A stretch of 32,556 nt of DNA from a virus: positions 1 through 32,556 of IMG/VR virus record IMGVR_UViG_3300008259_000095; one strand, given 5' to 3'. This document shows positions 1-32,556 of this stretch, one piece after another. The notes under the pieces are model-generated. The model ran no database searches. It was given only the letters and a program-made list of their open reading frames with translations, and had not been told where the DNA came from. A program made the position numbers and the translations under genes. Position 1 is the stretch's first letter. Every line of letters starts with the position of its first letter.

Positions 1-60
1 GGCTACTGCCAAACCTTTGATGAAATCGTTAACATTCAAATTCAGAAACGTGCTGTTCAT
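1..60 (-). CDS. Holin, 5' fragment at the window edge (full copy at 32275-32502)
   Basis: The first 20 codons of the holin gene, starting with ATG at 60-58 and running off the left edge of the window. It is the same gene as the complete copy at 32275-32502, duplicated only because the window repeats 114 bases. It should not be counted as a second gene. Confidence 0.9.
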   Translation of the reverse strand, partial: MNSTFLNLNVNDFIKGLAVA

Positions 61-114
61 AATTGTCTATTTTTCGAGTTGAGAAATACGATGTTCGTGA
101 TCCTTTACATTTTC
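1..114. repeat. Direct terminal repeat, left copy (114 bp, identical to 32443-32556)
   Basis: Bases 1-114 are identical to bases 32443-32556. The repeat cuts through two genes: the holin start lies at 58-60 here and again at 32500-32502, and the XhlA-like gene that follows ends at 67. Joining the ends restores an uninterrupted gene order, so the molecule is circular or circularly permuted, with a unit length of 32,442 bp. A repeat that sits within coding sequence looks more like an assembly overlap of a circular or permuted genome than a true packaged terminus. Confidence 0.95.
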
Positions 115-276
115 TTTTATCTGCTCCAAATCCTTTGACACAGCCACATCAGACATCAAAATACCCTGCACTATCTTTTCAAATCTATCTAATCGCTTAA
201 TAAATTGATTTGATACAAATCCAATAAGAGCGATTACAATCCCGATTAAAACATTTGTCATCATTGCCGTTGTCAT
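67..276 (-). CDS. Small membrane protein with coiled coil, XhlA/holin-accessory-like
   Basis: A 69-residue protein with one hydrophobic segment near the N-terminus (about residues 6-24, rich in Ile, Val and Leu) followed by a charged, heptad-like helix (about 27-69) ending in a typical coiled-coil tail (residues 55-69). This layout resembles hemolysin XhlA-type proteins, although XhlA usually has its membrane segment at the C-terminus. Such proteins sit beside holins and help disrupt the membrane. It starts with an ATGA overlap on the upstream gene (stop at 273) and lies directly upstream of the holin across the junction, so it belongs to the lysis cassette. The start ATG is at 276-274; a second ATG five codons in is also possible. 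Function is inferred from topology and position only. Confidence 0.6.
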   Translation of the reverse strand: MTTAMMTNVLIGIVIALIGFVSNQFIKRLDRFEKIVQGILMSDVAVSKDLEQIKENVKDHEHRISQLEK

Positions 277-467
277 AGGTTGTTATATATTAAAGTTTGA
301 GCGTGAGCAGGTATATCTTCGTCTACTATTTCAAAGTTTTCAGGGTGTTCTACAATAGATGGATGTTGCTCTAATGGCAAATTCCAATCATTTGTATATA
401 CTACGTTATATGCAATAAGCTCGCCAATTTTATTATTTAACTCAAGTTTTTGTCTTATATGTATCAT
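273..467 (-). CDS. Hypothetical acidic protein between fibre and lysis genes
   Basis: A 64-residue acidic protein that I do not recognise. It has no membrane segment or signal peptide. The C-terminal half contains a Glu-, Pro- and His-containing stretch (about residues 35-57). Its start overlaps the fibre stop as ATGA and its stop overlaps the next start in the same way, so it is translationally coupled on both sides. That position, immediately after the fibre, would suit a fibre-assembly chaperone or an attachment accessory, but nothing in the sequence proves this. Confidence 0.6.
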   Translation of the reverse strand: MIHIRQKLELNNKIGELIAYNVVYTNDWNLPLEQHPSIVEHPENFEIVDEDIPAHAQTLIYNNL

Positions 468-2068
468 TGTGCAAAATATTGTATTGTTGCGTTCATAATT
501 CTATATGATGCGTTATTAGCTTGATTAATTACAACCTCATAATCATTTGTCAAACCTGTGTTTTGTCTTAAAAAAACTTTTGAAAAAACAGTTGCTACAC
601 CTGTTGTAGATGATACCATATAACCGCTACCATAACAAATGATTTCATTATTTGAAGTTAATCCAGTTGGTAAAATTGGAGCAGGTAAACCATCAGGCAA
701 TTCCATTGCTACCTGACTGATAGTACCATTATTTGCATAGGTTAATGTTATATGCAATGTAACGAGGTTGCCAACCTGCGACCATCTAAATGAATGATTT
801 ATTGATCCACTTGGATTTAATGTGCCTGTAAATCCTATTGAATCAGAATAGGTTTGATTTCCAAACTGCTTAAATATTTGTGCAGTAGGATTTGCAGCAG
901 ATGTTGTGTTATTACCCATAAAGGAATTAGCAGGTAATGATTTTTGCTGCAAATTGCTCGTATCTGTTGTATTGAATTTTGCGTTAATTCTATTGCTTAA
1001 AGAAATCGTATCTGATGCGGATAATTTTGCATTAATACGACTGCTCAAAGATGCCGTATCTGATGGTTTCAAATAACGTGTTCCTATTGCGTTTGTTATT
1101 GTTACATCGTGCCAAAGTGAATCCACTCTGCTAAATTGTAACAAAACAGAATCGGCAGGAACTAATGGAATTGACACATCTGATAACTCATCTAACTGCC
1201 ATCCGTTTTCTATCTTAATTTCAATGCTGCCGAGTGTTGGGTGCGCTCGTGTAATACTTCCTATCTTACAAATGTGAAATGGCGATAGTGGCTTAGTGGT
1301 TGTCAACCCTCCTGCCGTTGTTGGAGAAAGATAAACTATATCACCATCAGTAAATGATGATGTAGGTAAATTTAACCCTGTAATATTCCCTGCCTGTATT
1401 ATTATGCCTGATGAATTATCTGCTATATCATCAGCAACAAGTGCAAATGTTTTGTAACTATTATCCTCATTGTTCGCCTGTGCTTTTGCTATCGTTGGTA
1501 AATTAGATGAATGCCTACCGCTTATATAAACAACGCTGCCCTTTGCAATAGTCGCACCTGTATTATTGTAAACATTAGTAATCAACCTTTTTGCATTTGT
1601 TGAATTGTATATTGATGCTATGTCGGTTGTTGTAGTTCCTTTGATAACTCTTATTGATGAATCATTGATTGATGTAACAGATTTTACAAATTGATTTGTT
1701 GTGTCTGCAATAGTTAAATAATTGCTTAACATAGATGCAGTATCTGTATACTTAACACGCTCATCAATACGATTGCTTAAAGATGTAGTATCTGTACTGC
1801 CACCGCCACCGCTTACCTGCGACCAAGCCTGAGTTTTTGGGTTGTATTGATAAAATCTATTGTTACACGAATCAAACGCAATAGCCGCTCTGCGTGTTGT
1901 AAATTGAACACTCTTTAATGTAGGAACACCGCACGTTGTAGGTATTTGCAAAGTAGAATCAAATACCATTCTATTTGCCTGATAACCATACTGAGGCATC
2001 AACTGATAAACCTGTGCAGATGATTGCAAACAAAATAAAACAAATAGTATCGTTATTAATTTTCTCAT
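464..2068 (-). CDS. Tail-fibre-like protein with an N-terminal signal peptide
   Basis: A 534-residue protein beginning with a textbook Sec signal peptide: basic MRK, a hydrophobic core, and an SAQ cleavage site near residue 19. The mature N-terminus contains a Cys-containing block that I associate with Bacteroidota phage fibres (about residues 20-85), then a Gly-rich linker. Motifs of the type DTxSLSNRIxxK recur about three to four times before and after a central beta-rich domain (about 165-300) that begins NNTGATIAKGSVVYISG. That central domain resembles repeated domains of phage tail fibres. The C-terminal region (about 395-534) is also beta-rich and may be a receptor-binding tip. It lies between the head-completion genes and the lysis genes, where distal fibres are common. 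The signal peptide is odd for a virion protein and leaves open a role on the host envelope. Confidence 0.75.
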   Translation of the reverse strand: MRKLITILFVLFCLQSSAQVYQLMPQYGYQANRMVFDSTLQIPTTCGVPTLKSVQFTTRRAAIAFDSCNNRFYQYNPKTQAWSQVSGGGGSTDTTSLSNRIDERVKYTDTASMLSNYLTIADTTNQFVKSVTSINDSSIRVIKGTTTTDIASIYNSTNAKRLITNVYNNTGATIAKGSVVYISGRHSSNLPTIAKAQANNEDNSYKTFALVADDIADNSSGIIIQAGNITGLNLPTSSFTDGDIVYLSPTTAGGLTTTKPLSPFHICKIGSITRAHPTLGSIEIKIENGWQLDELSDVSIPLVPADSVLLQFSRVDSLWHDVTITNAIGTRYLKPSDTASLSSRINAKLSASDTISLSNRINAKFNTTDTSNLQQKSLPANSFMGNNTTSAANPTAQIFKQFGNQTYSDSIGFTGTLNPSGSINHSFRWSQVGNLVTLHITLTYANNGTISQVAMELPDGLPAPILPTGLTSNNEIICYGSGYMVSSTTGVATVFSKVFLRQNTGLTNDYEVVINQANNASYRIMNATIQYFAQ

Positions 2069-2493
2069 ATAGGGAAATCGCAGTTATTAAATTGTCCAGT
2101 TGTAAATATGTTAAATGTCAAAGTTACCCCACTCAAATAATCCTCGAACTTTTCACTTATCGCATCCCATCTAATATTTGAATCAATCGTTATGGTCCTG
2201 TCCTGTCTAAGTGCCATTACTATATCATTCGCTAATTGATGTTGGTCGCTAATAACCTCCTGTTCAAATTCACCCTCCACACCGCTTTTATCCAAAAACC
2301 AAAACTGAATTGAATAAACCAAATCACGCCCTGCGTTTATCTGTCCGTTATTGATATTAAACAAGGCAACAGGGAACTGCGGCATATTAGCGTAACCTAT
2401 CCACTCCGTTGGAGTTGCAAACCTTGTCGTTTTTATTATTACGTTGCTTGTCAGCAGGTCGGTTATCTTTGTTATTATTTGGTTGTATGTCAT
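2065..2493 (-). CDS. Putative tail-completion / head-tail connector protein
   Basis: A 142-residue protein with an N-terminal helix-rich part and beta strands, containing a block around residues 65-110 with SDQHQLANDIVMALRQDRT. Size and layout (start like MTYNQIITKITDLLTS, then a small alpha/beta domain) resemble tail terminator or tail-completion proteins that cap the tail tube. It sits directly downstream of the connector gene and upstream of the fibre (ATGA-type overlap at 2065-2068), consistent with a neck or tail-end role. No enzymatic motif is present. The function is inferred from size, fold impression and position. Confidence 0.55.
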   Translation of the reverse strand: MTYNQIITKITDLLTSNVIIKTTRFATPTEWIGYANMPQFPVALFNINNGQINAGRDLVYSIQFWFLDKSGVEGEFEQEVISDQHQLANDIVMALRQDRTITIDSNIRWDAISEKFEDYLSGVTLTFNIFTTGQFNNCDFPI

Positions 2494-2545
2494 TAAATTT
2501 CTGCTTTACTTTTTCTATCCATTCCTTTTTATATCCTTTGCTCAT
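2387..2545 (-). CDS. Possible 52-residue basic protein overlapping the tail-completion gene
   Basis: An ATG at 2545-2543, just past the stop codon of the connector gene (2549-2551), opens a 52-codon frame ending at 2387. The first 19 residues (start MSKGYKKEWIEKVKQKFN) look like a natural basic helix. The rest is Asn- and Lys-rich and overlaps the start of the 142-residue gene in another frame. Tight spacing after the upstream stop argues for translation; the low-complexity tail argues against a conserved protein. It may be a short leader peptide coupling translation. Confidence 0.35.
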   Translation of the reverse strand: MSKGYKKEWIEKVKQKFNDIQPNNNKDNRPADKQRNNKNDKVCNSNGVDRLR

Positions 2546-2548
2546 AAA

Positions 2549-3340
2549 TTATCTGTATAAAAATGTAAATAGTTCTCCTGCCATCGCAACATCGCCTGTG
2601 GGTAAAGTAACAACCCCTCCAACGATTTGTAAATAACCTGTGTCAGCTGTTGCCGTTTGTGTGATGCCTTTCGCTAATCCGCCACGTGATGCAAATAAAA
2701 CTGTTCGACCTGCTAAGGTTGAAAGGCTAAAAGTAGATTCACCACCTGTTGCCGTGTAATAAACAATATCAGGAGCGGAGTAACCCGATGATGAATTTAC
2801 ATATTTGCTCGTTTCAGGTATGTAAGCATTGCCCAAATATATCGGACACGTGTAACCCTTTTCCTCAGGAAAAATAATATCTAATCCGCTACCATAATTC
2901 AAATATTCAAAATAGAGGGTGTAATTTTCCTGTAAATATTTTATTAATCGCGTTTTGTAAAACTCCGCCAAACTCAAATACTTTTGCTCAATCAATTCTA
3001 AATCTGCCCTACTCGGTGGTGCTGATTCCTCTGATGTCTTTTGTAAAAATCCTTTGCTGAATAATTGAAATCCCATTGTCATCGGTAACATACTCATCGT
3101 GTACCAAATCAAACAATCTGTGATGTAATCATTAAGCAAAATAACCTCATTTGCATTTAGATTATTAGCAACCACACCCGACTGCAAACGCTGATATAAT
3201 TTGCTACCCAATGCAGGCTGAATATACATATCACCTGCTACCTTTACCATCGGGAAAATCTGTTTGCCATCAATCTGATTTGATGCGCCTGTTCTTTCCT
3301 TGAAAGTTTGCTCCGTAATAAATAGGATATTTTTACTCAT
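2549..3340 (-). CDS. Head-tail connector (adaptor-like) protein
   Basis: A 263-residue protein, largely alpha-helical over residues 1-160 (including a membrane-like but probably buried segment around 75-95), followed by a shorter beta-rich C-terminal part (about 195-263). The order of an N-terminal block resembling ITEQTFKERTGASNQIDGK and a later tyrosine-rich helix fits a family that I know next to portal genes in Bacteroidota phages and that is often annotated as a head-tail adaptor. Its start overlaps the portal stop by 8 nt, so the two are translationally coupled. It probably docks below the portal and joins head to tail. The exact connector class cannot be assigned from sequence alone. 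Confidence 0.6.
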   Translation of the reverse strand: MSKNILFITEQTFKERTGASNQIDGKQIFPMVKVAGDMYIQPALGSKLYQRLQSGVVANNLNANEVILLNDYITDCLIWYTMSMLPMTMGFQLFSKGFLQKTSEESAPPSRADLELIEQKYLSLAEFYKTRLIKYLQENYTLYFEYLNYGSGLDIIFPEEKGYTCPIYLGNAYIPETSKYVNSSSGYSAPDIVYYTATGGESTFSLSTLAGRTVLFASRGGLAKGITQTATADTGYLQIVGGVVTLPTGDVAMAGELFTFLYR

Positions 3341-5312
3341 CTTTTTTCTTCATTAATTTTGATGACCAACGATGCCTGCAATATGGTCTATTTTCACCAT
3401 CTATATTATACCATCCGCCTCTACGATCCCAAACACTATAACCAACACGCTCAGAAATGCTTTCTATATCGCTCCTGCTCCACGTCTTACGCTCACTTAA
3501 TTCTAACATTTTTATACAAAAATCTCTATTTCTGTTATCTCGTGGCCCAACATATGAATAACGAATAACTAACTTTGTAACTTTGCTTTTCTTACCCGGT
3601 AACTCCGATGCAGGTTTTAACACCTCATAAACAGGCTCAGCGTTTATCTTAGATGGTATTGATTTTATTATATTTCTTTCAACGAAATCATTAATAATAT
3701 CAATAACCAAATCCGTGTCCAGTTTCAAAGTTCGTGCGATAATGATAGGAGTTATATTTTTATCCTTCGTTATCAATGTCAAAATATCTGCCTGCGCCTG
3801 AGTTAAATTATCTGCAAAATATTCACGATAACTTTCACGTGCTACCTCAGTATAATTTTTTTTTTCATCACCGCAGTTTTCAAACTCCAATATCAAACGC
3901 TCATCTTCAGTTAGTGAAAACTTTTGTACCTCATCCTCAGTTAACGGATTGTCATCTATTCCTAAAAATGTATCTACATCAGAATCAGAAAAACCAAATC
4001 CATTTTTAAGCATTAGTGTTGCCTGTGCTTTGCTTAGTTTGCCGTTCCCAAACTGCCTAACAATTCGCATCACGTTTTGATATTGCCTGCCTGATAAGTT
4101 CCTGATTGCCTCGTTTGCCTTTTGCTCAACTTGCTGAGGTAGTTCACCCGGTAACGCCTGACTGCCATCTGCTGTGATTGCGTTAGATTCTAACGGCTCG
4201 CGCCCCATCAATTCCCTGATTTCATTCTGTGTTAAATTAGCCGCCATAATCGCCTCAGAAAATTCAAACTTCAACGGCTCAACAGGTTGTAAATAAAACT
4301 CGCCTGCCTCTCCTTTCAGATTTCTGAACTGCGTGAAAATCTCATTATATTCCATCTGCCTTTCCTGTACATAAACATTATTGAAAACCTCGTATGCCTC
4401 ACGGATTTCGTTTCTACTTCCTAACTGCCCATCAACTTTAACGCCAAACAATGTAGGCGATACGACCTGATGGCATATCATTATTTCGTTAGTGATGAGA
4501 TTATTTACATTCGTGAAATCCTCTTTTGTAAGCATTGTATTACCGAGATTAACAATCTCAGCAGCGTTATCTTTGCTCTTATTGAACATTATCACTAAAC
4601 GCTTACCCTCATCGCCTGTAAACTTTTTGAGCAAACCTCTTTCAACTTCGCCCTTATGTTCCTCGTTAACAGGATCGCCATTGTTTAAGTTAATCAAAGT
4701 GCTACCTACAAAACCCTGATTAGCATTACCGAGAATATGCCTGCTTACCTTTATGTCTGATTCAATGTAATTTAATCCCTGATAATATGAAGGCAATGGG
4801 TAAACCTCACTTAGTGGATTGTATTCACGCTTAAAATAAATTTGTGAGCCGTATTTATCGTTCATATTAAACGCAGGATATTCACGCGGCTTTTCCTTAA
4901 AATCGCTCCAATCGTTTTTAACGTAATACAAACTCAAATCTTTGTTAACCCTAACCTTTGCGAAATCTATGTGATAAACCTCAGCAATCTGCCCTATACG
5001 ATTCCAAATAACCTGTAAATAATAACCACGATATAACTCATCATCCTTTATACATTTCTTTACTATCTGATTCCACGTTTCGCCTCTGCTATTCGCAGTT
5101 CCTGCATCCTCAAAACCTTTGCCGTATATGTATGTGCATTTGCTCTTAACTATCGCTCCGTGCTTTGGCGATTCGTTATATAGAGATAACAGATAATTAG
5201 GATAATCGTTATTCTTTCCAAATTCTACGTAAGAATACTTACCCTTTTTTTCCTCAAATTTTGGCTGCTGAGCGTGGTCAAATTTGATTACTATGTGTTT
5301 GTAATTATCCAT
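3333..5312 (-). CDS. Portal protein with a C-terminal extension
   Basis: A 659-residue portal, the dodecameric ring at the packaging vertex through which DNA enters and leaves the head. The N-terminal 370 residues carry the portal core, with an early DYPNYLLSLYNESPKHGAIV block and an ICHQVVSPTLFGV segment at about 280-290 followed by the conserved stem-helix region. Residues about 375-590 are an extra region with acidic helices. The last 70 residues form a small Arg-, Trp- and Cys-rich domain (WSRSDIESISERVGYSVW, then CRHRW near the end) that I have seen appended to portal or head-morphogenesis proteins of Bacteroidota phages. The gene lies downstream of the capsid gene, contrary to the usual order. 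The start overlaps the preceding gene by 8 nt. Confidence 0.85.
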   Translation of the reverse strand: MDNYKHIVIKFDHAQQPKFEEKKGKYSYVEFGKNNDYPNYLLSLYNESPKHGAIVKSKCTYIYGKGFEDAGTANSRGETWNQIVKKCIKDDELYRGYYLQVIWNRIGQIAEVYHIDFAKVRVNKDLSLYYVKNDWSDFKEKPREYPAFNMNDKYGSQIYFKREYNPLSEVYPLPSYYQGLNYIESDIKVSRHILGNANQGFVGSTLINLNNGDPVNEEHKGEVERGLLKKFTGDEGKRLVIMFNKSKDNAAEIVNLGNTMLTKEDFTNVNNLITNEIMICHQVVSPTLFGVKVDGQLGSRNEIREAYEVFNNVYVQERQMEYNEIFTQFRNLKGEAGEFYLQPVEPLKFEFSEAIMAANLTQNEIRELMGREPLESNAITADGSQALPGELPQQVEQKANEAIRNLSGRQYQNVMRIVRQFGNGKLSKAQATLMLKNGFGFSDSDVDTFLGIDDNPLTEDEVQKFSLTEDERLILEFENCGDEKKNYTEVARESYREYFADNLTQAQADILTLITKDKNITPIIIARTLKLDTDLVIDIINDFVERNIIKSIPSKINAEPVYEVLKPASELPGKKSKVTKLVIRYSYVGPRDNRNRDFCIKMLELSERKTWSRSDIESISERVGYSVWDRRGGWYNIDGENRPYCRHRWSSKLMKKKDE

Positions 5313-5679
5313 TGTATGTTACAAAAGTATTATTTTGTCCTGAATATTTTGTTGGCTCAAACTCACTCACACCGCTAAGATACATCAAACCAGTTTCAAC
5401 AGGCACACTATCCGTATCTATTGTGTTAATATTATTTGAGGATGTTTGATAACATTTGTAAGTCCAAAAACCTTCCTCAGCATTCGCAAAATATGTGTTA
5501 ACGACCAAATTCATTTTCATATACCTATCAGTCGTGCTGATGTCATTAAACATAAAAGAAACTACATCCTGCGTTATTCTATTTGTAAAGAAAATCCCAA
5601 CGTAATAATCAGGATCAGTTAAATTTTCTTTTGCCGTTATGTAGATAGGTATCGTTTGACCTTTTGCGATTGTAATCAT
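5305..5679 (-). CDS. Beta-rich structural protein of unknown role
   Basis: A 124-residue protein predicted to be mostly beta strand, starting MITIAKGQTIPIYITAKEN and continuing with alternating hydrophobic and polar residues as in an immunoglobulin-like sandwich. Comparable small proteins occur beside tail genes in Bacteroidota phages, and the N-terminus is reminiscent of baseplate upper-protein N-domains, but I cannot assign it. It is the first gene after the strong terminator at 5684-5714 and is coupled to the portal gene. A tail or neck decoration role is a guess. Confidence 0.5.
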   Translation of the reverse strand: MITIAKGQTIPIYITAKENLTDPDYYVGIFFTNRITQDVVSFMFNDISTTDRYMKMNLVVNTYFANAEEGFWTYKCYQTSSNNINTIDTDSVPVETGLMYLSGVSEFEPTKYSGQNNTFVTYNG

Positions 5680-5683
5680 AATT

Positions 5684-5714
5684 AAAAAACCTCCGACTTT
5701 TAATCGGTCGGAGG
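5684..5714 (-). terminator. Rho-independent terminator after the tail tube gene
   Basis: On the minus strand a perfect 8-bp stem (CCTCCGAC at 5714-5707 with GTCGGAGG at 5697-5690, 9-nt loop) is followed immediately by TTTTTT (5689-5684). It lies between the tail tube gene (ends 5740) and the next gene (starts 5679), so it should reduce transcription into the portal gene. Confidence 0.9.
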
Positions 5715-5739
5715 CATTTCTATTTTGAGTTATTGAGTA

Positions 5740-6279
5740 TTAAGTACCCGGTGTTTCTAATGTTGCTGCAATGTTTGCAGGAACTACTAAGAAATCCTCT
5801 CTTTCTTGTGATGAAAAAGTAAGTAGATAACCATTTCTATCTGCTAATCCAGTACCACTACCTGCCTCTGTTGTTTCAAGTTGCAAACCGAACTCCTTAC
5901 CATACATACGATAAGTACCATCTCCTTCTTTAAGTACAAAAGTAAGACGATTTTTTGCAAGTGTGGTAACGATATTTCTTACATCCGCGCTACGGCTATT
6001 GATAGGAAAAATTACCTGATGAGTATAGAAGAAAGTTCCATTTTCAATAGATGATGTAATTCCGTTATTAGCGGTTGCTGTCGCCCTTGGTATCTCAAAT
6101 TTCCAGAAGCGTTTGCCTGAATTTTTTGTAAGAGCAGATACAACACCTGATGCAGATGTTACACGGCTATTTCCTGATGCGTCATACAACGCAGAATTTT
6201 CTATAAGGTACACTACTTCAACTCCGCCAACGGAGTCTCTACATTCAATAGCGTAGCCACTTTGCACTATACAGGACAT
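5740..6279 (-). CDS. Putative major tail (tube) protein
   Basis: A 179-residue beta-rich protein beginning MSCIVQSGYAIECRDSVGG. It ends with a TFSSQEREDFLVV-type block near the C-terminus, which I associate with tail-tube-like proteins of Bacteroidota phages. Its gene is isolated between two strong terminators (6303-6331 and 5684-5714), right after the major capsid gene. That arrangement suits a protein needed in hundreds of copies, as a siphovirus tube subunit would be. It could instead be a head decoration protein. There is no enzymatic motif. The ATG at 6279 has no Shine-Dalgarno, as usual here. Confidence 0.6.
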   Translation of the reverse strand: MSCIVQSGYAIECRDSVGGVEVVYLIENSALYDASGNSRVTSASGVVSALTKNSGKRFWKFEIPRATATANNGITSSIENGTFFYTHQVIFPINSRSADVRNIVTTLAKNRLTFVLKEGDGTYRMYGKEFGLQLETTEAGSGTGLADRNGYLLTFSSQEREDFLVVPANIAATLETPGT

Positions 6280-6302
6280 ATGATTATTTTTTTAGATTTA
6301 AG

Positions 6303-6331
6303 AAAAAAAAGGTGGTGTTTATTTCACCACC
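6303..6331 (-). terminator. Rho-independent terminator after the major capsid gene
   Basis: On the minus strand a perfect 7-bp stem (GGTGGTG at 6331-6325 with CACCACC at 6317-6311, 7-nt loop) is followed by eight T residues (6310-6303). It lies between the capsid stop (6356) and the tail tube start (6279). Partial termination here would make capsid messages more abundant than downstream ones. Confidence 0.88.
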
Positions 6332-6355
6332 CTTTTATTCAGTTATTGAATTTTA

Positions 6356-7315
6356 TTAGATAGCTGCTTTGAACTTCACACACTCGTTAGTGAACGCTAC
6401 GTTCACACCAACTTTGAAACTTACTTTTGTGCGGATTTCATCGTTATCCTCTGAATACCATACTCTGTAATTTTGCTCCTCACCTTCCAAATCTACTGCC
6501 ATCGCGATGTTAGAAACGCTCATTGCGTAAGCATCTCCAGTTCCGTTAAGTCCGTTAACAGGAACTACCTCGATGTTTGTACCCGGCAGGATGAATGAAC
6601 TTGCGTTAGCATCCTGAGGATTGTAGCTAAACAGATTTAATGCTCTGTAAGCCATAATCAACAAACGATACCAATCATATCCTACAAAGATTTTAACATC
6701 ACCCTTTGCCATTACAGCCGCAGGAATTGCTTTGTAGATACCCTCAGTTGCTGCTACTACGTTTGACTGAGTGATTGTGCTGATAGTTGCAACACCTGTA
6801 AATCCTGATACGTTAGCATCAACAGGACTACCGCCATCAATCAAGGCAGACAATCCATCAAACTTGTTTAGGTTGCCATCGCCTGAAGCAGTTGTACCTT
6901 GCCAAATTGCAGTTTCAAGTTGTGCAGCGATACGTGCGTTTTTCTTAGCAAGGTAAGCAGCAAGGAAATCAGCGTTACCGAAATCTGTGTAATTGCTACC
7001 TGCTTTCAATGCCTCAGCAGTAAATTTCGCCTCAAAGTTCTTAGGGCAAATGGTTTCAGAAATCATAATCTTACCCGGAGTGATTGTTCTCTGAGTAAAG
7101 GTTGTTGTTCCTGATGGATTGTAACCGCAGGCATCTGTTTGAAAGAATGCATCGGTATCCATCAAAGGTATTGCAACAGGCCCTTTTGCACCCGGTATAA
7201 CAACACCTCCATCCATAATGATTTGCTGAGTTCTCGCACCGATTACGGCTGATGTCAAAAGTGGTTTGACAAGTTGTTTAGTATAATCGGAAAGTGATCC
7301 TAATGATAATGCCAT
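6356..7315 (-). CDS. Major capsid protein (HK97-fold type)
   Basis: A 319-residue protein, a typical length for a HK97-fold capsid subunit made without its own scaffolding domain. It opens MALSLGSLSDYTKQLV. It contains a long E-loop-like segment (about residues 60-95) and a spine-helix region around 115-140 (FLAAYLAKKNARIAAQLE). A beta-rich P/A-domain follows (about 200-319), with FVGYDWYRLLIMAYRALNLF near 215. It follows the protease and scaffold genes in the classic head-module order and is followed by a strong terminator. Upstream spacing of 20 nt to the scaffold stop indicates co-transcription. Identification rests on family resemblance, length and context. Confidence 0.82.
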   Translation of the reverse strand: MALSLGSLSDYTKQLVKPLLTSAVIGARTQQIIMDGGVVIPGAKGPVAIPLMDTDAFFQTDACGYNPSGTTTFTQRTITPGKIMISETICPKNFEAKFTAEALKAGSNYTDFGNADFLAAYLAKKNARIAAQLETAIWQGTTASGDGNLNKFDGLSALIDGGSPVDANVSGFTGVATISTITQSNVVAATEGIYKAIPAAVMAKGDVKIFVGYDWYRLLIMAYRALNLFSYNPQDANASSFILPGTNIEVVPVNGLNGTGDAYAMSVSNIAMAVDLEGEEQNYRVWYSEDNDEIRTKVSFKVGVNVAFTNECVKFKAAI

Positions 7316-7334
7316 TGTAATTTAATTTTTGATT

Positions 7335-7892
7335 TTAAGAAAATAGGATATCGTACTTAAATCCTTCTTTATTGTTTGAAAATTTTGATTCTGATTTAAT
7401 CGCTGCATCTGCTACGCCTGTTGGTGCCTCTGCTAAAGTTTGTGTAAGATTCAACAAACCCTCAATTACTTGAGTTGCTTTGTTTAGTCTTGTTTCGTAG
7501 TCGGCAAATTTCTGCTCGTAAGATGCAAATTTAGACTCGTAAGATGCAAACTTTTCGTTTGTAGATGTTTCAAATGCTGAAAATTTAGCAGTCATATCCT
7601 CCTCTTTTTTGGATTCAATTTCTACCTCAATTTCCTGAGCAGGTTTGATTTCCATAATCACACCATTATCGCCCAGTACAATCATTGTGCCATCAGATAA
7701 TGTATGTTCGCCCGCAGGTGCAGGAACGCCCTCAATGGTAACGATACCACCAACGGCTAATTCTGTAACCTCTACTTTTGTTCCATCTTTCAAAGTTGCC
7801 TCAATCATCTTTACTACCTCCTCCTGTTTTGGAGTGTTGACCAATTCATTAAAGGTCAATCTTAATTTTTCAATGATTTCTGTTGCTTTCAT
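7335..7892 (-). CDS. Scaffolding-like protein with heptad repeats
   Basis: A 185-residue protein with a short N-terminal helix (residues 1-30). A small beta-rich, lipoyl-like module (about 30-90, Gly- and Val-rich) follows, then an acidic linker with Glu-Ile-Glu-Val repeats. Next comes a coiled-coil region (about 105-150) with near-identical seven-residue units of the form KFASYEx repeated about four times. Its place between the maturation protease and the major capsid gene, together with the coiled coil, fits a scaffolding protein that directs shell assembly and is removed by the protease. The C-terminal 20 residues are basic and aromatic, as expected for a capsid-binding end. It is co-transcribed with both neighbours (gaps 14-20 nt). 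Confidence 0.7.
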   Translation of the reverse strand: MKATEIIEKLRLTFNELVNTPKQEEVVKMIEATLKDGTKVEVTELAVGGIVTIEGVPAPAGEHTLSDGTMIVLGDNGVIMEIKPAQEIEVEIESKKEEDMTAKFSAFETSTNEKFASYESKFASYEQKFADYETRLNKATQVIEGLLNLTQTLAEAPTGVADAAIKSESKFSNNKEGFKYDILFS

Positions 7893-7906
7893 AATAATAG
7901 ATATAT

Positions 7907-9277
7907 TTATTCGTGAATAATTACGTTTAAGAGTTCAGATATTTTTTTAAGTGCGTTTTCCTCAGGTGAAATCGGTTGCTCATAGTCAAACATTCCCTCT
8001 ACTGAAAACCCTCTAAATTCGCCTGCCTTAACTTGCTGCCATACGCTTTCATTCTCTACATAGAATGAGCCAAACCAACTGCCATCAGCCACACCCTCAA
8101 ATCCTTTCATCGGCATAATTCCACGCTCTTTGTCTGTTAACCAACTTTCAAACATCGTAACACCTTTTACCTTTTGCTCAGGATCGTGCATAAGATTAAC
8201 ATGATTTTGATATTTCTTTTTGGCAAACTTTATCGCTATCTGTTTGATAGTATCAGCAGAGAATTTTACGTAATGCTCACCCATCTTATCGTTATTTCGA
8301 TATATCAATTCATCTGCTAACATCAACGGGCCTGAGATAATCCGCTTTTCTTCGTTTACTATCTTAAATTCCTGTTTTCTCATTTTATCAATCTGTTCTA
8401 ATTTACGTGCTGCCCATTCTATACCTGCATCACCGCCCCACGCTAACCACATCAATCTACCGCATCCATCGCCTAACTGCTTATCTGAGTTTTGTCGATG
8501 TCTTTCAAACCCTGCCATTCGTGCGATTGTATCTCTACTAATTGGTTCGCCGTTTGCCAGTTGATTTGCCCTCGCTTTTCCCACAGATGTACCACATTCA
8601 CCCCATCCGTTTTCCTCTGCCCATCGCAAAGCTATTTTTGCGTTTTCTTTCGCCTGCTCAGGGTAATCGTTGTAAGATTCAAAATTCTGTGATTGTGTTA
8701 CATAGCTTTTGACTTTTGCAAGGTGATTATAGATGTAATCTACATTGTGTGTCATCCCTACTAATTTGTCAATCTCTTTAATTAAATCAACAAAATCATC
8801 TGTCAATATTTCAACTTCAATCAGTTGCTGAGTTGTAGAAAAGTTTTTGGCTATCACTTCCTTTTCAATACCGAAAATACTATCCGCAATCTGAGCCGCA
8901 GACCTTATCATCCCCTGCTCATCAATTCCAACATTCATAGAAACAAGATGCGTAAAAGTAGCAACCGCACCCGGACACATATCAAAGTGTTTTGGTGTAT
9001 ATCCGTAAATGCTTAACTCAGAATTAAATTTATTTTGCCACTTTGAATAACAAATCGCTGATGCCTGCTCTTTATCTTTTCCCTCACTAAGTTCATATTC
9101 AATACAACGTGAAATAAAATCGTTTTCCCTTTCGCCCTTTGATGGTTCAATAAATTCGTTTTTGAATGCGAGAAAATCTTTTTTTATGGCAGGCTCATCC
9201 ACTAATGCGATGTAAGAAACCTCTGCCTCATCATTTAGATTCTCGCTGATTTTTAGTTCGTAAATTGGTAATTTCAT
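7907..9277 (-). CDS. Prohead maturation protease (XkdF/S78-2-like) carrying large inserted domains
   Basis: A 456-residue protein that ends in a XkdF-like serine protease domain. The first strand, SYIALVDEPAIKKDFLAF (21-38), is the usual N-terminus of that family. The rest of the protease resumes at about 312-435 with the probable catalytic His in LMHD (His364) and Ser in RGFSVEGM (Ser425). Between them about 250 residues are inserted. They comprise a short ISRCIEYELSEGKDKEQA motif (55-72), a helical block with DMCPGAVATFTH (99-110), and a module with SYNDYPEQAKENAKIALRW (201-219) and GCGRLMWLAWGGDAG (271-285). That last module is one I know from proteases and other structural proteins of Bacteroidota phages. 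The protease would cleave scaffold and capsid precursors inside the prohead. Confidence 0.78.
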   Translation of the reverse strand: MKLPIYELKISENLNDEAEVSYIALVDEPAIKKDFLAFKNEFIEPSKGERENDFISRCIEYELSEGKDKEQASAICYSKWQNKFNSELSIYGYTPKHFDMCPGAVATFTHLVSMNVGIDEQGMIRSAAQIADSIFGIEKEVIAKNFSTTQQLIEVEILTDDFVDLIKEIDKLVGMTHNVDYIYNHLAKVKSYVTQSQNFESYNDYPEQAKENAKIALRWAEENGWGECGTSVGKARANQLANGEPISRDTIARMAGFERHRQNSDKQLGDGCGRLMWLAWGGDAGIEWAARKLEQIDKMRKQEFKIVNEEKRIISGPLMLADELIYRNNDKMGEHYVKFSADTIKQIAIKFAKKKYQNHVNLMHDPEQKVKGVTMFESWLTDKERGIMPMKGFEGVADGSWFGSFYVENESVWQQVKAGEFRGFSVEGMFDYEQPISPEENALKKISELLNVIIHE

Positions 9278-9288
9278 TTTTTTAAGTT

Positions 9289-11580
9289 TTATGATATACG
9301 TGCTGCTCTGTTTATTCTTTGGATTCGTTCCTGATTTCCGCTAACATCGGATTCAACTACATACGCCCTCGCTGCTGCTGATCCTATCTGATTAACTTGC
9401 CCCTGATTTATTAATGTAGATGCTAATGTTGGTGCTATAGGTGCTTGTATTTGTGTTGGTGATGGTGCTGATGGAACATTACCGCCACCGCCTCCACCGC
9501 CTCCCGGTACTTTTGTTGCAACTATTGATTTTATTGATTTTATACCACTTGCAATAATTGCTGCTACGTTTACAATTTTTGAGATAGTACCTATCGGCTC
9601 AGGCAAAACAGATTTAGCACGTAGTACCTCAGTCGCTCCGACAAATGTATTAATCGTTGCAGATGCAACACCCAACGCTTTACCTGCTGCTGTTTGCTTA
9701 CCTACTAAATCAGACAATGTACCCAGTGCATCTCCTATCGCTTTTGCAGAATCTATTTTATTTTTCGTTTCTGCATTATCTAAAGCTATACGTGCATCGC
9801 TTAACTCTTTTGATTTTGCGTTATATTCATCAAGACTTTTTACATTGTTTTTTAACGCATCATCTAATAACTTTTGCTCTGCCGTTAATGCATCTCTACG
9901 CTGTTGAATTGATAACTCATTATTTGCTGCACGTGCTGCGAGTATCTTTAACTGATTATCTAACTCTTTCTGATTTTCCTCTAATGATAACGCATCCCTT
10001 TGTTTTCTATAATTTTCATCAATTAACGCAATACGTCTATTATATTCATCAATGTCTATTTCTTTTTTATTAAGAAATTCAATTTGCGCATCAATTTCAT
10101 CCTGTTGTGATTTTGATAGTAATAATTGTTTTTTATCAAACTCATTTGTGAGCGCATTTAACCGCTGCTGAGTTATCAGGTCGTTTGTAATCTTATCCTG
10201 CGCTAATATTATTTCCTGCCTTTTCTTTTCATCCTCAGCGACTTTTTTTAATCTTTCTTCCTCTAACTTATTCGCCTCTAATTCATATTTCAAATCAATC
10301 TGTTTTAATAACAGATTTTCCTGCTCTTTATTAAACCCTTTCGCCTGAATCGCCCTTATCTCATTCTCTTTATCTATTCTCAGTTTTTCCTTTGCACGTT
10401 TATCCTCATCAGCGATTGAGTTCAAATAATTCTGCTGCTCTAATTGTCTGATTTGTTCGTTTGCCTCTTTAACTAATTCCTTTCTCTTTGCTGCCTGCTC
10501 TTTTGCTTTATCCGCTGCCTTTTTATTATTTTCCTCAGCAAGTTTTGCTAAATCATCAGCCGCCTTTTTATTTTCTGCAGTTATCTCTACATTCTGCTTA
10601 CGAATTATATCCGCTTTCTCTTTGTTAGAATCATTTAGATTTTTTGTCTGTTTTGAAAACTCCTTTAATGATTCATCCGTTACCTCTTTTTGCTTTGCAA
10701 TAACTTCATCAGATGCGCCATTCGCTTTGAGTGTAGCCAGTGCGTTTTTGTTTTTCTCAAAAGTATTACGAGCCGTTTCACGTGATGCATTCGCAAACGC
10801 TATCTTTTCATCAATCAACTTTAACTCTAATTCCCTGATGGCTTTTGTAGATGCACCATTTGCTTTGGCTAAATCTAATTTATATTTCTGATTAGTTTCT
10901 AATGCCTCAGCGTTACGTTCTAATGTTTTTGTTTGTTCATCTAACGCCTTTTTATTTGCCTTAACTGCCTCTTCATTTTTCTTTGCCTCTTTTGAACTAT
11001 TGATAAAAAACTTTATCAGTAATGCACCTGCTGCAATGAGTGCCGTTATAGCAGTAACCAACGCTCCTATCGGATTCGCTGCCGTTGCTGCGTTCCAAAG
11101 AAACTGAGCCGCAGTAATAGCACGCTGAAAAATAGGTATGGTTTTCATAACCGCCCCTAAATTCTTAAACGCATCCTTTGCCTCTAATACTGAGTTAATT
11201 CCTTGCGATAAGGCCAACGCCCCCTGTACTTTTACTAACGTCTTTTCCAGTTCCTCAGATTCACTACCAAATAACGCCTGCGCACCTTGTACCGCAGCAA
11301 ATCCACCTGCGACACCCTGCAACGCTGAACTAAACGCCTTGAATTTTGCATCAGGATTAAACGCATCTGTTAACGCTTTTGCATCTCCTATCTCATCTTT
11401 CAAATTAGCGACTTTTTTTGCCGCCTGTACTGCCTCAGCTGATGTTTCACCGAACTGCTCACGCACACGCAATAACTCAGCGTTTGCCTCTCTTAATTGT
11501 TTTTTAATCGAGCCTACGGATTTATCTGCTCCTGATGTATCAGCCGTTATTTTTATTTGTACTTCTTGTGTATCTGCCAT
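9289..11580 (-). CDS. Tail tape measure protein
   Basis: A 763-residue tape measure, which sets tail length and is ejected with DNA. The N-terminus (1-110) has the usual opening (IKITADTSGADKSVGSIKKQ) and a Gly-Ala-rich segment near 85-105. Hydrophobic, Ala-rich stretches around 155-195 may form membrane helices. Residues about 200-620 are a very long Lys-, Glu- and Asn-rich coiled coil with recurring KADDLAKLAEE-like blocks. After another small hydrophobic region comes a run of eight glycines (about 700) and a short conserved C-terminal end. At roughly 0.15 nm per residue it predicts a tail of about 110 nm. It precedes the head genes, an atypical place. Confidence 0.9.
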   Translation of the reverse strand: MADTQEVQIKITADTSGADKSVGSIKKQLREANAELLRVREQFGETSAEAVQAAKKVANLKDEIGDAKALTDAFNPDAKFKAFSSALQGVAGGFAAVQGAQALFGSESEELEKTLVKVQGALALSQGINSVLEAKDAFKNLGAVMKTIPIFQRAITAAQFLWNAATAANPIGALVTAITALIAAGALLIKFFINSSKEAKKNEEAVKANKKALDEQTKTLERNAEALETNQKYKLDLAKANGASTKAIRELELKLIDEKIAFANASRETARNTFEKNKNALATLKANGASDEVIAKQKEVTDESLKEFSKQTKNLNDSNKEKADIIRKQNVEITAENKKAADDLAKLAEENNKKAADKAKEQAAKRKELVKEANEQIRQLEQQNYLNSIADEDKRAKEKLRIDKENEIRAIQAKGFNKEQENLLLKQIDLKYELEANKLEEERLKKVAEDEKKRQEIILAQDKITNDLITQQRLNALTNEFDKKQLLLSKSQQDEIDAQIEFLNKKEIDIDEYNRRIALIDENYRKQRDALSLEENQKELDNQLKILAARAANNELSIQQRRDALTAEQKLLDDALKNNVKSLDEYNAKSKELSDARIALDNAETKNKIDSAKAIGDALGTLSDLVGKQTAAGKALGVASATINTFVGATEVLRAKSVLPEPIGTISKIVNVAAIIASGIKSIKSIVATKVPGGGGGGGGNVPSAPSPTQIQAPIAPTLASTLINQGQVNQIGSAAARAYVVESDVSGNQERIQRINRAARIS

Positions 11581-11582
11581 TG

Positions 11583-12017
11583 TTAGTATTTTCTAAATTC
11601 AAAAGATGTATGTTCTAACGCATCATCATTTAATGCACCACCTTTGTATGAATAAATTGACATTATTGTAGATGATTCATAAAATACCTGATACAAATAA
11701 TCTGCCTGCGTTAACTGATTATTTCCGATATACCACCACATTTCAGTCTTAACAAATATTGATATATCTGATTCTAAACGATAATGTCCTGTGCCTTGTC
11801 TTGTTATTGTAAATGTTGCGCCTGTATCATTAAAGAATGTTACAAATGTAGGATCGCTGCTGCCCACCTGAGAAAACTCACCAACGAATGATTTATAGGC
11901 ATTCTTAGATGTTGTTACCCATCCACTCGCTGCCGCATCATATTGCAGAGATTGTGAGTTTGTTCCGGTAATATCATACCATTCGCCTATCTGTTCATCA
12001 AAATATTTAATAATCAT
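11583..12017 (-). CDS. Small tail protein, fibre- or baseplate-associated
   Basis: A 144-residue beta-rich protein beginning MIIKYFDEQIGEWYDITG. Residues about 45-85 (SFVGEFSQVGSSDPTFVTFF, then an Asp-Thr-Gly-Ala run) match a pattern I recognise as recurrent in Bacteroidota phage fibre domains. The C-terminal half is rich in Tyr and Ser. It lies between the large baseplate protein (ATG overlapping the upstream stop at 12017) and the tape measure (2-nt gap), so it is made with them. A fibre or baseplate connector role is likely but not proven. Confidence 0.55.
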   Translation of the reverse strand: MIIKYFDEQIGEWYDITGTNSQSLQYDAAASGWVTTSKNAYKSFVGEFSQVGSSDPTFVTFFNDTGATFTITRQGTGHYRLESDISIFVKTEMWWYIGNNQLTQADYLYQVFYESSTIMSIYSYKGGALNDDALEHTSFEFRKY

Positions 12018-14485
12018 TAGAATGATTTAATAGGTAAAGCAAAATAAGCATCTGTTTTTAATGTCCAATCATCACCTGCACCGCTGCCATCCATTGAAAC
12101 CCTCCACGCATTCGTTCCAGTTCCATCGTTAAACTCTGTTCCTGTCCAATAATTATCCTGAAAGAAATCAGGTATCTGCGGATTGTTAACATCAATATTT
12201 AACATCTCATCACGTGTACCGATTCTCCAATCTGTGTAACCATTAGCAGAGAATGAATCGCAGTAGGCAATGCTACTACTCCAATTTCTTTGCGTGTAAT
12301 CTATATCCTCATTTTTAGCACATATTAAGCCGTGCTTATTGTTTGGCTCGATGTATGCGATGTAACCTCCGTTTAATTCATCCCCGATATTATACTCAAT
12401 AAAATATGGCGATTCAAACTCAGTATAAATAACCCTCAATAATTCAACTTCGCAAATCTCATTATCTGAATAGTCCTTAATCTTTACTAAACGATACAAA
12501 ACGCCATCTAACCAAATGAATCTGCTGAAATCTAAATTGTAAATATCAGATGGCTTGAAATGCATTTTACACGTTAACAACCTGCTATCCTTATCTATAA
12601 TTTCCCCGAAATAACCTGAGTAAAAAATATTAAATAGATTGTTTTGTAAACCGCCTGTAACTAATTCAAAATATAACTCCTTTGCTACGCCAAAATTCAA
12701 ATCTGAAAACGCTATATCAGGATCATCCAAATGACCTGCATAAGGGAAAACACTCGTAGTTAATAATTCTGTATTTGTAGGGCTGTAAATCTTCCAACTT
12801 ATTACCCCTGTTATTTTCTTTGCTCTTAAAATCCTTATATTGTGGTCTGTGCTTTCCTCAACTCCATTTGTCTTTTTGTAAATAGTGCTAATCACTTTAT
12901 CCCTGTCAACATATCCTACCAATGGCGTTGCTGAAAATATAACCTCTACGCTTTGTGTATCTTTTGTGAATTCTAACTCATTATCAAAAATCCTATCCCC
13001 ATAACCTTCGTTATATTTCTTCCGATAATCCTCATTGAAAAAATCAGAATCCTGTCTATACTTAAACTGATAATAACGAGCCGTTACTTCACTCATCGGT
13101 TTTATCTTAATCACCTGCGACCTGTCAACCTTATCAGACCAGTCTAAATACGTTGATGAATCTGTATTATAGAAATCAATGTAAGGAATCAACTTCAAAT
13201 GATTGCTCTTATCCTTATCTTGAATTACCATTAAATTAAACATCTTTAACACAGATGTAAAAAAATCCTTTTGCAATATTCCACGTGGAATGGTATCGTT
13301 AATCGGTATAAATTCATTTAGTGTTAATTCATCAGGGATTAAGGAACGTGTTGATAACTGAAAATAACTTTGACCTGTTGATAGTCCTATATTCCACGTA
13401 CCGCTACCAGGACCAACTAAATAAACAGCGATTGTGTCTCCGTTATTGTATGTAACATTAAAATTTTCAAAAGTCAAATCAAATGCAGTAGAAACGGCTG
13501 CGGCTGATGGTGCAAATGAAAAACTCGCAACGCTAACCCCGTTTAATCTTACCTCCGCTGAAAATGGTGATGATGATGATTTTGTATAACTACCTTTTAA
13601 CCTTAATAATCCTTTTGACTCAACTGAACTGCCTGAGTAAGTAAATAAATTATTTGATCCATTAGGTGTAAATCCTGTTAACACATTTTGAATCCCGAAT
13701 GTAATCGCTTTACTCGCTCCATCGGTATTTGTAAATCCAAATGATGTTACCGCTATATCTAATCCGTAATTAGTGTATTTGTATAATTGCTTTGCGTTGT
13801 TAGGGATTATTAACGACTTAAAATAATCCGTGTCCATAAAGTCAGATTCCCAAGTATACCCTGCGCCTGTGATTATCTTATCCATATACTCACGCACAAA
13901 TAACGCAGGTCGAAACGCTCTGAGATACCAATTTTTTTTGGCAAAGTTTGCATTTGCTATCGGTGAACAATTCCCGTAATCAATCAATGGATAATAATAA
14001 CCCTCTCCTGCGGTAGCATTATCCCAACTATCTTGAATTTGCGAAATGCCTAATAAGTGATTGTATTCGCTAAAATCTAATTCCTCCAATTTCTTTGCAC
14101 CAAATGAAAAAAACAATCCTCCCAGTTCGCCAAACATCGCTACCTCATACTCAACATAATCGCCATCAATCAGGATTTCAAGCAATCGTATTACGCCTTT
14201 CATAACAGGCAACCCATCAACATCTATAATCGCCTGAGCAGATTTCGCAGCGTTAAAATTATACCCTACATTCGGATTTGTATCATCTGTAAAATTGCTA
14301 TTTGCAAACTCAAAAATATTACCTAATAACCTGTTATTGTTTGCCGTACCCGGTAAAACAATCGTTTTTGTAAATGATGTGCTTTTACTATCAACATTCT
14401 GAAGGTCATCAATAGCATATGTTATCTGCTGACTGAATTGCTGATTAATATCTAACTCCTTATTTTCAATAAATAATCTTATCAT
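12017..14485 (-). CDS. Large baseplate/tail-tip protein with a C-terminal DUF1566-like (Lcl) domain
   Basis: An 822-residue protein opening MIRLFIENKELDINQQFSQQ, followed by SKSTSFTKTIVLPGT (about 34-48), the start of a large tail-tip family seen in Bacteroidota phages. The middle (about 120-690) is beta-rich with scattered Trp and Tyr. The last about 110 residues contain NGYTDWRIGTRDEM, DNYWTGTEF and a FALPIKSF end, which fit the DUF1566/Lcl C-type-lectin-like fold used to bind sugars or surface proteins. The protein probably forms part of the tail tip, with the lectin-like tip contacting the host. It is coupled to its neighbours by 1-4 nt overlaps. No peptidoglycan hydrolase motif is visible. 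Confidence 0.72.
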   Translation of the reverse strand: MIRLFIENKELDINQQFSQQITYAIDDLQNVDSKSTSFTKTIVLPGTANNNRLLGNIFEFANSNFTDDTNPNVGYNFNAAKSAQAIIDVDGLPVMKGVIRLLEILIDGDYVEYEVAMFGELGGLFFSFGAKKLEELDFSEYNHLLGISQIQDSWDNATAGEGYYYPLIDYGNCSPIANANFAKKNWYLRAFRPALFVREYMDKIITGAGYTWESDFMDTDYFKSLIIPNNAKQLYKYTNYGLDIAVTSFGFTNTDGASKAITFGIQNVLTGFTPNGSNNLFTYSGSSVESKGLLRLKGSYTKSSSSPFSAEVRLNGVSVASFSFAPSAAAVSTAFDLTFENFNVTYNNGDTIAVYLVGPGSGTWNIGLSTGQSYFQLSTRSLIPDELTLNEFIPINDTIPRGILQKDFFTSVLKMFNLMVIQDKDKSNHLKLIPYIDFYNTDSSTYLDWSDKVDRSQVIKIKPMSEVTARYYQFKYRQDSDFFNEDYRKKYNEGYGDRIFDNELEFTKDTQSVEVIFSATPLVGYVDRDKVISTIYKKTNGVEESTDHNIRILRAKKITGVISWKIYSPTNTELLTTSVFPYAGHLDDPDIAFSDLNFGVAKELYFELVTGGLQNNLFNIFYSGYFGEIIDKDSRLLTCKMHFKPSDIYNLDFSRFIWLDGVLYRLVKIKDYSDNEICEVELLRVIYTEFESPYFIEYNIGDELNGGYIAYIEPNNKHGLICAKNEDIDYTQRNWSSSIAYCDSFSANGYTDWRIGTRDEMLNIDVNNPQIPDFFQDNYWTGTEFNDGTGTNAWRVSMDGSGAGDDWTLKTDAYFALPIKSF

Positions 14486-15675
14486 CGTCTATATCCGTTT
14501 CGGGTTTGGTTAACATCTACCTCAATTTCAAACGCTCTTAATTGATTATTTTGATATTTTGAATACTCGTAGTTATTTGTCTTAATTGATACAGGATAAT
14601 AACTGCCATCTAATTCCATATAAACCTGAGGCGATACAATCAATTCAGACAACCATTGATATTCAGCATCTGTAGGATAATCCATTGTCAACCTATACGA
14701 ATGATTCGTTTTGCTGCCGTAGTTTATTTTACTTTCACGATAAACTTTGTTAGCATCGTAATAACTAACTGATGAAGACCCGAATGAATAATCTCGCTGC
14801 TCAAATCCTTTCCGCTCAACATCCATATTCAAACGGCTTGACTTATTAAAGCAGGCAGTTTCGAACATACCAAACGCATTGACAAAATGTAGGTTAATAG
14901 GTGTATAACGATTATCACACATTAGATAAACCCTAAATGATTCGCTTTCCGTTGTACCTCCTACAACAAAATATACATCGTAATACGCAACGGCTGATGT
15001 TATAGGTGTTGCACCTGCTGAGGCATTTAACGCATCGCTGCCTATATCCAGTTGTAGGAAATTATTAGACGATGTAATTGATAAACTCGTTGTGGTTGAT
15101 GTGGTCGCTATTAACGCATTCGCTGCGTTATACGTTCTAAATCTCAAAACATAGGATTCACCTACAACACCCTTAAACGGAATCATTAATTTATCGCCTA
15201 ACTTAACTTTTGCCGATTTCGGTCTATTCGTTAAATATTTGCCATCGAAGGTAGATATCGTTTGCTGCCTGCGTTTGAATACAGGCGGAATCCAATTATA
15301 TGCCTTAACATTACCTGATGCCATATTGAGCGTGGTAATGCCTGAGTAATCCTCACCTACTCTGATGTTATACGTTTGCGCTATCTGCCCCGATGTTGAT
15401 GGCTGAGATAACAGATACTCAGGTTGAACACTTGACACAGGTGTAAACCAATCAAATGTGATTTCGTTCCTAACCACATTGGATGCGTTAAAATATCCTT
15501 TTCCGTTTGTAGGATCAGGGAAAACTTTTGTTCTTACCAACTGCAACCCATTAACGAAAACATCAAAAACAAACTTAAAATCCGTTTGCCCTGAGTTATT
15601 AGATGAGGCAATATGCCATAGGTCATCCTGAACGCTTATTTCGCCTGATGGGTTAATTAATGATGTTATACTCAT
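14482..15675 (-). CDS. Distal-tail-like protein
   Basis: A 397-residue beta-rich protein opening MSITSLINPSGEISVQDDLW, then DFKFVFDVFVNGLQLVRTKV (about 32-51) and NGKGYFNASNVVRNEITF (about 57-74). This is the opening of a family I associate with tail-tip components of Bacteroidota siphoviruses. The region 150-260 resembles an Ig- or fibronectin-like module. The C-terminus ends RRY-type basic residues. It sits between the HK97-gp10-like gene and the large tip protein with 4-nt overlaps on both sides, consistent with a distal tail (Dit-like) hub. There is no catalytic signature. Confidence 0.6.
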   Translation of the reverse strand: MSITSLINPSGEISVQDDLWHIASSNNSGQTDFKFVFDVFVNGLQLVRTKVFPDPTNGKGYFNASNVVRNEITFDWFTPVSSVQPEYLLSQPSTSGQIAQTYNIRVGEDYSGITTLNMASGNVKAYNWIPPVFKRRQQTISTFDGKYLTNRPKSAKVKLGDKLMIPFKGVVGESYVLRFRTYNAANALIATTSTTTSLSITSSNNFLQLDIGSDALNASAGATPITSAVAYYDVYFVVGGTTESESFRVYLMCDNRYTPINLHFVNAFGMFETACFNKSSRLNMDVERKGFEQRDYSFGSSSVSYYDANKVYRESKINYGSKTNHSYRLTMDYPTDAEYQWLSELIVSPQVYMELDGSYYPVSIKTNNYEYSKYQNNQLRAFEIEVDVNQTRNGYRR

Positions 15676-16301
15676 TGAAAAATATTTATTACAATCTCTT
15701 TACCTAATATGTCGCTCAATTCTTTTGCCGCTCCGTCTAATGTTTCATTCAACACCGGATTAATAAAATCCCTTTTCTTAATACCATATTTTTTGATATT
15801 GTAAATGAGCGTGTTTAACTTACTATCTGCCTCGCTTATCTTACTAAATTTACGCTCATTCCCTACGCTGCCGTACCTCTTAACATCCGTTGCCGTTACT
15901 TTCGCCTTACCTGAATCTAACCACCTTTTAACGGATGCTCTGCCCTCTGCATTCATTCCGTAATTCTTAAACTGATACGGGCTATCAGGCGCATTCGCTG
16001 AGGATTTAACCCCCTTTACCCCCTTATCTACAAACTTTGCATAATAAGGAAATAAGATGTTTAACGTTACCTTATTCGCATCCGTTTCATCAATAATAAA
16101 CTCTACCTTATCAATCCCTCCCGATGCTACTATGTTTTTTGCGTTTGTTGTTTCTATCCAGTTATCCTTAAACTTATTACCTAACTCAGCCAAAAACGCC
16201 TCAATCGTGGAACTTACTTTATCGTTAAAGTTTTCCGCACCTGTACCCTCTAAAAACTTATCCTGCAAAACTATCTTTTGCCTGCCTGTGATATTAGCCA
16301 T
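15672..16301 (-). CDS. HK97 gp10-like tail-completion protein
   Basis: A 209-residue basic, alpha/beta protein. The block VTLNILFPYYAKFVDKGVKG (about 73-92) matches the gp10/neck family signature in which a tyrosine-containing strand leads into FVDKG. Residues 150-200 contain a helix and the GIKKRDFINPVLNE segment common to the family. These proteins complete the neck or join head to tail. Its start ATG overlaps the stop of the -1 frameshift extension of the upstream chaperone by 8 nt, indirect support that the extension is translated. It is coupled downstream to the distal-tail gene by 4 nt. Confidence 0.65.
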   Translation of the reverse strand: MANITGRQKIVLQDKFLEGTGAENFNDKVSSTIEAFLAELGNKFKDNWIETTNAKNIVASGGIDKVEFIIDETDANKVTLNILFPYYAKFVDKGVKGVKSSANAPDSPYQFKNYGMNAEGRASVKRWLDSGKAKVTATDVKRYGSVGNERKFSKISEADSKLNTLIYNIKKYGIKKRDFINPVLNETLDGAAKELSDILGKEIVINIFQ

Positions 16302-17054
16302 TCAGTTTATATTTTTGCATCATCTTTTTTTCAATCTCATTATCTACCTCCCTTTTCATTTTCAAACAGCTTAAATCATTCAGGAACTGAATAGTAGGCA
16401 ATTCCCAAACCTCATCTATACTGATATTTTCAAACTTTGATACCAGTTCGCCATTACTGAGCCATCCAAAAGCTCGCATAAATTCTGCACTACTTCCTCC
16501 ACTTTCGCCCCATCCTCCGCTATCGACTTGAAATAAATAATTGAATTTTGAATTGATTTCGTGAAAACTGCGTAAAAAAAAAGACAGGAATGGTAAACTA
16601 CACCAAAATCCATCTCTAACATATCGTTTGCAATCTGTTCGTGATCCTTCTTTTTCTTTGGCTGTAAACCTTTATAGGTCATTCGCATCGGTGTAACCAT
16701 CGTTGCCATTATCTTGTGCATATTTCCGATAATATCATCGCTAAACGTGGCTATCTCTACATACCTACCTGCGTTCATTGGTGGCTTTGCGATATCGTAG
16801 TTGATGAAATACAATCTATTTTTTACCCATACCCAGTTACGTGGCTTGCCTAAATTCATATCGCCTGTGTACTTCGCAAACTCTGAGTTAATCTTTTGGC
16901 ATAGTTCGTTGTACTTTCCGATAGGCATTTTATCCACCTCATCCTGATTCTTTCCGGTTAAACATTGCACCAATAAAGACGATTTTTCAGCCTCATTGGT
17001 TTCAATGTTGCTGATGGAATACAATTCCTGAAACTTTCTTACTGAAATCTTCAT
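16294..17054 (-). CDS. Tail assembly chaperone, long -1 frameshift product
   Basis: If ribosomes slip back one base in the T9 run (16582-16574, coding strand CTT TTT TTT TAC), residues 1-160 of the short product are fused to a second frame read from 16575 to 16297, giving 253 residues. That second frame has no stop for 93 codons. It contains DSGGWGESGGSSAEF and a FGWLSNGELVSKFEN block followed by ISIDEVWELPTIQFLNDL, which reads like a conserved helical domain. It has no ATG until 16479, inside its conserved-looking part, so independent initiation is unlikely. Its stop overlaps the next gene's start by 8 nt. This mirrors the G/GT chaperone arrangement of dsDNA tailed phages. Confidence 0.65.
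16416..17054 (-). CDS. Tail assembly chaperone, short (frame 0) product
   Basis: A 212-residue protein opening MKISVRKFQELYSISNIET. It then shows a family-like block around 71-110 (PRNWVWVKNRLYFINYD and PPMNAGRYVEIATF), followed by GNMHKIMATMV. I associate this family with the gene after TerL in Bacteroidota phages. It lies upstream of the tape measure and has a long overlap with a second open frame (16294-16575), as tail assembly chaperones (lambda G type) usually do. The frame-0 tail after the T9 run (161-212, ending SLKISV) also looks protein-like, so both frames seem coding there. It would bind the tape measure and recruit tube subunits, and is probably absent from the virion. Confidence 0.7.
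   Translation of the reverse strand: MKISVRKFQELYSISNIETNEAEKSSLLVQCLTGKNQDEVDKMPIGKYNELCQKINSEFAKYTGDMNLGKPRNWVWVKNRLYFINYDIAKPPMNAGRYVEIATFSDDIIGNMHKIMATMVTPMRMTYKGLQPKKKKDHEQIANDMLEMDFGVVYHSCLFFYAVFTKSIQNSIIYFKSIAEDGAKVEEVVQNLCELLDGSVMANWYQSLKISV
16574..16582 (-). promoter_or_regulatory. Slippery T9 run for -1 frameshifting
   Basis: Nine consecutive T residues on the coding strand, in frame as C-TT TTT TTT T-AC. The run lets both the A- and P-site tRNAs (Phe codons) re-pair one base back. Downstream the -1 frame stays open to 16294. I see no clear strong stem-loop just after it. Confidence 0.6.
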
Positions 17055-17085
17055 AACTATAAATATAAATTTGTGAGATTATTTT

Positions 17086-18240
17086 CTAAATAAATCGGTA
17101 AACGCCTGCATACTTATGCTCATTCCTACATTTTACCGCTAATGCCAACGCATTTACGCAATCATCGTGAAAACCTGAAGGCGAATTATACCTTACCCCT
17201 GTCGCAGTAAACTGATACTCAAAGATATCCAATTCTTGCCGTATTAACCCATCGGGAAAACCTACCTCCTTTTTATGGATTGTAGATGCTAACAACTCCA
17301 TCAACTGCTGTTTACTCGCTGATGTGTATTTGAATCCGTGCATAGCGTTAAAATGCTTTTGCAAATCCTCAGTAATGGCATCCCCTACGCCTGTACTATC
17401 AATTATGATAGGCTTGTTTTTCTCAATCTGTAAAATCGTTTCTCTTGTCTGCTTCCAATCTTTTTGGAATCTGTCAAAATAACAAACATCCCCGTTTGTG
17501 TCTAAACCTACTATACAAGTCCAGTCAACTGATTTAGCCAAATCAATCCCATAGAATGCAGGTTGATTCGTTGACATCGGTTTGAGGCATTCCTGAATGT
17601 GATTTGATCCAAAGGGATTCGCAGCGTTTTCCATAGCATTCGCCATATACTCCTGCTCAAATACTGCACCCGGTAATTGCCTCCGCGCATCGTCAACCTC
17701 TGACCTATCAATATAAGGGTTATCGTATGTGGTAAACTTGAAAGACTGCCAATCTGTTTCGCCACCCTTCATAAATAGCGAATAGAAATAGTTTTTACCC
17801 TTTGGTGTTGACAGAAACAAAGCACGCCCTTTGTAGTCGGTTAAGGTAGGTCTGATTGAGTTTAACCAACCATCCTCTAAATTAGGGATGAACGATGCCT
17901 CATCTACTACGACTAAATGAAATTTGCGACCTCTGAGATTATCTAACCTTTCCCCTGTGAAAAACATAACGCTGCCATCATTCGGAAAATTAATAATCAA
18001 ATCAGATTTATTATTCTCAAACGGAATCGTTTTGATAAGTTTATTGAAGAATGTTTTTGCCAGTTGATAGGTAGGTGTAATGTAGGCAACCGCATTGCCT
18101 TTCATTGCCTCAAAGATAATCTCTAACTGAGCTAACTCAGATTTGCCAAACCTACGACCACACATAACAACCCTGAAACGTGCAGGGCAATCCATAATCG
18201 CCTGCTGATTCTCGTGTAGTTCAGGGATGACTATTTGCAT
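17086..18240 (-). CDS. terL: Terminase large subunit (packaging ATPase and nuclease)
   Basis: A 384-residue TerL, the motor that pumps DNA through the portal and cuts it. The ATPase domain shows Walker A GRRFGKS (28-34), Walker B LVVVDEAS (Asp113, Glu114) and the coupling motif STPKG (144-148). The C-terminal RNase H-like nuclease has YGIDLAKS (Asp233), IIIDSTGVGDA (Asp281) and HDDCVNALAL (Asp359/Asp360), the three expected acidic positions. The length is slightly short but complete. The start overlaps the TerS stop by one base. The next gene begins 32 nt after its stop, the widest gap within this module. Confidence 0.97.
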   Translation of the reverse strand: MQIVIPELHENQQAIMDCPARFRVVMCGRRFGKSELAQLEIIFEAMKGNAVAYITPTYQLAKTFFNKLIKTIPFENNKSDLIINFPNDGSVMFFTGERLDNLRGRKFHLVVVDEASFIPNLEDGWLNSIRPTLTDYKGRALFLSTPKGKNYFYSLFMKGGETDWQSFKFTTYDNPYIDRSEVDDARRQLPGAVFEQEYMANAMENAANPFGSNHIQECLKPMSTNQPAFYGIDLAKSVDWTCIVGLDTNGDVCYFDRFQKDWKQTRETILQIEKNKPIIIDSTGVGDAITEDLQKHFNAMHGFKYTSASKQQLMELLASTIHKKEVGFPDGLIRQELDIFEYQFTATGVRYNSPSGFHDDCVNALALAVKCRNEHKYAGVYRFI

Positions 18241-18617
18241 TAAAGTATTGTTTTGCCCTTAGTAATAACAAACTCAATCTTACCCGTATTCTCAACGCTT
18301 GACGTTTCTTTTGGCTTTCCGTAGACACGTGTTAATAACGTCTCAAGTGAGTATAACGATCCTTTCTGCAAACTCTTAACCATTGCATTCGCTATCGTCT
18401 TTTCCAATATCGTTCCCTTCGGATTATCATACACCGCTTTCAGTTCGTCTAAATCCATTGCCATCATATTTTGAATCGTATCGTTAATCTCTGATAATTT
18501 GTACCCTGCATCTTTCAACACAGATACATACTTACGAGGCCTGCCATCTTTGTTAATCCTTTCAGGGTATTTATCAAATCCATCTCCCTTTTTTAGGTTA
18601 TCTAATTTGTTTGCCAT
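18240..18617 (-). CDS. terS: Terminase small subunit
   Basis: A 125-residue basic protein that precedes terL with a one-base overlap. The first part carries PERINKDGRPRKYVSVLKD (18-36), then helices around 38-65. The family-typical KTIANAMVKSLQKGSLYSLE is at about 73-92, followed by TRVYGKPKE. I recognise this layout as the small terminase of Bacteroidota phages, which binds phage DNA and regulates TerL. The helix-rich N-terminus is the likely DNA-binding part. The start ATG at 18617-18615 is preceded by two copies of an 11-bp direct repeat, and the upstream frame is closed by tandem stops (TGA TAA). Confidence 0.85.
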   Translation of the reverse strand: MANKLDNLKKGDGFDKYPERINKDGRPRKYVSVLKDAGYKLSEINDTIQNMMAMDLDELKAVYDNPKGTILEKTIANAMVKSLQKGSLYSLETLLTRVYGKPKETSSVENTGKIEFVITKGKTIL

Positions 18618-18618
18618 C

Positions 18619-18640
18619 GGTTGTTTATCGGTTGTTTATC
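18619..18640 (-). repeat. Tandem 11-bp direct repeat before terS
   Basis: GGTTGTTTATC occurs twice head to tail (18619-18629 and 18630-18640), and the three bases just before it repeat the last three of the unit. On the coding strand it reads GATAAACAACC twice, one base upstream of the terS start. The spacing of one helical turn would suit a protein site (for example TerS or a regulator), or it may be a simple slippage duplication. Confidence 0.7.
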
Positions 18641-18821
18641 AGTTTTTTTTATACTCTAACAATTCATCTGCCTTTTCAATTATCCAGTTATTAATTTGCC
18701 CTTGCGAGAATGTAGCAGAGATAAGCAGAGCGTTGAATTGTGTCATTATCTCATCTAATGTTATATCGTCAGATGTTTCAATCGTTGCTGAAATGTCGTA
18801 GTGTTTTATCGTGAGTTGCAT
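18639..18821 (-). CDS. Hypothetical 60-residue protein upstream of terS
   Basis: A short acidic protein (start MQLTIKHYDISATIETSDD, then IMTQFNALLISATF) that I have seen as a small conserved gene next to terminase genes in Bacteroidota phages. It is helical after residue 20, with no membrane segment. It overlaps the HNH gene by 16 nt. It ends in a run of eight A residues followed by two stop codons (TGA TAA), and the terS frame continues in the same register. Function unknown. Confidence 0.6.
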   Translation of the reverse strand: MQLTIKHYDISATIETSDDITLDEIMTQFNALLISATFSQGQINNWIIEKADELLEYKKN

Positions 18822-19060
18822 TTTTCGTTATGTTTATCTGTTAAAAAATCTATGAATTGCTTTTTATCGCCATAATTGATGTGGCATTGTCTGCATAGTG
18901 CCATAATGTTTCTGATGTCATCTGCCCCTGCACTCCCTCCCATACCCCTACATTTGATATGGTGTATATCAACTGCGACTGAGTTGCATACTTCACAAAG
19001 TATTGTATCTGATACATCATAGCCGAAATAGTTAAAATAAATTTTAGTGTGTTTTTTCAT
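18806..19060 (-). CDS. HNH endonuclease
   Basis: An 84-residue HNH nuclease. It has a zinc pair Cys22-x2-Cys25, the DIHHIKCRG catalytic strand (His33, His34), Asn51 of the N position, and the second zinc pair Cys56-x2-Cys59 followed by His60. Small HNH proteins next to terminase genes assist DNA cleavage during packaging in HK97-like phages, and this one lies two genes upstream of terS. A homing role is possible but less likely, since nothing is interrupted. It overlaps the methyltransferase stop by 17 nt. Confidence 0.9.
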   Translation of the reverse strand: MKKHTKIYFNYFGYDVSDTILCEVCNSVAVDIHHIKCRGMGGSAGADDIRNIMALCRQCHINYGDKKQFIDFLTDKHNEKCNSR

Positions 19061-20189
19061 AACGCACTCCGTTTCTTTTTATTTCTAATGTAGGATCAAG
19101 TTGCAGCATCCTGTCAACAATTACCTGACAATATTTAGGATCTAATTCCATCCCGTAGCATTTGCGTTTAAGTTGATGAGCAGCGACCATTGTTGAGCCT
19201 GAGCCAAGAAATAAATCCAATATTGTTTTTGATTCTTTTGCATATTCATTTATGCACCAATCAGCTAATGCAATCGGCTTTTGTGTTGGATGTACTCTTT
19301 TTTCGCCCATCTCACTACCTTTTATCATTCCATGCCATTGATGTCTAAATACATCTACTTTAACTCCTTTATTTACAAAAGCTAATTCTGCACCACTAAA
19401 AGTATCTCCTTCTCTTTGCTTATCCCAAACTAACCAACCAAATCCATTTGGTAAACAAGATGAATAATAATTTGCTCCCCAAAATATCATTGTTGCATCG
19501 CTAAATAAAGATTGACACAAATTAAAAGCATCTACTGCAACTGTTACATCATTATCTCCTAATATCTCACCAAAATCATTTTCTTTAGCATTACCTTTAA
19601 TTCCTTTACCACTATGTGAGATTCCATAAGGAGGGTCTGTGAATACCATATCTGCTTTCTCTCCATTCATCAACTTTGCAACTGAATCTGAATCAGTTGA
19701 ATCACCACACAACAAACGATGCTCGCCTATTTCAAATAAATCCCCTATAACTATATCCGTTTTTATTTCATCAGGTATATCAAAATCATCCTCAGCCGCC
19801 TCTAATTGCACGGGTTTGAAATCAGGAATATCTAAACCCCATTCTGTTAATTGTATTTCATCCCAATTATTAGCGATGTCATCCCAATCCCATTCCCCAT
19901 AGCCTATATTATCTTTAATAACAAACTCCTTTCTTTTTTCCTCAGTCCAATCATCAGCCATCAAAACCCAGTTATCAGGTATTTCTTTGTAGTCTAATTC
20001 CTGCAATGCCTTTAATCTCATATTACCGCCTAATGGATATATTTTACCATCTACATCGGTAACGCATACCATAGGTCTTTTTTCAATCATTTCAGGAAAA
20101 TCCTTTATTGACTGAACTAACTTTTTGAATTTTTCATCCTTGATGATTCTCGGATTCTGAGGATTGCTTTTGATTTTTGTTATTTTCAT
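19044..20189 (-). CDS. ParB-like domain fused to a DNA methyltransferase
   Basis: A 381-residue two-domain protein. Residues 1-90 form a ParB/sulfiredoxin-like domain with the box GGNMRLKAL (54-62). A linker leads to a beta-class DNA methyltransferase with DPPYG (185-189, catalytic motif IV). HPTQKP (300-305) and the SAM-binding motif FLGSGS (327-332) come afterwards. That order (IV before I) is the beta class, which makes N6-methyladenine or N4-methylcytosine; DPPY favours adenine. It probably protects phage DNA from host restriction, with the ParB-like part aiding DNA binding. Its start lies 56 nt inside the preceding gene. No partner restriction enzyme is present. Confidence 0.9.
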   Translation of the reverse strand: MKITKIKSNPQNPRIIKDEKFKKLVQSIKDFPEMIEKRPMVCVTDVDGKIYPLGGNMRLKALQELDYKEIPDNWVLMADDWTEEKRKEFVIKDNIGYGEWDWDDIANNWDEIQLTEWGLDIPDFKPVQLEAAEDDFDIPDEIKTDIVIGDLFEIGEHRLLCGDSTDSDSVAKLMNGEKADMVFTDPPYGISHSGKGIKGNAKENDFGEILGDNDVTVAVDAFNLCQSLFSDATMIFWGANYYSSCLPNGFGWLVWDKQREGDTFSGAELAFVNKGVKVDVFRHQWHGMIKGSEMGEKRVHPTQKPIALADWCINEYAKESKTILDLFLGSGSTMVAAHQLKRKCYGMELDPKYCQVIVDRMLQLDPTLEIKRNGVRYEKTH

Positions 20190-20355
20190 CTAATAATTTT
20201 TCAATGTATAATGAGGCATCCATTAACTCCTGCTGTAAATGAATCAGGAAATTGTCGGTGTTGTTATCCTCCAATGTTGTGCCATACTTTTTAATACCCA
20301 GTTCGCTACGCTGAATATATTTGTGTATTAGCTGTCTTACTATCTTATCTTTCAT
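20134..20355 (-). CDS. Small helical protein, MazG-like nucleotide pyrophosphohydrolase candidate
   Basis: A 73-residue protein if started at ATG 20355 (MKDKIVRQLIHKYIQRS). A TTG 16 codons upstream falls inside the preceding gene and is rejected. The sequence SELGIKKYGTTLEDNNTDNF, then LIHLQQELMDASLYIEKLL, is a pattern I know from phage MazG-like or dNTP pyrophosphohydrolase-type proteins. The paired acidic helix (HLQQELMDA) would bind metal. The C-terminal tail is Asn- and Gln-rich and overlaps the ParB-methyltransferase start. It would cleave nucleotides or nucleotide alarmones. It is small for the family, so this is a candidate only. Confidence 0.5.
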   Translation of the reverse strand: MKDKIVRQLIHKYIQRSELGIKKYGTTLEDNNTDNFLIHLQQELMDASLYIEKLLDENNKNQKQSSESENHQG

Positions 20356-20827
20356 AAATATACCAATCTTCAAAAGGCCCAAAATCACACATAACATCTG
20401 CAACGGCTAACGTATATCCTAACGATTGCAAAATCCTACGAGATGGCTCAACAAATCTATTATCTAAATAGGCATCTGTTTCGTAGGTAATAACTCCAAA
20501 CTTTAATTTTGTCGTTTCTAATATCCTCATCAGGCAGTTAAATGTATTCTCTGATGGCTCAATATCTAACTGCAAATAATCAATCCATCCTGATTTTTGA
20601 TAATTATACGTTAACGCATCTGCAATAATTAGCGGATTCTTTCGATAGTTATTCCAATGGTGTACGTTCTTATCCTCTATATCAATACTAATGCCTGTCC
20701 ATCCGTTTAATTCTAACAGATACGTATTATTGATGTGTACAGGATGAGAGGCACCGATTTCCAAATAAGTGCCGTTTGCTCCTATTCTATCCAATACAAA
20801 TTTATCCTGTCCTGCTTGACTATACAT
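20345..20827 (-). CDS. FkbM-type SAM-dependent methyltransferase
   Basis: A 160-residue protein with the SAM-binding opening QDKFVLDRIGANGTYLEIGA (7-26), a GWTGISIDIE acidic-loop strand (about 42-51) and the family block YLQLDIEPSEN (about 83-93). FkbM methyltransferases usually O-methylate sugars in glycans. It is shorter than the usual 230-280 residues and may be a minimal version. It is flanked by a heptosyltransferase-like protein (start overlap of 8 nt), which suggests that the two decorate the same sugar, either on the host surface or on the virion. Confidence 0.75.
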   Translation of the reverse strand: MYSQAGQDKFVLDRIGANGTYLEIGASHPVHINNTYLLELNGWTGISIDIEDKNVHHWNNYRKNPLIIADALTYNYQKSGWIDYLQLDIEPSENTFNCLMRILETTKLKFGVITYETDAYLDNRFVEPSRRILQSLGYTLAVADVMCDFGPFEDWYIYER

Positions 20828-21503
20828 TTATTATTGTTTCACGTGGTTGTAATAATGATGAGCAGGTGTGGCCCGGTGCCTGCTCCAATCTGTAATTAAT
20901 CCCTAACCCCATCGCTATCGTTGACATAGCAGAATAACACCCTGTAAACATTACGGCTTTCTTAATCAGATGTGCCGCCTCCAAAAAATCGCAGGGAAAG
21001 TATTTTACTTTAGTTTGAAACTTGTCATTAAATAACAAATATTCCTCAGGGTAACCTATAAAAAATACCTCATCTGCTAATGTGTAAAGATACTCAACCT
21101 CTTTTGCCCAGTTGCAGTTGGGATCGGCATAATTTGTTGTCCTATTTATTACTGCGTATCTGATGCCGTTTATTATATTGACATCCTCAGGCAGCGTTAA
21201 CCAACCATCCCGATAAGAATAATCAACAGGTATTTGCTGCCCTTGAAAATGTGCCTCAATTAAATTCTTATGATGCCCTGCGTGCTGTCTGAAATTATCT
21301 AAATCGTGAGCATATGACGGCTTTAATTCTGACCATTCAACGGAGGTAATATATGGCTGCACCTCAATCAGTTTAGTAATTGATTCTGCACGCTGTTTGT
21401 GGAAGTTAGTTATCATTAACTTACCGCCACCCATTGCTCGGATTGTTGGCAGAGAAAAAACAATATCCCCTGTTGCTCCCGAATGTGTGAAAACTTTATT
21501 CAT
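20820..21503 (-). CDS. Heptosyltransferase-like (GT9-type) glycosyltransferase
   Basis: A 227-residue protein whose N-terminus MNKVFTHSGATGDIVFSLPT and following IRAMGGGKLMI match the opening of ADP-heptose LPS heptosyltransferase-like enzymes (GxxGDxxxxLPxxRAL). Further residues include PSYAHDLDNFRQHAGHHKN, CNWAKEVEYLYTL and FTGCYSAMSTIAMGLGI near the C-terminus (about 190-206), the site where such proteins bind nucleotide sugar. It is about 100 residues shorter than typical GT9 enzymes, so a reduced or specialised form is likely. Its neighbour encodes an FkbM methyltransferase; both could modify host surface sugars or a phage glycan. Confidence 0.65.
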   Translation of the reverse strand: MNKVFTHSGATGDIVFSLPTIRAMGGGKLMITNFHKQRAESITKLIEVQPYITSVEWSELKPSYAHDLDNFRQHAGHHKNLIEAHFQGQQIPVDYSYRDGWLTLPEDVNIINGIRYAVINRTTNYADPNCNWAKEVEYLYTLADEVFFIGYPEEYLLFNDKFQTKVKYFPCDFLEAAHLIKKAVMFTGCYSAMSTIAMGLGINYRLEQAPGHTCSSLLQPRETIINV

Positions 21504-21700
21504 AGCTTTTCAATTTCAAATCTTACCTGCTCCCAATATAGAATCCAATCCTGTGAGCATCCATTTTTAAGGCAGTTCTGTATTATCTCGTTGATTGTTA
21601 TTATAGCACAACTTTTTGCCTGTAATATGCTACCAAAATCAGGGTATTGAGTTCCCTTGAATTTATCCATCAACTCCAACGCTTTTTCTTTTGGATTCAT
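21500..21700 (-). CDS. Conserved small helical protein
   Basis: A 66-residue protein, likely all alpha-helical, opening MNPKEKALELMDKFKG. It then has AKSCAIITINEIIQNC (about 28-43), and its last block is YWEQVRFEIEKL (about 55-66). I recognise this pattern as a frequent small gene of Bacteroidota phages with no known function. Two Cys residues appear, but there is no metal-binding arrangement. It is coupled to the upstream lipoprotein gene by a one-base overlap and downstream by 4 nt (ATGA). Confidence 0.6.
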   Translation of the reverse strand: MNPKEKALELMDKFKGTQYPDFGSILQAKSCAIITINEIIQNCLKNGCSQDWILYWEQVRFEIEKL

Positions 21701-21918
21701 TAGTTTGTTATTTCGATTGTATCTCCTTCCTCCATCATATAGTAATTGATCCCGTAGTACGTTACTAAACTGCCGTTAATGTTTATTGTAGTAACGTAAA
21801 CAGGTTGACCTTTTACATTTGTGTGTACCTCTTTTTTTACAATGTAACCCTTCAAAACAGGTTTTTCAGTTGGAACTTCGCAGGATGCGAGCAATAAAAT
21901 AAAGATTAATTTTTTCAT
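21700..21918 (-). CDS. Small lipoprotein
   Basis: A 72-residue lipoprotein. The signal is MKKLIFILLLASCEVPTEKP with the lipobox LLASC at residues 9-13, so the mature protein would be lipid-anchored at Cys13 and carry about 60 residues. The mature part is a small beta-rich domain ending in an acidic TIEITN tail. Phage lipoproteins of this kind can block superinfecting phages at the surface (as reported for T5 Llp and similar proteins), which would fit its place beside the glycosyltransferase cluster. That role is inferred. Confidence 0.75.
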   Translation of the reverse strand: MKKLIFILLLASCEVPTEKPVLKGYIVKKEVHTNVKGQPVYVTTININGSLVTYYGINYYMMEEGDTIEITN

Positions 21919-22115
21919 TGTGTTATCAGTTTTGCATATTTAATTATTCCAGTTAACTTTTCGTGAATCACTACCTTAAAATCTACATCATCAATAAAAC
22001 GCTCCTCACTTATGAATTTTGCATCATCAGGATGCAATAACATTAAATGCTGCCCTTGTTCATTCTCATAGGCAACTAACCACATACCATCAATGAGTGT
22101 TAACCTGCCACGCAT
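21915..22115 (-). CDS. Conserved small protein (MRGRL opening)
   Basis: A 66-residue protein with an opening MRGRLTLIDGMWLVAYENEQ, a LMLLHPDDAKFISEERFID block (24-42) and an IKYAKLITQ end. I recognise this opening and the LHPDD motif as a small conserved family in Bacteroidota phages, without a known function. The beta-rich start suggests an SH3- or OB-like fold. It is coupled to neighbours on both sides by overlaps (16 nt upstream, 4 nt downstream). Confidence 0.6.
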   Translation of the reverse strand: MRGRLTLIDGMWLVAYENEQGQHLMLLHPDDAKFISEERFIDDVDFKVVIHEKLTGIIKYAKLITQ

Positions 22116-22273
22116 TGCTCGTAATATTTATAGATAGTTACCAACATCTCACATACACACACGTGGCAATTTTGATTATATTCATAATTCGGATGATCCA
22201 CCCGGTAAGCATCTACAACCTCATTTCTAATATGTGGCGCAAATCCGACAAGTTCCTGCGTTTTCATATACAT
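22100..22273 (-). CDS. Small conserved protein with a Cys-x2-Cys motif
   Basis: A 57-residue protein if started at ATG 22273 (MYMKTQELVGFAPHIRNEVV). An upstream ATG at 22384 would overlap the glycosyltransferase coding region and gives a low-quality extension, so it is rejected. It carries YRVDHPNYEYNQNCHVCVCE, then MLVTIYKYYE; the Cys-x2-Cys arrangement and the C-terminal helix resemble a small phage family of unknown role that may bind zinc. It begins 14 nt after the glycosyltransferase stop and overlaps the next gene by 16 nt. Confidence 0.6.
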   Translation of the reverse strand: MYMKTQELVGFAPHIRNEVVDAYRVDHPNYEYNQNCHVCVCEMLVTIYKYYEQCVAG

Positions 22274-22286
22274 ATCATAAATGTGC

Positions 22287-23297
22287 TTATGCTTTAATAA
22301 GGTCTGCAAATGCGGCTTTTCGGGTAATGTTAACCTCTGAGAGATTATATTTTCGCTTTGCCCATTCTTTGATTTTCTGCCCATATTCTAATCGTGCTTG
22401 TTTATCGTTAATTAAAAAGTTCAAATGCTTATACCAATCTGATTGATTATACACCCACAAAACAGGAGCATCAAAATCATTAATATATGGCTCAACCGCT
22501 GAGCAGATAACAGGAACTCCCTTAACCGCTGCCTCCAATAACTTCAAATTAGATTTACCTGCAGCCCAGTCTGACCTTAACAAAGGTACTAACATAATAT
22601 CTGCCTGCTCATACATTGACATATATTTATCAGGCGTTGTGCCTTTCAGGATCGTATGCTCTAACTTCTTTGAGTTTGTAAAATAAGACACCATTTTATC
22701 CCATAGCCATTTGCTCAGATGATTTTCATCATTATAGCCACCAATAACCATTTTTATTTTATCCCTGTGAGCCATCAACCTACGAACAGGATTCTTTAAT
22801 ATCTCTAAATCGCCCTCGTGAGTTATGCCACCACACCAAAAAATTCTAATCTTTTCATCCTCTATTTTTTCATCTGTGAATTGATAGGTGTCAAACGGAA
22901 TGGCATTAGGTAAGATAATCACGTTTTTATTAAACTCATAAATCCTGTTTGCTAACCTCTGATGTGTGCAAGTAACTAAATCCGCATCTCTTAGATTCTG
23001 TTCAATGCGTGGATTCATTTCCTGATAATCGTAGTAATTCAAATGATTTGAAGGTAGTAACCAGTCATCATCCATATCTACAATAATCTTACATCCTAAA
23101 TCCTCACGCACCCTATCAAAATTTCCATCAAATTGCGAAACCCGATTGTATAGTAAGATGTCATATTTTTCAGATAGGATTTCTTCGTTAGGGTAGTTTG
23201 TTATTACACCCTTTACCTCAGGCATAGTAATTAGAGGCAACACAACACGATGATAACCGCACCCTGAATTTGGATGACTTAACCCTAATACTCTCAC
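22287..23297 (-). CDS. Glycosyltransferase, GT-B fold (GT4-like)
   Basis: A 336-residue glycosyltransferase opening MRVLGLSHPNSGCGYHRV. An acidic DMDDDWLLPSNHLNYYDY segment lies at about 75-92, a LPNAIPFDTYQF loop at about 129-140, and an IFWCGGITHEGDLEIL strand at about 151-166. The nucleotide-sugar C-terminal half carries KSNLKLLEAAVKGVPVICSA (about 247-266). These are the expected positions of a GT-B, two-domain glycosyltransferase. The gene uses a GTG start overlapping the upstream stop as GTGA. Together with the heptosyltransferase-like and FkbM genes downstream it forms a surface-modification cluster; the target (LPS, capsule, DNA or virion) is not shown by sequence. Confidence 0.8.
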   Translation of the reverse strand: MRVLGLSHPNSGCGYHRVVLPLITMPEVKGVITNYPNEEILSEKYDILLYNRVSQFDGNFDRVREDLGCKIIVDMDDDWLLPSNHLNYYDYQEMNPRIEQNLRDADLVTCTHQRLANRIYEFNKNVIILPNAIPFDTYQFTDEKIEDEKIRIFWCGGITHEGDLEILKNPVRRLMAHRDKIKMVIGGYNDENHLSKWLWDKMVSYFTNSKKLEHTILKGTTPDKYMSMYEQADIMLVPLLRSDWAAGKSNLKLLEAAVKGVPVICSAVEPYINDFDAPVLWVYNQSDWYKHLNFLINDKQARLEYGQKIKEWAKRKYNLSEVNITRKAAFADLIKA

Positions 23298-23554
23298 GGC
23301 AGTTTATTTAAGATGTATAAAATACAATTAGCAATACAACCTGCACCGAAAATGATAATTAAAAAAACGCTTACAATCTCAGGCAGGCAATACAGAATCA
23401 TTGCAACCCATACCGGTAAACAGGAAAAACAATCTATCGGCTTAATCCTCTGATGAGGCATTAACTTGAATCCTGTCTTTATCGCTGATGGTATCTTTGC
23501 GATATGTATAAAATAGAATGAGAAAAATAACGATGCGAGAATTATAGTTATCAT
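23294..23554 (-). CDS. Small membrane protein with a CFSCLPVW motif
   Basis: An 86-residue integral membrane protein with two or three hydrophobic helices (about 2-18, 47-63 and 60-80). Between the first two is a basic loop and the motif KPIDCFSCLPVW (38-49), a pattern I have seen in small membrane proteins of Bacteroidota phages. The two Cys could bind metal or form a disulphide. It is sandwiched between the sigma-like regulator (4-nt overlap) and the glycosyltransferase, which suggests the inner membrane as a site of action. A superinfection-exclusion or membrane-assistance role is possible. Confidence 0.55.
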   Translation of the reverse strand: MITIILASLFFSFYFIHIAKIPSAIKTGFKLMPHQRIKPIDCFSCLPVWVAMILYCLPEIVSVFLIIIFGAGCIANCILYILNKLP

Positions 23555-24063
23555 TGATTATTAATTAGATTTTTTAATTGTTTTTTTGTTTTCTTAACTA
23601 CATCAAAAACGTGTTTGTGAGGCAACCCGAAATACTTAGCCACCTTTTGACAATTTCTCATCTCAACGTATTTAGAAAATATAATTGATTCGTGCGCCTC
23701 ATTAGGATTAAGTGTTAGTTTTTTATCTAAATGCTTATTTGCAATATCAGCCGTATCTATCCAGTCCTTAACACTCGTTAACTTAAAATACTCAACCGCT
23801 TTGCCGACATCATTTTTTTTGTACTTGTAATAAAATGGCGAGTTGTTAGACATCCCCATATTTATTATGATCCGTAAAACAAAGGCATTCAGATTACCAT
23901 CACTCTTTAACTGAGCGAGTTTTTGGCAGTCATAGGATAAGAGAATTAAAGCAAGTTCCTGCCTCAAATCATCCTGTAATTCAGATGGCTTAACTTTTGC
24001 GATAAGGTTGTTAATCTTCGCATCCTGATAAATCTCAACGATTATATCATTACAGGGATTCAC
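23551..24063 (-). CDS. Sigma-factor-like transcription regulator
   Basis: A 170-residue basic helical protein that starts at GTG 24063. Residues about 25-80 have the region-2-like pattern DDLRQELALILLSYD, then NAFVLRIIINMGMSNNSPFY, resembling phage sigma-70-related proteins that I know from Bacteroidota phages. The C-terminal 45 residues (NCQKVAKYFGLPHKHVFDVV) look like a helix-turn-helix, as in region 4. It could redirect host RNA polymerase to late promoters. The divergence from known sigma factors is large, so a role in transcription is probable but the class is tentative. Confidence 0.55.
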   Translation of the reverse strand: MNPCNDIIVEIYQDAKINNLIAKVKPSELQDDLRQELALILLSYDCQKLAQLKSDGNLNAFVLRIIINMGMSNNSPFYYKYKKNDVGKAVEYFKLTSVKDWIDTADIANKHLDKKLTLNPNEAHESIIFSKYVEMRNCQKVAKYFGLPHKHVFDVVKKTKKQLKNLINNQ

Positions 24064-24072
24064 AGATTAAAA

Positions 24073-24357
24073 TTAAACTTTTATTTTTAATATTTCCAAA
24101 ACATCTTCAATTTTTTCTATAATATGCACCTGCCCCATCCACCCGGTGTGAAATTTAACCTCTGATTCTGTTAACTTTTTCTGCGATGCAGATTTTTTGC
24201 CGTCCTTAATCTCAAACAGATAATTAATGCCTCTAAACCCTACAACGATATCTGGAAATCCTTTTCCTATTTCGTGCGTGCTAAATACTGAGGCAAATGG
24301 TATATGCCTGATTTGGTCAATTATCTGCTTGTGGTTTGCATCTGTTCTTTTGATCAT
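24073..24357 (-). CDS. VRR-NUC-like nuclease
   Basis: A 94-residue protein with the PD-(D/E)xK core GKGFPDIVVGF (about 31-41), YLFEIKDGKK (about 46-55) and the trailing helix containing TESEVKFHTGWMG. The GFPD...EIK order is typical of the VRR-NUC family of small Mg-dependent nucleases. These may act as Holliday-junction or branched-DNA nucleases in phages. Located just after the Mom-like gene and before the sigma-like gene, it would be expressed early to middle. It ends 9 nt before the next start. There is no fused helicase. Confidence 0.85.
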   Translation of the reverse strand: MIKRTDANHKQIIDQIRHIPFASVFSTHEIGKGFPDIVVGFRGINYLFEIKDGKKSASQKKLTESEVKFHTGWMGQVHIIEKIEDVLEILKIKV

Positions 24358-24926
24358 TTATTTTTTTTTAACAACTCTCTTTTTTTTGAATCAAAATAAT
24401 AAATAAATCTCTTTTTTGGCATATCATCACCTATATAAATATGATTTTTATTTGCTGTTCTTTGGTATATTACTTTTTTATTTGTTCCAGCATATTTTTT
24501 TACTTTTCTACTTTCACCATCATAAACAAAATTTGATGCTAAATAAATTGTTCCTTTATGACCTTTATTTGAATCTGACCAAGTTACAACACCTTCATAT
24601 TTTGGATATTTCTTTTTTAATGATTTTAAGCATTTTGAAATAAACCAACTTTCTGTATTTGTTTTGTATTCATCATTAACCCACATTCTACTAAACTCTA
24701 TATATTTTCCATCGTATTGAATCCTACCATTTGAAAAAACTGCGGCACCTATTGCATTATACAAATTTTTTTTATTAAATAATCCATAAATGCAAAGTAT
24801 TCCAGCAGGCATAGATTTTAAGTAATGATGTGTTAAAAACAAGTGCTTAACGCTTTCCCATCTACATTCCTCAAAAACACAATCTCCATTTAATATAGAA
24901 TTATGTAATTCTTTTTGATTGATCAT
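24354..24926 (-). CDS. Mom-like adenine hypermodification enzyme (GNAT-fold)
   Basis: A 190-residue protein of the Mom family, which in phage Mu converts adenine in DNA to N6-carbamoylmethyladenine and so blocks many restriction enzymes. Visible marks are HHYL (33-36), EFSRMWVND (77-85), and VTWSDSNKGHKGTIYLASNF (114-133), which has the W-x-D, G-H-x-G-T-I-Y and A-S-N-F positions typical of Mom. The C-terminus is a Lys-rich basic tail. The gene is visibly richer in A+T than its neighbours (many T and A runs), hinting at acquisition by transfer. Substrate sequence and partner proteins are unknown; no Com-like translational activator is seen. Confidence 0.8.
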   Translation of the reverse strand: MINQKELHNSILNGDCVFEECRWESVKHLFLTHHYLKSMPAGILCIYGLFNKKNLYNAIGAAVFSNGRIQYDGKYIEFSRMWVNDEYKTNTESWFISKCLKSLKKKYPKYEGVVTWSDSNKGHKGTIYLASNFVYDGESRKVKKYAGTNKKVIYQRTANKNHIYIGDDMPKKRFIYYFDSKKRELLKKNK

Positions 24927-25633
24927 TTGTTATAGTATTCACGCACTACAATGCGCTTAAAATTAAAATCAATATTTAATACCTCCTGTTTGCTGATGTC
25001 TTGAAATCCGTTTTTCTTAGATTTCATAAATGCGCCATATTCCTTTACATCGCCAAACTCCGCATTTTTCTTTAACTCACTTTCCCTCATTTCAATAGCC
25101 CTGCGATAATATTCAATCTTTTCATCTTCATCAATAATCATTAATCCTAACTCAATAATCCAATCATAAATGTAACCCGGTATCATATTAAACGCAGTCG
25201 GATTTTTACCAAAATCCTCAATATCTTTTAACTTTTCCTCTTTTGTCATTTTATATTCTATTTGTTTTGGAATCTCAACAGGAGCATCTTTTGCCAGTTC
25301 GTTGATATAAACCCTGTATTTATCCATTATCTCAGTTAAGTAAGGCAAAGTAAATTGGTCATAAACGATAACATCAGCATCAATCCTTTTTTGAATAGCT
25401 AAATCAAACGCTAACACAATTTCATCTAACTTTTTCTGCGGGTAGTATTCCCTGATTTTTTGAAATAGTATTTTTGATTCAATCTCTGAAGGCATATTTT
25501 TTGACCGCAAACCAACCATTACAAATATTTTTGCGAGCGTTTGACCTATTTCAGCATCTGTGCAATCTGCTATCCTTTTTGACTTATTGGAATTGATTTG
25601 CCCAATTAACGACTGATTCAATTCGATCTGCAT
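24923..25633 (-). CDS. Replication accessory protein, possible helicase loader
   Basis: A 236-residue helical protein if started at ATG 25633. A TTG seven codons upstream is also open but overlaps more of the initiator-like gene. Its N-terminal region (about 20-110) contains RIADCTDAEIGQTLAKIFVM, VGLRSKNMPSEIESKILFQK and IREYYPQKKLDEIVLAFDLA. This pattern resembles proteins beside initiators in Bacteroidota phages. There is no Walker A motif, so it is not DnaC-like in the ATPase sense. The pairing with an upstream initiator-like gene mimics lambda O/P, so a loading role is suggested but not shown. It overlaps the initiator-like gene by about 50 nt. Confidence 0.5.
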   Translation of the reverse strand: MQIELNQSLIGQINSNKSKRIADCTDAEIGQTLAKIFVMVGLRSKNMPSEIESKILFQKIREYYPQKKLDEIVLAFDLAIQKRIDADVIVYDQFTLPYLTEIMDKYRVYINELAKDAPVEIPKQIEYKMTKEEKLKDIEDFGKNPTAFNMIPGYIYDWIIELGLMIIDEDEKIEYYRRAIEMRESELKKNAEFGDVKEYGAFMKSKKNGFQDISKQEVLNIDFNFKRIVVREYYNK

Positions 25634-26321
25634 TGTTAGTGGTTTTAAGTTCAAAAAATCCCTTCCATCCGTTTGCGATGGATTGGTTGATTATTTCTAT
25701 CGCATTTGATTCTATGTTGTTTGAAAGTTTGGCTAATTGATTCAAAGATAATTTTTCTGATGATCCTGTTTTATATGTAAACCTATGGCAATTTTTTTTG
25801 TAATCTTTCCACTCATTCCATTTTTTAATAAAAATATCTGAGTTGAACGGATAATCTAAATTTTCAAAAATTTCGCTTTTATTAATACTTATATCTTTAT
25901 CCTTATCTTTATCCTTATCTTTAATAGTTTCGTAACTATTATCTAATGGTTCTGTAATCATTACGTAATCATTACTGAATAGTTCACTAACTAATTCTAA
26001 AAGGTTATTTTTTTTCAGTTCATTAACCACAGAAATTACCGCAGGTTTTTTTGAGTTTAGCGTTCCATATTGAAATTTCAGGAACTTTGGAATAAACCAT
26101 ATGTTATTGATTTTCAAAACTCTACCGCTCATTATCTCAATTAAAACTTTCTCATCTATTGAGGTATTGCACATCATATTCATCAGGTTAATTGATGGCT
26201 TGCATATCCCTGCGTGATTACAATTATCCAGTAACCATTGCCAAATGATTCTGTAATCATTGCTCAATGATAGATACCAATCATCTTTCCATTTTTCGGT
26301 ATCTGTGAATCTCTTAGCCAT
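25584..26321 (-). CDS. Replication-initiator-like (replisome organizer) protein
   Basis: A 245-residue protein starting at ATG 26321 (MAKRFTDTEKWKDDWYLSLS), preferred over an upstream ATG at 26336 because AAGGAGG lies five bases before it. Residues 1-105 form a winged-helix-like N-domain with a WQWLLDNCNHAGICKPSI segment, characteristic of phage replication organizers. A repeated Lys-Asp linker (about 135-144), encoded by a 12-bp tandem repeat, joins a C-terminal domain (about 150-245) with WKDYKKNCHRFTYKTGSSEK and a conserved-looking IANGWKGFFELK end. It probably binds an origin and brings in the helicase or loader. An origin inside this gene, as in lambda O, is possible. Confidence 0.65.
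   Translation of the reverse strand: MAKRFTDTEKWKDDWYLSLSNDYRIIWQWLLDNCNHAGICKPSINLMNMMCNTSIDEKVLIEIMSGRVLKINNIWFIPKFLKFQYGTLNSKKPAVISVVNELKKNNLLELVSELFSNDYVMITEPLDNSYETIKDKDKDKDKDISINKSEIFENLDYPFNSDIFIKKWNEWKDYKKNCHRFTYKTGSSEKLSLNQLAKLSNNIESNAIEIINQSIANGWKGFFELKTTNNADRIESVVNWANQFQ
25892..25923 (-). repeat. 12-bp tandem repeat inside the initiator-like gene
   Basis: TATCTTTATCCT appears twice in full (25892-25903, 25904-25915) and then eight more bases (25916-25923). It encodes the Lys-Asp linker of the initiator-like protein. Lambdoid origins are iterons within the O gene, so this site is a candidate for initiator binding. Simple codon-repeat expansion is the alternative. Confidence 0.75.
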
Positions 26322-26529
26322 TTTTACCTCCTTCATTTTTTATTTTTTGTAGTTCAAATTGCAAATCCAAAATAAATTTTTCAAAAGTTACTAAATCCAA
26401 ATCTAATTCAAATTGACAATCACTTTTATCTTCATTATAAAATCCAATACATATTTCATTATCTCCTATATAATGGAAATCAATTGATTTTTCAAAATTT
26501 CCATCTAAATAGAATTTTTCCGTTGGCAT
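26314..26529 (-). CDS. Hypothetical acidic protein
   Basis: A 71-residue acidic protein (start MPTEKFYLDGNFEKSIDFHY) with a beta-rich first half and an amphipathic C-terminal helix ending in a basic KIKNEGGKNG tail. I do not recognise the family. The gene follows a terminator-like hairpin (26541-26569) by only ten bases and has no visible Shine-Dalgarno. Readthrough or an alternative structure may therefore control its expression. It overlaps the initiator-like start region, so the two genes may be coupled. Confidence 0.55.
   Translation of the reverse strand: MPTEKFYLDGNFEKSIDFHYIGDNEICIGFYNEDKSDCQFELDLDLVTFEKFILDLQFELQKIKNEGGKNG
26327..26333 (-). promoter_or_regulatory. Unusually strong Shine-Dalgarno before the initiator-like gene
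   Basis: AAGGAGG on the coding strand, five bases upstream of ATG 26321. Most genes in this phage have A-rich leaders without such a site, as in Bacteroidota. This one fixes the start and may make the initiator-like gene strongly translated. Confidence 0.65.
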
Positions 26530-26530
26530 A

Positions 26531-26569
26531 AAATAAAAAAGGGCTGCATTGGTAGAAGCAATACAACCC
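26531..26569 (-). terminator. Terminator-like hairpin before the 26529 gene
   Basis: On the minus strand GGGTTGTATTG (26569-26559) pairs with CAATGCAGCCC (26551-26541), two positions being G-U wobble, over an 11-bp stem with a 7-nt CTTCTAC loop. It is followed by TTTTTTATTT (26540-26531). The next gene starts two bases beyond. The loop is exactly complementary to a 7-nt stretch in the next upstream hairpin loop. Confidence 0.8.
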
Positions 26570-26586
26570 TTTGAGGTTTGAAATAA

Positions 26587-26618
26587 ATTTCTTCTCGCCT
26601 TCTACATCGTGAAGAAAT
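26587..26618 (-). ncRNA. Upstream hairpin with a loop complementary to the terminator loop
   Basis: ATTTCTTC (26587-26594) and GAAGAAAT (26611-26618) form a perfect 8-bp stem with a 16-nt loop. On the minus-strand RNA the loop contains GTAGAAG (26605-26599), the exact complement of the seven-base loop CTTCTAC of the terminator hairpin (26558-26552). The pair could form a kissing interaction and act as an attenuator, or be part of a small RNA. Conservation has not been tested. Confidence 0.45.
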
Positions 26619-26641
26619 CTTACGCTAATATACAAAAAAAT

Positions 26642-27145
26642 CTACAATCTACTCAACGAGTTATGCACACACTTAACAACAATCTCAGATAAAGTAATAT
26701 CCGTTTTTTTTGACTGAGCAAGCATATCGTAAAACATCGTTTCAGGGATATCTATCAGGATTTTCTTATAACATTCATTATCCTTTACACGCTTTGATAT
26801 TACGTGATTATAATAATCTAAATGCCTATAAACGCACAAATGCAGATGTTCCAGTTTGTGCCTCATATCATCGTAAACATCTAAATACTTTCTCATCTCA
26901 TCACGTGCGTTAATTACAGATGAATGATGCCTCCCGAATAAATAACCTATCTTTTCAATCGTTAAATCTAAACGTCTATTGTTTAGCAGTAAATCGTATA
27001 TCATCATCCTGCCCATCACATATTCTTTAACCCTTCCCTTTTTAGTTATAGTGTTCGGATTAAGATTAAGATAAAAAGAGGCAATGTGTATTATATCTGA
27101 TGGCGTGTAAACGCTTGTGTCGTCTTGCTCTAATGGATGCCTCAT
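26642..27145 (-). CDS. DnaA domain IV-like protein with a C-terminal ribbon-helix-helix
   Basis: A 167-residue protein. Residues about 12-85 look like DnaA domain IV, the origin-binding part of the bacterial initiator: a helical stretch VMGRMMIYDLLLNNRRLDLT, then IEKIGYLFGRHHSSVINARD (64-83). The signature GRHHSSV replaces the usual GRDHTTV. There is no AAA+ ATPase. A helical linker follows, and the last 44 residues (CYKKILIDIPETMFYDMLAQ onward) look like a ribbon-helix-helix of the Arc/CopG type. Both ends would bind DNA. It may sequester host DnaA boxes, mark the phage origin or repress early genes. It is coupled to the upstream small gene by 4 nt. Confidence 0.7.
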   Translation of the reverse strand: MRHPLEQDDTSVYTPSDIIHIASFYLNLNPNTITKKGRVKEYVMGRMMIYDLLLNNRRLDLTIEKIGYLFGRHHSSVINARDEMRKYLDVYDDMRHKLEHLHLCVYRHLDYYNHVISKRVKDNECYKKILIDIPETMFYDMLAQSKKTDITLSEIVVKCVHNSLSRL

Positions 27146-27435
27146 TTTATCATTTTAAGTTTTAAGCCATCGCAGATTGATGGTTTGAATTTGAAAAAGT
27201 TTTTATAAGTAGGATTTTGCAGCACAAACAAACGGCTGTAAAACGCTTTCATCTCATTAGATATTTTGAAACCTGATTTCGCTTTTGTCATCGTTTCCCA
27301 TCTTACCCGGTTAATTATCATCTCTGATGAATAATATGGTCGTTTTGAGTTTATCGCCTGAAATGCGAATTTCTTATACATCTCATAAATCTGAGGATTC
27401 TTTTTGTGGTAATCGATTCTGCCTTTAAGTGTCAT
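27142..27435 (-). CDS. Conserved phage protein of unknown role
   Basis: A 97-residue basic helical protein opening MTLKGRIDYHKKNPQIYEMY, followed by FAFQAINSKRPYYSSEMIIN and RVRWETMTKAKSGFKISNE. The tail is FYSRLFVLQNPTYKNFF. I recognise this family as widespread in phages, usually next to replication or recombination genes, with no known function. It could bind nucleic acid, given many Lys and Arg. Its start overlaps the stop of the 57-residue gene upstream as ATGA. Confidence 0.7.
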   Translation of the reverse strand: MTLKGRIDYHKKNPQIYEMYKKFAFQAINSKRPYYSSEMIINRVRWETMTKAKSGFKISNEMKAFYSRLFVLQNPTYKNFFKFKPSICDGLKLKMIK

Positions 27436-27605
27436 TTTGTTGTTTTTAAGTTGTTAATTGAGGTACTAAATTTATTACCTTTTTCGTTGCAGACAATAAC
27501 GGCAGGATGATGATTAGCGATGATGTAAACCCTATCACCACCTTTGCCGTAAATTGTTTTTTTATTTGCTGATTTGACATCATTTATTAAATACATCCAG
27601 TTCAT
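27432..27605 (-). CDS. 57-residue small protein with a Gly-Lys-rich SH3-like core
   Basis: ATG at 27605-27603 opens 57 codons ending TGA at 27432. Both ends overlap neighbours as ATGA, which strongly supports translation. The core IYGKGGDRVYIIANHHPAVI matches a small phage family with the pattern YGKxGDxVxIIAxH, likely an SH3- or KOW-like fold. Function is unknown; small proteins of this type sit beside recombination genes. Confidence 0.7.
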   Translation of the reverse strand: MNWMYLINDVKSANKKTIYGKGGDRVYIIANHHPAVIVCNEKGNKFSTSINNLKTTK

Positions 27606-28066
27606 TTACTGATTGTTGTTTTTACTGATGATGTAGATGATTTTGATGGCGGATAAATACGCTTAACTACCCCTTCCTCGTCAACGATTTCAATACCTTC
27701 TATCGGTAGCGTTTTCAGGAACTTTTCACGATCCTTAATCTGCTCATCCAATGCCATACGCTTTACGATTAATTCGTTATATGTATCATCCTCGCAAAAA
27801 ACATAATCGTATTTAACGCCAACCTCTGCCAGTTCCATTTTTGTGCCTGTGGCTGTTGTGTGAGCGTTGCCATACTTAGCAACTTCGTAAGATAGGTAAT
27901 TGTAATACTCAGGATTGTCCTTTAATTTCTTAATGAAAAACTCCATCTTTGTTATGAACTCGTGAGTTTCAAGTATTCGTCCATTATCTAACAACTCATT
28001 AACGCAGTTATCTGCAATCTTAGCAAGTTCCTGTTTGTTGTAATCTTTCTGAATTTGTGGTAGCAT
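27602..28066 (-). CDS. Conserved protein of the recombination block
   Basis: A 154-residue helical protein, opening MLPQIQKDYNKQELAKIADN. The YGNAHTTATGTKMELAEVGV block lies at about 65-84 and a basic Lys/Asp helix at about 105-120. The end is Ser-Thr-rich and disordered. I have seen similar proteins next to Erf in Bacteroidota phages; they may assist annealing or nucleotide handling, but no enzyme motif is visible. The start overlaps the small 59-residue gene by 47 nt, and the stop is coupled to the next small gene as ATGA. Confidence 0.6.
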   Translation of the reverse strand: MLPQIQKDYNKQELAKIADNCVNELLDNGRILETHEFITKMEFFIKKLKDNPEYYNYLSYEVAKYGNAHTTATGTKMELAEVGVKYDYVFCEDDTYNELIVKRMALDEQIKDREKFLKTLPIEGIEIVDEEGVVKRIYPPSKSSTSSVKTTISK

Positions 28067-28199
28067 AGTTGAATAATTTAGTTTTTAATGATTCTTTTCC
28101 TCCGTTTTTTTCTACATCTATCTCTGAGATGTAGATACTGATTTGGATTTTTTTAAGATGTTTCGGGATTGGCTTTCGCCCTCTGTTTTCTGATTTCAT
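28020..28199 (-). CDS. 59-residue small basic protein, possible DNA-binding
   Basis: ATG at 28199 overlaps the Erf stop as ATGA and opens 59 codons to 28020. The core GRKPIPKHLKKIQISIYISE, then IDVEKNGGKESLKTKLFNYA, resembles short ribbon-helix-helix-like proteins in Bacteroidota phages (basic start, strand, then the GGKESL helix). It overlaps the next gene in another frame for 47 nt, so its C-terminal part is less certain. It may regulate recombination or early genes. Confidence 0.55.
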   Translation of the reverse strand: MKSENRGRKPIPKHLKKIQISIYISEIDVEKNGGKESLKTKLFNYATTNSERLQQTGTC

Positions 28200-28747
28200 T
28201 TTTTAAGGTTTGTTAATGTTTGTTTTATTTCTTTACTGAGTTTATATTTTTTCTCTACCTCTGAGATTTGACCTCCTCCGTTGAGGTATGCGATAACCTT
28301 TAAGAATGCCTCTGTGTCCTTGTTTAGCCATTGCCTTTCATCTGCTGCCTCTGGTGTTGATTTTCCGTGTGTGGCTGCGTTGCCGTCATCATCCTCATCA
28401 ATATTTAGAGATAATACGGATGCGATTGCATACCTGCGCTGATAGGTTATAGCTGAACCTCTGCCCTGTGGATCATCCTTAGCAGGTCGCATTGAATATT
28501 CCCCTGCGATATACTCCCCTGATTCGTGCATTAATATGGTAGTTAACCCATCTGTTCCTGTCGGGAATTGTGAGATAGATAAACCGCATTCAATTAACGG
28601 CTCGTTGATGGCATCCAGTATATTGGTTAAGGATGCGTAAGTAGATTTGAAAAATGGGTTTTTCGCATCTTTTTTGATTTTGTCAACTTTCACGTGAAAC
28701 GTGATTAACGCTTTCGCGATTTGCTCAATGGATTCTGATTTTTTCAT
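28196..28747 (-). CDS. erf: Erf-family single-strand annealing protein
   Basis: A 183-residue Erf-type annealase, a protein that binds single-stranded DNA and anneals complementary strands, promoting recombination and genome circularisation. Family hallmarks are KNPFFKSTYASLTNILDAIN (27-46), CGLSISQFP (about 53-61), TTILMHESGEYIAGEYSM (about 67-84), DPQGRGSAITYQRRYAIAS (about 90-108) and the acidic DEDDDGNAA end of the core. The short C-terminal tail is a helix. It has no exonuclease partner next to it. It is co-transcribed with small flanking genes. Confidence 0.95.
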   Translation of the reverse strand: MKKSESIEQIAKALITFHVKVDKIKKDAKNPFFKSTYASLTNILDAINEPLIECGLSISQFPTGTDGLTTILMHESGEYIAGEYSMRPAKDDPQGRGSAITYQRRYAIASVLSLNIDEDDDGNAATHGKSTPEAADERQWLNKDTEAFLKVIAYLNGGGQISEVEKKYKLSKEIKQTLTNLKK

Positions 28748-28757
28748 TGTGTGTTTT

Positions 28758-28973
28758 TTATATTGTTTCTGAAATTAGGGTTTCTACTTTATTAACTTTT
28801 TTACTTTTGAATGATTCAAATAACGCTATAGCTTTATGCAGTTGCTCTTTTTTCTGTAATTCAGTATATCCATTATCGCCTCCGTATACTGATTCAATGT
28901 AAACATCATCAATATAAATGCGGTAATAAACATCATTATTAACTTTAGTTTCTTTGATTAGTTCGATTTTCAT
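28758..28973 (-). CDS. Hypothetical early protein
   Basis: A 71-residue protein, start MKIELIKETKVNNDVYYRIY, with a beta-rich first half (residues 1-30) and a helical, Lys-rich second half. No signal or membrane segment. I cannot assign a family. It sits 10 nt upstream of Erf and downstream of the 30-residue membrane peptide gene, so it belongs to the early block. Confidence 0.55.
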   Translation of the reverse strand: MKIELIKETKVNNDVYYRIYIDDVYIESVYGGDNGYTELQKKEQLHKAIALFESFKSKKVNKVETLISETI

Positions 28974-28984
28974 TGTGTGTGGTT

Positions 28985-29077
28985 TTAGAGGTTGTCAGCA
29001 AAGCAGCCTAATAAAGCAATCAGGATGCAAATGATGATTAATAAGGTTTCGTTTGTTTTTGTGTTTTTTTGTTTCAT
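28985..29077 (-). CDS. 30-residue membrane or lipoprotein peptide
   Basis: ATG at 29077-29075 opens 30 codons ending TAA at 28985. The product has a basic N-terminus (MKQKNTKTNE), a hydrophobic core (LLIIICILIALL) and a GCFADNL end. It could be a single-spanning membrane peptide or, through ALLGC, a tiny lipoprotein. The gap between flanking genes is filled by this frame, which argues for translation, but such a short product needs experimental support. Confidence 0.45.
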   Translation of the reverse strand: MKQKNTKTNETLLIIICILIALLGCFADNL

Positions 29078-29091
29078 TTTTTCGTTTGATT

Positions 29092-29400
29092 TTATGATAG
29101 TTCAAGTGTTTCACGATATACTAATTCCCAATCAATAGGACCAAATACTGCCTCTATAATTTCATCAGAGGTAAACATATCAGTTACATCAATTCGGCTA
29201 TTTTCTGCCTCTATAACAATGCTGATAATATCGTAATCATTGCCGTTACGCCAGTCAACGATAATCGTGGCATCGTAGTTGTTGAATTCTCTTGATGTGC
29301 TTAGTCTCATTTTTTTTCTTTTCATATCATAAAATTTATTTATTTGATTGTATTGTTGATTATACAAATCATTTGAATATTCATCTTCCCATTGATTCAT
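29092..29400 (-). CDS. Hypothetical acidic early protein
   Basis: A 102-residue protein, start MNQWEDEYSNDLYNQQYNQI. The N-terminal 30 residues are rich in Asn and Tyr and look disordered. The second half (about 42-102) has strand-like ATIIVDWRNGNDYDIISIVI, and the C-terminus is acidic. No known family. It follows the 35-residue ORF with a 60-nt gap that has a weak hairpin. An anti-host role is common for genes in such a block, but there is no direct evidence here. Confidence 0.55.
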   Translation of the reverse strand: MNQWEDEYSNDLYNQQYNQINKFYDMKRKKMRLSTSREFNNYDATIIVDWRNGNDYDIISIVIEAENSRIDVTDMFTSDEIIEAVFGPIDWELVYRETLELS

Positions 29401-29460
29401 TGTGTTTTGTTTTTTGTGTAAAAAAATAAGCAGTTTGAAGGATGCTGCACCCCTGTATGA

Positions 29461-29568
29461 TTAATTATTTTTTTGTAAGTGTAATTTGATTAAGATAATC
29501 ACAAAGTCAATATCAATTGTTTTGTTGAATGCTTTGTATTGCTCAAGTTCTTTAATTAGTTGCTCCAT
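29461..29568 (-). CDS. Possible 35-residue early peptide
   Basis: ATG at 29568-29566 overlaps the stop of the preceding gene by 13 nt and opens 35 codons to TAA at 29461 (start MEQLIKELEQYKAFNKTIDI). An amphipathic helix with Glu, Lys and Leu is followed by a hydrophobic stretch (FVIILIKL). The overlap and the sensible helix argue for a gene, but its size and the A+T-rich context make it uncertain. Confidence 0.4.
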   Translation of the reverse strand: MEQLIKELEQYKAFNKTIDIDFVIILIKLHLQKNN

Positions 29569-29810
29569 TTTTTAGAAATTATTTCTGATTTAATTAATTT
29601 ACCATTTTTTTTATTGAAATAATTATCAATTAAAATCTCTTGATTACCTCTTATATTTAATATACTTATCACAAATTGATTTTTATTTTTTGGTATTATT
29701 GTAAAAGGTAGTATTTCTTTAGTAAATGTAGTATTGACTTGTTTTACTGCAATGTCTATTATATTGCTTTCAACTTCTGCAACATTTGATTTTAAGTTTG
29801 TATTTGTCAT
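29556..29810 (-). CDS. First early gene, hypothetical
   Basis: An 84-residue protein with an acidic, helical start (MTNTNLKSNVAEVESNIIDI) and a beta-rich second half around PFTIIPKNKNQFVISILN. It is visibly richer in A+T than most of the genome. It is the first gene after the control region, so it is probably transcribed first after infection from the candidate promoter at 29844-29873. I recognise no family; early position would suit a host-takeover or regulatory protein, but that is inference. Confidence 0.55.
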   Translation of the reverse strand: MTNTNLKSNVAEVESNIIDIAVKQVNTTFTKEILPFTIIPKNKNQFVISILNIRGNQEILIDNYFNKKNGKLIKSEIISKKWSN

Positions 29811-29843
29811 TTTTTTTGTTTTTTGTGTGATTGATTATGGATG

Positions 29844-29873
29844 TAAAATTAAAGGAACTTTTTGAATTACAAA
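29844..29873 (-). promoter_or_regulatory. Candidate Bacteroidota-type early promoter
   Basis: On the minus strand TTTG (29873-29870) is followed after 18 bases by TAATTTTA (29851-29844). This matches the Bacteroidota -33 TTTG and -7 TAnnTTTG elements except for the last base and a spacing one base short of the usual 19-21. It sits about 34 bases upstream of the first early gene. In such A+T-rich DNA chance matches are frequent. Confidence 0.35.
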
Positions 29874-29956
29874 ACTTTTTTTCCTTTTTTTTTCAAATAT
29901 TTTTTAGTTTACGCTGAAACCCTTGAAAACATTATGTTATGTAAATAAAAAAAATG

Positions 29957-29988
29957 TGTGAGAGAGTCGTGAGAGAGTGCGAGAGAGT
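29957..29988. repeat. Three GAGAGAGT direct repeats spaced by one helical turn
   Basis: GAGAGAGT is at 29960-29967, 29971-29978 and 29981-29988, with starts 11 and 10 bp apart, so all face the same side of the helix. Similar bases (TGTG, CGT, GC) precede each unit. Such phasing is typical of iterons or operators. Confidence 0.8.
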
Positions 29989-30003
29989 AAGTTATTTGTA
30001 TAA

Positions 30004-30032
30004 TTTGTAGCCCCTACACCCCCCACTACAAA
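30004..30032. repeat. GC-rich inverted repeat
   Basis: TTTGTAG (30004-30010) and CTACAAA (30026-30032) flank a 15-base C-rich core (CCCCTACACCCCCCA). One strand would carry a G-rich loop. It lies between the two direct-repeat sets and stands out from the A+T-rich surroundings. It may be an origin hairpin or a protein site. Confidence 0.7.
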
Positions 30033-30040
30033 ATAAATTT

Positions 30041-30070
30041 CCGAGAGTTGCCGACACTTAACCGAGAGTT
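30041..30070. repeat. Three phased 9-bp repeats, CCGAGAGTT type
   Basis: CCGAGAGTT is at 30041-30049 and 30062-30070, with an imperfect copy CCGACACTT at 30051-30059. The starts are 10 and 11 bp apart, repeating the phase seen at 29957-29988. The common GAGAGT core suggests one protein may bind both sets. Confidence 0.7.
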
Positions 30071-30085
30071 AATTAAAATAAATAT

Positions 30086-30105
30086 CCCCCCATAGAAATG
30101 GAGGG
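30086..30105 (-). terminator. Second of two tandem hairpins at the end of the late operon
   Basis: On the minus strand CCCTCCAT (30105-30098) pairs with ATGGGGGG (30093-30086) around a TTCT tetraloop, with one G-U pair, followed by a T-rich stretch (ATATTTATTTTAATT). It probably blocks late transcription from entering the control region. Confidence 0.65.
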
Positions 30106-30127
30106 ATTACACACAAAAAACTAAGCA

Positions 30128-30147
30128 CCTGACATAGAAATATCAGG
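30128..30147 (-). terminator. First of two tandem hairpins at the end of the late operon
   Basis: On the minus strand CCTGATAT (30147-30140) pairs with ATGTCAGG (30135-30128), with one G-U pair, and has the same TTCT tetraloop as the second hairpin. A run of six T lies at 30120-30115, eight bases after the stem. It lies 21 bases after the last late gene. Confidence 0.6.
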
Positions 30148-30167
30148 ATTATTTCTAACCTAAACCC

Positions 30168-30428
30168 TTATTCGTCATCATCTGTTTCAAATATTTCGTC
30201 ATATAATTCGCAGATGCAATTATCTAATATTTTCAAACTCTTACGCCTGATCCTTTTAATTCGCTGTTCATCAGATTTGCTCATTATCATCGTATCGTAA
30301 TTATCAACTACCGATAACGCAGAACACACGCTCATAATATATTCGTGAGCCGTAACGAAATCTACCTGCAAATCTAACTCATTTTCGTCATTCGGTAACT
30401 CCTGATTATTTTGCTCTGATAAAATCAT
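30168..30428 (-). CDS. Hypothetical acidic protein, last late gene
   Basis: An 86-residue strongly acidic protein (start MILSEQNNQELPNDENELDL) with a central helix (AHEYIMSVCSALSVVDNYDT) and a basic patch (KRIRRKSLKILD), ending in an Asp/Glu tail. No known family. It overlaps the metallophosphoesterase by 23 nt and is followed by tandem hairpins, so it closes the late transcription unit. It may be a regulator or a partner of the phosphoesterase. Confidence 0.6.
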   Translation of the reverse strand: MILSEQNNQELPNDENELDLQVDFVTAHEYIMSVCSALSVVDNYDTMIMSKSDEQRIKRIRRKSLKILDNCICELYDEIFETDDDE

Positions 30429-31281
30429 AATTAAGTTTTACGTATTCTTTATTATTTTTCTGAAATCTATCATAATTGACTTTCAACCACCACGCACCTA
30501 ATGGCTTTGGCATCTTTCCAGTTTCAATATGCCAACCTCCGTATCCATCCTTATACTCATCTTTATACGTTGGCATCCTGACGTGCCATTGCTCTTTTAA
30601 TGATATTCTGCCTGTATCGTGTAACTTTTCCTGCATAAAGCAGATGGTGTATTGTTCGTGAACGTGTCCGCTTATCACTATATCCGCATCAGGTAAATAC
30701 ATTGACTGCCTCGCAGATTGTATAACGCCCTTTGTTATAGGTCCACCGCCCCCGTGTCCGTGAAAATACTTAATAACTAATGATTGATTACTACCTTTAG
30801 CCCTCTCAAATTGTAACCTCACATAACCACCATATCCTCCCATATAAACAGGATTTGCATTGCCTATATTTAACCGCTCAACTAATCTCTCAATAAGATT
30901 CGTTTCGTGATTTTTTAAGATAGCAGTTTCGTGATTACCTTGACCGATTACCGCTATCTGTTCCCGGTATGGCATCAACCACTCCGCAGCCGTTTCAACC
31001 AATGAATCTAAATATTTTGCCGTTTGGTGTTCAGGTCTTACTTTACTTTTATCTGAACGTTTATCATATTTGCCCTGCATAGCACAAAAAAAATCACCGA
31101 TAAATAATACCGATGCTCCCTTTTCTTTTGCCTCTTCTAAATGTCGTTTCATCATTTCCCTATCGCAGTCAGGGTTATCCCAATGATGGTCAGACGATAA
31201 AAGAAACCAATGCTCTTTCTGTTTATCACACGAAACTTTTATGTGATGAACATTGCGATTTACCTCAGTTATTATTTTCAT
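30406..31281 (-). CDS. Calcineurin-like metallophosphoesterase
   Basis: A 291-residue metal-dependent phosphoesterase with all core motifs: SDHHWD (Asp31, His33), IGDFF (Asp63), GNHE (Asn116, His117), FHGHGG (His174) and SGHVHE (His206, His208). These bind a two-metal centre that hydrolyses phosphate esters, such as nucleotides, DNA ends or proteins. The C-terminus (about 220-291) has a Tyr- and Trp-rich extension (KDEYKDGYGGWHIETG). Phage members of this family are common, but their substrates are unknown. It follows lysozyme with a 17-nt overlap. Confidence 0.9.
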   Translation of the reverse strand: MKIITEVNRNVHHIKVSCDKQKEHWFLLSSDHHWDNPDCDREMMKRHLEEAKEKGASVLFIGDFFCAMQGKYDKRSDKSKVRPEHQTAKYLDSLVETAAEWLMPYREQIAVIGQGNHETAILKNHETNLIERLVERLNIGNANPVYMGGYGGYVRLQFERAKGSNQSLVIKYFHGHGGGGPITKGVIQSARQSMYLPDADIVISGHVHEQYTICFMQEKLHDTGRISLKEQWHVRMPTYKDEYKDGYGGWHIETGKMPKPLGAWWLKVNYDRFQKNNKEYVKLNYDFIRAK

Positions 31282-31720
31282 AGTATAATTTTACCTCTGC
31301 CTGCCGTCTGCGTGTCAAACCTCTTAACTCCATCAACTTACCGCCTACACGTGCCTTATTCCATTTCATAAATTCATCTGCGATTGTAGGATCGTTTGGA
31401 TTTAACTTAACTTTTTTTCTCAGCGTTGATTTATTAAACGCTCCGATTCCTAAATTATAGATAAACGATAATAACGCATCGGCCTGATTCTGATTTACAT
31501 TTAAGCCTATTAATGCGATTGCCTTATTATTTAACTCCCAATGCAATAAAACCTCTGCGCCTTCCCTTGTAATCTTTTCGCCTAACTTTACTTTTCTGCC
31601 ATCGTTCCACATAGTGCTGCCGTATCCGATTGTAGGAACTCCTGCCGGGCAGATGTATGCTTTATCATAAAATCCCTCAAACTCCTTAATCAAATCAACG
31701 CATTTCTGTGAAGCTTTCAT
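31265..31720 (-). CDS. GH24 lysozyme (endolysin)
   Basis: A 151-residue phage lysozyme that cuts peptidoglycan between N-acetylmuramic acid and N-acetylglucosamine. The catalytic Glu15 lies in FEGF, then Cys24 in ICPAG stands where T4 lysozyme has Asp20, and Thr30 in PTIGYGS matches T4 Thr26. The E-x8-C-x5-T version occurs in other lysozymes and is compatible with activity. The usual GYGH is GYGS here. There is no signal peptide or signal-arrest domain, so it needs the holin for release. It lies between the spanin-like gene (4-nt overlap) and the phosphoesterase. Confidence 0.93.
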   Translation of the reverse strand: MKASQKCVDLIKEFEGFYDKAYICPAGVPTIGYGSTMWNDGRKVKLGEKITREGAEVLLHWELNNKAIALIGLNVNQNQADALLSFIYNLGIGAFNKSTLRKKVKLNPNDPTIADEFMKWNKARVGGKLMELRGLTRRRQAEVKLYYENNN

Positions 31721-32238
31721 TTCTTAAAGTTTAATAAGATTGATAATAATAATGCAATCATTAACGCAATTATCCACCATAAAGACATAACATAATTTTT
31801 ATTACGTTTCTTTAACTCCTCATTTGCCTGATTTAACTGATTTTGTAATGATACATTACGAGCTGAATCTACGATTGTTTTGTAGTAAACTATCGGTTTT
31901 AATTGTATCTCATAGGTTAAATGCTCAATTAATCCCTTAGCCCTTTTTAACTCTTTTTTGAGCGAATCACAGCCGTTATAGTATCTTACTATTGTATCTC
32001 TTAAAATCCTGTTAATCGGCTCAGATTCTCTCAGGATGTATTTTAACAGCGTATCAGTTTTATATATGTATTCAATCTTTTCTGATGAATCAATTTGCAA
32101 TGTTTCACACGGGAACCACTCACTAAACTTTTGAGCCGTTAACGCTTTGTGATATACATACGCTTTATTCATTTGCCTATCTGCTTTCTTTGCAGTATAG
32201 CAACCCGATAATAATATAATAAAAATTAAATAACGCAT
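31717..32238 (-). CDS. Candidate unimolecular spanin (lipoprotein with C-terminal membrane anchor)
   Basis: A 173-residue protein if started at ATG 32238; a TTG two codons upstream is disregarded. It begins MRYLIFIILLSGCYTAKKAD, with a lipobox LLSGC and Cys13 as the lipidation site. The last about 23 residues (151-173) form a hydrophobic anchor (LWWIIALMIALLLSILLN) followed by KK. Between them is a helix-rich periplasmic region with coiled-coil-like stretches (about 90-110 and 131-149). An outer-membrane lipid anchor at one end and an inner-membrane helix at the other is the plan of T1-type u-spanins, which fuse the two membranes at lysis. It lies between holin and lysozyme. An Rz-like i-spanin would not have a lipobox. 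Confidence 0.7.
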   Translation of the reverse strand: MRYLIFIILLSGCYTAKKADRQMNKAYVYHKALTAQKFSEWFPCETLQIDSSEKIEYIYKTDTLLKYILRESEPINRILRDTIVRYYNGCDSLKKELKRAKGLIEHLTYEIQLKPIVYYKTIVDSARNVSLQNQLNQANEELKKRNKNYVMSLWWIIALMIALLLSILLNFKK

Positions 32239-32247
32239 AATCAAAAT

Positions 32248-32277
32248 GGGAGCGGATTTAACCGCCCCCTTTTTTTA
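32248..32277. terminator. Hairpin after the holin gene
   Basis: GGGAGCGG (32248-32255) and CCGCCCCC (32262-32269) form an 8-bp stem. On the minus strand the single mismatch becomes a G-U pair, but the T tract after it is only ATTTTGATT. On the plus strand the tail is TTTTTTTA with one A-C mismatch. It may attenuate the lysis operon between holin and spanin, or stop stray opposite transcription. Confidence 0.55.
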
Positions 32278-32502
32278 CTTCACATCTTTTTTGAAGAGTT
32301 TGCCCTCTGAGTTAGTGAGCAGGTTTTTCATAAGGTACGCAATGGCTGCAGTAAGTGCTGTTGTTGCGATGGCAGTCCAGTCAAATGCCAAACTACCTGT
32401 TTGTAAAGTGTTGTAAACGATTGTTAAAACTGAGGTCAATACGGCTACTGCCAAACCTTTGATGAAATCGTTAACATTCAAATTCAGAAACGTGCTGTTC
32501 AT
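32275..32502 (-). CDS. Holin (two predicted membrane helices)
   Basis: A 75-residue protein with two hydrophobic helices (about 13-30 and 43-60). They are separated by a short polar loop (LQTGSLAFDW) and followed by a charged C-terminal tail ending GKLFKKDVK. This size, topology and tail fit class II holins, which form pores so that the endolysin reaches the wall. The pattern (AVLTSVLTIVYNTLQTG, ATTALTAAIAYLMKNLLTN) resembles holins of Bacteroidota phages. It follows the XhlA-like gene across the joined window ends and precedes the spanin and lysozyme genes. The first 60 coding bases are repeated at 1-60. Confidence 0.8.
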   Translation of the reverse strand: MNSTFLNLNVNDFIKGLAVAVLTSVLTIVYNTLQTGSLAFDWTAIATTALTAAIAYLMKNLLTNSEGKLFKKDVK

Positions 32503-32556
32503 AATTGTCTATTTTTCGAGTTGAGAAATACGATGTTCGTGATCCTTTACATTTTC
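32443..32556. repeat. Direct terminal repeat, right copy (114 bp)
   Basis: Identical to bases 1-114. It contains the start of the holin gene and the last 48 bases of this copy's upstream neighbour. It shows that the two window ends join. Confidence 0.95.
32509..32556 (-). CDS. XhlA-like protein, 3' fragment (full copy at 67-276)
   Basis: The last codons of the XhlA-like gene, cut by the window edge; the complete gene is at 67-276. It is duplicated only because of the terminal repeat and should not be counted as another gene. Confidence 0.9.
   Translation of the reverse strand, partial: ENVKDHEHRISQLEK

What the first reader, a model, noticed from the sequence alone, without database searches (positions are those of the whole stretch)
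26541..26618. Two adjacent hairpins with perfectly complementary seven-base loops
The terminator hairpin at 26541-26569 has the loop CTTCTAC, and the hairpin at 26587-26618 has GTAGAAG inside its 16-nt loop, an exact seven-base match. Together with the T-rich tail just before a gene start, this looks like a kissing-loop attenuator, pseudoknot or a small RNA, sited between the DnaA-like gene and the small gene upstream of the initiator. I know of no described element like it.
Basis: seen in the sequence. Interest (0 to 1): 0.7.

Follow-up and report, generated by a model that had tools for sequence, protein, structure and literature searches.

The report
Phage small RNA with kissing loops
A group of uncultivated phages, probably of Bacteroidota bacteria, carries a tiny (~90-base) RNA gene whose two hairpin loops are always exactly complementary, even though the loop sequence keeps changing from phage to phage, which shows that evolution is preserving a loop-to-loop contact in an RNA that no RNA-family database describes.

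Summary
On the minus strand, between a DnaA-HTH gene and the next ORF, lie two hairpins whose 7-nt loops are perfectly complementary (GUAGAAG / CUUCUAC). I collected 27 distinct homologues (window included) from related uncultivated phages. In 26 tabulated members the loops show 14 different heptamers, and 182 of 182 loop pairs are Watson-Crick. About 27 paired substitutions are inferred on a tree, all compensated. Loop 1 of one phage never fits loop 2 of a phage with a different heptamer (0 of 620). The match is confined to the hairpin-2 loop (plus at most one base), which fits a kissing contact better than an alternative helix. The element is bounded like a gene: a Bacteroidota sigma-A -7 box (TAnnTTTG) puts the predicted start 1-3 nt before hairpin 1, and hairpin 2 is an intrinsic terminator. 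No Rfam family matches; strict searches of ~790 bacterial genomes found none. It is a new phage RNA family, ~90 nt, self-terminated and probably locked by a kissing loop. Function is not shown: most likely a stable sRNA whose terminator also throttles the downstream (often replication) genes; attenuator, putRNA-like or intermolecular-assembly roles remain open.

The parts
26625..26632 (-). -7 promoter box TATATTAG (Bacteroidota sigma-A consensus TAnnTTTG); predicted +1 at about 26620
   Evidence: TAnnTTnG at the same offset in 18/18 aligned members and in the 26 tabulated members (the table required it). T at -6 in 21/26 and no G at -10/-9 were not selected for. One later member, L192, has TATCTTTA. 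Spacing T-12..G-5 from PMC6847099.
26654..26656 (-). TTG of a candidate -33 element (positions about -36 to -34)
   Evidence: T enriched at -36/-35/-34 across 26 members (20, 17 and 15 of 26)
26530..26620 (-). predicted ~90-nt RNA, from promoter start to end of U-tract
   Evidence: promoter spacing, terminator, fold z -4.2, covariance-model hits in relatives
26587..26618 (-). hairpin 1 (10 bp plus one A.A mismatch; 10-nt loop 2+7+1)
   Evidence: 9 of 10 pairs covary in 17 distinct sequences, 95.9% of cells paired
26599..26605 (-). loop-1 heptamer GUAGAAG (kissing partner)
26573..26586 (-). 14-nt single-stranded linker UUAUUUCAAACCUC between the hairpins
   Evidence: about 11-24 nt in relatives; contains a small extra hairpin when stem 2 is short
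26538..26572 (-). hairpin 2, 14-bp intrinsic-terminator stem with 7-nt loop
   Evidence: terminator scan; 12 of 14 pairs with double changes
26552..26558 (-). loop-2 heptamer CUUCUAC, the whole loop of hairpin 2
   Evidence: 182/182 Watson-Crick pairs with loop 1 in 26 members
26530..26537 (-). U-tract (UUUAUUUU) that abuts the next start codon
26642..27145 (-). upstream gene: DnaA domain-IV-like HTH protein (PF08299, E 7e-8), almost always upstream of the RNA
26314..26529 (-). downstream gene (71 aa, unknown); its type differs between relatives while the RNA stays

Best explanation
It is a phage-encoded small RNA gene of ~90 nt. The host sigma-A RNA polymerase starts 1-3 nt before hairpin 1. 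Hairpin 1 caps the 5' end, loop 1 captures the 7-nt loop of hairpin 2 as it emerges, and hairpin 2 plus the U-tract terminates transcription. The default product is a compact RNA with both ends in hairpins, held by a 7-bp kissing helix. Two consequences are inferred: the RNA is stable and acts as an sRNA, and the terminator limits transcription into the downstream module, so only read-through reaches those genes. SHOWN: the sequence anatomy, covariation of both stems and of the loop-loop helix, the conserved promoter box and terminator, and the linkage to the DnaA-HTH gene. INFERRED: transcription, that the loops kiss within one molecule, stability, and any trans target.
For: Loop helix: 119/119 cells paired and 6/7 pairs covarying on an alignment made by a model that does not pair the loops. 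On 26 members: 14 heptamers, 182/182 Watson-Crick, 0/620 cross-fits. About 27 compensated changes on a tree. The match stops at the hairpin-2 loop edge on one side (continues in 1/26) and runs on by one base on the other in 18/26, as a kiss allows; an antiterminator would be expected to run on. -7 box at a fixed offset with spacing as in PMC6847099. Full-length folding gives hairpin 2 in all 26 members. Downstream gene type varies while the promoter-RNA-terminator unit is retained, which suits an autonomous RNA gene.
Against: No transcript data. The RNA always abuts the next start codon, which also suits a cis leader. In L057 the unit is absent between the DnaA-HTH gene and an initiator-like gene, so it is dispensable. 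Linker reach is borderline for a straight intramolecular rod (roughly 92-101 A against 72-96 A at 6 A/nt in most members), so bending, fraying or an intermolecular kiss is needed. In nascent RNA lacking the terminator's 3' arm, the loop1-loop2 helix often out-competes hairpin 1, so a kinetic switch is possible.
Confidence: 0.6

Rival explanations
1. Cis attenuator of the downstream (often replication) module: the kiss tunes how fast or how efficiently the hairpin-2 terminator forms, and the RNA itself has no trans role. Another copy of the RNA, an RNA-binding factor or translation could shift the balance.
For: Promoter, leader and terminator sit directly before a start codon in every member examined. 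In many members the loop1-loop2 helix is the most stable nascent structure before the terminator's 3' arm emerges. The downstream genes are frequently initiator-like or helicase genes.
Against: No conserved antiterminator seen: hairpin 2 folds at full length and complementarity stops at or one base past the loop edge. The downstream gene type is not conserved.
Confidence: 0.25
2. putRNA-like polymerase modifier: a nascent two-hairpin RNA at the start of an operon that binds RNA polymerase and makes it resist pausing and termination.
For: Same address and size class as HK022 putL: two stem-loops right after a promoter, ~70 nt (PMC9378689).
Against: Hairpin 2 is itself a U-tailed terminator; no conserved unpaired core was seen; no evidence of polymerase contact.
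Confidence: 0.08
3. The complementarity reflects a DNA-level inverted repeat bound by a dimeric protein such as the neighbouring DnaA-HTH protein.
For: The heptamers form an inverted repeat 47-53 bp apart beside a DNA-binding-protein gene.
Against: Both heptamers lie in the loops of two independently covarying stems. The repeats do not resemble DnaA boxes, and promoter and U-tract frame an RNA.
Confidence: 0.03
4. Ordinary terminator plus a chance upstream hairpin.
For: Terminators are common in compact phage genomes; weak model hits such as L144-L148 are just that.
Against: Covariation and the chance controls exclude it.
Confidence: 0.01

Closest known systems
HK022 putL/putR RNA (PMC9378689)
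   Same: Phage RNA of two stem-loops; putL is immediately downstream of an early promoter; similar length
   Different: putRNA is an antiterminator; here the second hairpin is itself a U-tailed terminator and the conserved feature is exact loop-loop complementarity
ColE1 RNA I / RNA II kissing loops (from general knowledge)
   Same: Fully paired 7-nt loops; linked to replication control; loop sequence can vary while complementarity holds
   Different: There the loops are on two antisense RNAs; here both loops are on one sense RNA and no antisense gene is evident
phi29 pRNA (from general knowledge) and GOLLD/ROOL (PMC12286853)
   Same: Phage RNAs with covarying kissing loops, which in those cases are intermolecular
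   Different: Different sizes and folds; multimer formation is untested here; not beside packaging genes, and no tRNA gene in the window
P4 CI / P1 C4 immunity RNAs (from general knowledge)
   Same: Small phage RNA from the leader region of replication genes with internal complementarity
   Different: Those are processed antisense regulators with separate target boxes; no such target was sought here

Membership tests
Any described RNA family (Rfam 15) | score at or above a family's gathering threshold | tested here: not met
   0 matches in the window. With relaxed E-values the best hit is DapZ at 22.6 bits against a threshold of 56; 13 relative loci gave nothing near threshold.
Promoter-driven, self-terminated sRNA gene | host-type promoter at the 5' end | tested here: met
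   TAnnTTnG -7 box placing +1 at 1-3 nt before hairpin 1 in 18/18; L192 carries a one-base variant; consensus and spacing from PMC6847099
Promoter-driven, self-terminated sRNA gene | intrinsic terminator at the 3' end | tested here: met
   weaker U-tract in the L073 group
Promoter-driven, self-terminated sRNA gene | discrete transcript observed | not testable with these tools
   no RNA-seq of these phages is available here
Kissing-loop RNA | loop-loop complementarity kept by compensatory change while both stems persist | tested here: met
Kissing-loop RNA | physical loop-loop contact | not testable with these tools
   needs probing or a structure
HK022 put RNA | antitermination through RNA polymerase beta' zinc-binding domain | not testable with these tools
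   needs in vitro transcription
HK022 put RNA | two stem-loops directly downstream of an early promoter | tested here: inconclusive
   two stem-loops directly downstream of a promoter box; whether the promoter is an early one is unknown
Riboswitch or attenuator with alternative structures | conserved mutually exclusive (antiterminator) helix | tested here: inconclusive
   loop1-loop2 helix dominates many nascent folds but hairpin 2 is present at full length; no other alternative helix was tested by covariation
phi29-type pRNA | intermolecular loop-loop assembly into a ring on the packaging motor | not testable with these tools
   covariation cannot tell cis from trans kissing; linker reach is borderline

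The most novel reading that the evidence does not exclude
The two loops pair between molecules: the RNA is a self-complementary, self-assembling (dimer or chain) phage RNA whose diversified heptamer is a recognition code. Such an RNA could sense its own concentration, and so phage copy number, to set termination before the replication genes and to distinguish one phage type from another.
Probability: 0.12. Interest if true: 0.85.

Novelty: new variant of a known kind. Interest (0 to 1): 0.62.

Why it matters
It is an undescribed structured-RNA family in a group of uncultivated phages of probable Bacteroidota hosts, where phage-encoded regulatory RNAs are little studied. The loop-loop covariation is unusually clean (14 heptamer variants, no unpaired loop position). 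It gives a minimal natural system in which loop swaps can directly test what a kissing loop does to a terminator or to an sRNA, next to replication genes.

Tried and rejected
Search of the cultured-phage collection with the window's DNA and DnaA-like protein found nothing. DnaA-HTH relatives in cultured Flavobacterium phages (Muminvirus, Hattifnattvirus) and gut phage scaffolds carry no such RNA in the regions read; the one model hit, in L173, is a plain terminator. The DnaA-like profile found no relative in bacterial genomes. Model searches of 396 and 395 genomes of the terminase host's family and class gave two weak hits, both plain terminators without kissing loops, and the filters there were strict. 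Weak R2 hits L144-L148 and L156 are plain terminators without hairpin 1 and were rejected. A relaxed descriptor gives chance hits (16 in 1.5 Mb of random sequence, both strands), so only the strict forms are used as evidence. DnaA boxes beside the promoter: perfect in the window, L015 and L114, near-matches in some others, not consistent. Search for trans targets of the RNA was not attempted: 7-mers and a short linker are too weak a signal without expression data.

Full report
WHAT IS THERE. All the genes around the finding run on the minus strand. Read in that direction: the DnaA-like gene ends at 26642; a box TATATTAG lies at 26632-26625; hairpin 1 is 26618-26587 with loop AU-GUAGAAG-G; a 14-nt linker follows; hairpin 2 is 26572-26538, 14 bp, with loop CUUCUAC; then UUUAUUUU and the ATG of the next gene at 26529. 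Folding energy is -27.5 kcal/mol, z = -4.2. The sequence has no Rfam match.

COVARIATION. Six relatives found through the DnaA-like protein (two share the same element) and the window already carried three different loop heptamers, each matched by its partner. A covariance model built only from the two hairpins, with the loops left unpaired, was run over 50 whole records of phages related by terminase. It found 12 further strong hits. On the model's own alignment (17 distinct rows) the loop-loop helix is paired in 119 of 119 cells, all Watson-Crick, with six of seven pairs changed on both sides; sliding the partner by 1-3 columns gives 12-76%. Later searches with a second model, an initiator-like protein and a structural descriptor gave more members, 27 distinct in all with the window. 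Of these, 26 are tabulated: 14 heptamers, 182/182 Watson-Crick pairs, and no heptamer of one member fits a different one (0/620). A parsimony count on a tree of the RNA with the loops masked gives 27 paired changes over all seven positions, equal in both loops. That tree is from ~90 nt and is rough; the count is an estimate.

SELECTION IN THIS SET should be stated. The 26-member table and the descriptors demanded exact complementarity and (table, second descriptor) the -7 box, whereas the first 18 members and L140-L142, L165, L166 and L192 came from models or proteins that demand neither. L192, found last, has exact loops but TATCTTTA in place of the box. The models do carry loop sequence preferences, so very different loops could be missed. 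Weaker model hits (E above about 1e-5) are plain terminators with no hairpin 1 and are not counted.

KISS, NOT AN ALTERNATIVE HELIX. The match is confined to the seven bases that form the whole loop of hairpin 2. It extends further in 1 of 26 members on one side and by one base in 18 of 26 on the other. An antiterminator would be expected to run on into the stem. Loop 1 is typically 2+7+1 nt and loop 2 exactly 7. In the most diverged member (L054/L163) stem 1 has shrunk to about 5 bp and stem 2 grown to about 21 levels, yet the heptamers still match. Where stem 2 is only 9 bp (L073 group, L100) the linker contains an extra hairpin. Whether the loops kiss within one molecule is not decided: a straight stacked rod of 92-101 A needs an almost fully stretched 11-15-nt linker (2.8 A per level and 6 A per nt are my assumptions). 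Bending or fraying makes it possible; a dimer would also satisfy the data.

A BOUNDED RNA GENE. In 18 of 18 aligned members a TAnnTTnG box starts 10-12 nt before the model start. Published mapping in Flavobacterium johnsoniae places this element at -12 to -5 (PMC6847099), so transcription should begin 1-3 nt before hairpin 1. Features that my pattern did not select, namely T at -6 in 21/26, no G at -10 or -9, and T-richness at -36 to -34, agree with the published consensus. The 3' end is an intrinsic terminator. The predicted product is about 90 nt with both ends in hairpins.

CONTEXT. The upstream gene is a DnaA domain-IV-like HTH protein (PF08299) in nearly all members; L108 has another gene there. 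Of 20 loci with a gene of this kind in the terminase set, 17 carry the RNA (16 by descriptor, plus L077, which the descriptor missed and which is member L112); L057 lacks it, and two weak hits (L104, L106) are probably unrelated. The downstream gene varies: small proteins, a Lin1244_N protein, 'MAKDPAFLFY' initiator-like proteins, an SNF2-type helicase, an HNH-like protein (the last two names of type are by sequence reading or Pfam as cited). The start codon nevertheless always follows the U-tract closely. Terminase relatives in bacterial genomes are in Chitinophagaceae, which agrees with the promoter type and suggests Bacteroidota hosts; the host of the window itself is not known.

MECHANISM. 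I favour a self-terminated, kiss-locked sRNA whose terminator also limits read-through into the next genes. The default state in full-length folds is the terminator, the upstream linkage is tighter than the downstream one, and no conserved antiterminator was seen. The alternatives, an attenuator tuned by the kiss or a putRNA-like element (PMC9378689), are not excluded. Nascent-chain folding shows the loop-loop helix can form before the terminator closes, which would let the kiss act on termination kinetics. No trans target was searched for.

STANDING. No member was found in cultured phages or in about 790 genomes of the terminase host's family and class, the latter under strict filters. Seven full-text literature searches turned up no described element of this kind in the papers listed; most subscription papers are not held. 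The family is new as far as these tools reach; the kind of thing (a phage sRNA or leader with a kissing loop) is not, hence 'new variant of a known kind'.

Noticed in passing
window 25892-25923: Perfect 12-bp tandem repeat (TATCTTTATCCT, 2.7 copies) inside the O-like replication gene, encoding KDKDKDKD; a possible iteron/origin inside an initiator gene.
   Followed up: no
window 26661-26669: Perfect DnaA-box-like TTATGCACA about 48 bp upstream of the RNA start, at the end of the DnaA-HTH gene; L114 has TTATCCACA at a similar place.
   Followed up: partly
window 26642-26760 (C-terminus of the DnaA-like protein): The window-type DnaA-HTH protein is longer than the other families' versions, with a C-terminal extension (KKILIDIPE..FYDML..S.KTDITLSEIV) that looks like a second small DNA-binding domain.
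   Followed up: no
L144, L145, L146: Plain strong terminators with nearly identical AAAAGGGTGGTGCAATAAACACC-type hairpins shared between phages of this group, without kissing partners.
   Followed up: no
window 24354-24926 and 19044-20189: A Mom-like DNA modification protein and a DNA methyltransferase that also matches ParB-like families in the same phage, suggesting DNA modification.
   Followed up: no
L073, L079, L080, L083, L100: In the group with a short stem 2, the linker carries an additional small hairpin.
   Followed up: partly
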